64,000 bases of DNA from Methanoculleus caldifontis (lineage in GTDB: Archaea; Halobacteriota; Methanomicrobia; Methanomicrobiales; Methanoculleaceae). The position numbers were made by a program, and so were the translations under genes. The stretch covers positions 1-64,000 of the forward strand of contig NZ_WBKO01000001.1 of NCBI RefSeq assembly GCF_032842345.1. The letters are read 5' to 3'. The notes below the pieces were generated by a model. The model saw only the letters and a program-made list of their open reading frames with translations. It did not search any database and was not told the DNA's origin. Shown here piece after piece: positions 1-64,000 of the stretch; within the stretch, counting starts at the first letter, position 1, and each line of letters opens with the position of its first letter.

Positions 1-29
1 CAGTGACCTCTGGCAGGATCAACCAGAAT
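1..29 (-). rRNA. 16S ribosomal RNA, 5' end only
   Basis: The reverse complement of the first 29 bases reads ATTCTGGTTGATCCTGCCAG and onward, the conserved start of archaeal 16S rRNA. The gene runs left out of the window, so only its first bases are visible. The long promoter region to its right (30-910) fits an rRNA operon transcribed leftward, in the same direction as scpA and smc. Confidence 0.95.
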
Positions 30-161
30 TTGAAGTATGCACACTACTGATAAACTTGGGAGGAATTAGCGGTTACTGAACAAATTTCCGCATTGCCAAT
101 GCCAACGTCAGAACCAACCCGCGATTGTGCGGTCGTGTTGGGTCTCCATTTACAGGGAAAC

Positions 162-299
162 AATGTTTGTTTTGCAGATATTTAAACACTTGCTTCCTAT
201 TTCGGATTCGAGGATTTCGCCTCGAGTCTTCATACCCTTTGGATGCAGGGAATCGGCCAGAGCCGATGTTGCCTGCGCAGGACATAATGTTTGTTCTGC
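162..299. repeat. direct repeat pair within the rRNA leader
   Basis: AATGTTTGTTTTGC at 162-175 recurs as AATGTTTGTTCTGC at 286-299, each immediately beside a TATA-like box. The shared flank suggests that the promoter units arose by duplication and have since diverged. Confidence 0.6.
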
Positions 300-812
300 A
301 TCGCATATAAACATTACGACCCTGCTTCAGGTGTCGCGCCGGGAATTCATCGTTTTATTCCCGAACCGTGCCCGACGCATCCTGCGCCGGCGACACATTG
401 TGCGAGAATATATGTGGAACTTCCCGACATATAAACATTGTCAACCCGCATCAGAACCCGGTCGAGACCGGGTCCCTCACAAGCAGTTGAAGTGACGCAG
501 ACCAGACCACCCCGACGGGGCTGCACGGTCTGACGCCAGGACAACACAGCCTTACTATGTAAGGCTCAATGTCATATAAACATTCCCCTGCCCCGTCGGA
601 TCCGAGCACCGGGCTCGAACCCCCATATTGATCGGAAGTATCGCCGATTCTGCACCTGAATGCAGAATTCAGGACGAGATTCACTCCCGATCCGACCATA
701 TGATGTTGACTCCGGGGGTATTTATACATTTACCCTGGACAGGGGCCGGAAGGCGTCAGACCGGCCGCAGATTCACCCGAAAATGCTGCTCCAGGGCCAA
801 CTATATATGCAG
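178..812 (-). promoter_or_regulatory. tandem array of TATA-like boxes upstream of the rRNA operon
   Basis: Read on the minus strand, five TATA-like elements of the form AATGTTTATATG or a close variant lie at 178-190, 304-315, 428-439, 573-584 and 719-730. Three of them (304, 428, 573) are the same 12-mer. Spacing is 126, 124, 145 and 146 bases. A sixth A/T tract (CTATATATGC) is at 801-810. The most proximal box is about 150 bases before the 16S start. Tandem promoters are common for rRNA operons; their use here is inferred. No protein gene is supported in 30-910. Confidence 0.72.
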
Positions 813-910
813 AGCGCGCGGGAGAATTGCCACGCGCGCAGGAGCGCGACACACTCACGCCAAAGGATACTCGCTAAAACAGCAATCCAGGCAAAGAGAG
901 GAGGCGGAGT

Positions 911-1693
911 CTATGGCTCGCCCGCAGGGAGCGGGGCGCCCCCCGCACCTGCATCAAAACCTGCATCCCCGCCGGGAACCCGGTCGCCGATGTAGATCTC
1001 GCCGAAGAACTCGTCCTGCCAGAGAGCAAGTTTCCCCTCCAGCATCAGAAAGAGGAGCGGAATATACACCTCGCGCCGGCTCCGCCCCATCGCCGCGGAG
1101 AGAGCGTCGAGCGTCAGGACGCCGCCGCCCTGCATGGCGCGCCGGAACTCCCCCATCACGACGGATACCGAGTCCCGGTAGCCCTCGTCGTGCGCGACCG
1201 CCACCACATCGCCGGCGCTGAGATCGAGGTCCGGCTCCCGGACCGTGGGCGTCCGCCTCCGCTGCCGGCGGCGCTGCTCCTTCTCCGCGGTCTTGAGCTG
1301 CTTGATGAGCTCATAAAGCGTGACCGGCGGCCGCTTGCGCAGGCTCTTTCTCCCCAGGCGGCGCTGGATCTCCCGCTCCAGGCGCCCCATCGGCTCGCAT
1401 CCGCCGTCCCCGGGCTCAAAGTCGAAGTCGGTGCAGGAGAATGCGTCTTCCTCCTCCTCAGAGAGAGATTCCTCATCCCCGTCACCGTCCCACCCATCGA
1501 GGTAGTCCGACTTCAACCGCAGCAGGCAGGCGGCATAAAAGAGCGTCCGCCCCGATACGCGCAGGTCGAGTTCCTTCCTCCGGTCGAGTTCGGCGAGGAA
1601 CCGGTCCGTCACATCCACGATATCGATGTTCCAGGGATCGACTTCCCCCCGCTCGGCCATGCCGGCCAGGATCTCGACGGGCTCCTCATCCAT
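911..1693 (-). CDS. scpA: segregation and condensation protein ScpA (kleisin)
   Basis: Kleisin partner of SMC in the chromosome condensation complex. From an ATG at 1693 the product is 260 aa. The N-terminus has the ScpA pattern EILAGMAERGEVDPWNIDIV and then an amphipathic helical region. An acidic stretch lies near residues 70-95, a basic linker near 140-150, and the C-terminus forms the winged helix (REVYIPLLFLMLEGKLALW) that contacts the SMC head. The last ~25 residues are a Gly/Ala-rich tail. The start overlaps the smc stop by 8 bp, which supports translational coupling; a GTG four codons upstream is also possible. No scpB-like gene is visible in the window. Confidence 0.92.
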   Translation of the reverse strand: MDEEPVEILAGMAERGEVDPWNIDIVDVTDRFLAELDRRKELDLRVSGRTLFYAACLLRLKSDYLDGWDGDGDEESLSEEEEDAFSCTDFDFEPGDGGCEPMGRLEREIQRRLGRKSLRKRPPVTLYELIKQLKTAEKEQRRRQRRRTPTVREPDLDLSAGDVVAVAHDEGYRDSVSVVMGEFRRAMQGGGVLTLDALSAAMGRSRREVYIPLLFLMLEGKLALWQDEFFGEIYIGDRVPGGDAGFDAGAGGAPLPAGEP

Positions 1694-4600
1694 TGTTCTG
1701 CACACCGGTCACGTAAGTGCTCTTGTCCGGGCGGATCGTCACGCCCACGATACGGTCGGCGCGCTCGATCATCGGCTTTCTGAGCGAGACGATGATCGAC
1801 TGCGCGTTCCCGGTCAGATCACTGATCATCGCGGCGATCCGGCCGACGTTGCTCCCGTCAAGGAACATATCCACCTCATCGAGAGCGTAGAACGGCGCGG
1901 GCATATACTGCTGGATCGAGAAGATGAACGCGAGCGTGACGAGCGACTTCTCGCCCCCGGAGAGCGCGGAGAGGAGGTGGACCTTCTTGTCGCGCGGCTG
2001 GACCGCGAACGTCATCCCGCCGGCAAACGGGTCCTCCTCGTTGTCGAGGACCAGCCTCCCGCTCCCATCGGTCAACCGCGCGAAGATCGTGCGGAAGTTC
2101 GCGTCGATCGCGGAAAAAGCGGTTATGAAGGCCTCGTACTTCATCTTCTCGTAGCGCTCGATCCGTTCAAGGAGCATCGTCCGCTCCCGCGAGAGGACCT
2201 CTTTCTTCTCCGTCCGCTCGGCGACGCGCGCGCTGACCCGGTCGCACTCCTCGATCGCGAGCATGTTCACCGCGCCGATCTTCTTCAACGCGCGGTTGGC
2301 CTCCGCGAGCCCGGCATCGATGGCGGCAAGGTCAAGATCGGTCGTCACGTCCCCGGCCTGTTCCCTGAGCACCCCGAGCTCCACGAGAAGGACCCGCTCC
2401 CGCTCGGCGAGAGCATCGGCCTGCATCCGGACGCGCTCCATCGCGCCCGAGAGTTCGAGCGCCCCCCGGTCGAGCGCCCGGATCTCGTCGAGGATACGGT
2501 CGCGCTCGGCGTGCAGGCCCGCGAGCTCGTCGGAGAACTCCTTCTGGAGCGCTTCGAGCTGGACGATCTGGCGGTGCCGGTCCTCGATCTGCTCCTTTGC
2601 CGCCGTGATCTCGGCGTCGATCTCACGGTTCTTCGCCTCAAGACGGTCCCGCTCCGCCGCGAGCTCCTCGGTCCGGTTCGCGAAGTGCTGCCGCTCGCGC
2701 CGGACGTCGGCGATGTCCGCGTCCTTGTTCCGGAGCCGGCGCTCGAGATCCTCGACGGATTTGCGCAGCGACTCGTACTGCTCGGTGAGCGCGGGGACTT
2801 CGGTGTCGTCGAGTTTCTTCTTGAGGTCCTCGACCTCCGCCGAGAACCGCGCGATCTCGGCAGAGGTCCGTTCGAGATCGGTCTCGAGCCGCGCGAGCTC
2901 CTCGCCGCCGGTCTTCACGCCGTCGGCCATCTCCTGCAGGGTCGCGGCGAGAGTCTGCTGCTCTCCCGTAAGCACCTCGGTGCGCTTCCGGAACTCATCG
3001 ACAAGCATCCGGTAGCGCGCGATCTGCTCATCGAGCCCGCTCCGCTCCGCCCGTTTCGCCTCCGCCGCCGTCGCATGCCGCCGGATGGATGCGTCGACCT
3101 CCGCCGCCTCGGCTTCGAGGCCCGCGAGGGCCGCGCGGACCCGCATGATCTCGTCGTCGACCGCCACCCCGAACCCGCGGACCTTCTTCACCTGAGAGCC
3201 ACCCGTCATCGCGCCGCTCTTCTCGACGAAGTCCCCGTCCAGGGTGACCATCTTGTAGCGGCCCATCATCCGCCGCGCCCGCTCGAGAGTATCCACCACG
3301 ACCGTCGCGCCGAAGACAACCCGGAACGCGCGGTCGAACGCCGGGTCGAACTCGAGCAGGTCGACCGCGTAGCCGACGATCCCGGGATCGGCTTCGAGCG
3401 GCTGGAGAACCGGGGGACGGAGTTTGTTGAGCGGGAGGAAGGTGACCCGGCCGAGACGGTTATCCTTCAGGTAGCGGATCGCGTCCGAGGCCACCGCATC
3501 GGTGTCCACGACCACCCACCGCAGCCGGCCCATCGCCGCCACGTCGAGTGCGGTCGCGTACTCCGGCGGCGCCCGGCCGAGCTGCGCGACGGTGCCGTGG
3601 ACCCCGTCCATATCGAGGACGACGTCCATCGCCTTCCCGCCGGCATCGCCCTGGACCTGCTGCTGCGCCTCAAAGCGCATCAGGCTCTGCTGGTTCTCGC
3701 GGATCTCCTTCTGCAGCCGGTCGAGAGCGGACCGCCGGGCAAAGAGCGAGCTCTCGGCCTCGGAGAGGTCGCGCTCCACCTGCCGTTTCTGCGTCTCGCA
3801 CCCGGCGAGACACGAGGCGTAGTCCGCGACCTGCGCCTGCTTGTTCGCGAGCTCCTCCTCGATCTGGCGGATGCGCGCGTCCAGGCGCTCGCGCTCGGAG
3901 GTCCGCATCCGGCTCTTCTCGATCAAGAGGTCCTGCTCGCGGAGGATCTTCGCGCGGAGCTCTTTCTGGCCCTCAAGATCCTGGAGCCTCGCGAAGAGCC
4001 GGTCCTTGATCCCCTCGACCTCCTTGCTCTCGCTTGCTATCCGCTCCTCGACCCCCTGCAGCTTCTCGCGCTGGCCCGATACCTCCATAGCGAGGTTCGC
4101 GCGGTCGATCGAGAGGTTGCGGATCTGCGTCGCGCACTCGCCGACCTTCGCCTCCGCGCGCCTGCTGTCCATGTAGACGCGCTGGAGCGTCTCGAGGTTC
4201 TCGCTCCGGCCGGAGCCCAGCCGCTCGATCGTCTTCTCGGCGAGCCGGATCGCGCTCCGGGCCTCCTCGAGGCGCCCGACGAGCGCGAGGTACTCAGGGC
4301 CGCTCTTCTGGCCGATCTCCGTGTCGACCGCACGCTGGCGCCCGCGCGCCTCGTCGATCCGTTTGCGGACGGCCTCATGCTCCGCGGCGGTGCGGCCCAT
4401 CGCCGCCTGCTGCTCGAGCATGAGGGCGTGGAGGGTCTCGATCTCACCCTCCTTCTGCCGGACGAGCGCCGCCCCCCGGCAGCGGCCGAGGTGCTCCAGT
4501 TCGTCCTGCCACCGCCGGTACTCTATCGCCTGCTCGCGCTCGTGCTGGAGCGCGTCGAGCCTCGCCGTCAGTTCGGAGAGGAGGATCTCCTCGCGCTCGA

Positions 4601-5129
4601 TCCGCTCCCGCACCACCTCGAGCTCCGAGAACGCCTGCTCGCGCTTGTGGTCGAACTCGGCGACGCCCGCGATCTCGTCGATGATCTTCCGGCGCTCCCC
4701 ATCGCTCATCTCCATGATACGGGTGATATCGCCCTGCATCACGACGTTGTAGCCTTCGGGCTTGATCCCGAACTTGTTGAGGAACTCGATGACATCGCTC
4801 TGCTTGCAGAGACGGTTGTTGAGATAGTTGTAACTGTAGTACCCCGTCGGCGTCCGCTTGATCCGGCGGCGGATCGTCGTGCCGTCCGAGAACGTGACCG
4901 TCACCTCGGCGGTATCCTTCCCGGAGTTGACGTTGATCAGGTCCGTCAGCTTCTCGGCCCGCAGCCCCCGGGCGCCCGACAGGGCGAGGACGAAGAGGAT
5001 GCTGTCGATGATGTTGCTCTTTCCAGAACCGTTCGGGCCTGAGACGACAGTAAATCCTTCAAAAAAAGGGATCTTCGTCTTTCTTGCGAAAGACTTGAAG
5101 TTGTCGATCTCAAGCTGCGTGATGTACAA
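1686..5129 (-). CDS. smc: chromosome segregation protein SMC
   Basis: An SMC ATPase of 1147 aa, full length for the family. The N-terminal head has Walker A GPNGSGKSN at residues 31-39. Long coiled coils flank a hinge around residues 500-640. The C-terminal head has the signature LSGGEKSLVTLAF followed by Walker B FYALDEVDMFLD. The start is TTG (TTG TAC ATC ACG), the only one that gives the canonical N-terminus MYITQLEIDNFKSF. The gene lies 18 bp behind a coiled-coil gene and overlaps scpA, forming a condensin operon that points toward the rRNA genes. Confidence 0.98.
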   Translation of the reverse strand: MYITQLEIDNFKSFARKTKIPFFEGFTVVSGPNGSGKSNIIDSILFVLALSGARGLRAEKLTDLINVNSGKDTAEVTVTFSDGTTIRRRIKRTPTGYYSYNYLNNRLCKQSDVIEFLNKFGIKPEGYNVVMQGDITRIMEMSDGERRKIIDEIAGVAEFDHKREQAFSELEVVRERIEREEILLSELTARLDALQHEREQAIEYRRWQDELEHLGRCRGAALVRQKEGEIETLHALMLEQQAAMGRTAAEHEAVRKRIDEARGRQRAVDTEIGQKSGPEYLALVGRLEEARSAIRLAEKTIERLGSGRSENLETLQRVYMDSRRAEAKVGECATQIRNLSIDRANLAMEVSGQREKLQGVEERIASESKEVEGIKDRLFARLQDLEGQKELRAKILREQDLLIEKSRMRTSERERLDARIRQIEEELANKQAQVADYASCLAGCETQKRQVERDLSEAESSLFARRSALDRLQKEIRENQQSLMRFEAQQQVQGDAGGKAMDVVLDMDGVHGTVAQLGRAPPEYATALDVAAMGRLRWVVVDTDAVASDAIRYLKDNRLGRVTFLPLNKLRPPVLQPLEADPGIVGYAVDLLEFDPAFDRAFRVVFGATVVVDTLERARRMMGRYKMVTLDGDFVEKSGAMTGGSQVKKVRGFGVAVDDEIMRVRAALAGLEAEAAEVDASIRRHATAAEAKRAERSGLDEQIARYRMLVDEFRKRTEVLTGEQQTLAATLQEMADGVKTGGEELARLETDLERTSAEIARFSAEVEDLKKKLDDTEVPALTEQYESLRKSVEDLERRLRNKDADIADVRRERQHFANRTEELAAERDRLEAKNREIDAEITAAKEQIEDRHRQIVQLEALQKEFSDELAGLHAERDRILDEIRALDRGALELSGAMERVRMQADALAERERVLLVELGVLREQAGDVTTDLDLAAIDAGLAEANRALKKIGAVNMLAIEECDRVSARVAERTEKKEVLSRERTMLLERIERYEKMKYEAFITAFSAIDANFRTIFARLTDGSGRLVLDNEEDPFAGGMTFAVQPRDKKVHLLSALSGGEKSLVTLAFIFSIQQYMPAPFYALDEVDMFLDGSNVGRIAAMISDLTGNAQSIIVSLRKPMIERADRIVGVTIRPDKSTYVTGVQNNG

Positions 5130-5147
5130 GGATGAGACTCCCTTCGC

Positions 5148-5801
5148 TTACCGATCGAGATCGACCGTGTCATCCTCTTCGGCCTGGATGACGTCGTCCA
5201 CCATACGCTTCTTCTGTTCCACGAAGAGCGTCCGGTCCGAGGGCTTGCTGCCGCTCTTCCCCCGCGCCTTAGCCGGTATGCTGCCGGTCCTGGTGCTGGC
5301 GACGATGTACTCCGAGGGGCGCCGCGGCTCCGGCCTTAAGGTCCCGTCGTTCTGCATGATCAGTTCGAGTTTCGTGCCCGGAGGAACGGGATCTGCCGGC
5401 TGCTGCTGCCTCTCCGCCGGGCGCGGGGATGCCCGGGGTTCGGCGGCACGCGCCGGGGCCGGCTGCGCCGCGGTGCGGGGCTCCGCCTGGATGGCGGGCG
5501 CGGGCTTGCGCTCCTCGGCCACCGGCTTCTTCCTGCGCTCCTCCGCCTCCCGCAGGAGTTTCATCATCACCGACTTGGCGTCGAGGACTTCCTCCGTCAG
5601 TCCCTTGACCAGGGCCTCGAGGTCGCGCACCTTCCGCTCCAGATCGCGCAGGCGCTCCTCCCCCGCCTCGATCGTCGCTGTCTCCACCGTCACCGCCGGC
5701 GGCTGCTCGTAATCTTTCATCTCCATCTCCTTCTCGCGCTCGGCGAGTTCTCGCTCAAGAAAACGTATTCTCGCATCCTTCTGCGCCATAAACTCCCTCA
5801 A
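5148..5801 (-). CDS. coiled-coil protein upstream of smc, function unknown
   Basis: 217 aa, or 213 aa from the second Met at residue 5. Residues 5-90 are heptad-rich, with many Arg/Glu/Leu, and should form a coiled coil. Residues 95-145 are a Pro/Ala/Arg/Gln-rich disordered linker. The C-terminal ~75 residues are more ordered, with KLELIMQNDGTL and a closing acidic run (EEDDTVDLD). The gene ends 18 bp before the smc TTG, so it is probably cotranscribed and may serve the condensin or membrane anchoring. That role is inference from position only; I recognise no named family. Confidence 0.75.
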   Translation of the reverse strand: MREFMAQKDARIRFLERELAEREKEMEMKDYEQPPAVTVETATIEAGEERLRDLERKVRDLEALVKGLTEEVLDAKSVMMKLLREAEERRKKPVAEERKPAPAIQAEPRTAAQPAPARAAEPRASPRPAERQQQPADPVPPGTKLELIMQNDGTLRPEPRRPSEYIVASTRTGSIPAKARGKSGSKPSDRTLFVEQKKRMVDDVIQAEEDDTVDLDR

Positions 5802-5977
5802 ATTAATCCTTGATAATAATTACGTAATAATATTCCTATAGATTCTCGAAATAAAGAAGTATTACATTGGATCCGGAGTCCGGCAGGAAAACCGCCGCGA
5901 GCCACAAGATCCGGAACGGCTATTGGCAAATCCTGCAAAAGAAAGAATATTACCTCACCGAAGCAACCTTTTTGTGC
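5802..5977. promoter_or_regulatory. AT-rich divergent promoter region between the coiled-coil gene and glyA
   Basis: This 176-base gap is far richer in A/T than its surroundings and separates leftward smc-side genes from rightward glyA. It contains the 10-base palindrome ATTACGTAAT at 5819-5828 and several TATA-like tracts (for example TAATAATATTCC). Individual promoter assignments are not certain. Confidence 0.55.
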
Positions 5978-7249
5978 ATGTCCAGTCTGGCAGACTTCGA
6001 TCCGGAAGTCGCGGGCCTCATCGAGGAAGAGCGCCTGCGTCAGATAAACGGGTTGGAATTGATCGCCTCGGAAAACGTCGTCAGTAAGGCGGTTCTCGAA
6101 GCGATGGGTTCTATAATGACCAATAAATATGCCGAGGGCTACCCCGGCAAGCGCTACTACGGCGGCTGCGAGTTCCACGACGTCGTGGAGAACCTTGCGC
6201 GCGACCGGCTCTGCCGGCTCTTCGGGGCGGAGCACGCGAACGTCCAGGCGCACTCCGGCAGCCAGGCAAACCAGGCGGTCTACTTTGCCCACCTCAACTA
6301 CAAAGACAAGATCATGAGCCAGAGCCTCACCCAGGGCGGCCACCTCTCTCACGGCTCGCCGGTCAACATCACCGGGCGCTGGTACTCCATCTTCCACTAC
6401 GGCGTCGACTCTGAGACGGAGACGCTCGACTACGCGGCCATCGAAGATATGGCACGGATAGTCAAGCCGCAGATGATCGTCTGCGGTGCGAGCGCCTACC
6501 CGCGCGAGATCGACTTCAAGGCCTTCCAGGAGGTCGCGGACACGGTCGGCGCACGCTGCATGGCCGATATCGCTCACATCGCCGGGCTCTGCGCGACCGG
6601 ATACCACAACTCCCCGGTCGGGGTCGTCGACACCGTGACGACGACGACGCACAAGACCCTGCGCGGCCCCCGCGGCGGCGCCATCATGTGCAGCAAGGAA
6701 GACGCCCAGGTCATCGACAAGTCCATCTTCCCCGGCATGCAGGGCGGCCCCCTGATGCACGTCATCGCCGCGAAGGCCGTCTGCTTCAAGGAAGCGCTGA
6801 CCCCCGCGTACAAAGACTACTGCGGCCAGGTCGTGAGGAACGCACGGACGATCGCCGACGTCCTCGCAGGCGAAGGGCTCGACCTCGTCTCCGGCGGCAC
6901 CGACAACCACCTCATCCTCCTCGACCTCACAAGCGTCTCCACGAACGGCGAGCACCTCACGGGTCTCGCGGCCGAGACCGCGCTCGGCGAGGCGGGGATC
7001 ACCGTCAACAAGAACACCATTCCCCGCGAGCAGCTCAGCCCCTTCGTGACGAGCGGGCTCCGGATCGGCACGCCGGCCGTCACCTCCCGCGGCATGAAAG
7101 AGGAGGAGATGAAGCAGATCGGCCACTGGATCGCCCGGGTCGTCAAGGATATCGCGAGAGACAAGACCTCGAAGAAGGCGATCGCCGAAGTGAGGGAAGA
7201 GGTTATTGCCCTCGCGAGCAAGTATCCCCTCTACCCTGAAGTAGCATGA
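5978..7249 (+). CDS. glyA: serine hydroxymethyltransferase
   Basis: PLP enzyme interconverting serine and glycine with transfer of a C1 unit to a reduced pterin. 423 aa from the ATG at 5978, where the family N-terminus [18 protein letters not shown] begins; the open frame upstream is not conserved-looking. The PLP lysine is K226 in [14 protein letters not shown], and the YPGKRYYGG substrate loop is near residue 55. It overlaps folD by 4 bp (ATGA). With folD and folP it forms a C1/pterin cluster. Confidence 0.97.
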
Positions 7250-8094
7250 TACTCGATGGAAAAGCAGTCTCTGAAAAGAGGCTTGAGATCCTCAAAGAGA
7301 GGATAGAAGAGTCGGGGCTCTATCCGCGCCTCGCCACCGTCATCGTGGGGGCGGACCCCGCATCACAGATGTATGTCCGGATGAAGCACCGGGCGTGCGA
7401 GCGCGTCGGTATCGGGTCCATCGGGATCGAACTCCCGGAGGACGCCTCGACGGAGCGGGTGCTCGAGGCGGTCAACCGCCTCAACAACGACCCCGACATC
7501 AACGGCATCCTGATCCAGCTCCCCCTCCCGCCGCAGGTGGACACCACCCGCGTCATCGAGGCGGTCGCACCCGACAAGGATGTGGACGGGTTCCACCCCT
7601 GCAGCCTCGGCAGGCTCCTTGCCGGGAACCCGGTCTTTGCCCCCTGCACCCCGCAGGGGATCATGACGATCCTCGAAGAGTATAAGATCCCGATCCGGGG
7701 CAAACGTGCGGTCGTCGTCGGCCGGAGCATCGATGTAGGGCGCCCCATGGCCGCTCTGCTCCTGAACGCCGACGCAACCGTCACCATCTGCCACTCTAAG
7801 ACCGAGAACCTGGCTGAAGAGATGCGGAGAGCCGATATCCTGGTCAGCGCGGTCGGGAAGGCGAGGTTTGTCGGGCCGGAGATGGTGAAGGAAGGCGCGA
7901 CGGTCATCGACGTCGGGATCAACTACGACGAGCAGGGCAAGCTCTGCGGCGACGTCGACTTCGATGCGGTGAAGGATCGTGCGGGAGCGATAACGCCGGT
8001 CCCCGGCGGCGTCGGCCCCATGACGATCGCAACCCTGATGGAGAACACGTTCAGGGCAGCCAAGTTGAGGACATGCAACGGTACTGCACGGTAA
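7246..8094 (+). CDS. folD: bifunctional methylene-H4folate dehydrogenase / methenyl-H4folate cyclohydrolase
   Basis: FolD oxidises methylene-tetrahydrofolate to methenyl and hydrolyses it to formyl-tetrahydrofolate. 282 aa, normal length. The catalytic lysine is in YVRMKH (K47). The substrate loop [13 protein letters not shown], the DKDVDGFHP motif and the dinucleotide loop [12 protein letters not shown] are all present. Methanogens carry tetrahydromethanopterin for energy metabolism; folate-specific enzymes are known in some (for example Methanosarcina), so this suggests a biosynthetic folate branch here. Confidence 0.96.
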
Positions 8095-8885
8095 ACCGCC
8101 TCCGGATCGGCGGCGGCGCTCCCGCCCGCCTGATGGGTGTCATCAACTGCAGCCCCGAATCGTTTTACCGGGGCTCCTACACTCCGGCCGGTGGGGTTCA
8201 CGACCGGGCAGTTGCCATGCTTGAAGCGGGCGCCGATCTGATCGACCTCGGTGCGCGGAGCACGGCGCCGGGGTCTCCCCCCCTCACCGTCGCCGAGGAG
8301 GCGGCGCGGGTGGACGCGGCGCTCGCCGAACTCGACGGGACCGGGATCACCCTCTCGGTGGATACCCGTTATCCCGAGGTGCTCGAGGTCTGCCTCCGCC
8401 ACGACGTCCACGCGGCAAACGATATCTCCGGCCTCTCCGACGAGCGCTACGCGATGCTGGTCGCCGATGCCGGCCTCCCGGTCTTTGCGATGGCGAGTTG
8501 CAGGGAGCCCGGCGACCCCGTCGGCCTCGCCGCAACGATGGAAGCCCTCGGCACGGTTGTGGAGCGGTGCGCCCGCTCCGGTATCGATGAATACGTTCTC
8601 GATCCCGCCGTCGGCAGATGGACGCCTTCGCGGACGAGCGAGGACGACTGGGAACTCTGCAGGAACTTCTCCTCGTTTCTGGCCTTCGGCCGCCCGGTGC
8701 TCGCCGCGGTCTCGCGGAAGACCTTTCTCGGCGACCTCCTCTGCAGGGGACCCGACGAGCGGCTCGCGGGAACGCTCGCGCTCACGACGATGCTCCTCGA
8801 TGCCGGGGCAGCCGTCGTCCGGAGCCATGATGTTGCCGAGACCAAAGACCTCTTGCGGGTCTACGAGAAGATGAGAAGAGTATGA
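8073..8885 (+). CDS. folP: dihydropteroate synthase
   Basis: Condenses a pterin pyrophosphate with p-aminobenzoate or a related aryl amine to make the pteroate core. 270 aa TIM barrel. Seen: the DHPS signature [16 protein letters not shown] near residue 20, [11 protein letters not shown], the DTRYPEV and AANDISG strands, and SRKTFLG near the C-terminus, which matches the family's Ser-Arg-Lys element. The start overlaps folD by 22 bp and the end overlaps cofE by 4 bp. Whether it feeds folate or methanopterin cannot be told from sequence alone. Confidence 0.93.
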
Positions 8886-9700
8886 CACCACCATCGTTCT
8901 CTGTATACGGGCTTGCGACCCCCCTGATTCATGCCGGCGACGATGTCGCGGCGCACCTCTTTGAAGCCGCCGGACGCTCGGAGTGCCGGGGGCTGCGGGA
9001 CGGGGATATCGTGGTCGTCGCCGAGTCGCCCGTCGCCACCGCCGAAGGGCGGGCGGTCAGGCTCGCCGGGATCGAACCGTCGGCAGAAGCCCTCCGGCTC
9101 GCCGAAGAGTACCGGATGGACCCCCGCGTCGCCGAAGTGGTCCTCCGCGAGAGCGACCGGGTCGTCGGCGGGATACCCGGCTTCCTGCTCTGCATGAAGG
9201 GCGGGACGCTCCTCCCGAACGCGGGGATCGACGCCTCGAACACCCCCGAGGGTTTCGTCCTCCCGCTCCCCGCCGACCCCGACGCTTCCGCCGCACGGAT
9301 ACGCGCGGCACTCAGGGAGCGGTCGGGAGCGGACGTCGGGGTCATCGTCATCGACTCGAGGACGCACGCAATGCGCCTTGGGTGCAGCGGGGTCGCCATC
9401 GGCTGTTCGGGCATCCCCTCGGTGGTCGACGAGCGCGGGAAAAGAGATCTCTTCGGGCGTGAACTTGAGGTCACGAAGCGGGCGGTGGCCGACTGTATCG
9501 CCTCGGCCGCCGAACTCGTGATGGGAGAGGCGGGAGAGTGCGTCCCCGCGGCCCTCGTGCGGGGAGTCGGCCTTCCCATCGGCGACGATTACGCCGGGGT
9601 CGCCACGATCGACGCTTCAGAGTGTCTCTTTATGGGCGTCGCGCTCCACACGGACCCGGCCCTTCTCGTCGATGAGGAGAGAGATTCCCAGGCTCTCTAA
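8882..9700 (+). CDS. cofE: coenzyme F420:L-glutamate ligase
   Basis: GTP-dependent ligase adding glutamates to F420-0 in the last steps of F420 synthesis. 272 aa. Seen: the N-terminal IHAGDDVAAHLFEA region, the GDIVVVAESPVATAEGR strand, the NAGIDASN motif and the DSRTHAMRLGCSGVAIG region typical of CofE, and the conserved GECVPAALVRG region. Translationally coupled to folP (ATGA). Its last 84 bp are antisense to the 3' end of cofC. Confidence 0.96.
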   Translation: MTPPSFSVYGLATPLIHAGDDVAAHLFEAAGRSECRGLRDGDIVVVAESPVATAEGRAVRLAGIEPSAEALRLAEEYRMDPRVAEVVLRESDRVVGGIPGFLLCMKGGTLLPNAGIDASNTPEGFVLPLPADPDASAARIRAALRERSGADVGVIVIDSRTHAMRLGCSGVAIGCSGIPSVVDERGKRDLFGRELEVTKRAVADCIASAAELVMGEAGECVPAALVRGVGLPIGDDYAGVATIDASECLFMGVALHTDPALLVDEERDSQAL

Positions 9701-10264
9701 AAACTCCCGGCTCTTCCTCCCTTTTCCGTGGATGAGGATCTCGACGAGGTCTTCCTTCTCATCGATATCGGTCGACATCCGAAACGAGTCGATCACGTCG
9801 ACGGAGAAGTTGCACTCGGCGGCGATCCGGAGGTGGTCAAGGAAGCTTGCGCCGTAGAAGTCGGCGTGGAAGCACTTGGGTTTCTTCAAGAATATGGCGT
9901 TCGTCCCCCCGCCCCGGCCGGGCACGATGGCCATATCCTTCTCGGTCCGGATCAGCCGCTGGATGTCCCCGGCAGTCACCAGGGCAAGGTCGGCCATGAT
10001 GATGAGCGCCGGGCAGTGGAACTGCGCGAGCGCCCAGTTGATCGCCTCGTTCAACGACTCCTTCCGGACGGCGATGAGCGCGTCGTCGTGTTTGAAGGGG
10101 TGCGTGCAGAGCAGGGTGGCGCTGCACCCCGACTTCAGCACGGAAGCGATCACATCCTCAAGCATCGCCCGCGCAAACGCCTCCCGCTCCTCCTGGTTGA
10201 GGATGCAGGAGAGCCGGGTCTTCGGGTTTACCGGCTTAAAAGGGATGAGCGCGTGAAAGTACAT
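9617..10264 (-). CDS. cofC: 2-phospho-L-lactate guanylyltransferase
   Basis: Activates 2-phospholactate (or a related acid) with GTP for F420 assembly. 215 aa. The nucleotidyltransferase start ALIPFKPVNPKTRLSCIL, the ALIIMADLALVTAGDI motif, and GRGGGTNAIFLKKP for nucleotide binding are present, as is the FSVDVIDSFRMSTDID region. It is on the strand opposite cofE and overlaps it tail to tail by 84 bp. The ~25 C-terminal residues encoded in the overlap are charged and probably variable. Confidence 0.96.
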   Translation of the reverse strand: MYFHALIPFKPVNPKTRLSCILNQEEREAFARAMLEDVIASVLKSGCSATLLCTHPFKHDDALIAVRKESLNEAINWALAQFHCPALIIMADLALVTAGDIQRLIRTEKDMAIVPGRGGGTNAIFLKKPKCFHADFYGASFLDHLRIAAECNFSVDVIDSFRMSTDIDEKEDLVEILIHGKGRKSREFLESLGISLLIDEKGRVRVERDAHKETL

Positions 10265-10531
10265 CGTGAAACGGTTGTCGGGGCTGTATCAAAAAAGCAT
10301 CGTTTCCCATGTGACGGAGGAGACCCGGACCGGGCTCTGTAGAAAACCCCCATCGGCACCCGGCCATTTATCGGAGAGGTTGCAAAGCACTTCCGGAGAG
10401 ACATCTGTACACAGGAGCTCGCGCCTCTTCACCCACCTCTTTCTCGACCGGTGCCATCCGGAGTAGCGTGAAGCATCCCCAGAGGAAACCCGGCCCCGAA
10501 GGTTCATCTGGAGGGGGGCCGACATATACCC
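10265..10531. other. intergenic stretch between cofC and cofG
   Basis: 267 bases between divergent cofC and cofG starts, so promoters for both should lie here. A TATA-like ACATATACC at 10518-10526 is too close to the cofG ATG to be its usual box unless the transcript is nearly leaderless. I see no gene. Confidence 0.5.
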
Positions 10532-11527
10532 ATGCACCGCCGCGTGATCACGTTTTCAAGGAACGTCTTTCTTCCGCTGACGACGGTCTGCATCAACCGT
10601 TGCGGTTACTGCTGCTTTTGCACCCCCGTCGGGGAGGGGTGCATCGTGCCCCCCGCCGAGGTGCTCCGGACGCTGGAGGCGGGCACCGCTCTCGGCTGCA
10701 CGGAGGCGCTCTTCACCTTCGGGGAACGGCCGGGCGCGGTGCCCGGCTTTGATGCCGAACTTGCGAAGATCGGCTACGCGGATATCCTCGACTACGTCTA
10801 CGACCTCTCCCTCGCCGCCATCGAGCGCGGGCTCCTGCCGCACACCAACGCCGGCATCCTCACCTACGCCGAGCTCGACCGGCTCCGCGAGGTGAACGCG
10901 AGCATGGGGCTGATGCTCGAGACGACCGCCGACGTCCCGGCACACCGGAACTCCCCCGGAAAGGACCCGGCCGTCCGGATCGAGATGATCGAGAACGCCG
11001 GGAGACTCTCCATCCCGTTCACGACCGGGCTCCTGCTCGGGATCGGCGAGACGATGGAGGATCGCGAAGAGTCGCTCCGGGTCATCCGGGACCTCCACCG
11101 CCGATTCGGCCACATCCAGGAGGTGATCGTCCAGAACTTCTGTCCGAAGCCGGGGACGGCGATGGAGGGCGCACCGGTGCCGGGGACCGGGGAGATCTGC
11201 GCGACGATCACCCTCGCCCGCGAGATCCTTCCCCCGGACGTAGCGGTCCAGATCCCCCCGAACCTCATCGACGCATCCCGCCTCGTCTCGTGCGGAGTCA
11301 ACGATCTCGGCGGGGTCTCGCCGCTCACGATCGACTACGTCAACCCCGAGCACCCCTGGCCGCAGATCGAGGAACTCCGGAGGGTTGCCGGGGATGCAGA
11401 ACTCCGCGAACGGCTCTGCATTTACCCGCAGTATATCGAGAAAGAGTGGTATTCCCCGCGCCTCGCACCCCTGATCCGCCGCCTCGCCGGGAGGCTCGCG
11501 GCGTCCGGCGGGGCCCGCGGAGCATAA
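10532..11527 (+). CDS. cofG: 7,8-didemethyl-8-hydroxy-5-deazariboflavin (FO) synthase subunit CofG
   Basis: Radical SAM half of FO synthase, making the F420 chromophore together with CofH. 331 aa. The radical SAM cluster is C20-X3-C24-X2-C27 in VCINRCGYCCF, followed by LGCTEALFTFGERP and the family motifs HTNAGILTYAEL, MGLMLETTAD and GVNDLGGVSPLTIDYVNPEHPW. CofH is not in the window. purC begins 44 bp downstream. Confidence 0.96.
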   Translation: MHRRVITFSRNVFLPLTTVCINRCGYCCFCTPVGEGCIVPPAEVLRTLEAGTALGCTEALFTFGERPGAVPGFDAELAKIGYADILDYVYDLSLAAIERGLLPHTNAGILTYAELDRLREVNASMGLMLETTADVPAHRNSPGKDPAVRIEMIENAGRLSIPFTTGLLLGIGETMEDREESLRVIRDLHRRFGHIQEVIVQNFCPKPGTAMEGAPVPGTGEICATITLAREILPPDVAVQIPPNLIDASRLVSCGVNDLGGVSPLTIDYVNPEHPWPQIEELRRVAGDAELRERLCIYPQYIEKEWYSPRLAPLIRRLAGRLAASGGARGA

Positions 11528-11571
11528 CCTCATCATACATACCGGACAACACATATCCGGAGATTTGGCCC

Positions 11572-12297
11572 ATGAAACAGGTTGACCTCCTCTACACAGG
11601 GAAGGCGAAATCCGTTTACCGCACCGACGACCCGGAAGTATACATCATGAAGTTCCGGGACGACATCACGGCGTTCGACGGCGAGAAGAAAGATACCCTG
11701 GGCGGCAAGGGGAGCTACAACGCGGAAGTCTCCTCTTTCTTCTTCAGGTACCTGGAAGAGAACGGAATAGAGACCCATTACCTCGGCAGCATCGAGCCCG
11801 CCACCTTCGCGGTGCGGAACCTTGAGATGATCCCGCTTGAGGTGATCGTCAGAAACGTCGCGGCCGGGTCCATCGTGCGCAAGTACCCGTTCAAGGAAGG
11901 CGACCGGCTCGACCCGCCGGTGATCGTCATCGACTACAAGAGCGACGCTCACCACGACCCGATGTTGAACGACGACCTGATCTACGCGCTGGATCTCGTG
12001 ACACCCGAGGAGCTCGACCAGATCAAGGCCATGGCGCTCACGGTGAACGATGTGCTCTCAGAGTACCTTGATGCGCGCGGCATCATCCTGGTCGACTTCA
12101 AACTCGAGTTCGGCAAGTATAACGGGAAGATCGTCGTCGGCGACGAGATCAGCATGGACTCGATGCGGCTCTGGGACAAGGAGACCCGGGCATCCCTCGA
12201 CAAAGACGTCTACCGCTTCAACAAGGGGGACGTCATGGAGACCTACGCCGGGGTGGCGAAACGTATACTTTCACCGCCGCGCGAAGAGTCCGCATGA
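11572..12297 (+). CDS. purC: SAICAR synthetase
   Basis: Phosphoribosylaminoimidazole-succinocarboxamide synthase, which condenses CAIR with aspartate in de novo purine synthesis. 241 aa from the ATG at 11572, where the family N-terminus KQVDLLYTGKAKSVYRTDDP begins. The GSYNAEVSSFFFRYLE and NVAAGSIVRKYPF motifs and the catalytic region LVDFKLEFGKYNGKIVVGDEIS are visible. The next gene, purS, overlaps by 4 bp (ATGA). Confidence 0.97.
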   Translation: MKQVDLLYTGKAKSVYRTDDPEVYIMKFRDDITAFDGEKKDTLGGKGSYNAEVSSFFFRYLEENGIETHYLGSIEPATFAVRNLEMIPLEVIVRNVAAGSIVRKYPFKEGDRLDPPVIVIDYKSDAHHDPMLNDDLIYALDLVTPEELDQIKAMALTVNDVLSEYLDARGIILVDFKLEFGKYNGKIVVGDEISMDSMRLWDKETRASLDKDVYRFNKGDVMETYAGVAKRILSPPREESA

Positions 12298-12536
12298 AGT
12301 ATACCGTAGCCATCACCATCGCCCTCAAGAAGGGCATGCTGGACCCCGAGGCGCGTGCCATCCGGCACGCCCTCCAGAACCTCGGCTTTCCGACCGAAGA
12401 CCTGAGCACGGCAAGGCTCTTTAAGATCGCGCTCGACGCGGCGGATGCGGATGCGGCCCGCGAGGTTGCCGGGCAGATCTGCGAGCGGCTTCTCGCAAAC
12501 CCGGTCATCCATCGCTACACGATCGAGGTTGAGTGA
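12294..12536 (+). CDS. purS: FGAM synthase subunit PurS
   Basis: Small 80-aa bridging subunit of the three-part formylglycinamidine synthase (PurS, PurQ, PurL). Typical sequence: VAITIALKKGMLDPEARAI, a central ALQNLGF turn and a C-terminal LLANPVIHRYTIEVE strand. It is translationally coupled to purC and followed by purQ after 3 bp. The large subunit purL is not in the window. Confidence 0.95.
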   Translation: MKYTVAITIALKKGMLDPEARAIRHALQNLGFPTEDLSTARLFKIALDAADADAAREVAGQICERLLANPVIHRYTIEVE

Positions 12537-12539
12537 GGC

Positions 12540-13271
12540 ATGAGGTTTGCTGTGGTGCAGTTCGGCGGGAGCAACTGCGACCGGGATACCCGCCATGTCC
12601 TTTCGGACGTCTGCGGGGTCGATACGGACCTCGTCTGGTATAAGAACGGCCTCTCCCGGTCCTACGACGCCGTGGTCCTCCCCGGCGGGTTCTCCTACGG
12701 CGACTACCTCCGGGCAGGGGCCATCGCCGCCCGGACGCAGGTCATGAAGGAGATCCTCAGGCACGCGAAGAGCGGAGGACTGGTGCTCGGCATCTGCAAC
12801 GGTGCGCAGATCGGTTCCGAGGCCGGACTGGTCGACGGCACCTTCACGCTGAACGCCTATCCGAAGTTCATCTCGCGGCACGTCCACCTCCGCGTCGAGA
12901 ACGCCGACTCCCCGTTCACCGCGCTCTACCGGGAGGGCGAGGTCATCCGGGTCCCGATCGCCCATAAGGAGGGGCGGTACGTCGCCCCTGAGGAGACGCT
13001 CGGCCGCCTCAACCGCGAGGGGAGGGTCGCGTTCCGGTTCTGCGACGAGTACGGCAACACAACGCCGGAGAGCAATCCGAACGGCTCGGCGGAGAACATC
13101 GCCGGCATCCTCTCGGAACGAGGAAACGTCCTCGCGATGATGCCGCACCCGGAACGGGCGAGCGAGCCCGTGCTGGGATCGGCGGACGGAATCAAGATAT
13201 TTAAGTCGATGATAACCTATATCGAAGAACACGGGCACCGGAGAATGACGCACCAGGAGTTTCTGCCATGA
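12540..13271 (+). CDS. purQ: FGAM synthase glutaminase subunit PurQ
   Basis: Class I glutamine amidotransferase that supplies ammonia to PurL. 243 aa. The nucleophile elbow is LGICNGAQIG with C86, and the His/Glu pair sits in MMPHPERASEP near residue 218. VLPGGFSYGDYLRAGA is the oxyanion strand region. It overlaps the following gene by 4 bp. Confidence 0.96.
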   Translation: MRFAVVQFGGSNCDRDTRHVLSDVCGVDTDLVWYKNGLSRSYDAVVLPGGFSYGDYLRAGAIAARTQVMKEILRHAKSGGLVLGICNGAQIGSEAGLVDGTFTLNAYPKFISRHVHLRVENADSPFTALYREGEVIRVPIAHKEGRYVAPEETLGRLNREGRVAFRFCDEYGNTTPESNPNGSAENIAGILSERGNVLAMMPHPERASEPVLGSADGIKIFKSMITYIEEHGHRRMTHQEFLP

Positions 13272-13549
13272 CTGAAGAGGGAATCGAAGAAGCACGGAGC
13301 AGAGCGAAACAGCTCGCAAAGGAGAAAGGCTACATTCTGAACGTCGACGATCGGCAGCTCGAGGCCGTCCTCCGCGGGCTCGCCCGGAACCAGGAGCGGT
13401 TCGGGGCGGCGTACTGTCCCTGCAGGCTCCGGAGCGGAGACCCCGAGAAGGACCGGGTCATCGTCTGCCCCTGCATCTATCACGAGAAAGAGATCGAAGA
13501 GAACGGGTCCTGCCACTGCAGGCTCTTCTTCAAGAAGAAGTCCGAGTAA
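13268..13549 (+). CDS. ferredoxin:thioredoxin reductase catalytic chain-type Fe-S protein
   Basis: 93 aa with the full set of FTR catalytic cysteines: C50-P-C52, C67-P-C69, C82-H-C84, with H72 between, in the family order CPC, CPC..H, NGxCHCxLF. FTR catalytic chains bind a 4Fe-4S cluster next to an active disulfide and pass electrons from ferredoxin to thioredoxin-like proteins. It is fused by an ATGA overlap to the purine operon, which may reflect shared expression only. No variable FTR chain is present, as is usual in archaea. Confidence 0.93.
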   Translation: MTEEGIEEARSRAKQLAKEKGYILNVDDRQLEAVLRGLARNQERFGAAYCPCRLRSGDPEKDRVIVCPCIYHEKEIEENGSCHCRLFFKKKSE

Positions 13550-13633
13550 CCCCATTTTATCCCGCGGGGATGCGCTGCACCCCCGGGCCGGGATTGCTGT
13601 CGCCCTGTGCGATGCACTCGCATGCCTGACGGG

Positions 13634-13714
13634 AGCTCGCGCGAAGGCGCGAAGTGCGACTATCCGTAGGATAGGAACTCGAGCACCGTCTGGTGCGAGG
13701 GCGCGAAGTTGGTC
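13634..13714. repeat. chain of short hairpins (GCGCGAAG / GTA-loop element)
   Basis: Between the FTR gene and the UbiB-like gene (13550-13783, otherwise empty) sit consecutive short inverted repeats: CTATCC-GTA-GGATAG at 13660-13674 and GCACC-GTCT-GGTGC at 13683-13696, flanked by AGCTCGCGCGAAG and GGGCGCGAAG. A second locus with the same make-up lies at 35590-35703. Confidence 0.65.
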
Positions 13715-13783
13715 CGGATACTGGAAGACTCACCCCGGCACCCGGCATCACTCAAAACCGTTTTGCGTTCTCTCAAGAGTTGC

Positions 13784-15433
13784 TTATCTCTTAAACGATC
13801 TCCCGTGCCGCAGAGCGCTGTAGACCGCGTAAAACCCGACGATCACCGCGAAAACGTAGCCCAGCACGGCGAGGAGCGAGATGTATTCGGGGATCGGGAG
13901 CTCGGCAATCCGGAGTATCAGCGACGAGCCCACGACGATAGCGCCGACGACCACCGCGACGATGATCTTGTCGCTCGTCCGGTCGATGACGTTGACGATC
14001 TCGGTGAGGTCGCGTTCCTCGAGCTCGATCGTGACCGTCCCTTCAGAGAGGGTCTTTAGCGTCTCGTTCACGTTTCCGGGGATGGCGAGGAGACCCTCGG
14101 CCGCACCGATGATCGACTGCACCGCACCCGTCACGTTATCCGCGGAGAGCCGTTGCGCCGTAGCGATATCGAGGAGGTACGGCCGGATCCTCTGGTCGAA
14201 GTTGAACGCCGGGTCGAGCCGGATGCCGATGTCCATCACCATGACGATCACCTTCATCATGATCATCAGGGTCGGCGGCACCCGGATACGGTACCTGCGG
14301 AGGGTATCGGTCAGGCCCCGGATCGCCACCCCGAAGTTCACCTGCTCGATCTTCGTCTCCCGGTAGTCGAGCAGGACCACGTAGAGATCGTCTTTCACAG
14401 CATCGAGCACCGCCGGGTCGATCCGGACGTCGAGTTTCTTGAGCGCCGCGATCACCCCGGCGACGTCCGTCTGGCTCATGGCGAGGAGGAGGTCCACGAA
14501 GACCCGCCGCCGTTCCGGGCGGAGGACACCGATGATGCCGTAGTCGAGGAAGACGATCTCGCCCTGGCGCGTCACGAGAAGGTTACCCGGGTGGGGGTCG
14601 CCGTGAAAGAAACCGTCGACGAAGATCTGCTTGACGTAGGCCTCAAACCCTGCCGCGGCGACGTCCTCGGGGAAGAGGCCGAGGGCCCGGATCGCCTCCA
14701 CGTCGTCGATACGGACTCCTTCGACGTAGTCCATCGCGAGCATCGAAGGCCCCGATAAATTCCAGTGGATGCGGGGGATCCTCACGCACGGCATCTCCGC
14801 GAGGTTCCGCTTGAGGCGCTCCGCGTTCATCCCGTCCTGGGTGAAGTCCAGCTCGCGCCGGATCTGGGTCGCGAACTCGTCCACCATCCCCTGCAGGTTG
14901 TAGACCCGCAGGTCGGGGAAGAGCGTGTCCGCCCGCATCGCGAGCGACCGCAGGATCTCGAGATCGGTCTCGATCAGGTCGACGATCCCCGGACGCTGCA
15001 CCTTGAGGGCGAGAACCCGGCCGTCTCTCGTCACGGCGCGGTGCAACTGCGAGAGCGAGGCCGCCGCGACCGGCTCCGCCTCGATGATGTCGAAACATTC
15101 CTCGAGGTTTCTGCAATGCCGCGCGATCACCGGCCGGATCTCGGCGTAGGGGACCGGGGCGACCCGGTCCTGGAGCCTCTGCAGTTCCTCGATCATCTCG
15201 GGCGGGAGAAGTTCCCGCCGGGTACTCATGATCTGGCCGAACTTGACGTAGGTGGGGCCCAGCTCCTCGATGGCGAGCCGGATACGCTCGTACACCGACC
15301 GCTCGTCCTTTTGGGCTCTGCCGAGCCCCCGCAACCGTTCTCCCCCGGGGATGACCTCCTCGGCCAGGATCCCGAAGCCGTATTTGACCAGCACATCGGC
15401 GATCTGCCGGTAGCGCTGGAACCGGGTGACCAT
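13784..15433 (-). CDS. ABC1/UbiB-family atypical protein kinase
   Basis: 549 aa. The family-defining KxGQ motif appears as KFGQIMSTRRELLPPEM near residue 65, the Ala-rich loop as AAASLSQLHRA, the VAIK-like lysine in LALKVQRPG, and the catalytic HGDPHPGNLLV and FLDYGIIG motifs are intact. Two hydrophobic segments near the C-terminus (IIVAVVVGAIVVGSSLILR and YISLLAVLGYVFAVIVGFY) anchor it in the membrane. Homologues support ubiquinone synthesis in bacteria; methanogens lack ubiquinone, so its target here is unknown. Last gene of the leftward ppsA operon, 48 bp after the MFS gene. Confidence 0.93.
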   Translation of the reverse strand: MVTRFQRYRQIADVLVKYGFGILAEEVIPGGERLRGLGRAQKDERSVYERIRLAIEELGPTYVKFGQIMSTRRELLPPEMIEELQRLQDRVAPVPYAEIRPVIARHCRNLEECFDIIEAEPVAAASLSQLHRAVTRDGRVLALKVQRPGIVDLIETDLEILRSLAMRADTLFPDLRVYNLQGMVDEFATQIRRELDFTQDGMNAERLKRNLAEMPCVRIPRIHWNLSGPSMLAMDYVEGVRIDDVEAIRALGLFPEDVAAAGFEAYVKQIFVDGFFHGDPHPGNLLVTRQGEIVFLDYGIIGVLRPERRRVFVDLLLAMSQTDVAGVIAALKKLDVRIDPAVLDAVKDDLYVVLLDYRETKIEQVNFGVAIRGLTDTLRRYRIRVPPTLMIMMKVIVMVMDIGIRLDPAFNFDQRIRPYLLDIATAQRLSADNVTGAVQSIIGAAEGLLAIPGNVNETLKTLSEGTVTIELEERDLTEIVNVIDRTSDKIIVAVVVGAIVVGSSLILRIAELPIPEYISLLAVLGYVFAVIVGFYAVYSALRHGRSFKR

Positions 15434-15481
15434 CGGGGATGAATCGGCACTCCCGGTACTTAATGGGTTGGTGAGACCGGT

Positions 15482-16633
15482 TCATCCGCGGGCAAGGGAC
15501 TTCCAGGGGTAGGGGACGGCGAGGAAGAGCGGGACGGCAAGGGCGATCGCGATCGGGATCGTCAGGAGGCCGGCCGAGAGCGTGGTCATATCGGCGATCC
15601 ACCCGGTCGCCGCGACCCCCATCCCGCCCACGCCGACCGCAAGGCCGAGCATCAGGCCGGAGACGAGCCCGACGTTGCCGGGGGCTATCTCGTGAGCCAT
15701 CGCGACGGTGACGGCAAAGGTCGACCAGAGGATGAACCCGAAGATCATCAGCGCGACGAGGGAGACAACGCCGCCGGCGGTGAGGAAGACGACGAACGGC
15801 GGGACGGCGGCGACCAGTCCGACGATCGTGTACTCCTTGCGGCCGTAGCGGTCGGAGAGTATCCCGCCGACCACCTGCCCCACGACCCCGAAGACGAGCA
15901 TGGCCGAGACGAGCAGGTTCGCGGTGACGAGGTCGACCCCCCGCAGGGTGAGGATGGTCGGCAGGTAGGCGACAGAGCCGAAGATCGCCCACGCCCGGAG
16001 GCCCGAGGCCGCGACCAGGAGGGCGATCGCCCGGTAGGCGGGCCGTTCCGTCCGGGCGGCGGCCACCGGGGCCTTGAAGTGCTCGGGAGGCGGGAGGACC
16101 CGCCGGAGCACCACGGCCATCACGATGCCGGGGATGACCAGGACGACGAGGCCCGGAAGACCCATGAGCCCGACCGCGACCCCGGCGCAGATGGGACCGA
16201 TCGCGTAGCCCATGTTGCCCCCGATGACGAAGTAGGAGGTGAGCCGGCCACGGTTCGCGTCTTTGACCAGGCGGCTGACGGTGCCGAGCGCGCTCGGGTG
16301 GAAGAAGGCGTGGCCGAGCGCTGCGATCGCGACGGATACGAGGACGAGCGCGTAACTGTCGAGGAGGCCGACGATGGAGATGAAGATCGCGCTCAGGAGC
16401 ACGCTCGTGCTGATGTGGAAGGCGAACCCCCGGGTGTCGAAGAGCCAGCCGACGAGGGGCTGCGTCATCGATGAGGTGAGGTTGTAGACCGTGACGATCA
16501 GCCCTGCAAGGAAGAACGAGTAGCCCTGGTCGGCGATGAGGAGCGGGAGGATTGCAGGAAGGACCGGCGAGTAGAGGTCGGTCACCAGGTGGGCCGCGGA
16601 GAGCCCCCAGACCGGTTTTGTATTATCAGTCAC
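15482..16633 (-). CDS. MFS transporter, fosmidomycin-resistance (Fsr) type
   Basis: 383 aa with about 12 membrane segments. The opening WGLSAAHLVTDLYSPVLPAIL and the motif FDTRGFAFHISTSVL resemble the Fsr group. The MFS A-like motif recurs as DRYGRKEYTIVGL at the start of the second half. GTG start at 16633, 5 bp after the methylase stop. Substrate unknown; efflux is likely. Confidence 0.85.
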   Translation of the reverse strand: MTDNTKPVWGLSAAHLVTDLYSPVLPAILPLLIADQGYSFFLAGLIVTVYNLTSSMTQPLVGWLFDTRGFAFHISTSVLLSAIFISIVGLLDSYALVLVSVAIAALGHAFFHPSALGTVSRLVKDANRGRLTSYFVIGGNMGYAIGPICAGVAVGLMGLPGLVVLVIPGIVMAVVLRRVLPPPEHFKAPVAAARTERPAYRAIALLVAASGLRAWAIFGSVAYLPTILTLRGVDLVTANLLVSAMLVFGVVGQVVGGILSDRYGRKEYTIVGLVAAVPPFVVFLTAGGVVSLVALMIFGFILWSTFAVTVAMAHEIAPGNVGLVSGLMLGLAVGVGGMGVAATGWIADMTTLSAGLLTIPIAIALAVPLFLAVPYPWKSLARG

Positions 16634-16638
16634 GAATG

Positions 16639-17250
16639 TCAGATCCGCCGTAGATGTATGACCTCAACCGTGATATCTACTCGCTCCTTGCGGTGATGGG
16701 CAAACGTCCGCTTCATCGGGAACGCGCACCGGATCACCTCCTCGATCGCCGCCCGGCCTTCCGTGTAGGCGGCGACGAACGGGGTCGAGCCCTCGTTGAA
16801 GATACCGTAGACCTCGCCCGCGATCTCGAGCGCGAGGTCGATGAACGGCCGGTCGGCATGAGCCTTCTGCGCCCCGAACGGCGGGTTCATCACGACGGTG
16901 TCGCAGGAGAGGGGGGGCCGGTCGAGGTTCGGGCTCCGGATGTCGGCGACGAGGAACTCGATCTCGACGCCGAGCGATCCGGCGTTCCGCCGGGCGACGG
17001 CTATCGCGGCCGGGTCGATGTCCACCCCCGTCACCGCGGAGGCGCCGAGAAGAGCGGCGCCGCAGGCGAGGATCCCCGTCCCGCAGCCGAGGTCGCAGAC
17101 CCGGCAGTCCTCGATCGCCCCCTGCATGGCGGCGTGGTGGAGGAGGCGGGCCGCCACCGGCGCCGGGGTCTGGTACTGCTCGAGCCGGGCCGTCGGCCGC
17201 TCGAACCCCTCGAGGCGTTCGAGCTGCATCTCGAGTTGCCGGAGGTTCAT
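16639..17250 (-). CDS. METTL5-like SAM-dependent methyltransferase
   Basis: 203 aa Rossmann-fold methylase. The SAM motif is VCDLGCGTGILACGA near residue 50, the acidic strand is VTGVDIDPAAIAVAR, and the catalytic motif NPPF lies in VVMNPPFGAQKAHADRPF, indicating an N6-adenine class enzyme. The PFGAQ..HADRPF extension and the C-terminal HHRKERVDITVEVIHLRRI match the METTL5 family, whose eukaryotic member modifies small-subunit rRNA. It overlaps dph2 by 4 bp, which suits a translation-related job; rRNA as the substrate is inferred. Confidence 0.88.
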   Translation of the reverse strand: MNLRQLEMQLERLEGFERPTARLEQYQTPAPVAARLLHHAAMQGAIEDCRVCDLGCGTGILACGAALLGASAVTGVDIDPAAIAVARRNAGSLGVEIEFLVADIRSPNLDRPPLSCDTVVMNPPFGAQKAHADRPFIDLALEIAGEVYGIFNEGSTPFVAAYTEGRAAIEEVIRCAFPMKRTFAHHRKERVDITVEVIHLRRI

Positions 17251-18200
17251 GGTGCGAGGTACTCGTCGATGGTATAGTCGTCCCAGGCCCGGACCCCGCA
17301 GAGGATCTCGAACTCCGGCGGCGTCAGCACCGGGACCGGGAACCGGATCTGGTCGTCGTAGGCGAGCCGGGGACAGGCGGTGTTCACGTAGGCCGCAAAA
17401 CCGAGGTCGAGCATCTCGGCGGGGGAGACCTCCCGCATCGCGACCAGGACCGCCTTATCGGAGAGGGCGACGAGCCGCCGGGCGAGGTCCATCCGCCGCT
17501 GCCCGCTCTTGGTGCTGACGATGACGCCGAAGTTCGCGGCGCCTTCCGCCTTCGCCATCACTGCAGCACGGCGGCGGACCAGGCGGTCGGCGTCCACTTC
17601 CTGCGCCTCGCCCGTGTAGGGGTCGAGCGCCACCACCCGGGCCCGCGTCGCGAGCCGGATGCCGATCGGGTGAAAGACCCCGGTCCCGACGAAGAGGACC
17701 TCGTCGGCCCCCGTCGCCCGGGCGGCGGCGAAGTTGCAGCCAAGGACCTGACCCGCGAGCGGTGTCCGGCCGTCCCCCGGCGAGACGGCCGCCTCGATGC
17801 CGTGGTCGCGGAGAAATTCCGTCATCGCGCCGATCAGGTGGACGTGCTGGACGGTCGTGACGAGGCCGATCCGGCGGCCGTGGAGGAGAGGAAGGGCGTT
17901 CTCGAGCACCTCGACGTCGAAGTCGAACCGGACGGGCTCGTAGATGACGTCCGGCCGCGCTTCGACGGGTGCGTGGCCGAAATGGACCAGGACGTCCGCG
18001 AACGCGAGGGCGTCGAGCGCGAGGTCGCAAGCCCCATAGCAGGGGTCCCCGCTGACGATCACCTCGAAGCCCTCGCGGCGGAGGGCGGCGGCCGTCGCCG
18101 GCGCCTGGCGTGCAAGCCCGGCGGGGAACTGGAGGGCGACCGACCGCGCCCCCCGTTCCCGGAGTCTCCCGACGATCTCAGAAACAGGTATCAACGACAC
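17247..18200 (-). CDS. dph2: diphthamide synthase subunit Dph2 (archaeal, homodimeric type)
   Basis: Noncanonical radical SAM enzyme that transfers the 3-amino-3-carboxypropyl group of SAM to a histidine of elongation factor aEF2. From a GTG at 18200 the product is 317 aa. The three cluster cysteines are C58 (DPCYGACDLA), C155 (VLGCNFAAA) and C276 (VNTACPRLAYDD), matching the spacing of the Pyrococcus enzyme. The frame upstream of this GTG reads Arg/Ser-rich shadow sequence over hpt, so the later start is preferred. Overlaps hpt by 23 bp. Confidence 0.94.
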   Translation of the reverse strand: MSLIPVSEIVGRLRERGARSVALQFPAGLARQAPATAAALRREGFEVIVSGDPCYGACDLALDALAFADVLVHFGHAPVEARPDVIYEPVRFDFDVEVLENALPLLHGRRIGLVTTVQHVHLIGAMTEFLRDHGIEAAVSPGDGRTPLAGQVLGCNFAAARATGADEVLFVGTGVFHPIGIRLATRARVVALDPYTGEAQEVDADRLVRRRAAVMAKAEGAANFGVIVSTKSGQRRMDLARRLVALSDKAVLVAMREVSPAEMLDLGFAAYVNTACPRLAYDDQIRFPVPVLTPPEFEILCGVRAWDDYTIDEYLAP

Positions 18201-18729
18201 GCACCCGCGTCTCGGAGACCTCGATCTTGACCAGGACCTTGAGCGGCCGGCCGATCTCCTCGTCGCCCCGGCCGACGACGACGCAGATATCGGCGATCTC
18301 GGCACCCGTGCTCTCGATCGCGCCGATCAGGGCCCGCATGGTCCCTCCGGTGCTGCAGACGTCGTCGACGATCACGACCCGGTCGCCCGCCTCGATGCCG
18401 TTCAGGTAGAGTTCTCCCTTCGAGTAGCCCGTCGTCTGATGGACCGCGACCTCGCCGGGGAGGCCGTAGGGGCGTTTCCGCACGACCACGAGCGGGATAT
18501 CGGTCATCAGCGAGAGTCCGACGCCGATGTGGATCCCCATCGCCTCGCAGACGACGATCTTGTCGACGCCCTCAAGGTCGAGGCAGCGCACCATGGCGCA
18601 CCCGATCTCGCGGAGGAGGTCGGGCTCGAGGAGCGGCACCCCGTCGGTGATCGGGTGGATGAAGTAGTTGTACTCTCCCCGCTTCGTGATCGGGGAGGCT
18701 TCCAGGGACTGAATAAGACGTTCAAGCAT
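18178..18729 (-). CDS. hpt: hypoxanthine/purine phosphoribosyltransferase
   Basis: Purine salvage, forming IMP or a related nucleotide from PRPP. 183 aa from the ATG at 18729, giving the archaeal Hpt N-terminus MLERLIQSLEASPI; an ATG three codons upstream is less typical. The PRPP-binding loop is VVIVDDVCSTGGT. The region KRGEYNYFIHPITDGVPLLEP is characteristic of archaeal Hpt proteins. Start overlaps the mfnA stop by 8 bp. Confidence 0.93.
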   Translation of the reverse strand: MLERLIQSLEASPITKRGEYNYFIHPITDGVPLLEPDLLREIGCAMVRCLDLEGVDKIVVCEAMGIHIGVGLSLMTDIPLVVVRKRPYGLPGEVAVHQTTGYSKGELYLNGIEAGDRVVIVDDVCSTGGTMRALIGAIESTGAEIADICVVVGRGDEEIGRPLKVLVKIEVSETRVRVVDTCF

Positions 18730-19819
18730 GGGTATCACTCATATCGTTCAGGAATGCCTCGATGACGTCGCGGGTGACGTGGGGCATGCAGACGATCCGC
18801 ATGTGCCCGCCCCGCGTCCGCGAGACACGCCAGCCGGCGGGCGGATTCTCACAGGAGAACGTCGCCACGTTGACGTCGGGAGTCACCGCCCGCGGGTAGC
18901 CGAGCGTCTCCATCCCCTCGATGAGCCGGCGGCAGTTCTCCATGCACCCGGAGACCACCGCCCGCATCCCGTCCATCCCGAGATACTCAAGGACGGCGAC
19001 GGCCGCCGCGACCGAGGCGCCGGGCCGGGTGCCCGCGAGGGTGCACTCCTGCTTCACCGTCAGGTAGGGCGTCTCGACGTTGAGACACGAGAAGTGGTTC
19101 GGGTCCCGGGCGAGGAGGCAGCCCGCCGGGATGGTGCTCATCCCCATCTTGTGGGGGTCGACGGAGATCGAGGCGACGCCGGGGAGACTGAAGTCGAACG
19201 GCGCGGGGTTCTCGAGGAACGGGACGACCATCCCGCCGAAGGCGGCGTCGATGTGGAGGAAGACGTCGCGGTCGAGGGCGATCTCCGAGAGGGCGGCGAT
19301 GGGGTCGATCACCCCGTACTCTGTCGTCCCGACGATCCCGACGATGCAGACCGTGTTCTCATCCACAAGGCCGGCCGCCGCCTCCGCGTCCATCCGGTAC
19401 TCCGCATCGAGCGGTGCGACCCGCATCTCGAGCCCCAGGATGTCGCAGGCCTTCTGGAACGAGAAGTGGCCGGAGGCCGGGACCACCACGTTCGGGAATT
19501 TCACCGGTTTTACCTTCTTCGCGATCCGGAAGGCCTGGATGTTCGACTCTGTCCCGCCGGAGGTGGCGTAGCCCCCTGCACCGGGGTGGTGCATCAGGGT
19601 GCCGAGCCTCCTGACGAGGAGCTCCTCGAGCGCGACGGTTCCCGGGAAGAGTCCCGGGTCGCCGAGATTGGTCTCGAGGAAGAGGGCGTGCGCCCGCGCC
19701 GCGACCGGGTGGGGCGGGGTGCACATCGAACTCAGGATGTTACGGTAGCCGAGGTCCTCCTGCCGCTTCGACAGGAGGAAGGAGAAGAGATCTTCCTCAG
19801 GACACCCAGACTCACGCAT
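18722..19819 (-). CDS. mfnA: L-tyrosine/L-aspartate decarboxylase MfnA
   Basis: PLP decarboxylase making tyramine for methanofuran, and in some archaea beta-alanine for coenzyme A. 365 aa from the ATG at 19819. The PLP lysine is K224 in ISVDPHKMGMST, the HIDAAFGG aspartate is present, and GYATSGGTESNIQA is the cofactor-phosphate region. The C-terminal loop with RTRGGHMRIVCMPHVT fits the family. It overlaps ppsA by 8 bp. A methanogen hallmark gene. Confidence 0.95.
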   Translation of the reverse strand: MRESGCPEEDLFSFLLSKRQEDLGYRNILSSMCTPPHPVAARAHALFLETNLGDPGLFPGTVALEELLVRRLGTLMHHPGAGGYATSGGTESNIQAFRIAKKVKPVKFPNVVVPASGHFSFQKACDILGLEMRVAPLDAEYRMDAEAAAGLVDENTVCIVGIVGTTEYGVIDPIAALSEIALDRDVFLHIDAAFGGMVVPFLENPAPFDFSLPGVASISVDPHKMGMSTIPAGCLLARDPNHFSCLNVETPYLTVKQECTLAGTRPGASVAAAVAVLEYLGMDGMRAVVSGCMENCRRLIEGMETLGYPRAVTPDVNVATFSCENPPAGWRVSRTRGGHMRIVCMPHVTRDVIEAFLNDMSDTHA

Positions 19820-22094
19820 TTCTTCTCGCCGCATCAAGAAGGATCTGCCGTTCTTTCCGCGCTACGGCCTCGCGGATACGGGGGATCGCGTCGATGTTCG
19901 CCGAGACGCTGCTGATCCCCTGCCCGACAAGCCAGGTCACCATCTTGGGGTCGGAGCCGGCCTGGCCGCAGATGGAGCACTCGATGCCGTGCTTCCGGCA
20001 GGCTTTGATCGCGTAGGCGATCAGTTTGAGCACGGCGGGGTGCTCGGGCTCGTACATGTCCGCGACGTTCTCGTTGTTCCGGTCGATGGCGAGCGTGTAC
20101 TGGATGAGGTCGTTCGTCCCGAAGGAGGCGAACCGGATCCCGGCCTTTATGAAGTCCTCGACCAGGATGGCGCTGCTCGGGATCTCGATCATGACGCCGA
20201 GGGTCGCCGTCTCCACGTCGACACCCCACTCCTGCATCATGTTCCGCGCCTGGACGAATTCCCTCGGGTGGTTGACCATCGGGAACATCACGCCGAGGTT
20301 CTCGTAGCCCGCGGCCCAGAGCCTCTTGAAGGCCTCGATCTGGAGGCGGAACTGGTCGGGGCTCTGGAGGTCGCGGCGGATCCCGCGCCAGCCGAGCATC
20401 GGGTTGTGCTCGATCGGCTCGTCGTGGCCGCCTTCCATGTTCCGGAACTCGTCGGTCGGAGCGTCGAGCGTCCGGACCCAGACGGGTTTGCCCGGGAAAG
20501 CGTCGAGGACGGTCTTGATGCCGCCGTAGAGCTCGGCGATGAACTCCTCTTCCTTCCCGTTCTCGATATACCAGCCGGGGGTCTTGTTCAGGCCGAGGAT
20601 GAGGTGCTCGATCCGGAGGAGGCCGACGCCGTCCGCGCCGGTGGCTGCGGCTCGCTGTGCGGCCTCAGGCAGGGAGACGTTCACCTTGACGAGCGTCCCG
20701 GTGATGACCGGGGCGGGCGCTGCCGCCACAACTGCCGGTGCGGCCGCCGCCGGGGCCTCGACCGCTCCCTCGTAGATGGTGCCCTTCTCGCCGTCGACGG
20801 TGATGATCATTCCGTCCTTCAAGACCTTGGTCGCCTTCTTGGTCCCGACGACCGCGGGGGTGCCGAGCTCGCGGCTCACGATCGCCGCGTGACAGGTCAT
20901 CCCGCCCTCGTCGGTGACGATGGCGCTGACCCGGCGCATCGCCGGCACCATGTCAGGGTTGGTCATCTTCGTGACCAGGATGTCGCCGTCCTTGACGGCG
21001 CTCGTGTCCTTGACGTCACGCACGATCACGACCCGGCCGCTCGCGATGCCGGGGGAGGCGCCCTGGCCTTCCACCAGCACCACGCCGAGGGGACCTTTCT
21101 GCTGTCCCGCGGACCCGTTACGGGGGATCTCCGGCCGCTTGATCGTCGTGATCGGCCGGGACTGGAGGATGAAGACGTCGCTTTCGACGATCGCCCACTC
21201 GACGTCCTGCGGGACGCCGTAGTGGTCTTCGGCGATCTTACCGAGCGTGGCAAGCCGGGATACTTCCGCGTCGGAGAGGACCGGGGCGATCCGCTGCTCG
21301 GCGGAGAGTTCGACGGTCTTCGTCCCATGCCGGCCCTCCGGCACGATCATGATCTCCTTCTCGGCGATCAGGCGGTCGACCACCCGGCCGGAGCGCAGGT
21401 CAAAGACGTAGTTGTCGGGGGAGACGCTGCCTGAGACGACGGCCTCTCCGAGTCCCCAGGAACCCTCGACGATCGTCAGGGGCTCGCCGGTGACGGGATG
21501 GGAGGTGAACATGACGCCGGACTTCTCCGACCGGATGAGCTCCTGGACGACGACGGCGATGTTCACGCTCCGGTCGTCGAACCCCTGCTTTGCCCGGTAG
21601 TAGACGGCACGCGCGCCATAGAGCGAGGCCCAGCAGCGCTGGACCGCATCGAGGAGGTCCTCTTCACCGAGAATATTGAGAAAAGTCTCCTGCTGACCGG
21701 CAAAACTGGCGTCAGGCAGGTCTTCGGCGGTGGCGCTCGAACGGACGGCGACGACCGTTCCATCGGCACCCATCCGGGTGTATGCATCGGTGATCTCTTC
21801 GCGGATGTGATCGGGCATCTCGACGCTCATCACGAGGTCCTGCGCTTCCTTCGAGACGGACTCCAGCGCTCCGTTGTCGTCGACGTCGAGGCGCTCCAGC
21901 CGGCGGAAGAGCGTCGTCTCGATCCCGGTCTCAACGAGGAACTTGCGGAATGCCTGGGCAGTCACCACAAACGCTTTCGGCACGGGGAGACCAATCGAAG
22001 TCATCTCGCCGAGAGATGCCCCCTTTCCACCTACGGAGGGGATATCTTCCTTTTTAATTTCTTCGAGCCACAGAACGTTGGGCATTTCCTTCAT
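19812..22094 (-). CDS. ppsA: phosphoenolpyruvate synthase
   Basis: Converts pyruvate and ATP to PEP at the entry to gluconeogenesis. 760 aa from the ATG at 22094, which follows GGTG at good spacing and gives MKEMPNVLWLEEIKKEDIP; an ATG five codons upstream is possible. N-terminal ATP-grasp region (VGGKGASLGEM, AVRSSATAEDLPDASFAGQQ), the phosphohistidine domain GGMTCHAAIVSRELGTPAVVG, and the C-terminal PEP-utilising barrel with the catalytic cysteine in CSICGQAGSDP. An Ala/Val/Pro-rich linker sits near residue 455. TATA-like TCTTTTATGTA lies at 22125-22135. It heads the long leftward operon. Confidence 0.96.
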   Translation of the reverse strand: MKEMPNVLWLEEIKKEDIPSVGGKGASLGEMTSIGLPVPKAFVVTAQAFRKFLVETGIETTLFRRLERLDVDDNGALESVSKEAQDLVMSVEMPDHIREEITDAYTRMGADGTVVAVRSSATAEDLPDASFAGQQETFLNILGEEDLLDAVQRCWASLYGARAVYYRAKQGFDDRSVNIAVVVQELIRSEKSGVMFTSHPVTGEPLTIVEGSWGLGEAVVSGSVSPDNYVFDLRSGRVVDRLIAEKEIMIVPEGRHGTKTVELSAEQRIAPVLSDAEVSRLATLGKIAEDHYGVPQDVEWAIVESDVFILQSRPITTIKRPEIPRNGSAGQQKGPLGVVLVEGQGASPGIASGRVVIVRDVKDTSAVKDGDILVTKMTNPDMVPAMRRVSAIVTDEGGMTCHAAIVSRELGTPAVVGTKKATKVLKDGMIITVDGEKGTIYEGAVEAPAAAAPAVVAAAPAPVITGTLVKVNVSLPEAAQRAAATGADGVGLLRIEHLILGLNKTPGWYIENGKEEEFIAELYGGIKTVLDAFPGKPVWVRTLDAPTDEFRNMEGGHDEPIEHNPMLGWRGIRRDLQSPDQFRLQIEAFKRLWAAGYENLGVMFPMVNHPREFVQARNMMQEWGVDVETATLGVMIEIPSSAILVEDFIKAGIRFASFGTNDLIQYTLAIDRNNENVADMYEPEHPAVLKLIAYAIKACRKHGIECSICGQAGSDPKMVTWLVGQGISSVSANIDAIPRIREAVARKERQILLDAARRNA

Positions 22095-22189
22095 GCTCGC
22101 ACCACACATATACTTCTCACCATTACATAAAAGATTTCGGAGGAAAAAGCATCAATACACATGATGTCGAATCAGATATGGGTTGAACT

Positions 22190-23773
22190 GTGAAATATAG
22201 AGTGCTGGTCAGCGACCCGCTGGCAGATGAAGGGATTGACATCCTGAAGGGATTTGCCGATGTGGATGTCAACACCGGGCTGACCGAGGATCAGCTCGTT
22301 GATATCATCGGGAATTACGATGCCCTCCTGGTACGGTCGGGCACCGAGGTTACGGCGCGTGTCATCGACGCGGGGTCGAAACTCAAGTTTATCGGCCGTG
22401 CCGGGGCAGGGGTCGACAATATCGATACCGAGGCGGCGACCCGCAGGGGGATCATCGTCGCGAACGCTCCCGAAGGCAACACCCTCGCGGCCACGGAGCA
22501 CACGATGGCCATGATGCTCTCGCTCGCGCGCAACATCCCCCAGGCGACCGCGTCCTTGAAGAAGGGCGAATGGAAGCGCTCGAAGTTCATGGGCGTCGAG
22601 CTGAACGACAAGGTCCTCGGCATCATGGGGTTCGGGCGTATCGGGCGCGAGGTGGCGAAGCGTGCTCAGGCTATGGAGATGAAGTGCATCGCCTACGACC
22701 CGTTCATCACGAAGGAGCGTGCGGCAAGCCTCGGTGTCGAGACGGTGCCGCTCGATGAGCTCTTCCGGAGAGCGGACGTCATCACGGTCCACACGCCGCT
22801 GATCAAGGAGACGCGCCACGTCATCAACACCGAGACGATCGCCACGATGAAGGACGGCGTCCGGCTGATCAACTGCGCCCGCGGCGGGATCATCGACGAG
22901 CAGGCGCTCGCGGACGCGATCGCGAGCGGCAAGGTCGCCGGTGCGGCGCTCGACGTCTTCGAGAACGAGCCCCCGACGGACTCCCCGCTCCTCGGCCTCG
23001 ATAAGGTCATCGTCACCCCGCACCTCGGCGCAAGCACGGTCGAGGCGCAGAAGAACGTCGCGATATCGGTCGCAAACCAGTGCATCAGCGTCCTTGAGGG
23101 CGGCGCGGCGAAGTACGTGGTGAACGCGCCGATGATCCCCGCGGAGCAGCAGGCACTCGTCGAGCCGTACGCAGTCCTCGCGCAGAAGATGGGGAGCCTC
23201 CTCATCCAGCTCACCGAAGGAAGGCTCGAGTCGCTCGAGATCACCTACGGCGGCGAGGCGGCAGCCCTGCCGAACACGAAGTTCATCACCCGCGTCATCT
23301 TAAAGGGTCTGCTCGACCCGATCCTGCAGGTGCCGGTCAACATCGTGAACGCGGAGTTCGTCGCGAAGGAGCGCGGCATCCGGCTGAGCGAGACGACGAC
23401 GGAGGAAGCCCAGGGATTCCGGAACATCATCAACATCACCGCCAAAACCGACAGGATGACCGAGTCGGTGAGCGGGAGTGTCTCGGGCCCGAACCGCGCG
23501 CGGATCGTGAGCATCGGCGGCTACATGACCGACCTGACCCCGACCGGCCACGTCGTCATCTCCCGCCACACCGACAAGCCGGGCGTCATCGGCAAGGCCG
23601 CGACGATCCTCGGCCGGGTGAACGTGAACATCGCCGGGATGCAGGTGGGACGCCACAAGCCCGGCGAAGAGGCGTTGATGGTCCTGACGGTCGATTCCGC
23701 GGTGCCGGCCGACGCGATGGCGGAGATCAGGAAGATCGACGGCATCCAGACGGCAAAGCACGCCAAGATCTGA
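22190..23773 (+). CDS. serA: D-3-phosphoglycerate dehydrogenase
   Basis: First enzyme of serine synthesis. 527 aa, the long form. GTG start. The NAD-binding loop is GIMGFGRIGREVAKRA near residue 145; the catalytic Arg is in INCARGGIIDEQAL and the catalytic His in TPHLGASTVEAQ. An intervening ASB-type domain follows, and residues ~450-527 form an ACT regulatory domain (GHVVISRHTDKPGVIGK), suggesting serine feedback. It is divergent from ppsA and supplies the substrate for the glyA reaction. Confidence 0.97.
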   Translation: MKYRVLVSDPLADEGIDILKGFADVDVNTGLTEDQLVDIIGNYDALLVRSGTEVTARVIDAGSKLKFIGRAGAGVDNIDTEAATRRGIIVANAPEGNTLAATEHTMAMMLSLARNIPQATASLKKGEWKRSKFMGVELNDKVLGIMGFGRIGREVAKRAQAMEMKCIAYDPFITKERAASLGVETVPLDELFRRADVITVHTPLIKETRHVINTETIATMKDGVRLINCARGGIIDEQALADAIASGKVAGAALDVFENEPPTDSPLLGLDKVIVTPHLGASTVEAQKNVAISVANQCISVLEGGAAKYVVNAPMIPAEQQALVEPYAVLAQKMGSLLIQLTEGRLESLEITYGGEAAALPNTKFITRVILKGLLDPILQVPVNIVNAEFVAKERGIRLSETTTEEAQGFRNIINITAKTDRMTESVSGSVSGPNRARIVSIGGYMTDLTPTGHVVISRHTDKPGVIGKAATILGRVNVNIAGMQVGRHKPGEEALMVLTVDSAVPADAMAEIRKIDGIQTAKHAKI

Positions 23774-23805
23774 TCGGCCCGGCCACCACCCCCCTCTTTG
23801 CAGCG

Positions 23806-23838
23806 CGTGCCGGCCCCCGATAGGGAGGAGCCGGCACG
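23806..23838 (+). terminator. inverted repeat downstream of serA
   Basis: CGTGCCGGC (23806-23814) and GCCGGCACG (23830-23838) form a perfect 9-bp stem with a 15-base loop, 32 bp after the serA stop. No U-run follows directly, so it may be a structured 3' end rather than a strict terminator. Confidence 0.4.
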
Positions 23839-23860
23839 GAGCGGCCTTGCGGGGGCAGAA

Positions 23861-23871
23861 ATATATTTATA
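23861..23871 (+). promoter_or_regulatory. TATA box of the tRNA-Val gene
   Basis: ATATATTTATA lies 37 bases before the mature tRNA 5' end, the expected place for an archaeal TATA box with a short tRNA leader. Confidence 0.75.
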
Positions 23872-23908
23872 CCGGCGACACCAACCTTATTGATCGTCGG
23901 GCAGACAC

Positions 23909-23982
23909 GGGCTCGTGGTCTAGCTGGTTATGACGTCGCCTTGACATGGCGGAGGTCCTGAGTTCGAATCTCAGCGAGCCCA
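23909..23982 (+). tRNA. tRNA-Val (GAC)
   Basis: 74 bases folding as a cloverleaf: acceptor GGGCTCG/CGAGCCC with discriminator A982, anticodon stem TCGCC/GGCGG around loop TTGACAT with anticodon GAC, and a T-arm CTGAG-TTCGAAT-CTCAG. No CCA is encoded and no intron is seen. A T-run (GTTTTT) starts about 6 bases after the 3' end and is probably the terminator. Confidence 0.95.
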
Positions 23983-24353
23983 TCACCGTTTTTGAAACGA
24001 TTGATTTCTTGAAGTTCTTTTCCGGGAGTTACATCGCCCGGACAGGCCAGTAAACCAGATATTTTTGCGCTGACACCATAAGGACGATAATGCCTTCTCC
24101 AGAGAATCGTCTTCAGTTCCCCGCTCCCCCGTCCAGGTCTGCGTCCGCCGCCCGTGTATGTTTTTTCCCGGGTTTTCGCCCACCCCACGCCGTGCCCACC
24201 TTCGGGGCCGGAGGAGGGGGCGTGCAGGCTGCTAGCGAAGAGGTGGCTTGCGTTCGCGAGGACACGAGCGGGGAGGTGCGGTGAAGTTCGCGGGCCAGAA
24301 TATACCCCGGTCTGCGCGCCCGAGATCATCGCCGGCTGCCGGCACAATCCCGC
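23983..24353. other. stretch without a recognisable gene
   Basis: 371 bases between tRNA-Val and the decayed gene. After the tRNA terminator T-run I see no conserved reading frame, repeat or structured RNA. Open frames here translate to Pro/Arg/Ser-rich sequence of the kind produced by GC-rich noncoding DNA. Confidence 0.5.
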
Positions 24354-24900
24354 TCAGAGCAAGAGAGAATAGTCCAGCAGGCAATCGTAGCAGAACTGCG
24401 TTGCATGCAGGATTACCTCGTCGCGGCTTTCAAAATCATGCCAGCGCCACTCCCTCTCGGTGCAGGGGCGTATGCCGCGTCGCATGCCCCCGATATTCCT
24501 GGCATCGTACCCTGCCTCGCAGAGAATGAGGGTGTAACGACTCGTCTGAGGAGAGCCAGCGTTCAGGCCGTAGAGGATCCCGATCTCCAGGGTAGCCGAA
24601 TCGTTGATGCCGTGCTCATCCTCCTCTTCCCGGAAGAAGTGGATGATGTGCACCCGGCTCTCCTCCACCAGGGTTTCCCCCAACCTGAAGCCGTATGCGT
24701 GATCGTCCTCTCCCGGAACCTCGGGTGAGAGGCCTCAAGATCATACGAGATCCGGGCGTTGAACCCTCATCATCCCGGAGATGCCGCTTTAACGCCTCCA
24801 GGTGCGCCCTCCTGAACGAACCGAACAGCCCGATGGCGAGCTCGTCTTTCAGCCTCTCCGAATAGTCGAGATCCTGGTTGAGCGCGGAGAGGAAATCCAT
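24354..24900 (-). pseudogene. decayed gene with two frameshifts, unknown family (possible nucleotide- or ligand-binding alpha/beta domain)
   Basis: Coherent protein sequence is spread over three frames. Frame 1 from the ATG at 24900 gives MDFLSALNQDLDYSERLK through LKRHLRDDEG. A shift near 24758-24763 then gives FNARISYDLEASHP, and a second near 24718-24728 gives EVPGEDDHAYGFRLGETL and on through INDSATLEIGILYGLN to a stop at 24354. Joined, it reads as one protein of about 180 aa. INDSATLEIGILYG loosely resembles the acidic-Leu-Gly motifs of TIR or deoxyribosyltransferase-like folds, but I do not recognise the family. Its start lies 119 bp from the divergent winged-helix gene. Sequencing error is the alternative. 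Confidence 0.6.
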
Positions 24901-25019
24901 CGGGAGAAAGTGCGGGTCAGCGGGGATAAAGGATGACGATAACAGATCCGTTACTTGGATGTGCAAAGTTATATCAGCAGGTAACAAAAATAGTACCGGA
25001 CAGGATCCGGGAGCGGAGC

Positions 25020-25541
25020 ATGAACGAGACAATCCTTGAGCGGCAGTTATCCGAGGTCCCCTCGGTCATCATCAACGCCACGAGCCCACTGGGGAATAAG
25101 AAGGCATGGGCAATCTACATCGCGCTGTTGCAGAGGGACGAAGGGCTCCGGTTTAACCAGATCCGCGACCTCTTTGAGGCAGAGCCCCCGGAGATCGCGA
25201 GGGCCTTACGAGCGCTCGGAAATGCGGGGCTCATCGCCAGGCAGGCACGGACCCTCGACGAGGTCGGGAATGTCGAAGCATCATTCTACGTGCCGACCAC
25301 CCTCGGGAAGGCCCTGATCGCGGCCCTCTACCAGGGGCTCCTGCCGTCGCCAGAGGATGAACCGGAGAGGGCGGCGCCTGGAGAGAAGCGCAGGCCGGCA
25401 CGGACCCACTGCCCGGCAAGCCCGGTCCGCACGGGCAAGATCCCCATCCCGGCGTCGCGGGAAGGCAGAGGCGCACGCTCGCCGGTGAGACGAAAAGAGA
25501 GCCGCCGATCGAGCCTTCGCGGGGCCCTCCACTCCGCGTGA
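25020..25541 (+). CDS. winged-helix DNA-binding protein, likely transcriptional regulator
   Basis: 173 aa from the ATG at 25020. Residues 5-100 form a winged helix: AWAIYIALLQRDEGLRFNQI, EIARALRALGNAGLIARQ as the recognition helix region, and a wing that includes VGNVEASFYVPTTLGKAL. The C-terminal ~65 residues are Pro/Arg-rich and look disordered. It is divergent from the decayed gene at 24354-24900, a common arrangement for a regulator and its target. ArsR-like affiliation is possible; the ligand is unknown. Confidence 0.75.
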   Translation: MNETILERQLSEVPSVIINATSPLGNKKAWAIYIALLQRDEGLRFNQIRDLFEAEPPEIARALRALGNAGLIARQARTLDEVGNVEASFYVPTTLGKALIAALYQGLLPSPEDEPERAAPGEKRRPARTHCPASPVRTGKIPIPASREGRGARSPVRRKESRRSSLRGALHSA

Positions 25542-25631
25542 GTGGGTGTACGGGATCGTAACCCCGATCAGAGAGTGCGATCGAACTTTTCTCCAGCGCC
25601 GCCGAATATAGAACGACAAGGGGCTTAGCCG

Positions 25632-26357
25632 ATGGAGAAGGTGCGGATACTACAGATAGGCGATATGCAGAACGGGTTTACACAGGAAGACGGGAACCTC
25701 TACGTCAAAGGCGCTCAAGATATCATTGCCCCGGCAAACGATTTTCTACGCCGGGTTAGAGACGGCGTTTTCGATCGTACGTTGATCATACTGGACACCC
25801 ACTTTGCAGAAGAGTACAGCCGGACCGAAGAAGGCAAAGTATTCCCCGTCCACTGCGAATATGGCACAGACGACTGGGAGTTGGCGATCGATGTCTCCGG
25901 TCTGCCGAATAAGCGGTATCTAACAAAGAATCGATTCGATATGTGGAGCGAAAAGAGGTCGGAGGACACGCCGTTCAATGACCCCGGGCGGAAGGCTGCG
26001 CATGAGAACCTGTTTCATTTTGTAGACAACCCCTATGAACCGGGAGAGAGGGTTGCCCGCGAAGAGTACGTCCGAGCAATCAGTCCCGGCCGCAACCTCG
26101 CCGGCGTCGAAGTTACCCTGTTCGGCGTGGCCTCGGACTACTGCAACCGCTACGCCATGGAAGGCTGGCTTGAGCGAGGCGCCAGCGTAACGATCGTTCA
26201 GGATCTGACGAAAGGGATCGAGAAAGAGACGCCGCAGGTACTCGACGAACCTCAATACCGGCAGTACATCGGCAGCAGACTGAGAGCCGTCGATAGTGTC
26301 GGATACTTAAGGGAACTGGCTGATTCTGTCGTACAGAACGCCACCGGATACTCGTAA
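25632..26357 (+). CDS. nicotinamidase/isochorismatase-like cysteine hydrolase
   Basis: 241 aa. Matches the PncA layout: catalytic Asp D11 in IGDMQNGFTQEDG, metal ligands D55-T-H57 and H74 (FPVHCEYGTDDWEL), a lysine at K99 (YLTKNRFDMW) and nucleophile C171 in GVASDYCNRYAMEGW. A nicotinamidase role in NAD salvage is the closest guess. It is longer than typical PncA because about 35 extra residues lie between the lysine and the cysteine (EDTPFNDPGRKAAHENLFHF and on), so the substrate may differ. Confidence 0.85.
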   Translation: MEKVRILQIGDMQNGFTQEDGNLYVKGAQDIIAPANDFLRRVRDGVFDRTLIILDTHFAEEYSRTEEGKVFPVHCEYGTDDWELAIDVSGLPNKRYLTKNRFDMWSEKRSEDTPFNDPGRKAAHENLFHFVDNPYEPGERVAREEYVRAISPGRNLAGVEVTLFGVASDYCNRYAMEGWLERGASVTIVQDLTKGIEKETPQVLDEPQYRQYIGSRLRAVDSVGYLRELADSVVQNATGYS

Positions 26358-26397
26358 TCCCTGAGCCTCCGGACCACGCTACGGCCGGTCCGGGAAT

Positions 26398-26440
26398 GGG
26401 GGGCCTGACGAACTCCTGCGGATCGCAAGGCAGGCCCCCC
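26398..26440. terminator. strong inverted repeat between convergent genes
   Basis: GGGGGGCCTG (26398-26407) and CAGGCCCCCC (26431-26440) form a perfect 10-bp stem, and a smaller CCGGACC/GGTCCGG stem lies just before it at 26369-26393. A T-rich tract (CTCCTTTTCCTT) follows. It lies between the rightward hydrolase and the leftward DUF4013 gene and could end both transcripts. Confidence 0.55.
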
Positions 26441-26563
26441 CTCATCAGGCTCCTTTTCCTTCGATCCTCCCCTGCCGGGGCGTGGTGCTCGTTCCGGCTC
26501 CGTCACCGCACCCAATCGGCCTTCGGAAAAAGAGATGTTTTTGCCGCCCCGATAGCCCCTCGC

Positions 26564-27256
26564 CTACGCCGTCACCGGCGGGAAACCGGAGGTCGCCTCC
26601 CCGCTCTCGTAGACGAGGGTGTTATAGCGATACTGGAAGATGTAGATCGCCAGGGATACCGCGAGCATGAGGACGGGAACGAGGAGAATCCCGACGATAC
26701 CTGCAAAAAGCCCGACGATGCCCGCGACGGTGACGACCAGGAAGACGAGGACCATCGTAAAGATCATGAGGACGAGCTGGAGGATGATCTGGGAGAAGAT
26801 ATACGAGCCCCAGCCGATCGTACGGATCTGAGCGAGGACAGCGGGGATGTCGAACGCTGCGCGGAGCGACCCGGTCTTCGCAAACCGCACCGCCGCCATC
26901 TGCATGACGAGCCAGATGACGAGGAAGAAGACGAAGGCTGCGAGAGCGGCGACGGCGGCAACGAGCCCCTGCCCCCCGAGGATGCCGGCACCTCCCATCA
27001 GGGCCGTCGCGGCGAGGAGCATCAGCCCGATGTAGGCGAGGTAGACGACGAGCAGCTTCAGGCCGTCGGAAAAAAGCCTGCCCCAGCCACCGAGGTCGGG
27101 CGCGTCTCCCCGCATGATCCGGACGAAGTAGCCGTAGATGAGCGGGAACACGACGATACAGGCGATGAGCTGGAGCCAGCGCACCAGACCTCCACGGAGA
27201 GCGTCCCGCGTATAATCGAACGAGTCCTCGAGGGCCCGCTGGTAGTTTATGGACAC
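26564..27256 (-). CDS. DUF4013 family multi-spanning membrane protein
   Basis: 230 aa, GTG start. The N-terminus YQRALEDSFDYTRDALRGG and its Gly/Trp loop (FVRIMRGDAPDLGGWGRLFSDG) are characteristic of DUF4013. About five or six hydrophobic segments follow, with an amphipathic stretch containing FDIPAVLAQIRTIGWG between them. Function is not known for the family. It is convergent with the hydrolase gene. Confidence 0.82.
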   Translation of the reverse strand: MSINYQRALEDSFDYTRDALRGGLVRWLQLIACIVVFPLIYGYFVRIMRGDAPDLGGWGRLFSDGLKLLVVYLAYIGLMLLAATALMGGAGILGGQGLVAAVAALAAFVFFLVIWLVMQMAAVRFAKTGSLRAAFDIPAVLAQIRTIGWGSYIFSQIILQLVLMIFTMVLVFLVVTVAGIVGLFAGIVGILLVPVLMLAVSLAIYIFQYRYNTLVYESGEATSGFPPVTA

Positions 27257-27369
27257 CTTACCGCCCCGGACCTCTCAAAACCCCTGCTCATGCGATCCCA
27301 CATACCGGCCCTGCGGGCGCGGAGCTCCTGCCCGCCCCCCGGACCGGGCAAACGACCGACCGTCGGGGG

Positions 27370-27984
27370 TCATGGCAACCGTCGCCACGAGGGGGTCATC
27401 TGCGCCGTACCGTAGGCGAATGCCGGCCCGGTCCCGGCAGGGTGCCGGAGCCGGCCGCCGGAGAAGAATCCGGGACGCCGAAGGCCTTCGCCCGATACAC
27501 GCATCGGGCCCGGGGCGAATGCATCCCCGTAGTACATCCAGATCGAGGTCGCACCGGCGGGGAGGTAGACCCGGACGACCGCCGAGTCCGAAGCCACGTA
27601 GGTCTCCTTCCAGTGGTCGAGGACGGTACCGTCCTCGGTGACGAACCGGAGGTCGTCGAATTCGGCCCGCATCCCGGGACGGAATAGGACGACCTCGCGG
27701 TGAGGAGACCCGTCGGCCGGGGACGGGCCGGTGACGGCGACCGGCACCCGGTAGAGCCATGCGGTGCTCCACCATGGCGCTTCAGAGGAGTCGACACGCT
27801 TCCATGGCGTGCCGGGCTTCCCGGCTACAGAAATTCTCGTACCGGAGAAGAGGTTTCCGGCGACGTTCACGCTTGATGCGGCTGTACCTGGCTTTAACGC
27901 GCTCACGACCGGGACGCTCGCCCCGGCCACCATCAGTACCGTTACAAGGAGAGACAGAGCTCTCTTCACACGCTTCATCCTCAT
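27370..27984 (-). CDS. secreted DUF2341-type protein
   Basis: 204 aa from the ATG at 27984. A signal peptide (KRALSLLVTVLMVAGASVPVVSA) is followed by a domain with WWSTAWLYRVPVAVTG, FDDLRFVTEDGTVLDHWKE and IWMYYGDAFAPG, which matches DUF2341 found in archaeal surface proteins. The last ~40 residues are Arg/Pro-rich and unlike the domain, so the gene may be truncated by a frameshift near its 3' end. It likely acts at the cell surface. Confidence 0.65.
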   Translation of the reverse strand: MRMKRVKRALSLLVTVLMVAGASVPVVSALKPGTAASSVNVAGNLFSGTRISVAGKPGTPWKRVDSSEAPWWSTAWLYRVPVAVTGPSPADGSPHREVVLFRPGMRAEFDDLRFVTEDGTVLDHWKETYVASDSAVVRVYLPAGATSIWMYYGDAFAPGPMRVSGEGLRRPGFFSGGRLRHPAGTGPAFAYGTAQMTPSWRRLP

Positions 27985-28427
27985 CGGCAATCACCATCCG
28001 GGCCGGCAGAACGGTAAACTCTTAAGCATGAAGAGAGCAAACACGTCTTGCCTGCGGGCTGTCGTGATGTTCACCCGGGCTTGTTGGGAGTGGGGTGAAC
28101 GTCACCCATATCGTTACGTTGACCATATGTCGGACCGCTCACAAACCCCTGCGAGCAGATCCAACCGACGAAGAACAATTCTCCAATATAGGATATAATT
28201 CAATCGCATTGCATGAATCCAAGGGTATTGGAAAGATTCTATCCCATTGTCAGCGACCACTTTTACGGCATGAAATCATCCAGATAGTAAAAATAAGAGC
28301 ATAAACAATCCGATTTACAAAATCGCAGGTTTGTTGCAGAGGTGGAGGATCTTCACCCGGCGGAAGGCGTTCTCCAACCAGGACCGGGCCGGGACCGGCG
28401 TCGCGCAGGCACGGCGAGAGAGGGTCG
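27985..28427. other. AT-rich intergenic region
   Basis: 443 bases between the DUF2341 gene start and the acyltransferase stop. Bases 28170-28330 are distinctly AT-rich compared with the flanks, with TATA-like tracts such as GGATATAATT near 28192. I find no convincing reading frame; the region likely holds the DUF2341 promoter and the acyltransferase 3' end. Confidence 0.45.
28311..28325 (-). terminator. short hairpin followed by T-rich tract, downstream of the acyltransferase
   Basis: CGATTT-ACA-AAATCG forms a 6-bp stem. Read on the minus strand it is followed by a T-rich stretch (ATTGTTTATGCTCTTATTTTT), about 100 bases after the acyltransferase stop. Confidence 0.4.
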
Positions 28428-29549
28428 TCACGGACCCATCCGCACCCTTGATCCCCCGATCAGGTACCCGGCGTACGGGACTCCCGACAGCCCCCGCACC
28501 ACCACGTAACTCACCACGGCCGCCGCCGCGAAGATCACCGGATAGGTCAGCCAGTCGGCCCACGACAACCCTGTGAGGGAGGCCCAGGCGGCTGCACCGG
28601 CGGCGATGACGAGGGGGTGGACGAGGTAGACCCCGTAGGAGTGCTCCCCGAAGGACCGGAGAGCGCCCGCAGAGCGGCCGCCGCCCTCCTCCAGCCGCCA
28701 GGCCGCGAGGACGAGCACCGCGACGACCGGGACGTAGTAGAGGGGTTCGAGGAGCCGGTAGACGCAGAAGACCGCGAGCGAAGACCCTCCGATACTCCCA
28801 TAGTGGAGTACGGCCGCCATCCAGATGCCGCCGAGGAGGAGGGCGCCCCCGCCCGCCGCGGCGATCATCCCCGCGGGAGAGAGGGACCGGAGCGCCGACC
28901 GGAACCCCCCGGTATGCCGGGCGACGTGGATGCCGAGGACGAAGTAGAAGAGGTGCGAGACAAAGAGCCGGATCAGGACCGTGTACCACTCCGTGCCCGC
29001 GAAGGCTCCGAGGAGGTGGGCCCCCGCGTTCCAGAGGACCTGGAGGAAGAGGAGCGAAAGGAGGAGGTAGAGCGCCGCCCCTCCCCGGTCGAAGAAGTCG
29101 TAGCCCCGGACGATCAGCGGGAAGAGGAGGTAGAGCTGGATGATCAAAACGAAGAACCAGAGGTGGTAGGCGGCGGTCCCAAGGAGGAGGGCTTCCGCCA
29201 CCCTCTCCGGAGAGGGGACGCCGGCAAACCCGAACGCCCCCTCGACCGTCACCATGAGGTAGAGGGCGGAGAAGAAGAGGTAGGGGATGAGGATCGTCTT
29301 CGCCCGGCGGCGGTAGAACTCGCGGATCGAGTACTCGCCCGCATACCGCGCCGCGAGCACCCACCCGGATATGACGATGAAGACCGGGACCGCGAAGTGG
29401 GCGGCGATGTAGACGAAGACGTCGAGGAGGGCGAGAAGGTTCACGACGGGGATCACGGTGTAGTTCATCGAGACATGAACGGCGATCACGGCGAGGGCGG
29501 CAAACCCCCGCAGATGCTCGACCTCTGAAAACCAGACCACCGGGACCAC
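28428..29549 (-). CDS. acyltransferase 3 family membrane protein
   Basis: 373 aa with about ten membrane segments. The N-terminal active-site pattern EHLRGFAALAVIAVH (R and H of the OafA/YrhL family), FAVPVFIVISGWVLA and FGEHSYGVYLVHPLVI near the C-terminus identify the family. Such enzymes transfer acyl groups to cell-surface sugars or lipids; the substrate is not known here. GTG start at 29549. Confidence 0.88.
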   Translation of the reverse strand: MVPVVWFSEVEHLRGFAALAVIAVHVSMNYTVIPVVNLLALLDVFVYIAAHFAVPVFIVISGWVLAARYAGEYSIREFYRRRAKTILIPYLFFSALYLMVTVEGAFGFAGVPSPERVAEALLLGTAAYHLWFFVLIIQLYLLFPLIVRGYDFFDRGGAALYLLLSLLFLQVLWNAGAHLLGAFAGTEWYTVLIRLFVSHLFYFVLGIHVARHTGGFRSALRSLSPAGMIAAAGGGALLLGGIWMAAVLHYGSIGGSSLAVFCVYRLLEPLYYVPVVAVLVLAAWRLEEGGGRSAGALRSFGEHSYGVYLVHPLVIAAGAAAWASLTGLSWADWLTYPVIFAAAAVVSYVVVRGLSGVPYAGYLIGGSRVRMGP

Positions 29550-29603
29550 ACCTCAAGACCGCCCGCCGGTGGGCGGCAGGCGGTAACAGGATTGCAGGCA
29601 GGG

Positions 29604-29610
29604 GTATATG
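29604..29610 (+). promoter_or_regulatory. TATA-like box upstream of the PPC gene
   Basis: GGGGTATATGAATC lies about 75 bases upstream of the PPC-domain ATG at 29683, in the gap between the divergent acyltransferase and PPC genes. Confidence 0.5.
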
Positions 29611-29682
29611 AATCCCCCGCCGTCCGGCAGGCGGTCAAGCACTTATCATCTCCGGCGACACTACCTATCAGGGAGTGAGTCC

Positions 29683-30132
29683 ATGCAGTACTCTGAAGGA
29701 CAGGTCGGAAGGGTCTTCACCGTCAGGATCGACGACGGGGAGGACTTCATCAGGGAGATCAGGCGTTTTGTCGCGGCAATGAACATCCAGAGCGGGATGG
29801 TCCACTTCCTCGGCGCCGCCCGGAACGCGACGCTGGTGACGGGGCCAAAGGAGATGGTCATCCCGCCGACGCCGCGGCGGGAGGAGATCTTCGGGGGCTG
29901 GGAACTCCTCGGCTTTGCGACCATCCATCCCGGCGTCGAGGGACCGTCCCTCCATATCCACACCGTGGCGGGGAGGGGGATCCGGTCGCTCGCCGGGTGC
30001 CTCCGCGAGAAGGCGGAGGTCTACCTGGTGGTCGAGGCGATCGTCACGGAGTTCGTCGGGATCTCCGCCCGGAGACTCCCCGACGAGAAGACCGGCGTCG
30101 ACCTGCCGGTCTTTGACCGGGCACTCCCATGA
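29683..30132 (+). CDS. PPC-domain (DUF296) protein
   Basis: 149 aa from the ATG at 29683. Seen: the opening GRVFTVRIDDGEDFIREIRR, the FLGAARNATLV strand, and the histidine motif LHIHTVAGRG that binds metal in PPC proteins, with FVGISARRLPDEKTG closing the domain. In plants PPC domains accompany AT-hook DNA-binding proteins; prokaryotic stand-alone forms are usually called DNA-binding but are poorly studied. It overlaps the next gene by 4 bp. Confidence 0.88.
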   Translation: MQYSEGQVGRVFTVRIDDGEDFIREIRRFVAAMNIQSGMVHFLGAARNATLVTGPKEMVIPPTPRREEIFGGWELLGFATIHPGVEGPSLHIHTVAGRGIRSLAGCLREKAEVYLVVEAIVTEFVGISARRLPDEKTGVDLPVFDRALP

Positions 30133-31976
30133 GAGCACAGCCGGCGTTCCTCCCCATGACGATGGAGGAGGCAGGACGGCTCGGCATCGACCGGTTCGAC
30201 ATCATCCTCATCTCCGGGGACGCCTACGTCGACCACCCCTCTTTCGGGACGGCGCTGCTCGGGCGGGTCCTGTGGGACGCCGGCTACTCCGTCGGGGTCA
30301 TCGCCCAGCCGGACTGGCGAAGCGACGATGACTTCCGGCGCCTGGGGGAGCCCCGGCTCTTCTTCTCGATCTCCGCCGGGAACGTCGATTCACTGGTGAA
30401 CGCTTTCACCCCGAACCTGAAGCGCCGGAGTTCCGACGCCTACTCGCCGGGCGGAAGACTCCTCCGGCCCGACCGGGCGACCCTCGTCTACACCGACCGG
30501 GTCCACGCCCTCTTCCCGAAGACGCCGGTCGTCATCGGGGGGATCGAGGCGAGCCTCCGGCGGTTCGCCCACTACGACTACTGGTCCGATTCAGTCCGGC
30601 AGGCCATCCTCGCCGACGCCCCCGCCGACCTCCTGGTCTTCGGGATGGGCGAGCGGCAGGTCGTCGCGATCGCCGGTCGCCTCGCGGCCGGCGAGGCGAC
30701 CGGCACTCTCACCGATATCCCCGGCACCGCCTACCGGATCGACCTCAAGACCTGGCGGAGCATGGACCCGGCCGGATATGTCGTCCTCCCCGGCTACGCG
30801 GAGGTGAAGGAGGACCGGTATGCCTACGCAAAGGCGTTCGCGCTCCATTACAACGAGCAGGACCCCCTGCGGGGCCGTCCCGTCGTCCAGCCGCACCCAA
30901 AGACCGTCGTCATCCAGAACCCGCCGGCGATGCCCCTGCCGGGCCCTGAGCTCGACCGGGTCTACGAACTCCCCTACGCGCGGAGAGCCCACCCCTCCTA
31001 CACCGAGCCCATCCCCGCCCTCGAACCCGTCAGGTTCTCGGTCGTCAGCCATAGGGGGTGCTTTGGGGCCTGCTCGTTCTGCGCCCTCACCCACCACCAG
31101 GGGAGGATCATCCAGAGCCGGAGCATCGACTCGATCGTCCGCGAGGTGGAGCGGATGGCGAGGATGCCGGAGTTCGCGGGCGTCGTTCAGGACGTCGGCG
31201 GGCCGACGGCGAACATGTACGGGATTCACTGCGGCCGGTGGGAGACCGCCGGCACCTGTCCCGACCGCCGCTGCATCGACTGCCCCACCCTCGGCCGCAG
31301 CCACGAGGAGCAGCTCCGCCTCCTCCGGCGTCTCCGTGAGATTCCCGGGGTGAAACGGGTCTTCATCGCCTCGGGCATTCGCTACGACCTGGTCCCCGCG
31401 GAGGAAGAGTACCTGGCGGAGGTCTGCGAGCGCCACGTCTCCGGGCACCTCAAGGTCGCCCCAGAACACGTCTCGGAGAGGGTATGCACCTGCATGGGCA
31501 AACCCCCCCACGAGGCCTTCGACGCCTTCAGGGAACGGTTCGAGGCCCTCCAGCAGGGTAAGAAGAAACGGCAGTATCTCGTCCCCTACCTCATGTCCGG
31601 CCACCCGGGCTGCAGGATGGAGGATATGGTCGAACTTGCCGAGTACGTCCGCGACACCGGGCTCTACACCGAGCAGGTCCAGGACTTCACGCCGACGCCG
31701 ATGAGCATATCGACGACCATCTACCACACCGGGCTCGACCCCTTCACCCTCGAGGAGGTCTACGTCCCGAAGGACCGGGAGAAGCGGGTCCAGCGGGCCC
31801 TCATGCACTACCGGGACCCGGAGAACTACGCTCTCGTCTGCGAGGGCCTCCGGACGGCCGGGCGGGAGAACCTCATAGGAAGCGCGTGGAAGTGCCTCGT
31901 CCCGGCCCGGCCCCGGAGCGGCGGGGCTACCCGCGCAGGACCGAGCCCACGGCAAACCCGGCGGCCGAAGCGATAA
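30129..31976 (+). CDS. YgiQ-type (UPF0313) radical SAM protein
   Basis: 615 aa. An N-terminal Rossmann-like domain (FDIILISGDAYVDHPSFG, VIAQPDW) precedes a radical SAM core with the Cys triad in SHRGCFGACSFCALTHHQGR around residue 310. VIGGIEASLRRFAHYDYW and HLKVAPEHVSERV are hallmarks of the YgiQ group. The reaction is unknown. It starts with an ATGA overlap with the PPC gene, suggesting a functional pair. The C-terminal ~20 residues are Arg/Pro-rich. Confidence 0.92.
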   Translation: MRAQPAFLPMTMEEAGRLGIDRFDIILISGDAYVDHPSFGTALLGRVLWDAGYSVGVIAQPDWRSDDDFRRLGEPRLFFSISAGNVDSLVNAFTPNLKRRSSDAYSPGGRLLRPDRATLVYTDRVHALFPKTPVVIGGIEASLRRFAHYDYWSDSVRQAILADAPADLLVFGMGERQVVAIAGRLAAGEATGTLTDIPGTAYRIDLKTWRSMDPAGYVVLPGYAEVKEDRYAYAKAFALHYNEQDPLRGRPVVQPHPKTVVIQNPPAMPLPGPELDRVYELPYARRAHPSYTEPIPALEPVRFSVVSHRGCFGACSFCALTHHQGRIIQSRSIDSIVREVERMARMPEFAGVVQDVGGPTANMYGIHCGRWETAGTCPDRRCIDCPTLGRSHEEQLRLLRRLREIPGVKRVFIASGIRYDLVPAEEEYLAEVCERHVSGHLKVAPEHVSERVCTCMGKPPHEAFDAFRERFEALQQGKKKRQYLVPYLMSGHPGCRMEDMVELAEYVRDTGLYTEQVQDFTPTPMSISTTIYHTGLDPFTLEEVYVPKDREKRVQRALMHYRDPENYALVCEGLRTAGRENLIGSAWKCLVPARPRSGGATRAGPSPRQTRRPKR

Positions 31977-32166
31977 ACCGGTTCGGGATCCGCGGGATGA
32001 TCAGGGTCATCACCGTGAAGGAGACGACTATGTTCGGGATCGTGCCGGGGGTGACGACGGACTCGAGCAGCTGCATCGTATTCGAACGCCAGGTCTCGGG
32101 CGGCGGCGCCGTCACCTTCTCCACCGCGCCGCTCGCCTTCTCCACCGCATCGGTCGCCGTCCTCAT
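31927..32166 (-). CDS. short hypothetical membrane protein
   Basis: 79 aa from the ATG at 32166, 96 aa if an ATG at 32214 is used. After a charged start (MRTATDAVEKASGAVEKV) one or two hydrophobic stretches follow (IPNIVVSFTVMTLIIPRIPN, FIASAAGFAVGSVLRG). It overlaps the 3' end of the radical SAM gene by 50 bp on the opposite strand. A real small membrane protein is plausible but unproven. Confidence 0.45.
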   Translation of the reverse strand: MRTATDAVEKASGAVEKVTAPPPETWRSNTMQLLESVVTPGTIPNIVVSFTVMTLIIPRIPNRFIASAAGFAVGSVLRG

Positions 32167-32240
32167 AACCGTCGAACGCCACCCGTGCTCCTGTGTCGGG
32201 CTCCGTCTACACATCATGATTGCCGATCTGGCGCCGGGTA

Positions 32241-32528
32241 CTACTTATGCCTATGGCCTGCAAGCCATCTGCGGATCCGGCGCATCTGGTTCTGGTGACA
32301 GAAAGGGCAGAGAGCCAGAAAATTTTTGCTCGTGCGGGACCCGCCGCAGATGACGGGTTCGCGGAGGTCGAAGTGCGTCGACCCGGCGGTGAGGGGGACG
32401 TTGCACCCGGCGCACCGGCAGCATTGCCGCTCGAGGACGGTCCGCACGACCTCATCGGTGAGGTATGCTCCCGGGACGATCGCCTCCGCAGGATGGGCCG
32501 CTATCCGCACTCCGCGCTCGGTGGACAC
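32241..32528 (-). CDS. small HNH-like treble-clef zinc protein, degenerate
   Basis: 95 aa, GTG start. The central part has the spacing of an HNH domain: CCRCAGC, then GSTHFDLREPVICGG where typical enzymes have H-x-D-H-x-x-P-x-x-x-G-G, then FLALCPFCHQNQ. The zinc cysteines are kept, but the second histidine of the HxDH motif is a leucine, so nuclease activity is doubtful. It may be a DNA-binding remnant. It lies 153 bp from the divergent TIGR00266 gene. Confidence 0.6.
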   Translation of the reverse strand: MSTERGVRIAAHPAEAIVPGAYLTDEVVRTVLERQCCRCAGCNVPLTAGSTHFDLREPVICGGSRTSKNFLALCPFCHQNQMRRIRRWLAGHRHK

Positions 32529-32681
32529 ACGGGGGAGATGCCCGTCCGGGGCAATAAACCTTGTGACGGGCGCGGCAGGGTGCGGGCCCCGGAGCCGCGG
32601 AGTCGGGGTGAGGAGGCGGCCGGGAGGTTTCCGGCAGAATAAAGAGAAAACCTATTGCCGGGCGACAAAAAACGCATCAGT

Positions 32682-33371
32682 ATGCAGCATAAGATAACCG
32701 GAGACAACCTGCAGATGGTGACCCTGCACCTCGCCCCCGGCGAGAGTATCTGCGCCGAGGCCGGCGCCATGGTCAACATGAGCGGGAACATGCAGATGAC
32801 CACCAACATGAAGGGCGGGCTCTTCAAGGGGTTGAAGAGGATGGTGACCGGCGAGGGGCTCTTCATGACCGAGTTCACCCCGACCGGGAAGGAAGGGTTC
32901 GTCTCGTTTGCCGGAAACGTGCCGGGCAAGATCTTCACGCTCGAACTTGCGGGGAGCGAGTTCATCGCCCAGAAAGACGCCTTCCTCTGCTCCGAGCAGG
33001 GGATCGACCTCGACATCGCGTTCACGAAGCGGCTCCGGTCGGGCGCCTTCGGCGGCGAGGGGTTCATCCTCCAGCGGCTCACGGGTAAGGGGACCGCGTT
33101 CCTCCACTGCTGCGGCGACATCATGGAGATGACGCTTGCCCCCGGCGAGGTCGTCAGGGTGGAGACGGGGCTCGTCGTCGGGTTCGAGAGCACCGTCGAC
33201 TACAACATCCAGCTCGCGGGCGGCGTCAAGACCGTCTTCTTCGGCGGGGAGGGGCTCTTCCTGACGACGCTGACCGGACCGGGCCGGGTCGTCCTCCAGT
33301 CGATGGATATCGCGAAACTCGCGGGCGCCCTGATGCCCTACCTCCCCGTCCAGAACTCGTCGGGACGGTAA
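32682..33371 (+). CDS. TIGR00266/AIM24-family protein
   Basis: 229 aa from the ATG at 32682. The sequence LHLAPGESICAEAGAMVNMSG, with GGLFKGLKRMVTGEGLFMTEF and the closing GGEGLFLTTLTGPGRVVLQSM, is typical of the AIM24/TIGR00266 beta-structure family, whose biochemical role is unknown. It is followed 32 bp later by the DUF2117 gene. Confidence 0.9.
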   Translation: MQHKITGDNLQMVTLHLAPGESICAEAGAMVNMSGNMQMTTNMKGGLFKGLKRMVTGEGLFMTEFTPTGKEGFVSFAGNVPGKIFTLELAGSEFIAQKDAFLCSEQGIDLDIAFTKRLRSGAFGGEGFILQRLTGKGTAFLHCCGDIMEMTLAPGEVVRVETGLVVGFESTVDYNIQLAGGVKTVFFGGEGLFLTTLTGPGRVVLQSMDIAKLAGALMPYLPVQNSSGR

Positions 33372-33403
33372 CCTGATAGTCGACGAGGTCGCAGGAGTAC
33401 CTG

Positions 33404-34423
33404 ATGAACCTCGTCATGGTCGTGCACGGCCCGGAGGCCTTCGACGCCGGGGACGCAGAGCGGCTGATCGGCCTCCTCTCCCCCCGGCGGGTGCTCGTCG
33501 CGGGGGTGATGGCCCGGACCGCCGCCGAGGAGTCGGGGCTTCCGGCGACCTGCACAGACGAGCGGCCGAGCGTGGTCCTCGCCGGCCTCGCCGGTCAGGC
33601 ATGCCTGGTCAACCGGGGGAAGACCCCGGAGTCGGGCCGGATCTTCGGCGAGCTTGTCGCGGGCCGGCTCGAAGGGCTCGTTCACGTCGAGTGTTCGAGC
33701 GGGACCGTCTACTGCTGGAACGGCGGCGACGAAGGGCTTGCGGCGGAGATCGCAGACCTGACCGGTTACGCCCTCGTCCACGCGACGAGCGCCCGCGCCC
33801 GACAGGACGGCGTCCGGGAGGTCCGCGGCTGCATCCCGGGCGAGGCGGTCTTCGTCAACGGGATCGTCGTCGGGACCGCGACGGCGGAGACGGTCGTCCT
33901 CGCGAGCGAGGGCGGAACCCTCCGGGCCGTCTCCGGCCTCGACGAGAAGCCCCACGGTATCGAGAAACTCCTCCGGGCAGGCCTCCCGGAGATCGCGGCG
34001 GCCTGGTGCAAGAGCGGGGTGGTACGCTCGGTCCCTCCCCGGCAGGGAAGGCGCGTCTCCCGCGGGGGCAGGGTAGCGATCGTCGACCACTGCGGCCACA
34101 CCCTCTACCGCGAACTCGATGATGAGGTCTGCGGGGTGCTTGCCGTCGGCGACGACACCACCGCCGTCTGCGGCCACATCTGCTCCCACGCCGGGATCCC
34201 GGTCTTCGGGGTGGTCGACGGGGACGCCGATACCATCGTGGCGCCCGGCTACGCTCCGGGCTCGGTCGTCGTCGAGGTCCTCGACGGCCGGGACGACGAC
34301 CTCGGCCGGGAGGTTGCGGCGACGAGGGATCTCCTGGCCGACTGCTGGGAGGAGTGGGTGGAGGAGACCCTCCGCACCCTCGGAGATAGGGTGCGGGTCG
34401 TCCTCGACCTTCGCGGAGGATAG
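33404..34423 (+). CDS. DUF2117 family protein
   Basis: 339 aa with GGAG ten bases before the ATG. The sequence MVVHGPEAFDAGDAERLI and LSPRRVLVAGVMARTAAEESG resembles DUF2117, a family I know from methanogens. A conserved-looking C-terminal half has RVAIVDHCGHTLYRELDDEV and AVGDDTTAVCGHICSHAGIP. Function unknown. The next gene (nreA) starts 2 bp after its stop, so the two are coexpressed. Confidence 0.8.
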   Translation: MNLVMVVHGPEAFDAGDAERLIGLLSPRRVLVAGVMARTAAEESGLPATCTDERPSVVLAGLAGQACLVNRGKTPESGRIFGELVAGRLEGLVHVECSSGTVYCWNGGDEGLAAEIADLTGYALVHATSARARQDGVREVRGCIPGEAVFVNGIVVGTATAETVVLASEGGTLRAVSGLDEKPHGIEKLLRAGLPEIAAAWCKSGVVRSVPPRQGRRVSRGGRVAIVDHCGHTLYRELDDEVCGVLAVGDDTTAVCGHICSHAGIPVFGVVDGDADTIVAPGYAPGSVVVEVLDGRDDDLGREVAATRDLLADCWEEWVEETLRTLGDRVRVVLDLRGG

Positions 34424-34425
34424 AG

Positions 34426-35568
34426 ATGCAATGCGCCGAGTGTAAGGGGAGGGGGTTCTGCGGGCTCGAACGCTGCCCGATCATGAGCAGGTTCTACGCC
34501 CGCCTCCCGGTGCGGCCGAGCGACCGTTACCAGGGGGCCGCCCCGTCGGTCTTTGTGGGGAGTTACGGCTACCCGAAGGTCGCCGGGGGGCCGCTGATGA
34601 TCGACGACGCCGACAACCCGCCGGACTGGGTCAGCCGGGGGCTCGGCATCGAGGAGATCGTGGGGCTCCGGGCCCGGACGATCCGCGGGGCCGGGGAGGC
34701 GAAAGACCTCTCCGGGAGCATCCAGGAGATCGCGCTCTCGAGCAGCCCGCTCGACGTCGAGGTGCGCTTTGTGAAACCGGTCGCCTTCGACCTCCGGTTC
34801 GACGGGACGATCGCCCCCGTCGGGCTCACCGGTGCCATCCGGGATATGGACGTCCTCGGCAACGCAAGGGTTGACCGGGCGGTCGACCGGGCGACCTCCG
34901 ACACCGACCTCGGTGCTACGGACGCCTGCGAGATCCTCAATGCCTCCGGCATCGACGTCTACCGGATCACCCAGCTCATGACCGCCGGGCTCCTCGGGAA
35001 GAAACGGCGCGTCGTCCCCACCCGGTGGGCGATCACGGCGGTCGACGACACGGTCTCGACCCGGCTCAAGAAGAAGATCGCCCGCTACCCCCCGCTCGGC
35101 GGGATAGAGGTCTTCTCGGCCGCACTCTACGGGAACCATATCGTCTGCATCCTCGTCCCCGGCGACTGGAAGTACGAGATGATCGAGGTCTGGGGGAAGC
35201 AGTCGCTCTGGGGCGGCGGGAGCGAGACGATCGCCCGCGACGGAGAGGGCATGACGAAGTCGGGCTACTCCCCGATAGCGGGGGCCTACTACTCGGCACG
35301 CCTCGCGGTCGCGGAGTACCTGGAGAGCGTCCGGCGTTCGGCGCGGATACTGGTCCTCAGAAACGTCACGAGCGAGTACTGGGCGCCGCTCGGCACCTGG
35401 GTCATCCGGGAGGCGGCGCGGAACGCCATGCGGGGCGAGAAGAGAACGTGCGCGAGTCTTGAGGAGGCGGTCAACCTTGCCTCCCGGCTGATCGGGTTCA
35501 ACCACTGGCGCTCCCACAGCAGGCTCATCCCGGAGCTCGCGACGCAGAGGACGCTCTTTGATTTCTAA
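34426..35568 (+). CDS. archaeal DNA repair protein NreA
   Basis: 380 aa. The N-terminus has a Cys4 zinc finger (C3, C6, C12, C17 in CAECKGRGFCGLERCP). The core shows SVFVGSYGYPKVAGGP and the Nre-type regions DTVSTRLKKKIARYP and WGKQSLWGGGSET. The protein ends in QRTLFDF (residues 374-380), a textbook PCNA-interacting PIP box. Nre proteins work in DNA damage tolerance in haloarchaea. It lies tail to tail with DNA ligase. Confidence 0.92.
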   Translation: MQCAECKGRGFCGLERCPIMSRFYARLPVRPSDRYQGAAPSVFVGSYGYPKVAGGPLMIDDADNPPDWVSRGLGIEEIVGLRARTIRGAGEAKDLSGSIQEIALSSSPLDVEVRFVKPVAFDLRFDGTIAPVGLTGAIRDMDVLGNARVDRAVDRATSDTDLGATDACEILNASGIDVYRITQLMTAGLLGKKRRVVPTRWAITAVDDTVSTRLKKKIARYPPLGGIEVFSAALYGNHIVCILVPGDWKYEMIEVWGKQSLWGGGSETIARDGEGMTKSGYSPIAGAYYSARLAVAEYLESVRRSARILVLRNVTSEYWAPLGTWVIREAARNAMRGEKRTCASLEEAVNLASRLIGFNHWRSHSRLIPELATQRTLFDF

Positions 35569-35589
35569 AGGAAGCCCTGCGTGAGTTAG

Positions 35590-35756
35590 CTCGCGCGAAG
35601 TGCGAGCGTAGCGAGCTTGAGCACCGTAGGTGCGAGCCGCGATGGTCCGTCAGGACCGGAGCGTGAGAAGCCATCAGGCTTCGAACCGCGAAGAGCGCGA
35701 AGTTTGGTAGATAGGCATGTAACTCCTCTTCGCGGCTTCGCGCCTTCGCGTGAGAC
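35590..35756. repeat. hairpin chain plus GCGAAG inverted-repeat element
   Basis: Between nreA and lig. Consecutive short hairpins: GCACC-GTA-GGTGC at 35621-35633, GGTCC-GTCA-GGACC at 35644-35657, GAAGCC-ATCA-GGCTTC at 35667-35682. Then CCGCGAAGAGCGCGAAG at 35687-35703 and its approximate reverse CTTCGCGGCTTCGCGCCTTC at 35728-35747. Related to 13634-13714 and to the copies at 48431, 49029 and 54254. Confidence 0.7.
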
Positions 35757-35787
35757 CACGTCGCCTTCGTTGCCGGCCGGGATGTTG

Positions 35788-37434
35788 CTACAGACTTCCC
35801 TGCCCGTTCTTCTGCCGGAGGTAGCGCTCGATGAGGGAATCGAGGCTCTCGGCCTCGTCGGCGCTCTTGTCCTCCCGCACCCGGACGAACCGCGGGAACC
35901 GGAGCGCGTAGCCGCTCCCGTAGTTCGGGCTCGCCTGGATCTCCGAGTAGCCGACCTCGAAGACCACATCCGGCTCGAGCGTCACCTCTTTCCCCGAACG
36001 GGCTATCACCTTATCCTTGAAGAGGGCGTAGAGCTCCGCGAGCGTCTCGTCGTTGATCCCGGTTGCCACCTTCCCGACGGCGAGGAGCCGGCCCTGGTCC
36101 TGGACCGCGAGGAGGAACGACCCGAACGTCCCGGCCCGCCGGCCCTCGCCCCACTCGGCCCCGACGACCACGAGGTCGAGGGTCTCGACGCCGGGCTTCA
36201 CCTTCACCCAGAGGCGGCCCCGGACGCCCGGCGTGTAAGGCGAGTCGAGGACCTTCACCATCACGCCCTCGTGGCCGAGACCGAGCGCCTCGTTATAGAT
36301 CGCCTCCGCCCCGGCGACGTCGGTGACCCGGAACTGCTCTGCGACGTGGGCTGTGAGCACCTCATCGAGGATCTTCCGCCTCTCCGAGAGGGGCCGGTCC
36401 ATCAGCGACTCGCCGTCCAGATAGAGGATATCAAAGACCCTCGGCACGAGTTCGATCTGCTCCATCATCGCGTCGACCTCGTGCTTGCGCCTGAACCGCC
36501 GGATGACGTACTGGAACGGCATCGGTTTCCCGTCCCGGACGGCGACCGCCTCCCCGTCCAAGATGACGTCGTGATTGGTCGCCTCCACGAGGAGCCGGGC
36601 GATGTCGGGGAGGCTCCCCGTGACCTCCTCGAGTTTCCGCGAGTAGATCCGCGAGACGCCGCCGACCTTGTGGAACTGGAACCTGCTCCCGTCGTACTTG
36701 TGCTCGACCGCCACCTCGCCGTGGTCCTCGAGCTGGGCGGCGATCGTCCCCGCCTGGGCGAGCATCATCTTCACCGGCCGGAAGGGCTCGATCGTGACGC
36801 GGGAAAGGGCGTCGGGGTCGCGCCGGGCGAGGAGGGCGACCTGCCCCAGATCGTTCATCGCCTGGTGGGCATGCTCGACGAGGCGGACGTCGACCGCGAA
36901 CGCACGGGCGACGGCGTCGCGGACGTTCCCCTCGCCCATCCCGATCCGGAGCTCCTCAAGCATCAGCCTTGCGAGATAGCGCCCCTCAAGGGGCCGGGCG
37001 TTCCCGAAGAGCCCCTGCGCCACACGGAGTTTCTCCCGCTGCGACCGCTGCCCGCCCGCTGCCGCCATCCGCTCGAACTCGCGGTAGACATCGACGAGGC
37101 CGAGCTCCTGCATGAAGAACGAGGTCTGCTCCTTCTTCGCGAGGAGGCGCTCGACGGCAAGGCCGGCATCCCCGGTCGCGTTGATCGCCTCGCGGACCGT
37201 ATCCCTCTTCGTCCCGACGACGTAGGCCACGGCGTCGTAGAGGAGGTTCGGACCCACGCCGAGGTTCTTTGTGCTCCAGTCGGGGAAGACCCTCCCCATG
37301 ATGAAGCGGACGAAGACGGGGAGTTCGTCGTCGTCAAGCCGGGGGAGGACGGCGGCGACCTGCTCGATCATCTCAAGGCGCCCTGCTATCCCCTCGAGGC
37401 GCTCGCAAACCTCGGCGAACTCCAGAAATTGCAT
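35788..37434 (-). CDS. lig: ATP-dependent DNA ligase
   Basis: 548 aa from the third codon of the longest frame (ATG at 37434), giving [16 protein letters not shown]. The adenylated lysine is K246 in [11 protein letters not shown] (motif I). Motif III is [10 protein letters not shown], motif [12 protein letters not shown], and the OB-fold motif V/VI region is LWVKVKPG and [14 protein letters not shown]. Normal length for archaeal replicative ligases. It joins Okazaki fragments and seals repair nicks. Confidence 0.96.
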
Positions 37435-37522
37435 ACCCATATCTCCTGAAGCATTTCGCCGCGGGACGCATCAACCCTCCTCTTTGGCACGGTTGAAGTG
37501 GAAGGACCGCCAATCTTCATCC

Positions 37523-37756
37523 ATGAACCAGGACGAAGAACTCAAGGAGATGCTCCGCGACCTCATCTGGCTCAACAGCCTGATCGCGACCGAACTCATC
37601 CAGATCACCGAGAACACCTCCCAGATCCTCCGGAAAGCGGCTCCCCCGGAGGCCTGCATCGCCGAGCACGCGGCCCTGCGGGCGAAGACGCTCGAGATCG
37701 CCGACCGTTACCGGCCGGGGACGATGCTCCGGCAGCACGTCGAAAAACACCAATAA
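37523..37756 (+). CDS. small hypothetical protein
   Basis: 77 aa from the ATG at 37523. Mostly helical: MNQDEELKEMLRDLIWLNSL then ATELIQITENTSQILRKAAP and a C-terminal ADRYRPGTMLRQHVEKHQ. Only one cysteine, no signal peptide. It is divergent from lig, 88 bp away. I do not recognise the family. Confidence 0.6.
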   Translation: MNQDEELKEMLRDLIWLNSLIATELIQITENTSQILRKAAPPEACIAEHAALRAKTLEIADRYRPGTMLRQHVEKHQ

Positions 37757-37773
37757 AAAGGTGATGGGTGCCG

Positions 37774-38256
37774 TCAGGCTCCGGCGGCGACAAGCCCCGC
37801 GTCCCTGACGACGAGGTCCGACTCCTCGATCAGGTCCTCCGTCAGGGCGATCTCGACCGTCCCATTGACCGGGTCGATGGTGCTCGCCGTCGCGCCGGTC
37901 GTATCGTTCCCGGCGACGGTGAAGGCGTAGCCCTCAGGCAGGACGACCTCGACGGTGTAGTTTCCCGGGCCGACGCCGCTGAAGATGTAGAGGCCCTCGC
38001 AGGCGTGGGAGAAGGTCTCGGCCGTCGCGATCCTCTCCCCCGCAGCGTCGAGAAGGTTGACGGCAACGCCGCTCATCCCCCATTCGCCGGCGGTCTGGAC
38101 GCCGTCGGCGTCGGCATCGAGAAAGATGGTCCCCCCGATCGTGCCGACGGTCCGGCCGAGATCCGGTTCCGGCGGAACTGCGCCCGCCGCGCTTGCAATC
38201 GTACCGAAGACCAGTGCTGCTGTTATGATGGTTGTAAGAACGCTGATTGCTCTCAT
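37774..38256 (-). CDS. secreted single-domain SdrD B-like protein
   Basis: 160 aa from the ATG at 38256. Signal peptide MRAISVLTTIITAALVFGTI with SAAGAVPPEP after it, then an SdrD-B-type beta domain: GTIGGTIFLDADADGVQTAG (Ca2+-binding acidic loop), GVAVNLLDAAGERIATAETF and YTVEVVLPEGYAFTVAGND. Surface protein of unknown role; a longer relative follows downstream on the same strand (38485-40944). Confidence 0.8.
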   Translation of the reverse strand: MRAISVLTTIITAALVFGTIASAAGAVPPEPDLGRTVGTIGGTIFLDADADGVQTAGEWGMSGVAVNLLDAAGERIATAETFSHACEGLYIFSGVGPGNYTVEVVLPEGYAFTVAGNDTTGATASTIDPVNGTVEIALTEDLIEESDLVVRDAGLVAAGA

Positions 38257-38484
38257 CTGGTTCACCTCGCCTTCCGGACGCCGGCGAGGGCGGTCCGGAT
38301 GGTGCAACCCCCGGGACTGAGCGGGTTTTTCCCGATCCCCAGTCCGTCGGGGTTCGACCCCAGGATAGTCGTTATATTATATGAAGATTGTTAAATGTAC
38401 CGGAGCAGGCGGCACCCACATCCGGCAGATAAAAATACCTAATTTCCAAAAAATTGACCCATAAATGCAGTAAACCAGGCCAGA
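38257..38484. other. intergenic region between the two SdrD-B-like genes
   Basis: 228 bases, AT-rich in the middle (ATTATATGAAGATTGTTAAA around 38375-38395) against a GC-rich background, likely holding the promoter of the shorter gene. No gene seen. Confidence 0.45.
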
Positions 38485-40944
38485 TTACGCCAGGGTAGGC
38501 AGATCCCAATCAGGCGAAGGGGGAGGCGGATCGCGCGCATCCCCGCCGTCCCCGATGCTCTCGTTCTCCGGGCTCGCCACATCGCCCGCTCCGCCCGCCT
38601 CGCCTGCCGGCGGAGTCGGCGTGGGAGCGGGGATGATCAGCCCCGCGTCCCTGGTGACGATGTCGCCCCCGCCGACGACGAAGAGATCGGTCGAGCCGGT
38701 TGAGGGGTCTGGAGAACTGTTCCCACCGGGGGCCGTGAAGACGTAGCCCTCCGGCGGGGTGAACGCCACGGCGTACTCGCCGGGGAGGAGGGGGCCGAAG
38801 AGGTAGAAGGATGTGTAGCGGTCGTGATAACCCGTGCGGGCCGACGCCAGGACCTCGCCCTCCGCGTCCATGAGGCGGACCTCGACGTCCGTCATGCCGT
38901 AGGTCTCGTCACGGATGCCGTCCTGGTTGTCGTCGCTCCAGGTCGTCCCGAGAACCCACCCGTAGGCCGTCTCCGGGGTCTCGGTCTGGTAGTCGCCGAT
39001 GAACCCGGCGTTCAGGGTTTCCTGCCCGTCAACGCTCCCCGCGAACGCCAGCCCGTCAAGCAGGACGGCGTCGTTGCCGGGGCCGGAGATCGTGCACGAG
39101 TAGCCGTCCGGCAGGAGGAACTCGGCGCCGCTGTAACCGCCGGTGGGGACGGCCTCAAACCGGTATGACCCGTCCGGCCCGGTGACCGCAGCATCGAACA
39201 TCGTCCGCATCCCGATCAACCGGACGCTGATGCCGGGGATGCCCGGCTCGCCGGGACCGGGAGCCCCGTCCCCATCGAGGTCGTACCAGACGGTTCCCGA
39301 GAGCGCCCTCCTCTCGCCATCATCGTCGTCCCGCTCATCGTCGTCATCATCATCATCGTCACGTGGCGCCGGCGTTGGGCCCACCGTCACTCTCGGGGTC
39401 GGGCCCACCGTAACTCTCGGGGTTGGGCCCACCGTAACTCTTGGTGTCGGGCCCACCGTCACTCTTGGTGTCGGGCCCACCGTCACTCTCGGCGTCGGGC
39501 CCACCGTCACTCTTGGCGTCGGGTCCACTGTCAGCGTGGGTGCCGGCGGAATAGTCACCTCCCCGACGGGTTTTATGACCCGGGTGGGGATGGGCGTGGG
39601 CGTCGTCGGGACCGGGGTCGGGGCGGCGGTCACCGGCGTCTTCTGGGGAACGACCGGTGCCTTCGGGGGCTTGAGGGGTGCCACCGTGGGCGCGGGCGTC
39701 GGGGTCGTGGTCGGAGTCGGCGTCGGCTCCGGGGCCTTCTCGAGCCCTATCACCCAGGCATCCGTATTCACCGACCCATCCCGCACCGTGGCGTTGAACG
39801 TGCCGGCCACGACGTACCCGCCGGGTTCCGCCTCGACGAGCGACGCGGCCCGGTCGCCGGGGTTCACGCCGCCGGCGATCTTGCTCCACACCACAGCGCC
39901 GGCGGCATCCGTCCCGACGATCCAGGCGTCGGTGTCGTCGACGCCCAAAAATCCGGTCTCCCCGGCGAAGACATAGCCGCCGTCAGCGGCCCAGATGACG
40001 GCCGTAGCAGACTCGTTCACGCCGAAATCCCCGTAGATCCAGTTCCAGATTATGTCGCCGGCGGGGGTGAGTTTGATGAGGAGGGCGTCGGTGTCGATTG
40101 TCTCGTTATCCGGCCTCTCCGTAAAGGTTCCGGCGACGAGGAGGCCGCCGTCCGGGGTGTTGATCACCGCCCGGCCGAGATCGTCGTCGGGGCTCCCGAA
40201 CGTCCGGTTCCAGACCTCGCCGCCGGACTCATTCAGCCGGACCACCCAGACGTCGGCCATCCCGGCCCCCGACGACTCCGTGCTGCCGGCAAAGACGAAG
40301 TCCCCGTCGGGGAGCCGGACGACGGCGTTCGCGGTGTCGTTCCCCGACCCGCCGAGCACCCTGCTCCAGACCTCGCCGCCCGTCTCGTTCACCCTGACCG
40401 CCCAGGCATCCGACTCGTTCCCTCCCCAGGCCGCGGTGGAGCCGACGAAGAGGAAGCCGCCGTCACCTGTCGGGGTCACCGCGTTCGCCGAAGCGTTGAC
40501 GTCCGCGCCGCCGTAGGTCCGGTTCCAGACCTCGTCGCCCGACGGGTCGACCATCAGGAGCCAGGCGTCGGTGTCCAGCCGCGTCCCGTTCGTGACATAG
40601 GTCAGGTTGCCGGCAAGGAGGAGGGTGCCGTTCTCGGTCAGGAGGACGGAGCGCGCGGTGTCGGCCTCCTCCCCGCCGTAGGTCCGGTTCCACTCCTCGC
40701 TGCCGTCCGCCGTCAGCCGGACAAGCCAGGCGTCCGTCTTCCCCGCCCCGAACGATCCCGTCTCCCCGGCAAGGAAGAAGCCGTCTTCAGGATCAGCGAC
40801 GATCGCGTATACCGCCTCGCCGGCGTCCGGTCCGCCGTAGGTCCGGTTCAGGGTGACAACATAGTCCTCGCTCTCCGCTCCCGCGACTGCAACGAACACG
40901 AGTGCCGAGAGGAAGACGATCCAGAGATAGGTGCCGCATCGCAT
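38485..40944 (-). CDS. large secreted surface protein: beta-propeller-like repeats, repeat stalk and SdrD-B domains
   Basis: 819 aa. After a signal peptide (GTYLWIVFLSALVFVAVAGA) come about seven repeats of 50-65 residues with the pattern VWNRTYGG...GGF.F.G.T...DAWVVRLN, likely a beta-propeller. A Thr/Pro-rich region then leads to a stalk of GPTPRVTV repeats and a run of about ten Asp. Two SdrD-B-like domains follow (TVWYDLDGDGAPGPGEPGIP; TTWSDDNQDGIRDE). The end is Pro-rich with no obvious transmembrane helix, so how it is anchored is unclear. Confidence 0.85.
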   Translation of the reverse strand: MRCGTYLWIVFLSALVFVAVAGAESEDYVVTLNRTYGGPDAGEAVYAIVADPEDGFFLAGETGSFGAGKTDAWLVRLTADGSEEWNRTYGGEEADTARSVLLTENGTLLLAGNLTYVTNGTRLDTDAWLLMVDPSGDEVWNRTYGGADVNASANAVTPTGDGGFLFVGSTAAWGGNESDAWAVRVNETGGEVWSRVLGGSGNDTANAVVRLPDGDFVFAGSTESSGAGMADVWVVRLNESGGEVWNRTFGSPDDDLGRAVINTPDGGLLVAGTFTERPDNETIDTDALLIKLTPAGDIIWNWIYGDFGVNESATAVIWAADGGYVFAGETGFLGVDDTDAWIVGTDAAGAVVWSKIAGGVNPGDRAASLVEAEPGGYVVAGTFNATVRDGSVNTDAWVIGLEKAPEPTPTPTTTPTPAPTVAPLKPPKAPVVPQKTPVTAAPTPVPTTPTPIPTRVIKPVGEVTIPPAPTLTVDPTPRVTVGPTPRVTVGPTPRVTVGPTPRVTVGPTPRVTVGPTPRVTVGPTPAPRDDDDDDDDERDDDDGERRALSGTVWYDLDGDGAPGPGEPGIPGISVRLIGMRTMFDAAVTGPDGSYRFEAVPTGGYSGAEFLLPDGYSCTISGPGNDAVLLDGLAFAGSVDGQETLNAGFIGDYQTETPETAYGWVLGTTWSDDNQDGIRDETYGMTDVEVRLMDAEGEVLASARTGYHDRYTSFYLFGPLLPGEYAVAFTPPEGYVFTAPGGNSSPDPSTGSTDLFVVGGGDIVTRDAGLIIPAPTPTPPAGEAGGAGDVASPENESIGDGGDARDPPPPSPDWDLPTLA
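39371..39538. repeat. 24-bp tandem repeat (7 units) coding the GPTPRVTV stalk
   Basis: Seven consecutive 24-base units of the form GGYGTYGGGCCCACCGTMAC plus TCTY, at 39371-39394, 39395-39418, 39419-39442, 39443-39466, 39467-39490, 39491-39514 and a degenerate last unit 39515-39538. Near-identity at DNA level suggests recent expansion and possible length variation among strains. Confidence 0.9.
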
Positions 40945-41270
40945 GGGTATAAACTCCGCTCATCGACCCCCGCGACGCTGTGCGGCCCGCACCGGGGATC
41001 CCCGCCCGGCTCTCCGCCCTGCGATCGGCGCGACGCGCAGGCCGGGTCCGGGAGAGGCGGGGTCTCCTGCAGACTTCGCGGGCTCCATACCGCCGCGGGG
41101 TTCTGGACCTGAATCGCGACATTATTATAATAATGTTATTTCAAATCACGCGCAGGCGATCCGGTGTGGAGCGGGCGCCTTCCGGAGAGGGTACCTCCAC
41201 TATCCCTCGCAAGCCGTCCACCCCGCAACCATCAATACGCTTATGAACAAATCCTAGATAGGAGACCTGC
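40945..41270. other. intergenic region with an 18-bp palindrome
   Basis: 326 bases between divergent surface-protein and PfpI genes. ACATTATTATAATAATGT at 41119-41136 is a perfect 18-base palindrome and the most AT-rich point of the gap; it could be overlapping TATA elements or an operator. No gene is seen. Confidence 0.55.
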
Positions 41271-41786
41271 ATGAGACTCTTGCTTGCGATTGCACCGGAA
41301 CGGTTCAGGGACGAGGAGCTGGAGGTCCCGAAGAGAGCCTTCGAGGAGGCGGGGATCGGCGTCGAGATCGTTTCCACGACCGCCGGCACCTGCACCGGGA
41401 TGCTCGGCGGCACCGCGGAGGCGGCGATGACGTTTGACGACGTCGATCCCGGAGAATATGCCGGGATCGTCGTCGTCGGGGGCTCCGGCTCGGAGGAGCA
41501 CCTCTGGGGCTGCGAGCGGCTCGTCGCCCTCGTCCGGGAGTTCTTCAAGCAGGGCAAGGTCGTCGCCGCCATCTGCCTCGCGCCGGTCGTCCTGGCCCGG
41601 GCGGGCATCCTCGCCGGCCGGCAGGCCACGGTGTACTCAAGCCCTGCGGCGATGGAGGAGATGAAGAAGGCCGGGGCAAACATTCTTCCCATCCCCGTCG
41701 TCGCCGACCTGCAGGTCGTGACCGCGAACGGCCCCGCTGCTGCGGCGGGGTTCGCCGAGACCATCATCACGAAACTGGAATGCTGA
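41271..41786 (+). CDS. DJ-1/PfpI family protein
   Basis: 171 aa class I glutamine amidotransferase-like fold. The nucleophile elbow is VVAAICLAPVVLARAG with C102, and the acidic strand YAGIVVVGGSGSEEHLWG precedes it. Related proteins are stress-linked hydrolases or glyoxalases. It is coupled to the next gene by a 7-bp overlap. Confidence 0.9.
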   Translation: MRLLLAIAPERFRDEELEVPKRAFEEAGIGVEIVSTTAGTCTGMLGGTAEAAMTFDDVDPGEYAGIVVVGGSGSEEHLWGCERLVALVREFFKQGKVVAAICLAPVVLARAGILAGRQATVYSSPAAMEEMKKAGANILPIPVVADLQVVTANGPAAAAGFAETIITKLEC

Positions 41787-42493
41787 ACGATACCGGCAAC
41801 GGCGGCGTGAGCCGGGGTGACTGCACCCTGGTGATCCCCGCATACAACGAAGAGCAGAGGATACAATCGCTCCTTCTCGACCTATCGGGCTTTTCCGGCG
41901 ACCTCATCTTCGTCTGCGACGGGACCGACGCCACCCCCGCGGTCATCGGGGCGTTCGCACAGGCCCACCCGTCGCTCGCCATCCGGTGCCTGACCTATCC
42001 CACCCGTCTCGGGAAAGGGGGCGGGGTCGTCGCCGGGATGCGGGCCGCGACCACCCGCTACGTCGGTTACATGGACGCGGACGGCTCGACCTCCCTTGCG
42101 GAGATGGAACGCCTCTTCGACCGTCTCGCGGCCGCGGACGGGGTCATCGGGTCGCGCTGGCTCCCCGACTCCGTCCTCCCGGTGAGGCAGGGGTTCCGGC
42201 GCCGGGTGGAGAGCCGCCTCTTCAACCTCCTCGTGAGGATGCTCTTCGGGCTCGGCTACTGCGACACCCAGTGCGGCGCGAAGGCCTTCCGGCGGGAGGC
42301 GCTTGATAAGGTTCTTCCCGCCATCCGGTCGACCGGGTTCGAGTTCGACGTCGAGCTCCTCTGGCGGCTGCGGCAGAGGGGGTGCCGGGTGGAGGAGGTC
42401 CCGATCACCTGGGAGAACCGCGACGAGTCGAAGGTGGCGACGACGGACGCGAAGAAGATGCTTCTTGGCATGGTCCGGCTCCGGTTCGGGTGA
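41780..42493 (+). CDS. family 2 glycosyltransferase (dolichyl-phosphate sugar type)
   Basis: 237 aa. GT-A fold: TLVIPAYNEEQRI at the N-terminus, the DXD-like motif MDADGSTSLAEM, and QCGAKAFRREAL with a W..R catalytic stretch (VELLWRLRQRGCRVEEVPITWENRDESKV). No transmembrane C-terminal domain. This resembles dolichyl-phosphate glucosyltransferases, so a role in N-glycan or polyprenyl-sugar assembly is likely. Confidence 0.87.
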   Translation: MLNDTGNGGVSRGDCTLVIPAYNEEQRIQSLLLDLSGFSGDLIFVCDGTDATPAVIGAFAQAHPSLAIRCLTYPTRLGKGGGVVAGMRAATTRYVGYMDADGSTSLAEMERLFDRLAAADGVIGSRWLPDSVLPVRQGFRRRVESRLFNLLVRMLFGLGYCDTQCGAKAFRREALDKVLPAIRSTGFEFDVELLWRLRQRGCRVEEVPITWENRDESKVATTDAKKMLLGMVRLRFG

Positions 42494-42578
42494 GGGACGC
42501 GGCCCTCTCCGCGCCGGAACAAACCGCCGGGTTTTAAGGGTTTTGAGGCCGACGGATTCTGCAGGAGCGAGAGTCACG

Positions 42579-43532
42579 GTGCTTGAGAAGACGGTCTTCG
42601 TTCAGGAACTCAGGGACGGCATGCAGGTCGATGCGCCTTTCGTGGTGGAGGTTGCAGACCTGAAAGAGAAGCGGGACGGAGGCAAGTACATCCAGCTCAC
42701 CGTCTCCGACCGGACGGGCCGGGGGGCCTGCAAGGTCTGGGGGACACCCGATTATGCAGGGCAGATCGAGGAGTTCTACCGCGCGATCGCGGTCGGCGAG
42801 GTCTACCGGATCTGGGGCTACGCGAAGGTCTACAACGGCTCCTGCGAGGTCAACGTCAACGACGGGATCGCCTGCTTCGAGGCCCCGCTGCTATCGGCCG
42901 AGTTCGACCCGTCGCTCTTCGTCTACGCGCCCGTGGACTGTGCCGATATCCGGCAGAGGCTGGGCCGCATGATCGCGAAGATCGAGGACCCCGATATCCA
43001 GTCCCTGGTGGTGAGGGTCATCGACGATACTCCCGGGTTCCTCGAAGCGCCCGCGGCCAAACACCACCACCACGCCTACATGGGGGGCCTTGCCGAACAC
43101 ACCCTCGAGACCGCGGAGATAGCGCTCTCCCTCGCCGCCACCATCTGCCGGGCGGAGATGGACACCGACGTCCTCCTCGCGGGCTCCCTCCTCCACGACG
43201 TCGGGAAGGCGGCCTGTTTCCGCCGCAAGGGATTCTCGTTCGTCGCGCTTCCCGATTACACGCTCGTCGGGCACACGGCGCTCGGCGCCGCGGCGCTCCT
43301 CCGGCACGCGGACGGCGTCGACCCCTCGCGATTCGCGCACATCCTCCATATCCTGATGGCGCACCACGGCCAGTACGGCGAGATCCAGCCCCGGACCCCG
43401 GAGGCCTGGACGGTCCACTTCGCCGACAACGCGAGCGCCACCCTCCGGGCAGCCTGCGACGACGCTGCGGACCTCGCGCCGGGCGAGGGAAGGCAGGGGG
43501 CACGGACCGGGAAGGCGGTCTACCGGTTCTGA
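42579..43532 (+). CDS. OB-fold/HD-domain 3'-5' exoribonuclease, YhaM-like
   Basis: 317 aa from a GTG at 42579, 10 bases after GGAG. Residues 5-100 form an OB nucleic-acid domain (FVVEVADLKEKRDGGKYIQL, ACKVWG). Residues 155-300 form an HD phosphohydrolase: HHHHAYMGGLAEHTLETAEI, LLAGSLLHDVGK with H206-D207, and LIMAHHGQYGE-type metal residues (LMAHHGQYGE). Bacterial YhaM proteins degrade RNA and DNA 3' ends. Stands alone here. Confidence 0.9.
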   Translation: MLEKTVFVQELRDGMQVDAPFVVEVADLKEKRDGGKYIQLTVSDRTGRGACKVWGTPDYAGQIEEFYRAIAVGEVYRIWGYAKVYNGSCEVNVNDGIACFEAPLLSAEFDPSLFVYAPVDCADIRQRLGRMIAKIEDPDIQSLVVRVIDDTPGFLEAPAAKHHHHAYMGGLAEHTLETAEIALSLAATICRAEMDTDVLLAGSLLHDVGKAACFRRKGFSFVALPDYTLVGHTALGAAALLRHADGVDPSRFAHILHILMAHHGQYGEIQPRTPEAWTVHFADNASATLRAACDDAADLAPGEGRQGARTGKAVYRF

Positions 43533-43570
43533 CGGGGCAGTAAACCACGGGCTGCTATATCAAAAAGGGC

Positions 43571-43587
43571 TTCGGGTGTCGCCCGAA
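43571..43587 (+). terminator. hairpin downstream of the OB-HD gene
   Basis: TTCGGG-(TGTCG)-CCCGAA forms a 6-bp stem 39 bases after the OB-HD stop, in the gap between convergent genes. A weak U-poor context, so confidence is low. Confidence 0.35.
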
Positions 43588-43658
43588 ATCACAAATATCC
43601 TATTATTCTCCGGGTATATCGCCCTTCCGATCCCACCCGGCGAGGTGCTTCGCACCGC

Positions 43659-43664
43659 AAAAAA
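43659..43664 (-). terminator. T-run ending the copA-YHS transcript
   Basis: Read on the minus strand a run of six T lies 6 bases after the YHS-gene stop, the usual archaeal T-rich termination signal. Confidence 0.5.
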
Positions 43665-43670
43665 GGGAGG

Positions 43671-43820
43671 TCACTCCCCCTTCAGGTAGGCCTCGGGGTC
43701 CCGCTCGAAGAGCTTCTTGCACCCCGGAGCGCAGAAGTAGTAAGTCTTCCCCTTATACTCGCTCTTGAACTTCGCGGTCGCCTCGTCGACGTCCATATCG
43801 CATACCGGATCAACTGCCAC
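43671..43820 (-). CDS. 49-aa YHS-domain protein behind copA
   Basis: Read from GTG at 43820: [20 protein letters not shown], then [20 protein letters not shown] and a closing DPEAYLKGE. It carries the whole YHS motif (VCDMDV..., YYFC..GC...F...P). YHS domains bind metal. The GTG lies inside the last codons of copA (11-bp overlap) and has GGAGG 9 bases upstream, so translational coupling is clear. A copper-chaperone or metal-handing role for CopA is likely but inferred. Confidence 0.85.
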
Positions 43821-46275
43821 GTGCATCAACCTCCGACATCATCCCTCTCTTCACCGGAGGTATATATGTCTTGAGCAGCAGCGAGAGCGAGACGACCGTC
43901 ACCGACGAGAGGGCCATCGCGAGCGCCCCAAACTCCGGCCGGAAGGTGATGCCGAAGAAGGGGTAGAGCACGCCTGCCGCGAGCGGGATGAGGGCCGAGT
44001 TGTAGGCGAACGCCCAGAAGAGGTTCTGCTTGATCCGGCTCATCACCTTCCGGGAGAGTTCGATGGCCGCGACGGCGTCGACGAGGTCGTCGCGGATCAG
44101 GACGATATCCCCGCTCTCGATCGCGACGTCGGTCCCGCTCCCGATCGCGATCCCGACGTCCGCCTGCGCGAGCGCCGGGGCGTCGTTGATACCGTCGCCC
44201 ACGAACGCCACGACCTCGCCCCGCTCCTGGAGAGCGCGGACCTCCCGTGCCTTTTCCTGCGGCAGCACCCCGGCGTGGACGTCCTCGATCCCGACCTCCC
44301 GCGCGATGGCGTTTGCCGTCCGCGGGTTGTCGCCGGTGATCATCGTCACCGTAAGACCTATCTTTTTGAGGTCCGCAATGGCCGCCTTCGTCGTCGGTTT
44401 GAGGGTATCGGCGATGGCGAGGATGCCCGCGAACCTGCCCGCGGCGGCGACGAGCACTGCGGTCTTCCCCTCGTCCTGGAGGGCGGCGATCCGGCTCTCC
44501 GCTTCGGGGGGGACACCGATGCGATACTCGTCGAGGAAGGGCTGGTTCCCGATCAGGACCTCCTCCCCCTCCACCACGGCGCTCACCCCTCTGCCGCCGA
44601 AGGTCGTGAACCGCTCCGATGCCGGGACGCTGACGCCGGCGCTCTCCGCCCGCCGGACGACCGCCTCCGCGAGCGGGTGCTGGGAGTTCTTCTCGACCGC
44701 CGCCGCGAGTGACAGGAGCCGGCCCTCCCCCATCCCGGCCGGAACGATATCGGTGACGTCGGGCTTCCCCCGGGTGAGCGTCCCGGTCTTGTCGAAGATG
44801 ACCGCGGTCAGCTTCTCGGAGATCTCAAGCGCCTCGCCGTTCCGGATCAGCACCCCGAGTTCGGCGCCCCTCCCTATCCCGACGGTCACGGCGGTCGGGG
44901 TAGCGAGACCGAGCGCGCAGGGACAGGCGACGACCAGGATCGAGATCAGGACCGTGAGCGCAAAGAGGAGCGTGGCATCCAGGACCAGGTACCACACGAG
45001 GAAGGCGACGGTGGCGATCGCGAGGACGACCGGGATGAAGTAGGAGACCGCGACGTCCGCAATCCGCTCCACCGGAGGCTTCGAGCCCTGGGCGTCCCGG
45101 ACGAGCCTGATGATCTGCGAGAGGACCATGTCCTTCCCGATCTTCTCGGCCCTGACCCGGAGGACGCCGTTCACGTTCAGGGTGCCGCCGACGACCCCGT
45201 CGCCCTCCCTTTTATCGGCCGGGATGGGCTCGCCGGTGATCATCGCTTCATTGACGGAACTCTCGCCGCCCACGACCAGGCCATCCACCGGCACCTTCTC
45301 CCCCGGCCGGACCAGGATGACGTCGCCGACGACGACGTCCTCGATGGGGACCTCGACCTCCCGGCCGTCGCGGATCACCGTCGCGGTCTTCGGCCGCAGG
45401 CCGATCAGTTTCTTGATGGCATCCGACGTCCTCCCCTTCGCCCGGGCCTCCAGGTAGCGGCCGAGCGTCAGGAACGAGGCAAGCATCACCGCGGTCTCGA
45501 AGAAGTTGAAGGCCGGGGTGAGGACGATATTGAAGGTGCCGAGGAGGCTTGCCCCGTAGGCGACGCCGATCCCCATCGCGTACATGACGTCCATCGTCAG
45601 CGCCCGGTTCCGGAGCGCCGCCGCGGCCGCCTTGAAGATCGGGGCGCTGACGTAGACAAAGACCGGGAGAGTGATGACGAGCATGACGAGGTTCACGGAG
45701 ACCGGGAGTGCTCCCATCCCCGGCATCCCGAAGAGCATGTAGAAGAAGAGGGGGATGCTGACCGCAAACCCGACCGCGAAGCGCCGGAACTTGTCACGGA
45801 GGTCCTCCTCCCGCATCCGGGCCTCGACGTCCTCGGAGACCTCCTCCTCGAGCCCCAGGTACTGGTAGCCGGCATCCTCGACGGCGGCCCGGATATCGGA
45901 GATCGTGACGAGTGCGGGGTTGTAGACGACCCGGACGTTCTCGGTCGCGAGGTTGACCCGGGCCTCGTAGACCCCCTCAAGATCGGTGAGCGAGATCTCG
46001 ATCACCTGGGCGCAGGAGGCGCAGACCATCCCGCCGACTCTGACGGTGACCTCGTTCCTCACGACCTCGAATCCGGCGTCGCCGACAGTCCGCTCGAGGT
46101 CGGCGAGGGTGGCCCGCGTCGGGTCGTACTCGACGGTGGCGGTCTCGGCCGCGAGGTTGACCCGGGCCTCGTAGACGTCGTCCCGGCCCTGGAGGGCCTT
46201 CTCTATATTGAGAGCGCAGGACGCGCAGTGCATCCCGGAGATCTTCAGCTCCGCCTTTCGTCTCTCCTCCGGCAT
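43810..46275 (-). CDS. copA: copper-translocating P1B-type ATPase
   Basis: 821 aa from the ATG at 46275, giving [20 protein letters not shown]. Two N-terminal HMA domains (GMHCASC; GMVCASC), eight membrane segments, the actuator loop [13 protein letters not shown], transport motif [11 protein letters not shown], phosphorylation motif [14 protein letters not shown]-binding HPLAEAVV, and [23 protein letters not shown] plus double HMA indicates Cu+ export. The start region is preceded by TATA-like sequence on the divergent side of the HEAT genes. Confidence 0.96.
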
Positions 46276-46369
46276 GATACTCTCCTCGCTCTCGGCGGAT
46301 AAATACCTGCACCCCCTTCTCCGCGGCGATTGGCGGGAGGGCCCGGATACCGGTCGGGGCATCCCAGAA

Positions 46370-46378
46370 TTTTATACA
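46370..46378 (+). promoter_or_regulatory. TATA box of the HEAT gene
   Basis: TTTTATACA lies 55-63 bases before the GTG start, in an AT-rich block (46368-46410) that contrasts with the GC-rich genes on both sides. Confidence 0.6.
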
Positions 46379-46432
46379 CAACATTATTATATTAAAAAAC
46401 GGTTATTATCATCCCATCCTGAGGTGATTGAG

Positions 46433-47296
46433 GTGCAGAGAAGGGATCTTCCGATAGGAGAATCACGAGAAGAGAAGCGATACGATCTTGAGCGCATGAC
46501 GTCGGGGCGGGACACCGGCGGTCTGACCGAAGCGTTGCAGAACAGCAGCGATCCGGTCGTCCGCCGGAATGCCGCACTCGCCCTCGGCGCGCTCGGCGAA
46601 TGGAGGGCGGTGGACCCACTCATCCGCGCGCTCGCCGACCCGGTCCAGGGTGTCCGGGAAGGGGCGGCGAACGCGCTCGTGATGGTCGGGACGCCGGCGG
46701 TCGAGCCGCTGATCGATCTCCTCGAGCGTCCCGGCGCCGCGGCGTACGGGCTGCCGCGGGAGGCGCCCTGGGAGGGGCTCACGCAGGTCGACCTGCTCGG
46801 AGGCCCCGAGGGCATACCGCTTGCAAAGAGGAGGCTCCGGCACACGGGGGGTATCACCCAGCACGACATGCTCGGCGGCCCGGAGGACCTCCGGGGAGCG
46901 GGAGCCGGGACGTCCCGCGATACGGAGGAGGAGATCACCCAGCACGACCTCCTCGGCGGGCCGGCGGATGTCGGGACGCGAAAGAGTCTCCGGCATCGCG
47001 AACTCGCGCAGCACGATCTCCTCGGGGGTCCGGCAGATGCGAGGGAGCACGAGGCCCTCTTCCCCGGAGCCCGGAGAGCGGTTGTCGTGCCGGAAGGCGC
47101 CCTCCCCGGCATGGGCATCCGCCGGGCATACGCCGCCGTCATCCTCGGCGAGATCGCCGACCCGCGGGCCGAGGGCCCTCTCGGCCGGGCGCTCAACGAC
47201 AGCGACCCCGCCGTCCGGAGGGCGGCCGAGGACGGGATGGCGCGGTACCGTGAGAGACGGGGGGCACCGACGCCCGTTCCGCCGGCGTCCCGCTGA
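46433..47296 (+). CDS. HEAT-repeat protein with a four-copy QHDLLGGP insert
   Basis: 287 aa from a GTG at 46433 with GAGGTG seven bases upstream. Residues 30-100 are two or three HEAT/PBS-lyase repeats (PVVRRNAALALGALGEWRAV, PVQGVREGAANALVMVGTPA), and residues 228-272 resume the HEAT pattern. Residues 103-225 hold an insert with four copies of T/A-Q-H/V-D-L/M-L-G-G-P-E/A at 117-127, 142-152, 169-179 and 192-202. The paralogue next door lacks it. Function unknown; HEAT scaffolds bind proteins or enzymes' prosthetic groups. Confidence 0.87.
   Translation: MQRRDLPIGESREEKRYDLERMTSGRDTGGLTEALQNSSDPVVRRNAALALGALGEWRAVDPLIRALADPVQGVREGAANALVMVGTPAVEPLIDLLERPGAAAYGLPREAPWEGLTQVDLLGGPEGIPLAKRRLRHTGGITQHDMLGGPEDLRGAGAGTSRDTEEEITQHDLLGGPADVGTRKSLRHRELAQHDLLGGPADAREHEALFPGARRAVVVPEGALPGMGIRRAYAAVILGEIADPRAEGPLGRALNDSDPAVRRAAEDGMARYRERRGAPTPVPPASR
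46781..47038 (+). repeat. four degenerate repeats coding the (T/A)QHDLLGGP motif
   Basis: Coding units at 46781-46813, 46856-46888, 46937-46969 and 47006-47038 share the protein motif QxDxLGGP; the DNA differs at third codon positions, so these are old repeats kept by selection on the protein or gene conversion, not fresh tandem copies. Confidence 0.8.
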
Positions 47297-47404
47297 TGCC
47301 GGGACAGACCACCCTCTTTTTCCGGCCCCGCGGCCGACCTGTTTCTGCCGGAGAAGGTTCTTATACCGGTGGGGCGTCATACGCCGGAACCGGAGGCGAA
47401 AAGA

Positions 47405-48352
47405 TTGGAGCAAGGAGGAAGTTCTCTCGCGGAGCAGCAGGGCGAGAGGCGGTACAACATCGATCTTCTGCGGGCTGAGAAGGATGCGGACGGTCTGGTC
47501 GAGGCGCTCGGGAGCGGTAACGGGCTGACCCGCCAGCGGGCCGCCCTGGCTCTCGGAGACCTCGGCGGGCCGGGAGCGGTCGAGCCGCTCATTCGGGCGC
47601 TCGGCGACCCGATGACGGCGGTGCGGGAAGCGGCGGCAGACTCGCTCACCATGCTCGGGAGCGCAGCGGTCGGGCCGCTGGTCGAACTTCTCGAGAGCCC
47701 GGAGGCGTCGGGGAGGTACGAGGAGCCGGGAGCCCCCGGAGGCGCGGCGACTGTGATCGGGCCCGGCGGCCGGACCTGGGAGGTCGAGACGCGGAGGGAG
47801 ATCCGGCGGGTTTACGCAGCCGCCATCCTCGGCGAGGTCGGCGATCCCGACGCGGTGCAGCCCCTCGTCCGGGCACTCGGAGACGCGAGCGACGACCTCC
47901 GGTGCCAGGCGTCCGGGGCGCTCGCGAAGCTCGGGAACGAGGTGATCGGGCCGCTCACGGAGGTGCTCACCGGATCGGATCCGGAGCAGCGGATCGTCGC
48001 GGCCGGCGTCCTCGGCGATACCGGCGACCCGGCCGTGGTGGAGCCGCTCATCAATCTGCTCCGCGACGGGAATCCGGATGTCCGGGGGGCGGCGGGGGGC
48101 GCCCTCTTCCGGATAGGCGACGCCGCGGTCGAGCCGCTGATCGCGGCGACGAAGGACGCCGACCGGAACGTCCGGCTCTACGCCGCGGGGGCGCTCAAGT
48201 ACATCGGCAACCCGCGGGCGATCGATGCGCTCAAAGACCTCGCCCGGAGCGGGGATGCCGAGGAGAAGAGCGTCGCAGAGGACGCGATGGAGAAGATACG
48301 GATGGTCCGGGGCAAGGCCGCGCCGGAGCCCTCGGCGCCGACATCAAGGTGA
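47405..48352 (+). CDS. HEAT/PBS-lyase repeat protein
   Basis: 315 aa from a TTG at 47405 with GGAGG eight bases upstream; a TATA-like CTTATACC at 47359-47366 lies upstream, which argues against an earlier GTG at 47369. About seven HEAT repeats of ~31 aa run through the protein (GAVEPLIRALGDPMTAVREA, DAVQPLVRALGDASDDLRCQ, AVVEPLINLLRDGNPDVRGA). It is a tandem paralogue of the upstream HEAT gene: both open with RYDLE/RYNID and a G(L/D)...EAL stretch. Its linker has GAPGGAATVIGPGGRTWEVE in place of the QHDLLGGP block. Confidence 0.88.
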   Translation: MEQGGSSLAEQQGERRYNIDLLRAEKDADGLVEALGSGNGLTRQRAALALGDLGGPGAVEPLIRALGDPMTAVREAAADSLTMLGSAAVGPLVELLESPEASGRYEEPGAPGGAATVIGPGGRTWEVETRREIRRVYAAAILGEVGDPDAVQPLVRALGDASDDLRCQASGALAKLGNEVIGPLTEVLTGSDPEQRIVAAGVLGDTGDPAVVEPLINLLRDGNPDVRGAAGGALFRIGDAAVEPLIAATKDADRNVRLYAAGALKYIGNPRAIDALKDLARSGDAEEKSVAEDAMEKIRMVRGKAAPEPSAPTSR

Positions 48353-48430
48353 CACATCTCAGGCGTTAGTGACCCAGAGGAACTGCGCTTCGTTGACCGG
48401 GGCATGCCAACCTTCATGCCCATTACCTCA

Positions 48431-48508
48431 CACGAAGCCGCGAAGAACGCGAAGTTCGGCATGTCACTGAGGGTAACACCTCTTCGCGGTTTCGTGTCTT
48501 TCGCATGA
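48431..48508. repeat. inverted GCGAAG element left of the GxxExxY gene
   Basis: CACGAAGCCGCGAAGAACGC and GAAG (48431-48454) faces a reversed relative, TCTTCGCGGTTTCGTGTC at 48481-48498 with a variant tail to 48508. They can pair as a hairpin with a loop of about 25 bases. Confidence 0.7.
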
Positions 48509-48558
48509 ATTCTTCCCCACTATACCCCATTAACTCACGCGCAGTTGGCGGCCCGTCT

Positions 48559-49013
48559 TCATACCTTGTCTTCATGTGGGACCGCAACATCAGCCATATA
48601 TCGTTGATTTACGCGGAGGCGGGAAGACGTAAAGTCCGTGTGGTTGTTGGCGATCCGTCTCACGCCTTCCTTGAACGTCCCTGCACCAAAATTTATCAGC
48701 AGGCCCAGAGAAAGTTGCATCAACCGGAGATACGTCAACACCTGCTTGGCATGAACTGGAGCAATTCTTTCGACAGATTTAACTCAACCACCAGACAACC
48801 TTCCACCAGTAAATCCACCCGAAGACCATCGTCAAAGTGCATCCCATCGTAATCGAACGTCACGGACTTCTGCCGTTCCACCTGCAATCCACGTTTTTCT
48901 AGTGTCTGGGCAAGGACAGCCTCATAGACAGATTCGAGCAGCCCTGGCCCCAGATCCCGGTGCAGGTGGTAAGCCGCATCAACGACAACCGACGAGACCT
49001 CCTCCACATTCAT
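48559..49013 (-). pseudogene. GxxExxY family protein, broken by a single-base frameshift
   Basis: From the ATG at 49013 the frame reads MNVEEVSSVVVDAAYHLHRD, then LGPGLLESVYEAVLAQTLEK with the family motif G-x-x-E-x-x-Y, and LRVDLLVEGCLVVELN, after which it goes out of frame and stops at 48735. One extra base near 48776-48783 restores KSVERIAPVHAKQVLTYLRL and continues through MQLSLGLLINFGAGTFKEGV to a stop at 48559, the normal end of the family. A deletion in an A-run (TTAAATC on the minus strand) explains it. The GCGAAG repeat ends 16 bases upstream of the ATG. Function of the family is unknown. Confidence 0.85.
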
Positions 49014-49028
49014 AAACACCCTCCTTTC

Positions 49029-49055
49029 TTTCGCGTTCTTCGCGGCTTCGCGTGA
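49029..49055. repeat. inverted GCGAAG element right of the GxxExxY gene
   Basis: The reverse complement of this segment, CTCACGCGAAGCCGCGAAGA then ACGCGAA, is the same unit as 48431-48454 in the opposite orientation, so the GxxExxY gene is flanked by inverted copies. Confidence 0.75.
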
Positions 49056-49239
49056 GACAGGAAACAAAACCAGGTACGAATTCTGGAGTCCCCGGCCATA
49101 CAAATGCCTCGTCGACTCTCCGGAACATGAAAGTGCGCCGTGCAGGGTGAAAATGGTCGACCAGGAGCACCACCCCGTGTTTCGTCAGTCGATACATACA
49201 TCCAGTAATGTTCAAGCTCCGTTTCTGCAGAGTGGGAAC

Positions 49240-49245
49240 AAAAAA
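49240..49245 (-). terminator. T-run ending hisD
   Basis: On the minus strand six T follow AAAAGACTC, about 10 bases after the hisD stop. The AAAAGACTCTTTT sequence is weakly self-complementary. Confidence 0.5.
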
Positions 49246-49255
49246 GAGTCTTTTC

Positions 49256-50506
49256 TTATCTTCTTCTCCGCACCCGCACCGACTCCGCGTGGGCGTGGAG
49301 CCCCTCCGCGTCGGCGATCGTCTCCACCACATCGCCGATCGCCTCAAGGCCTTCCCGCGTGATCACCTGGACCGTCGAGCGCCGGCAGAAGTGGTTCACG
49401 TCGAGGCCCGAGTAGAGCCGGGCGTATCCTGCCGTCGGGAGGACGTGGTTCGTCCCCGAGGCGTAGTCACCGCAGGCCACCGCCGCGTAGGGGCCGACAA
49501 AGATCGATCCGGCGTTCCGTATCCGGTTGAGGACGGCAAGCGGGTCGGCCACCTGGACCGAGAGGTGTTCGGGGGCGATCCCGTCGACGGTCGCGACGGC
49601 CTCGTCGAGGTCGCCGGCGACGATGTAGCCGGAGTGCTCAAGCGCTTTTGCGACGATCTCGCGGCGCTTCGCCTCCGCGGCCATCCGCTTCACCTCGGCC
49701 CCGACCGCATCCGCGATCCTTGCATCGGTCGTCACCAGGACGCAGGCGGCGTTCGGGTCGTGTTCGGCCTGCGCGAGGATATCGGCCGCGACAAAGGTCG
49801 GGTTCGCCGTCCCGTCTGCGAGGATCGCGATCTCGCTCGGCCCCGCCGGAAAGTCGATCTCGGCCTCGTCCCGGAGAAGCATCTTCGCCGCGGTGACGTA
49901 GACGTTCCCCGGCCCGACGATCTTCTCGACCCGCGGGACCGTCTCGGTCCCGAGCGCCATCGCCGCGATCGCCTGGGCGCCGCCGACCCGGTAGATCTCG
50001 TCGACCCCGGCGATATCGAGCGCGACGAGGGTGATCGGGCTCGTCGGCGGCGGGGTGCAGCAGCAGATCTCCGCGACGCCCGCGACCTTCGCCGGGATCG
50101 TGCACATCAGCGCCGTCGAGGGGTATGCCGCCCGGCCGCCGGGGACGTAGGCGCCGATGCGGGATAAGGGCGTCGTCTTGACGCCGAGGGTGACCCCCGG
50201 CTCCATCTCCTGCAGCCAGAGGTCGCGCCCGCGCTGCAGCTCGTGGAACCGGCTGATCCGCGCTTCCGCCTCCACCAGGCTCTCGACCAGTTGCGCGTCC
50301 ACCTGATCGTAGGCCGCCTCCCGCTCCTCGTCGGAGACGGCGATCTCCTCAAGATCGATCCCATCGAACTTCTTCGTCAGGTCGAGGAGGGCCGCGTCGC
50401 CCTCCGCCCGCACCCTCCCGACGATCTCAGAGACCGGTCCCTTCACCCGGTCGAGGTCCGACCGCCGTCCGGCGAGCCACGTCTCGATATCCAGCGCCTG
50501 CCACAT
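49256..50506 (-). CDS. hisD: histidinol dehydrogenase
   Basis: Oxidises histidinol to histidine in two NAD-dependent steps. 416 aa, normal length. Visible: YVPGGRAAYPSTALM, KIVGPGNVYVTAAK, the metal/substrate region IDFPAGPSEIAILADGTANP, AQAEHDPNAACVLVT, and near the C-terminus APEHLSVQ, HVLPTAGYARLYSGLDV. No other his genes are in the window. Confidence 0.97.
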   Translation of the reverse strand: MWQALDIETWLAGRRSDLDRVKGPVSEIVGRVRAEGDAALLDLTKKFDGIDLEEIAVSDEEREAAYDQVDAQLVESLVEAEARISRFHELQRGRDLWLQEMEPGVTLGVKTTPLSRIGAYVPGGRAAYPSTALMCTIPAKVAGVAEICCCTPPPTSPITLVALDIAGVDEIYRVGGAQAIAAMALGTETVPRVEKIVGPGNVYVTAAKMLLRDEAEIDFPAGPSEIAILADGTANPTFVAADILAQAEHDPNAACVLVTTDARIADAVGAEVKRMAAEAKRREIVAKALEHSGYIVAGDLDEAVATVDGIAPEHLSVQVADPLAVLNRIRNAGSIFVGPYAAVACGDYASGTNHVLPTAGYARLYSGLDVNHFCRRSTVQVITREGLEAIGDVVETIADAEGLHAHAESVRVRRRR

Positions 50507-50672
50507 GAGGAAGAGGGTCGGCGGGCAGGAGCGTTAAGGTTTCGGCACCGGATCGCCCTCTCCACCGGCAGGCGGCCCTGCATCCTCCTCCACCTGCAAC
50601 GGAGCCGGATCCAGCCGGAACTCCGGGTTTGGCAGGACCTGCAGCCCCGGAGAACATAGGTAAATCACAAGT

Positions 50673-50680
50673 AGTTAACT
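50673..50680. promoter_or_regulatory. AGTTAACT palindrome upstream of wtpA
   Basis: AGTTAACT followed by TAAA lies 51-58 bases before the wtpA ATG, next to a TATA-like tract. The same palindrome stands before tupA at 55734-55741. Proposed as an operator for a Mo/W-sensing regulator or part of a shared promoter; not proven. Confidence 0.5.
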
Positions 50681-50730
50681 TAAACCAGAAAGAACATGCT
50701 TAATATTACAGTCGGCGTACCCGCTATACC

Positions 50731-51771
50731 ATGAAGGTACTCCGCCTATGTGCGCTCACATGTTTCCTCATCGTCGCCGCGGTCCTGTTCTCCGGCTGCA
50801 CGACGAACACCGACTCGACACCCGCCGGGAACGTCCAGGTGAAGGTCTTCCATGCAGGAAGCCTGACCGGACCGTTTGAGAAGGTGAAAGCGGCGTTCGA
50901 GGCCGACCACCCCGGCGTCACCGTCCTCCTCGAGCCCGCCGGCAGCGTCGACTGCATCAAGAAGATCACCGAGAACGGCAAACCCGCCGACGTCCTCGCC
51001 TCCGCCGACTACTATCTCATCCCGGAGATGATGATGCCCGAGGACGCCGACTGGTACCTCACGTTCGCGAAGAACCGGATGGTCCTGACCTACTCGAACG
51101 AGAGCAGGTACGCAAATGAGATCACCGCCGAGAACTGGTATGAGATCCTCGCCCGCGACGGCGTCCGGTGGGGCTTTGCCGACCCGAACTCCGACCCCTG
51201 CGGCTACCGCACCCCGATGGTGATCCAGCTCGCCGAGGGCCACTACGGGGACGACCGGATCTTCGAGACCCTGGTCGGGGCGAATAGCAAGATCACGGTC
51301 ACCGAGGAGAACGGCACCTCCACGATCCACGCAGCCGACCCGAAGCCCAGCGGCGGTAAGATGGTCATCCGGCCTAAGAGCGTCGAACTCGTCCAGATGG
51401 TCCAGTCCGGCGGACTCGACTACGCCTGGGAGTACAGGAGCGTCGCGGTCCAGAACGACCTCCGCTTCATCGAGCTCCCCGAAGAGATCGACCTCTCGTC
51501 GGTCGAGTTCGCGGAGACCTACGCGAGCGTCCGGACCGAGGCGAAGAAGGGCAACGGCACCACGCTCTACGCGGGCTCGCCGATCGTCTACGGCGTGACC
51601 GTCCCGAAGATCGCACAGCATCCCGACCTCGGCATCGAGTTCGTCGAGATGCTGATCGGCGCCACCGGCCAGGAGATCCTCACCGCCGACGGCCAGCCCC
51701 CGATCGTGCCTGCGGACGGTTACGGCAGCGTCCCGGCCGGCCTTCAGCCGCTCGTTTCGATGCAGGCCTGA
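50731..51771 (+). CDS. wtpA: tungstate/molybdate ABC transporter, substrate-binding protein
   Basis: 346-aa lipoprotein. Signal and lipobox LIVAAVLFSGC with C23. The binding fold has VKVFHAGSLTGPFEKV, EPAGSVDCIKKI and NSDPCGYRTPMVIQLAE, typical of archaeal WtpA/ModA proteins. It captures tungstate or molybdate outside the membrane for WtpBC. Mo/W is needed by formylmethanofuran and formate dehydrogenases. Specificity between the two oxyanions cannot be read from sequence. Confidence 0.93.
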   Translation: MKVLRLCALTCFLIVAAVLFSGCTTNTDSTPAGNVQVKVFHAGSLTGPFEKVKAAFEADHPGVTVLLEPAGSVDCIKKITENGKPADVLASADYYLIPEMMMPEDADWYLTFAKNRMVLTYSNESRYANEITAENWYEILARDGVRWGFADPNSDPCGYRTPMVIQLAEGHYGDDRIFETLVGANSKITVTEENGTSTIHAADPKPSGGKMVIRPKSVELVQMVQSGGLDYAWEYRSVAVQNDLRFIELPEEIDLSSVEFAETYASVRTEAKKGNGTTLYAGSPIVYGVTVPKIAQHPDLGIEFVEMLIGATGQEILTADGQPPIVPADGYGSVPAGLQPLVSMQA

Positions 51772-51837
51772 ACCCCCCTCTTTTCCGACAGACTTTCAGC
51801 GAAGCGGACACAAACAGGGTATCAGCAACAGACGGAC

Positions 51838-52728
51838 ATGAAGACTGAAACGCTCTCAACCGACCCCCTCCCGGCAGAGTGTGGCGGAGATATCCGCCCC
51901 GCCACCCGGTGGAAGGGGCACCGGGGACGCTACGTAGACTGGTGCACCATCGGGTTCTGCATCCTCGGTGCGCTGCTCGTCGGAATCACGGTGCTCGCGA
52001 TCGCGAGCATGGCCTCGGCGGAGCTCGCGAACCCCGCCCACCTCATCGAGGTGGCGACATCGTCTGCGGTGATCCACGCGATCCTCCTCACGTTCGGTGC
52101 GGGAGCGAACGCCGTCCTCCTCCTCGTCCTCTTCGGGACCCCGCTCGCCTACGTCCTCGCCCGGGCGCGCCCCTCCCGGTTCAAAGGGATCGTCGAGAGC
52201 ATCGTTGATATCCCCCTCATCCTGCCGCACACCGTGGCGGGCCTGCTCGTCTACCTCCTCTTCATGCGCAGGGGATGGCTCGGCGCCCCGCTCTCGGAGA
52301 TCGGGCTCGCGTTCGAGGACGCCTACCCGGGGACGGTCGTCGCGATGCTCTTCGTCGCCTCGCCGTTCTACGTCAACACCGTCAGGGAGGGCTTCGAGAA
52401 AGTGCCGGTCCACCTGGAGAACGTCGCCCGCACGCTGGGTGCCGGGACCTTCACCACCTTCCGGACGGTCACGCTCCCCTTAAGCCTCCGGCACGTCTAC
52501 AGCGGCGCCGTCCTCGCCTGGGGGAGGGCGATCGGGGAGTTCGCCGGCGTCGTCATGATCGCCTACTACCCGTTCATCATATCGACGCTGATCTACTACT
52601 CGTTCACGACGGACGGCATCAACACGAGCAGGAGCATCGCCTTTGCGGTCATCCTGATCAGTTTCGGGGTCTTCTACCTTCTCAGACGGATGACCCGGTT
52701 CATGGGGAGGTACGATGATCGCGTTTGA
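51838..52728 (+). CDS. wtpB: tungstate/molybdate ABC transporter, permease
   Basis: 296 aa. About six membrane segments. The ABC-coupling EAA-type loop reads EKVPVHLENVARTLGAGTFT then FRTVTLPLSLRHVYSG and WGRAIGEFAGV. A 40-residue hydrophilic N-terminus precedes the first helix. The end overlaps wtpC by 14 bp. Confidence 0.93.
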   Translation: MKTETLSTDPLPAECGGDIRPATRWKGHRGRYVDWCTIGFCILGALLVGITVLAIASMASAELANPAHLIEVATSSAVIHAILLTFGAGANAVLLLVLFGTPLAYVLARARPSRFKGIVESIVDIPLILPHTVAGLLVYLLFMRRGWLGAPLSEIGLAFEDAYPGTVVAMLFVASPFYVNTVREGFEKVPVHLENVARTLGAGTFTTFRTVTLPLSLRHVYSGAVLAWGRAIGEFAGVVMIAYYPFIISTLIYYSFTTDGINTSRSIAFAVILISFGVFYLLRRMTRFMGRYDDRV

Positions 52729-53776
52729 CCGGGTCTCGCTCAACTTAGGCTCGTTCCGCTTGAAGGACGTCAGCCTCACGATCGGTAAGGGCGACTACTA
52801 CTTCGTCGTCGGACCGTCCGGTGCGGGAAAGACGGTCCTCCTCGAGGCGATCGCCGGCCTTCATTCGCCCGAGCACGGCCGCGTCCTCCTCCGGGGCGAG
52901 GAGATCACCGCGCTCCCGCCGGAGAGACGGGGGGTCGCCCTCGTCTACCAGGACTACTCGCTCTTCCCGAACATGACGGTCAGCGACAACGTCTCCTACG
53001 GCCTCCGGGTCAGGGGGATGCGGAAGGCGGAGGCCAGGAGTGGGGTCGCCGGCCTCCTCGAACGGTTCGGGATCGCCCATCTCGCTGACCGCTACCCGGG
53101 CACCCTCTCCGGCGGGGAGCAGCAGCGGGTGGCGCTCGCGAGGGCCGTCGCGGTGAAACCAGACATCCTCCTCCTCGACGAACCCCTCTCGGCCCTCGAC
53201 CCGGTCACGCAGGAGAAGTTCATCGAGGACCTCCGGCGCCTCCACCGGGAGGAGGGGCTCACCATCGTCCAGGTGAGCCACTCGCGCCGGGAAGCCCACC
53301 TCCTCGCCACCCGGGTGGCGGTGATCATCGACGGGGCCCTCGTGGACGAAGGAGAGGCCGGCGTCGTGCTGAACGCGCCCAAGAGCCGCGAGGTCGCCTC
53401 GTTCGTCGGGGTCGAGAACATCCTCGACGGGAGAGTGACGGCAAACGAGGACGGGCTCGCGACAGTGGATGCCGGGGGACGGACGTTCGAGGCGGTGACG
53501 GAGGCAGCCGCGGGCGAGAAGATCACCCTCTGCATCCGGGCCGACGACGTCGTCATCGCCGTCGGTGGCGAACGCCGCTCCAGCGCCCGGAACACGATGG
53601 CCGGGACGGTCGTCTCGGTCGCAGAGAACGGCCCCGTCGCCGAGGTGAAGGTGGACAGCGGCGTCGTCCTGACCGCGGTCCTGACCCGGCGGTCGGTGCG
53701 CGACCTCGCGCTCGCGCCGGGCACCCCCGTGACCCTCTCGGTCAAGGCGACGGCGATCCACGTCATCCGCGGGTGA
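52715..53776 (+). CDS. wtpC: tungstate/molybdate ABC transporter, ATP-binding protein
   Basis: 353 aa. Walker A GPSGAGKT, Q-loop VYQDYSLFPNMTV, signature LSGGEQQRVALARA, Walker B ILLLDEPLSAL, and H-loop VSHSRREAHLLA. The C-terminal ~110 residues form a TOBE/Mop-type domain, which in molybdate transporters binds the oxyanion and can inhibit transport. Third gene of the wtpABC operon. Confidence 0.95.
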   Translation: MIAFDRVSLNLGSFRLKDVSLTIGKGDYYFVVGPSGAGKTVLLEAIAGLHSPEHGRVLLRGEEITALPPERRGVALVYQDYSLFPNMTVSDNVSYGLRVRGMRKAEARSGVAGLLERFGIAHLADRYPGTLSGGEQQRVALARAVAVKPDILLLDEPLSALDPVTQEKFIEDLRRLHREEGLTIVQVSHSRREAHLLATRVAVIIDGALVDEGEAGVVLNAPKSREVASFVGVENILDGRVTANEDGLATVDAGGRTFEAVTEAAAGEKITLCIRADDVVIAVGGERRSSARNTMAGTVVSVAENGPVAEVKVDSGVVLTAVLTRRSVRDLALAPGTPVTLSVKATAIHVIRG

Positions 53777-53782
53777 GCGGGC

Positions 53783-54037
53783 TCACCCGTTCTTTTGTTT
53801 CAGCGAGAGGAGCAGGCCGATGAGAGCGGCCGTGACGGCGTTCGCCGCGATGATGGCCGGGTCCGCCCTCACCACGCCGTAGGCGAGCCAGAGCAGGACG
53901 CCGGCAAGGAAGACGACGAGCATCAGGAGCGAGAGGTCGGCGGTCGAGCCCGTGCGCCAGGCTCTCGCGACCTGCGGCGCGAACGAGAGCGTCGTGAGCG
54001 AGCCGGCGACGAGGCCGAGGACGGTGACGGTGTCCAT
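53783..54037 (-). CDS. SemiSWEET / PQ-loop small transporter
   Basis: 84 aa from the ATG at 54037. Three membrane helices with the PQ-loop motif SFAPQVARAWRTGSTADLSL. SemiSWEETs dimerise and move sugars in bacteria; other PQ-loop proteins differ, so substrate is unknown. It lies on the opposite strand immediately after wtpC (6 bp between stops). Confidence 0.85.
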   Translation of the reverse strand: MDTVTVLGLVAGSLTTLSFAPQVARAWRTGSTADLSLLMLVVFLAGVLLWLAYGVVRADPAIIAANAVTAALIGLLLSLKQKNG

Positions 54038-54253
54038 GAGTATCCTCTCAGGTCTCCCGCCGAATGAGATAAACCCTGGCCGGGCCGCAGCACAACGCTC
54101 ACCCGGCCCCCGTTTCACTGTTGCCCTGCCCGGAGCACCGGCATACGAGCGCTGCCGGTTGCAAGCCTCCTTACCCACCTATGCAAGCGAAGAAGAACGC
54201 CGTTGTCTCATGCTCCGATCCGTCGCACTTCGCACCTGATGGTGCTTATGCTC

Positions 54254-54334
54254 GCTTCGCGCCTTCGCGGCTTCGCGTGAGGTAGAGTGAAGGGCAGCCG
54301 CTAAGTCTCACGCGAAGCCGCGAGGAACGCGAAG
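54254..54334. repeat. inverted GCGAAG element between SemiSWEET and MOT1 genes
   Basis: GCTTCGCGCCTTCGCGGCTT with CGCGTGAG (54254-54281) faces CTCACGCGAAGCCGCGAGGA then ACGCGAAG (54307-54334). The two arms are near-perfect complements with a loop of 25 bases, the same family as 35687-35756, 48431-48508 and 49029-49055. Confidence 0.8.
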
Positions 54335-54341
54335 GACAGGG

Positions 54342-55475
54342 TCAGGGCCCGGTCCGCTGCCTTCCCACCCGCCGTTCCAGCGCATAGGCAAGGACCATCC
54401 CGACGATGAACGCGACGCTGAGGCCGATCGCGAGGGTGAGGACGGCGATGGCCCCCGTGACCAGGTATGAGTCAGTCTTCACGCTGTGCTTCGCGAGCTC
54501 GAGCGCCACGAAGACCAGGAGCGCCCCAAAGACCCCGAGCGGGATGAGCGTCAGGACCTCCGGCGGGGCGAAGGCGACGGCGAAGACGAAGATGAAGAGG
54601 CCGGCGACGATGTTCGCCCCGCCGGTCCTCGCCCCGAACCGGTACATGGCGGCGAGCCCCCCGGCGCCGTGGCACATCGGAAACCCGCCGAGCGGCGTCG
54701 ATACCAGGTTCATAGCGCCGATGGTCCGCGAAAGCCTGTCGGGGTCGACGCCCTTCTTCGGGAAGAGGTCGTAGGTGAGGAGCGACGTGGCGAGGACGGC
54801 GTTCGCGAGCGTGAGCGGGATCTGCGGGAGGACGAGGTCCCAGGTTCCGGCGATAAAGTCTACGGGCATCGGGACGACGAGAGCGGGGAGAGGCATCAGG
54901 TGGAGCGGCGGCATCCCCTGCACGGCGATCCCGACACCAAGCCCGATGATGAGGACCAGGAGAGCGGAGACGTCGGGGGTCCGGGTCCGTTGCGACAAAA
55001 CGAAGAAGGCGAGGATGATCCCGATGGATATAGCAGCAAAGAGGATGTCAACGAGGACGTAATCGAGCGAAGTCTTCAGGAGGAGGAGCGCGAGCCCTGC
55101 CTGGACGCCGCGGATGACGCACCTCGGGATCCGCTCCCCAAGCCAGGCCATGCCGCCGACGAGGCCGATGATGAGGAAGAGCGCCCCGACGACGAGGCCT
55201 GAGGCCACGATCTCGCCGGCACAGAGGCCTTCGGCGATGACGACGGCCCCGATCGCCTTCATCGGCTCCACGGGGATCGGGAGGCGGTAGTAGAACCCGG
55301 CGATGACGAACCAGGCAGCGAGGAAGAGGAAGAAGTGGCTGACGTTCACATCCGGGCAGACGATGGCGACGCCGAGCAGGATGGGGAAGATGGTCCCGAA
55401 GTCACCGACGGCCCCGGCGACCTCTTCAAGGGTTATCCGGATACCACGCTCCTCCGTCCCGAGCCTCTCCCCCAT
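54342..55475 (-). CDS. MOT1-type molybdate (sulfate) transporter
   Basis: 377 aa with 10-12 membrane segments. Signature sequences VGDFGTIFPILLGVAI, PIPVEPMKAIGAVVIAEGL and GGFPMCHGAGGLAAMYRFGA match the MOT1 branch of the SulP superfamily, molybdate carriers in plants and some prokaryotes. Located between two ABC oxyanion operons, which strengthens a Mo/W role. The ~260 bases between its start and tupA hold few signals apart from the palindrome at 55734. Confidence 0.9.
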   Translation of the reverse strand: MGERLGTEERGIRITLEEVAGAVGDFGTIFPILLGVAIVCPDVNVSHFFLFLAAWFVIAGFYYRLPIPVEPMKAIGAVVIAEGLCAGEIVASGLVVGALFLIIGLVGGMAWLGERIPRCVIRGVQAGLALLLLKTSLDYVLVDILFAAISIGIILAFFVLSQRTRTPDVSALLVLIIGLGVGIAVQGMPPLHLMPLPALVVPMPVDFIAGTWDLVLPQIPLTLANAVLATSLLTYDLFPKKGVDPDRLSRTIGAMNLVSTPLGGFPMCHGAGGLAAMYRFGARTGGANIVAGLFIFVFAVAFAPPEVLTLIPLGVFGALLVFVALELAKHSVKTDSYLVTGAIAVLTLAIGLSVAFIVGMVLAYALERRVGRQRTGP

Positions 55476-55806
55476 AATCGTTCAGTCATTGTCGCCTCCT
55501 CCTTTTGGGGGTTGCGGAATGTTCCTGCGTTAATCAGAAGAGCTTACAGCGCTCGCCCGCGAGACTGCAGTGCCCGGGGAATCTCCGCGCCGATGGCCTT
55601 TGCGATCTGCTATCGGGGGCAGACGGCCCTCTTCGTCGAAGCGGAGGGCAACGCGGTGTCGTGATCGGGTGAGGGGAGCCGCCCCCCCGGCACTCCAGCG
55701 GAGGTAAACTTACCAACACCCCAACGGAAAACAAGTTAACTTAATACTATTGATACACGTGCAAATGCAATGGATTTAATTCGCAGGTCGGGCTACCATA
55801 CTGGGT
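55476..55806. other. divergent region between MOT1 and tupA
   Basis: 331 bases with no convincing gene. The near-palindrome GGTAAACTTACC at 55702-55713 and AGTTAACT at 55734-55741, followed by TTAATACTATT, are the only clear signals; the latter likely belongs to the tupA promoter. Confidence 0.5.
55734..55741. promoter_or_regulatory. AGTTAACT palindrome upstream of tupA
   Basis: AAGTTAACTT (55733-55742) is a perfect palindrome 65 bases before the tupA ATG and directly adjoins a TATA-like TTAATAC. It shares AGTTAACTTAA with the wtpA upstream region at 50673. Confidence 0.5.
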
Positions 55807-56733
55807 ATGATAAGACGAACCCTTTTTGCCGTTGCGGCCCTCATGGTCGCCCTCATACTCATCTGCGGCTGCACCGGGACAACAACCGACCAGCCTCCCG
55901 CAGAGAAGCAGCAGCTCCGTATCGCCACGACGACGAGCCTCTACGACACCAAGCTCCTCGACCACCTCACCCCGATCTTCGAGAAGCAGTACAACGCCGA
56001 AGTCCTGATCGTTTCCGCCGGGACCGGCAAGGCGCTCGAGTACGGGCAGCGTGGCGACGTGGACGTCATGATGGTCCACGACCGTGCGCGTGAAGACACC
56101 TTCCTCGCCGATGGCTACGGGGCCGACCGGCGCGTATTCGCCTACAACTACTTCGTCCTCGTCGGGCCCGGGTCCGACCCGGCAGGGGTCGCGAACATGA
56201 CCCCCGAAGCGGCCTTCACCGCCATCCGCGAGAAGGGCATGGCCGGCGACGCGAACGTGATCTTCGTCTCGCGCGGCGACGCCTCGGGCACGCACTCTAA
56301 AGAGCAGGCCATCTGGAAGGCTGCCGGGTTCAACTACACCACACAGATCAAGGGCTCCGGCGACTGGTACCGGGAGGCCGGGACGGGCATGGGCGCGACC
56401 CTTGAGATGGCAAACGAGAAAGAGGCCTACACCCTCTCCGACATCGGGACCTACCTCGCCTACAAGGGCAACCTCGACCTCGTGACGATCGTGGACGAGG
56501 GCGAGATCCTCCTCAACGTCTACTCCGCGATGCAGATCAACCAGGAGAAGTTCCCCGATATCAACAGTACCGTCGCAAAGGACTGGGTCAACTTCCTGAT
56601 CTCCGACGATGTCCAGAAAGAGATCGCCTCCTTCGGCGTCGACCGGTACGGCCAGCCGCTCTTCTACGCCGCAAAGGACGACTGGGCGAAGATCGGCGTG
56701 ACCGAGGCTGAAGTGAAGGACCCGGTCGCCTGA
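55807..56733 (+). CDS. tupA: tungstate ABC transporter, substrate-binding protein
   Basis: 308-aa lipoprotein, lipobox LILICGC with C22. The TupA hallmark TTTS appears in RIATTTSLYDTKLLDHLTPI, and the oxyanion-contacting VSRGDASGTHSKEQAIW follows. TupA proteins bind tungstate very selectively. First gene of tupABC. Confidence 0.95.
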   Translation: MIRRTLFAVAALMVALILICGCTGTTTDQPPAEKQQLRIATTTSLYDTKLLDHLTPIFEKQYNAEVLIVSAGTGKALEYGQRGDVDVMMVHDRAREDTFLADGYGADRRVFAYNYFVLVGPGSDPAGVANMTPEAAFTAIREKGMAGDANVIFVSRGDASGTHSKEQAIWKAAGFNYTTQIKGSGDWYREAGTGMGATLEMANEKEAYTLSDIGTYLAYKGNLDLVTIVDEGEILLNVYSAMQINQEKFPDINSTVAKDWVNFLISDDVQKEIASFGVDRYGQPLFYAAKDDWAKIGVTEAEVKDPVA

Positions 56734-56789
56734 TCCGGCCTAAATTCCCACCCCATTTTGCCTCCGGCAGACCACAATAGGTGCAGAGC

Positions 56790-57491
56790 ATGTACGAGAT
56801 TGTCGAGGGATTTCTGGAGGCGGTCCGGCTCATCGTCACGCTCGATGCCGACGTGATGGGGATCGCCGTGCGGAGCATCATTATCTCGCTCACGGCGACG
56901 ATCCTCGCCGGCCTGATCGCCGTTCCGCTCGGCGCCGCGATCTACTTCGGGACGTTCCCCGGCAGAAAGAGCCTGATCAACCTGATCCAGACACTCTACT
57001 CCCTGCCGACGGTCGTCGTCGGGCTCCTCATATTCCTGCTCATATCCCGGGTCGGGCCGTTCGGATTCCTGCGGCTCCTCTTCACCCCGACCGCCATGGT
57101 CATCGCGCAGACGGTCCTCGTCCTCCCGATCATGACCGGCCTCACGATCTCGGCGCTCTCCGGTGTCGACCCGGTCATCCGCGACACTCTCCGGTCGCTC
57201 GGCGCGACCCGTCTCCAGTTCCTCGTCAACGTCATGAAGGAGGCGCGGTTTGCCCTTCTCGCCGCCGTCGCGATCGGGTTCGGGCGGGCGATCTCCGAGG
57301 TCGGTGCGGCGATCCTGGTCGGCGGCAACATCATGGCATCGTCGTTCGCGAGCTCGACCCGGGTCCTGACGACCGCGATATCGCTGGAGACCTCGATGGG
57401 CAACATCTCTTCGTCGATCGCGCTCGGGATCATCCTCCTCGTCATCGCCCTCGCCGTCAACCTCGTCATCACCACGATCCAGCACAGGTAG
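56790..57491 (+). CDS. tupB: tungstate ABC transporter, permease
   Basis: 233 aa from the ATG at 56790 (a GTG three codons earlier is possible). About six membrane helices. The coupling loop has DPVIRDTLRSLGATRLQFLV then FGRAISEVGAAILVGGN, typical of TupB. It is separated from tupC by 5 bp. Confidence 0.94.
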   Translation: MYEIVEGFLEAVRLIVTLDADVMGIAVRSIIISLTATILAGLIAVPLGAAIYFGTFPGRKSLINLIQTLYSLPTVVVGLLIFLLISRVGPFGFLRLLFTPTAMVIAQTVLVLPIMTGLTISALSGVDPVIRDTLRSLGATRLQFLVNVMKEARFALLAAVAIGFGRAISEVGAAILVGGNIMASSFASSTRVLTTAISLETSMGNISSSIALGIILLVIALAVNLVITTIQHR

Positions 57492-57496
57492 AACCC

Positions 57497-58573
57497 ATGA
57501 TTGAACTTGAAGGCGTGAGAAAAGAGTTCGACGGCAGGAGCGTGCTTGCCGGCGTCACCGGCCGGGTCGAGCGGGGAGAGATCTTTGCCGTCATCGGGCC
57601 GAGCGGCGCCGGGAAGTCGACCCTGCTCCGCCTCATCGACCTCCTCGACACCCCGACGGGCGGGACGATCCGGATCGAAGGCACCGATATCCACGGGGAG
57701 CAGGCAAGAAGCCTCACCATCCGCCGGATGATGGGGATGGTCTTTCAGAAGCCGGCGGTCTTCAACACGACGGTCGCGGAGAACGTCGCCGTCGGGCTCC
57801 GGTTCCGGGGAGCGAGGGAGGCCACGATCCGCGAGAAGGTCGAGGAAGCCCTCGAGATGGTCGGGCTTGCCGGCTACGGGGAGCGGCGGGCCAGGACGCT
57901 CTCGGGCGGGGAGATGCAGCGGGTAGCTCTTGCCCGGGCGATGGTGATCGAGCCCGCGATCCTCTTGATGGACGAGCCGACGGCGAACCTCGACCCGGTC
58001 TCGGTGGCGACGATCGAGGACCTGGTCATCCGGATCAACCGCGACCTCGGCACGACGATCATTTTCTCCACCCACGACATGTATCAGGGGCAGCGGCTCG
58101 CCCACCGGATCGGCGTCCTGATGAACGGTCTCTTCGCACAGGTGGGGACGCCGCGGGAGGTCTTCACCCTCCCGGGAAGCCGGGACGTCGCCCGGTTCGT
58201 CGGGACCGAGAACATCGTCGACGGGGTCGTCGTCACCGAGAACGGCACCAACGCGGTCGATGCCGGCGGCGTCCGGGTGAGGGTTGCTGCGCCGTTCAGG
58301 CCGGGGGAGAGGGTCTCCCTCTGCATCAGGTCCGAGGACCTCCGGATCGCCCCGGCGGTCCGGGGGGGGAGAGTCTTTGACGGAAACATCCTCCCCGGCA
58401 CCGTGACCTCCATCGTCCCCCGCGGCCCGTTCAGCAGGGTGACGGTCGATTGCGGTTTCCCGCTCTCGGCCGTCCTCGCCTGGAAGAAGGTGGACGACCT
58501 CGGCCTCCGGGAGGGGAGCCGGGTTGTGGTCTCGTTCTCGGCGGAGGCGGCCCACGCCGTCCGGCAGGGCTGA
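57497..58573 (+). CDS. tupC: tungstate ABC transporter, ATP-binding protein
   Basis: 358 aa. Walker A GPSGAGKSTLLRL, Q-loop VFQKPAVFNTTVAENV, signature LSGGEMQRVALARAMVIEP, Walker B ILLMDEPTANLDP, H-loop STHDMYQGQRLAH. The C-terminal ~120 residues form a TOBE-like domain similar to the one in wtpC, which is unusual among plain TupC proteins and hints at oxyanion sensing. Ends the operon. Confidence 0.94.
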   Translation: MIELEGVRKEFDGRSVLAGVTGRVERGEIFAVIGPSGAGKSTLLRLIDLLDTPTGGTIRIEGTDIHGEQARSLTIRRMMGMVFQKPAVFNTTVAENVAVGLRFRGAREATIREKVEEALEMVGLAGYGERRARTLSGGEMQRVALARAMVIEPAILLMDEPTANLDPVSVATIEDLVIRINRDLGTTIIFSTHDMYQGQRLAHRIGVLMNGLFAQVGTPREVFTLPGSRDVARFVGTENIVDGVVVTENGTNAVDAGGVRVRVAAPFRPGERVSLCIRSEDLRIAPAVRGGRVFDGNILPGTVTSIVPRGPFSRVTVDCGFPLSAVLAWKKVDDLGLREGSRVVVSFSAEAAHAVRQG

Positions 58574-58738
58574 GGGCCCGTCATCCCCCGCCGGGCACCT
58601 GCACGAGCACCAACGACCGGAAAGAGGTGCGATCGCTCCCAAAGCACGCGCAGCCTGCTTCCACCTGGCCGGGGGATCGCCGCGACGAAGAACAACTGTT
58701 ATAAGCGCAAGAATAGATCCCTCAAAGAGGCCGTATTG

Positions 58739-59398
58739 ATGAACCATCGCATGATTCCACCGCTTGCATCTGTAGCGCTCATCGTGGCCTGCGCCATTGC
58801 ATGCGGCTGTGTAGCGGTCGAGGAACAGCCTGTAGCAGTCAATACAACCGTCCCTGTAGAGTCCGGATGGAACCAGGCGACAGTGGCAATCCTTGAACAA
58901 TACACGCTTACCAGGTCCAACCAGGAAGCATACGATACATTCAACGGTTCGGTGGTCTCCCAGAATCCCGCAATCCTGCTCGACTCCAACGGGGATCCCC
59001 TGTATTACCGGTACTATGTTCAGAAAAACGGCGAACCCTTTTACGCGGTTCAGGTGAGCGCGAACAAACTGCTCGGCACAACGGTGACCGCTATCAGCGA
59101 TTTCGGTTACATAGGGCAGGGCGGACCGGTGAATAGCACCATGAACGGAAGCGATTCCTGTGGTGCAGAGACAGGATTTGTCCGCGTTACCCCAATCCCC
59201 TCGTACAGCGATAAGTACACCCAATTGATGCTCGAGTCCTGGGAGGCCGGGGACACCTATGCGCAGAACGTTATGCGGGACGCGAAGAATGCCGGCATCG
59301 ACCTCTCAAAGCCGCTCTCCGATGAGGAACAGGAGATCGTCGGAGAGATCCTGTGGGAACAGGTCCGGCAACAGAGAACATTACCCCTCACACAGTAG
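58739..59398 (+). CDS. secreted lipoprotein of unknown function
   Basis: 219 aa from the ATG at 58739. Lipobox VACAIACGC near residue 23. The mature part has TRSNQEAYDTFNGSVVSQNP and DPLYYRYYVQKNGEPFYAVQ then GTTVTAISDFGYIGQGG and NVMRDAKNAGIDLSKPLSDE near the end. It could be a surface binding protein, but I recognise no family. Base composition is less GC-rich than its neighbours. It stands between tupC and a convergent ATPase gene. Confidence 0.72.
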   Translation: MNHRMIPPLASVALIVACAIACGCVAVEEQPVAVNTTVPVESGWNQATVAILEQYTLTRSNQEAYDTFNGSVVSQNPAILLDSNGDPLYYRYYVQKNGEPFYAVQVSANKLLGTTVTAISDFGYIGQGGPVNSTMNGSDSCGAETGFVRVTPIPSYSDKYTQLMLESWEAGDTYAQNVMRDAKNAGIDLSKPLSDEEQEIVGEILWEQVRQQRTLPLTQ

Positions 59399-59418
59399 CA
59401 CCCGCGAAGGGCGCAGGC

Positions 59419-60795
59419 TCACTCGTCCTCCGCCAGGTGCTCCCGCACCTCGGCAAGATACACATCCAGCCGCCGCCGGAACTCCCCGCGGTCGAGCGCC
59501 CGCGCCTCATGGCCGGCGAGGAGGAGAATCCGGTCGGCCTGCGCGATCAGGATATCGAGCGACGAGGCGGCAAAGAGGAGCGCCGTCTCGCCGAGCGCCT
59601 CCCGCCGGGTCGCGAGCAACGTCGCCAGCGGCGTCACCTCCCCGCTCTGGAGGCAGCCCGGCACCAGGAGGTTCGTCGCCGACCGGTCCTCGTCGAGGAG
59701 GAGGAGCGGCGCCGAGGCCCTGACCGCGGCCTGGAACTCCTGCGCCATCACGAGCGAGCCGCTCCCCCGGCCGAAGGCCGCCCGGGGGGTGCCCGCAAGC
59801 CCCGGCGGGAGGCTCTTGAAGAAGAGGCTGACGTCCGCCCCGGCGAGGTCCCGCTCCCCCGCCTCGGCCCGGGCGACCCCGTCGACGCTGACGAGGAGTT
59901 CCCGCCCGTCCCCGGCGGCGTGGTCGTCCTGCCCCGCGACGATCGCGTGGAGGAAGGTGCTCTTCCCCTCGGCGTTCGAGCCCGCGACCGCGAAGGCCTC
60001 CCGCCGCCGGATGCCGAGGCCTGTTGCGACCCTCCCGCTCCCGGCGAGCTCAACCTCGACCGGGTCGAGGTCCGCAGGACAGCGGAAGGGGATATGAACC
60101 CCCTCCTTGGGGCCCGCGATCCGGGGGTGGCACCGGAACGGGGTGAAGGTGCGGGCCGGCCGGGTCCCGTCGGCGACGAACGCGACGAGCCCCAGCCCGG
60201 GCAGGGCGCACCGGAGGGCCTTCTGGTCGACGGAGAGGTCACGCGCCGCAACAAGGGTCCGCTCCGGCACCCGGCGCACGACCCGGTCGAGCCCCTCAAT
60301 AAGAGCGCTGAAGCGATCCATAACCTCCCCGACCGCGCCGGGGGTCGGGGGGCCGGGGTAGGGGAGGGCGCCCCTGATGACCAGCCGGAGGCTATCGCCG
60401 TCGATCCGGTTCCCGTCGTCGGGCCGCCAGAGATCGGTCCCGACGGCGCTCCTTGAGGCGACCAGCGTGACCGGCTCGACGTTCGGGAGACAGTGGCGGG
60501 GGTGCTCCGTCCCGGCCCCCGCTATCGGACCGAGGTCCCGCTCGCCGGGGACCGCCGCCTTGATCGCCTCGATCAGCACCCCGGCGGCCCCGTCGGCACC
60601 CGGACCGGACGCGCCCGACGGAGCCGCGAGCAGGAGGGGGAGGCTGAACCGGAGCGCCGTCGTATCGAGCGACCGGACGAGGTAGGTGTTGACGAGGTCC
60701 CGCATAGCACCCCGGTCGATGCGTGCCCGGCCGTCCCCGATCCCCGCGACGATCCGGTGAACCTGCCCCTGCCAGGAGCCCTCCGTTCCGCTCAT
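59419..60795 (-). CDS. ABC-class ATPase of the COG3044 type
   Basis: 458 aa. Walker A reads AVAGSNAEGKSTFLHAIVAG, and a Walker B-like PLLLLDEDRSATNLL follows near residue 370. The C-terminal stretch TALLFAASSLDILIAQADRI and the N-terminal NTYLVRSLDTTALRFSLPLL are unlike transporter ATPases, and no permease is adjacent. COG3044-like proteins are predicted ABC-class ATPases of unknown role. Convergent with the lipoprotein gene. Confidence 0.8.
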   Translation of the reverse strand: MSGTEGSWQGQVHRIVAGIGDGRARIDRGAMRDLVNTYLVRSLDTTALRFSLPLLLAAPSGASGPGADGAAGVLIEAIKAAVPGERDLGPIAGAGTEHPRHCLPNVEPVTLVASRSAVGTDLWRPDDGNRIDGDSLRLVIRGALPYPGPPTPGAVGEVMDRFSALIEGLDRVVRRVPERTLVAARDLSVDQKALRCALPGLGLVAFVADGTRPARTFTPFRCHPRIAGPKEGVHIPFRCPADLDPVEVELAGSGRVATGLGIRRREAFAVAGSNAEGKSTFLHAIVAGQDDHAAGDGRELLVSVDGVARAEAGERDLAGADVSLFFKSLPPGLAGTPRAAFGRGSGSLVMAQEFQAAVRASAPLLLLDEDRSATNLLVPGCLQSGEVTPLATLLATRREALGETALLFAASSLDILIAQADRILLLAGHEARALDRGEFRRRLDVYLAEVREHLAEDE

Positions 60796-60891
60796 GCCCG
60801 CTCATCAGGTGATGGTATCCCCGAGCCCAAGGGCTTTGCGCACGACCGGTCGCCGTGCTCTTAAATACCCGCACCGACCACCATTTCTACA

Positions 60892-61677
60892 ATGGAACTG
60901 ACGGTCCTCGCGAGCGGGAGCAAAGGAAACTGCGCCTACCTCAAGGGGGAGCGGGGTGCGCTCCTCGTCGACGCGGGGCTCTCCGCACGCGAGATCCTTC
61001 GCCGCCTCTCGGACGCCGGCGCCGACGCATCCCTCATCGAAGGGATCCTGGTCACCCACGAGCATATCGACCACATCCGGGGCGCCGACGTCCTGGCAAG
61101 GAAACTCCGCATTCCCGTCTACGCGACCGGCGGCACGCTTGCGGAGTTCTCGGATAAGTGCGGGACGGCGCAGGCGGAGCTCCGCCGGTGCAGGTGCGGC
61201 GAGCCTTTCTCCGTCGGCGACTTCTCGGTCGAGGCCTTTGCCGCCTCCCACGACGCCCGCGAGCCCTGCGGGTTCTCTATCACCGAAGGCGACCTCCGGG
61301 TCGGCTGCTGCACCGACACCGGCACCGTCACCACGACCATCTTCGACCGGCTCGCCTCCTGCGACGCCGTCCTCCTCGAGAGCAACCACTGCCCGAAGAT
61401 GCTCGAGGAAGGGCCGTATCCCGCCTACCTCAAGAGCAGGATCCGCTCAAAGCACGGCCACCTCTCGAACCCCGACGCCGCCCGGTGCCTCCAGGCGCTC
61501 GCCGGCAAGGTCCACATGGCGATGCTCGCTCACTTAAGCGAGATCAACAACACTCACGAAAAAGCGCTTCTTGCCGCGCTCGAAGGGCTCGGCTTCTACT
61601 CCGACCAGGTCGCCGTCACCGTGGCGCCCCAGGACCCCGGCGCTCTGCACCCGGAGTACTGCGGCTTCCGGCTCTGA
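60892..61677 (+). CDS. metallo-beta-lactamase fold hydrolase, YycJ-like
   Basis: 261 aa. The metal motif is ILVTHEHIDHIRGADVL, and CTDTGTVTTTIFDR with LLESNHCPKMLEEGPYPAYL follows; LAHLSEINNTHEKAL closes it. The opening LTVLASGSKGNCAYLKGERG is typical of YycJ/WalJ-like exonuclease or hydrolase proteins. The bacterial homologue acts in DNA metabolism; the archaeal role is unknown. Confidence 0.88.
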   Translation: MELTVLASGSKGNCAYLKGERGALLVDAGLSAREILRRLSDAGADASLIEGILVTHEHIDHIRGADVLARKLRIPVYATGGTLAEFSDKCGTAQAELRRCRCGEPFSVGDFSVEAFAASHDAREPCGFSITEGDLRVGCCTDTGTVTTTIFDRLASCDAVLLESNHCPKMLEEGPYPAYLKSRIRSKHGHLSNPDAARCLQALAGKVHMAMLAHLSEINNTHEKALLAALEGLGFYSDQVAVTVAPQDPGALHPEYCGFRL

Positions 61678-61679
61678 CC

Positions 61680-63047
61680 TCACGCCTGCCGGAGCGTGCA
61701 GATCATGCCGGTCACGGCGCCCTCGTCGTCGAGGATGGGGTCGGCCGAGACACGGACCGGGCGCCTCGACCCATCCTTTCTCACGACCATCGCCTCGACG
61801 GTGCATTCGCCGGACCGACCGCGGGCGAGCACCTCTGAAGCGAGGACCTCCGCCGCGTCGCCGCCGGAGAGGAGCGACCATACCGAAAGACCGGCCAGGT
61901 CTTCCCCGGCGTAGCCGGTCAGGAACTCGGCCGCAGTGTTGACGATCACGATCGTCCCCGCGGCGTCGGTCGTGATCCGCGCCTCCTCGGGTCCCGCCGC
62001 ATCCAGGGTGCCCTGCTCGATCGAAGAGTCCAGCCACTCCTCGGCAGCCCTCCGCTCGGTCATCTCGATGTAGTAGAGGAGACGCTCGAGCTGCTGGTTC
62101 GCATGCTCGAGTTCCTTCGTCCGCTCGGCGACGAGTTCCTCCAGGTGCTCGCGGTGGCGGTGCAGTTCCTGCTCCGCCCGTTTCCTCTCGGTGATCTCCC
62201 TGATGACGGCCATCAGGTGCGTCTCGTAGAGCGGGACGACGCGGGCCTCGTAGTGCCGGACCCCCCCGGCATCCGAGCAGATGAACTCAAAAGGCGCTGC
62301 AGGCGCGTTCGTCCTGACGGCCTCCAGCAGGGAGTTGCCAAGGGCTTCACCGGCCCCTGCGGGGAGGAGGTCCTGCAGCCGCCGGCCGAGGAGCGCCCGG
62401 GAGACGAGCGGCACATCCGAAAGCCTCCCGGCCCGGGAGTCCAGGATCGTCCCGTCGGCGTTCAGCCGGAGGAAGAGGTCGGGAAACGCCTCGATCACCG
62501 CCGTCAGTTCCGACGTGGCCTGCCGGAGGTGCTCCTCGACCAGGGCGTGCTCGGTCACGTCGCGGACGGCAAGCAGGCTGCACCCGCCCTCGACCGGCGC
62601 CCGCCGGATCTCGAGGTCGCGCACCTTGCCGTCCCGGCGGACCACGCTCGCCACCAGGGCGTTCCGGTCGCCCCGGAAGAGTTCCTGCCCCTGGCCCTGC
62701 ACCTTCTGCCGGTATGCCGGGTTCGGGTGGGCGCGCTCGAACCACGCCTCCAGGGTCGGGACATCCTCCCGGGTATACCCGGTGATCCTGGTGAACGCCT
62801 CGTTGAGATACCGGCAGGTGCCCCTGTCGTCCAGCAGGACGAGACCGTCGGGCACTTCACGGAGGATCGAGAGGTAGACGATCTCCTCTCCAGGGCAGGG
62901 CGACTCCCGAAACTCCCGGACGCCGCCGATCCCGGATATTTCATCCCCGGTGCCTTGAAAAGTATTGTTTCCCGTCATCGTAACCGACCCATCCCGATCT
63001 ACCCGGATATTCGGGCCCATAGGCCCGGCCTGTAGAGAGTTTGGCAT
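61680..63047 (-). CDS. multi-PAS signalling protein without a kinase domain
   Basis: 455 aa. Three PAS domains near residues 60-175 (GTCRYLNEAFTRITGYTRED), 180-300 (DLFLRLNADGTILDSRAGRL) and 340-455 (TIVIVNTAAEFLTGYAGEDL), separated by a coiled coil near 300-345 with ELVAERTKELEHANQQLERL. It ends right after the last PAS (MICTLRQA) with no histidine kinase, GGDEF or other output module. A sensor for a partner protein is likely. It is convergent with the MBL gene. Confidence 0.85.
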   Translation of the reverse strand: MPNSLQAGPMGPNIRVDRDGSVTMTGNNTFQGTGDEISGIGGVREFRESPCPGEEIVYLSILREVPDGLVLLDDRGTCRYLNEAFTRITGYTREDVPTLEAWFERAHPNPAYRQKVQGQGQELFRGDRNALVASVVRRDGKVRDLEIRRAPVEGGCSLLAVRDVTEHALVEEHLRQATSELTAVIEAFPDLFLRLNADGTILDSRAGRLSDVPLVSRALLGRRLQDLLPAGAGEALGNSLLEAVRTNAPAAPFEFICSDAGGVRHYEARVVPLYETHLMAVIREITERKRAEQELHRHREHLEELVAERTKELEHANQQLERLLYYIEMTERRAAEEWLDSSIEQGTLDAAGPEEARITTDAAGTIVIVNTAAEFLTGYAGEDLAGLSVWSLLSGGDAAEVLASEVLARGRSGECTVEAMVVRKDGSRRPVRVSADPILDDEGAVTGMICTLRQA

Positions 63048-63177
63048 GTCGATCTAGATATACCCATCGTTCCGACTTCCCCTTCAATCATTGAGATCGG
63101 TTCTTTTGGCGAGATATCCGGTGTAGTTTTCCCGAATGTACCTGACGGGAGAGAAAAACAGTATTTCGCAGGTGCGG
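63048..63177. other. AT-rich gap between the PAS gene and the TPR gene
   Basis: 130 bases between two leftward genes. It is AT-rich around 63048-63110 and may contain the PAS gene's promoter. No gene seen. Confidence 0.4.
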
Positions 63178-64000
63178 TCACTGCCCCTCGAGTTTCAGGG
63201 CGTGCATGCAGTACTGGTCGACGGTCGTGAAGAAGACGGACCTCGCCCGCTTCGACCGTTCTTCATCACCCTCGACGAAGTCGCGGAGGATATACTCGAG
63301 CGCCGTGATATAGTATTCCCGACCGGGCGAGGCCTTCCTGGCCTCCTCAAAACAGAGGTAACTCTCGGTTTTATGGCCGCACATCACCTCGAGCACGGCA
63401 TCGAGCATCAGGAGCAGGTGCCGGGGGAACTGCTTGAGGATGGCAAGTTTCCGGAAACTCGCGTAGGATGCCGGCTGCGAACCGAGGATCGCGAGTTTCA
63501 GCCCGAAATAGATCGGCCCGGGATCGTCGGGGTACTGCTGCATCATCTGCTTGACGACGGCAGCAGCGGCGCTCCCGTTGCGCTGCTCCACGTGGACGGC
63601 AAACGCGTCCGCGAGGAAGTACCGGTCGTCGGGGAACCGTTCCGTAGCCCGGCCAAGGAGGGTGCGGCGGCGCTCGGTATCCCCCTCGTGCTTCGCCCGC
63701 AGGATACCTATCCGGTAGAACTCCGGCTGGCTCGGGAACCAGGTGAAGGCCAGGTCCAGCGTGAACCAGAAGATCTGGTTCATCCGGGTATCCTTCCGGT
63801 CGAAGATCCCGAGACGGTCGAGCGGCGGACGGGACCGGCAGAGGGCCAGCATCTCCTCGCGGGCCCGGAGTTCCATATCGTTCGGGCGGAGGTCCTGCTT
63901 TTTGCCCGGCGCGAGGGAGAGGGCGTAGTAACTGTAGGCGATCGCGGCGTTGACCCGCCCGTCGTAATCCCTGTGCCGGGCCAGGTAATCGATCGCCGGC
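63178..64000 (-). CDS. TPR/tetratricopeptide-like protein, 5' end outside the window
   Basis: The frame is open to the window edge, so the start lies beyond base 64000 (visible part about 274 residues). Helix-rich with TPR-type units: AAIAYSYYALSLAPGKKQ, RTLLGRATERFPDDRYFLAD, AVVKQMMQQYPDDPGPIYFG and a closing ESYLCFEEARKASPGREYYI. An ATG at 63876 is possible but the preceding codons read YALSLAPGKKQDLRPND, a good continuation, so an upstream start is more likely. Protein-protein interaction is inferred. Confidence 0.7.
   Translation of the reverse strand, partial: PAIDYLARHRDYDGRVNAAIAYSYYALSLAPGKKQDLRPNDMELRAREEMLALCRSRPPLDRLGIFDRKDTRMNQIFWFTLDLAFTWFPSQPEFYRIGILRAKHEGDTERRRTLLGRATERFPDDRYFLADAFAVHVEQRNGSAAAAVVKQMMQQYPDDPGPIYFGLKLAILGSQPASYASFRKLAILKQFPRHLLLMLDAVLEVMCGHKTESYLCFEEARKASPGREYYITALEYILRDFVEGDEERSKRARSVFFTTVDQYCMHALKLEGQ

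Follow-up and report, generated by a model that had tools for sequence, protein, structure and literature searches.

A conserved short-motif array within a HEAT-repeat protein of Methanoculleus

A HEAT-repeat gene of Methanoculleus caldifontis carries four copies of a nine-residue motif in a long loop. The array is real and conserved, and combines a new motif with an architecture of a known kind. The gene (gene 1, or HEAT1) lies beside a tandem paralogue (gene 2, or HEAT2) in the window, the 64,000-nucleotide stretch of contig NZ_WBKO01000001.1 analyzed here. Our preferred reading, to which we assign a probability of roughly one half, is that the HEAT protein of gene 1 serves as a scaffold through a disordered, multivalent array of docking sites that was gained once, HEAT2 being a weaker candidate for its partner.

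The gene pair and its motif array

Gene 1 (46433..47296, + strand) has a GTG start, encodes 287 aa and matches HEAT_2 (E 5e-22). Upstream lie a Shine-Dalgarno-like site, GAGGTGAT, and a TATA-like element, TTTTATAC, and these, like the start, are largely kept in relatives. Gene 2 (47369..48352, + strand; 327 aa, exact start codon uncertain) matches the same family with E 3e-43. The two share 48% identity across residues 8-106 of the N-terminal part (E 1e-19). Gene 1 consists of N-terminal HEAT repeats, the motif loop and a short HEAT C-terminus, and is without the C-terminal repeats present in gene 2. The latter encodes a complete HEAT solenoid, in which the site of the array is taken by a short loop lacking the motif. 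An initial sequence-only reading of this DNA had described a 120-residue insert missing from the paralogue; the gene 1 loop in fact measures about 129 residues and gene 2 has one of about 35 at the matching site, a net difference of about 95. The gene 2 loop (47681-47800) and those of its orthologues have their own recurring stretch, T.GPGG..WE...R. Very long HEAT-repeat open frames also occur elsewhere in the genome (G000:C2:163857-167090 and C2:453374-458581; 1461 and 1557 aa).

The motif-bearing loop spans residues 101-229 (46733..47119, + strand). Translation and the alignment of relatives place four units within it, all on the + strand: TQVDLLGGP at residue 117 (unit 1, 46781..46807), TQHDMLGGP at residue 142 (unit 2, 46856..46882), TQHDLLGGP at residue 169 (unit 3, 46937..46963) and AQHDLLGGP at residue 192 (unit 4, 47006..47032). 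The first reading's description of four [TA]Q[HV]D[LM]LGGP units at 23-27 residue spacing, two of them preceded by LRH, was accurate: the spacings are 25, 27 and 23 residues, and LRH stands directly before units 2 and 4. In most relatives unit 1 has V, F or I in place of H, and the aligned position of unit 3 is the most conserved nine-residue window of the protein. As derived from sequence, the consensus is [IL]-[TA]-Q-[HV]-D-x-[LFY]-[GA]-G-P. The first reading knew of no HEAT protein with this motif; consistent with this, no library names it, and at a threshold as loose as E 1 Pfam still finds nothing in the insert.

A chance origin of the repeats is ruled out by shuffling of the loop and by a genome-wide pattern search with a reversed control. 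The loop holds four non-overlapping 9-mers within 8/9 identity, against a maximum of one in 1000 shuffles. Over the 2.6 Mb genome, a degenerate DNA pattern for the motif matched exactly the four gene 1 units; its reversed form, used as control, matched nothing. A PCNA-binding PIP box (Qxx[ILM]xx[FY][FY]) was also considered and rejected, the sixth and seventh positions after Q being G and P rather than aromatic in 72/72 units.

Purifying selection acts on the motif peptide. Among 15 gene 1 orthologues (Nei-Gojobori, pairs pooled), dN/dS was 0.10 for motif columns and 0.28 for both linkers and HEAT parts, a contrast that arises partly from column choice, as the motif columns were picked by the motif itself, although the class of each column was decided by majority over rows. 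Within the loop, four of five motif windows exceed every non-motif window in conservation; one of 46 surpasses the fifth. All 72 units of these orthologues have Q, D, G and P at motif positions 1, 3, 7 and 8; position 2 is H (57), V (12) or F (3), and positions 4-5 are hydrophobic. Constraint on the D is weaker in the sister genus and in one further genome, where E, Q or A may replace it. Between the four units of the window, pairwise synonymous differences number 1.5-5 per ~7 sites and nonsynonymous differences 1-3 per ~20. These counts bear out the initial claim that third positions had diverged around a constant motif. That reading had also held that selection acts on the peptide, naming a high nonsynonymous rate between units as the result that would tell against it; nonsynonymous change is low.

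Distribution and history of the locus

The motif-bearing gene was found in 34 genomes, 32 in the window's genus group and two in a sister genus, in a protein search that covered the order (150 genomes) and a profile search that covered the class (232 genomes). The class search returned none outside these two genus groups, Methanoculleus and its close kin. Across 393 genomes of the phylum the motif pattern matched in 12, all of the window's genus. A profile scan of an 84,980-species genome collection gave 25 confirmed loci, all titled Methanoculleus, Methanomicrobiales or Euryarchaeota MAGs, and 40 further pattern matches that were not relatives by tblastn. The motif is hence genus-wide, and the first reading's concern that it might occur only here does not hold. 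Most proteins have 2-5 units at a spacing of 23-28 residues; one truncated contig shows a single unit. A lone pattern match in another genus (L062) was attributed to chance, lying on the strand opposite a polyprenyl-synthase-like ORF. A viral origin was rejected, as none of 28 pattern stretches in viral contigs encodes a relative, and plasmids gave no match to the gene. In Methanoculleus sp. MH98A (L068:8743-10611) genes 1 and 2 read as one long frame, with an apparent frameshift past the first post-loop HEAT helix that may be a draft-assembly error.

Gene 2 accompanies the array in 28 of the 32 carriers of the window's genus group. The four carriers in which it was not found are MAGs of 80-87% completeness. 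In three of these, gene 1 is reduced to two units (G124, which is L092, and L090/L091, matched to G152/G154 by coordinates), and one, the fragmentary and incomplete G155, keeps four. Gene 2 without gene 1 was not seen among the searched genomes of the genus. In the two sister-genus genomes, the array and a full HEAT part lie within one chain. Genomes usually retain or lose both genes, and in the sister genus both parts form one chain, which supports a putative shared task.

The HEAT genes of most genomes lie between copA, which is transcribed divergently, and hisD; in the exceptions gene 2 is further off. In the window, copA (43810..46275, - strand; copper-type P1B ATPase, TIGR01511 E 1e-183) is the left neighbor of gene 1, as it is wherever a contig reaches that far, and hisD (49256..50506, - strand; TIGR00069 E 3e-156) is the right neighbor of the pair. 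A gene for a GxxExxY small protein (48735-49103, - strand; TIGR04256 E 2e-22; cluster c21) stands between gene 2 and hisD in the window and occurs in some relatives only, an apparent insertion at the locus. Beyond hisD, 50731-53776 holds a gene for the tungstate-binding protein WtpA (TIGR03730 E 8e-119) and the genes following it, a neighborhood that recurs throughout Methanoculleus, with an inverted orientation in some genomes (L073, L076).

Several genomes have hisD and copA directly adjacent with nothing between: G004 and G010 of the window's genus, G104, and the outgroups G008 and G014. An argument for a functional link to copA or hisD was accordingly rejected; the neighborhood is older than the HEAT genes and so gives no functional hint. 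Outside the genus, G139 has one motif-free, gene-2-like HEAT gene at this site. The sister-genus genomes G076 and G116 have a single gene there, in which five units precede a full HEAT C-terminus. A decayed gene 1 remnant (L157:1805-2255) and no gene 2 were found in G132, of the window's genus. In the CopA tree, the window's protein has its nearest relatives in Methanoculleus sp. UBA77 and UBA430, and G004 and G010 fall inside the genus, so the absence of the system from these two is best read as loss. Both genomes are near-complete, which indicates that the system is dispensable.

Single-chain motif-bearing genes cluster with gene 1 (97/88), not with gene 2, in the HEAT tree. Under the best tree, a duplication would have preceded a single gain of the array; the sister genus would then have lost gene 2, and gene 1 would have been truncated here. 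Making genes 1 and 2 sisters costs only 4.2 log units (AU p = 0.09), and the gene 1 stem branch is long (0.63), making long-branch effects possible. The originally proposed order, duplication and then insertion, is thus that of the best tree, with the other order less favored but still plausible; the proposal missed the single-gene relatives. Since the array and a complete HEAT C-terminus occur together in these, gene 1 probably also lost its C-terminal repeats. Origin of the single long gene by recombination of tandem genes 1 and 2 is disfavored, its C-terminus falling outside all HEAT2 sequences (100/99). The array was probably gained once, in the Methanoculleus ancestor, at one locus between copA and hisD.

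Predicted structure and candidate roles

AlphaFold2 models of gene 1 (23 orthologues) gave HEAT helical hairpins with pLDDT about 90 and a loop mostly at 33-58. Values below 50 at residues 105-117 and 134-224 place the motif copies in a predicted disordered region. For a single-chain relative (432 aa, 34 sequences), the solenoid was well predicted on both sides of a loop largely below 50. Neither model placed any unit on the solenoid with confidence, that of the single-chain relative being a monomer from a shallow alignment; both predicted short helices in or beside some units. As AlphaFold2 gives the loop no confident structure, we read the protein as an alpha-solenoid bearing a putative short-linear-motif array. 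The closest solved folds are alphaRep designs, MTH187 and other HEAT/ARM solenoids, several of which have bound peptides or proteins, a likeness of fold that is no proof of function.

In our preferred reading, an inter-repeat loop of the small solenoid of gene 1 would have grown into a disordered array of 2-5 short linear motifs, each unit serving as a docking peptide. The multivalent scaffold would then gather several copies of one partner, or one partner with several sites. The early proposal of a scaffold or a repeated partner fits the predicted disordered array and is retained here in the same conditional form. More weakly, HEAT2 might act as partner or co-scaffold, since its solenoid groove could hold a peptide and its presence or absence usually follows that of gene 1. 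Against the preferred reading stand the models, in which no unit docks with confidence, the four units that G155 keeps with no HEAT2 found, and the absence of the whole system from G004 and G010.

A structural role for the array is the strongest rival, although we consider it unlikely. The units would be degenerate segments, helical or capping, packed against their own HEAT stack or a second copy of gene 1, fixing solenoid shape or oligomer instead of recruiting a partner. The predicted short helices agree with this, as does the fused relative, whose single chain has a HEAT block on either side of the array, and the motif superficially resembles a HEAT inter-helix turn (LGGPGAV in gene 2), with similarities of 25-29 nt. 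However, loop pLDDT is low in both models, Pfam detects no HEAT repeat in the loop, the inter-unit linkers are poorly conserved and unit number varies.

A narrower form of the docking reading is somewhat more doubtful still: the motif would be a dedicated ligand of the HEAT2 solenoid, a self-docking ancestor having split into a 'peptide' gene and a 'groove' gene. If true, this would be an archaeal multivalent solenoid-peptide assembly, kept paired genus-wide.

Repeat expansion, in which the units would be a by-product of DNA-level duplication with little function of their own, is strongly disfavored. Copy number does range from 2 to 5, and extra units resemble copies of the 27-residue type, but the motif codons show high synonymous and little nonsynonymous change between units and between species, and unit positions are orthologous genus-wide, which makes the array old. 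Metal binding by the His/Asp-rich repeats (LRH...QHD), matching the copper-type ATPase encoded divergently beside gene 1, is the least probable reading: that neighbor is constant and a typical unit has one or two His and one Asp, yet copA and hisD adjoin without HEAT genes elsewhere, the loop is without Cys ligands, the His is replaced in most species' unit 1 and in 15/72 gene 1 units overall, and the sister genus has Q for His in some units and Q, E or A for D while Q, G and P stay.

Relation to known systems

Scores against HEAT_2 of 78.5 bits for gene 1 and 146.5 for gene 2 (cut-off 27.7) place both among HEAT alpha-solenoids (PF13646/PF03130). Outside the loop, both thus match the HEAT_2/HEAT_PBS (PBS-lyase-like) proteins of archaea and bacteria well above cut-off; we know of no described member with the motif array of gene 1. 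The best solved matches are MTH187 and the alphaRep designs, the latter described as based on thermostable HEAT-like repeats. Identity of gene 1 as a phycobilin lyase (CpcE/CpcF) or NblB was rejected, with 47/27/25 bits against NCBIfam cut-offs of 330/220/300.

Multivalent short-linear-motif scaffolds, with repeated docking peptides in disordered regions, are well described in eukaryotes. Gene 1 shares with them a predicted disordered loop, a conserved core of 9-13 residues, variable copies and faster linkers. Unlike them, it is archaeal and genus-restricted, and its array lies inside a HEAT solenoid. To our knowledge the motif is not among known short linear motifs, and disordered docking-peptide arrays have hardly been described in archaea.

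PBS domains were reported in 9/10 alpha-solenoids detected in M. marisnigri (PMC3837014). The same paper, citing PMC2666748, links OE2401F, a HEAT_PBS protein of Halobacterium, to archaeal chemotaxis. Like gene 1, OE2401F is an archaeal HEAT_PBS-type protein, and it acts through protein-protein contacts; the comparison is at the level of the HEAT fold. In contrast to OE2401F, no chemotaxis or archaellum genes were seen beside the HEAT pair here. A literature search on the gene 1 protein or its motif found no paper. Both HEAT proteins and linear-motif arrays belong to known kinds. In the sources searched, we found no description of this motif, of its conservation throughout the genus or of its occurrence within an archaeal HEAT protein.

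Gene 1 is a compact, genus-wide example from archaea: its consensus is strict, and variants of 2-5 copies, a single-chain form, losses and a pseudogene all occur naturally. The two-gene system is thereby tractable for a partner search, and for following how a solenoid gains an array and splits its parts between two genes.
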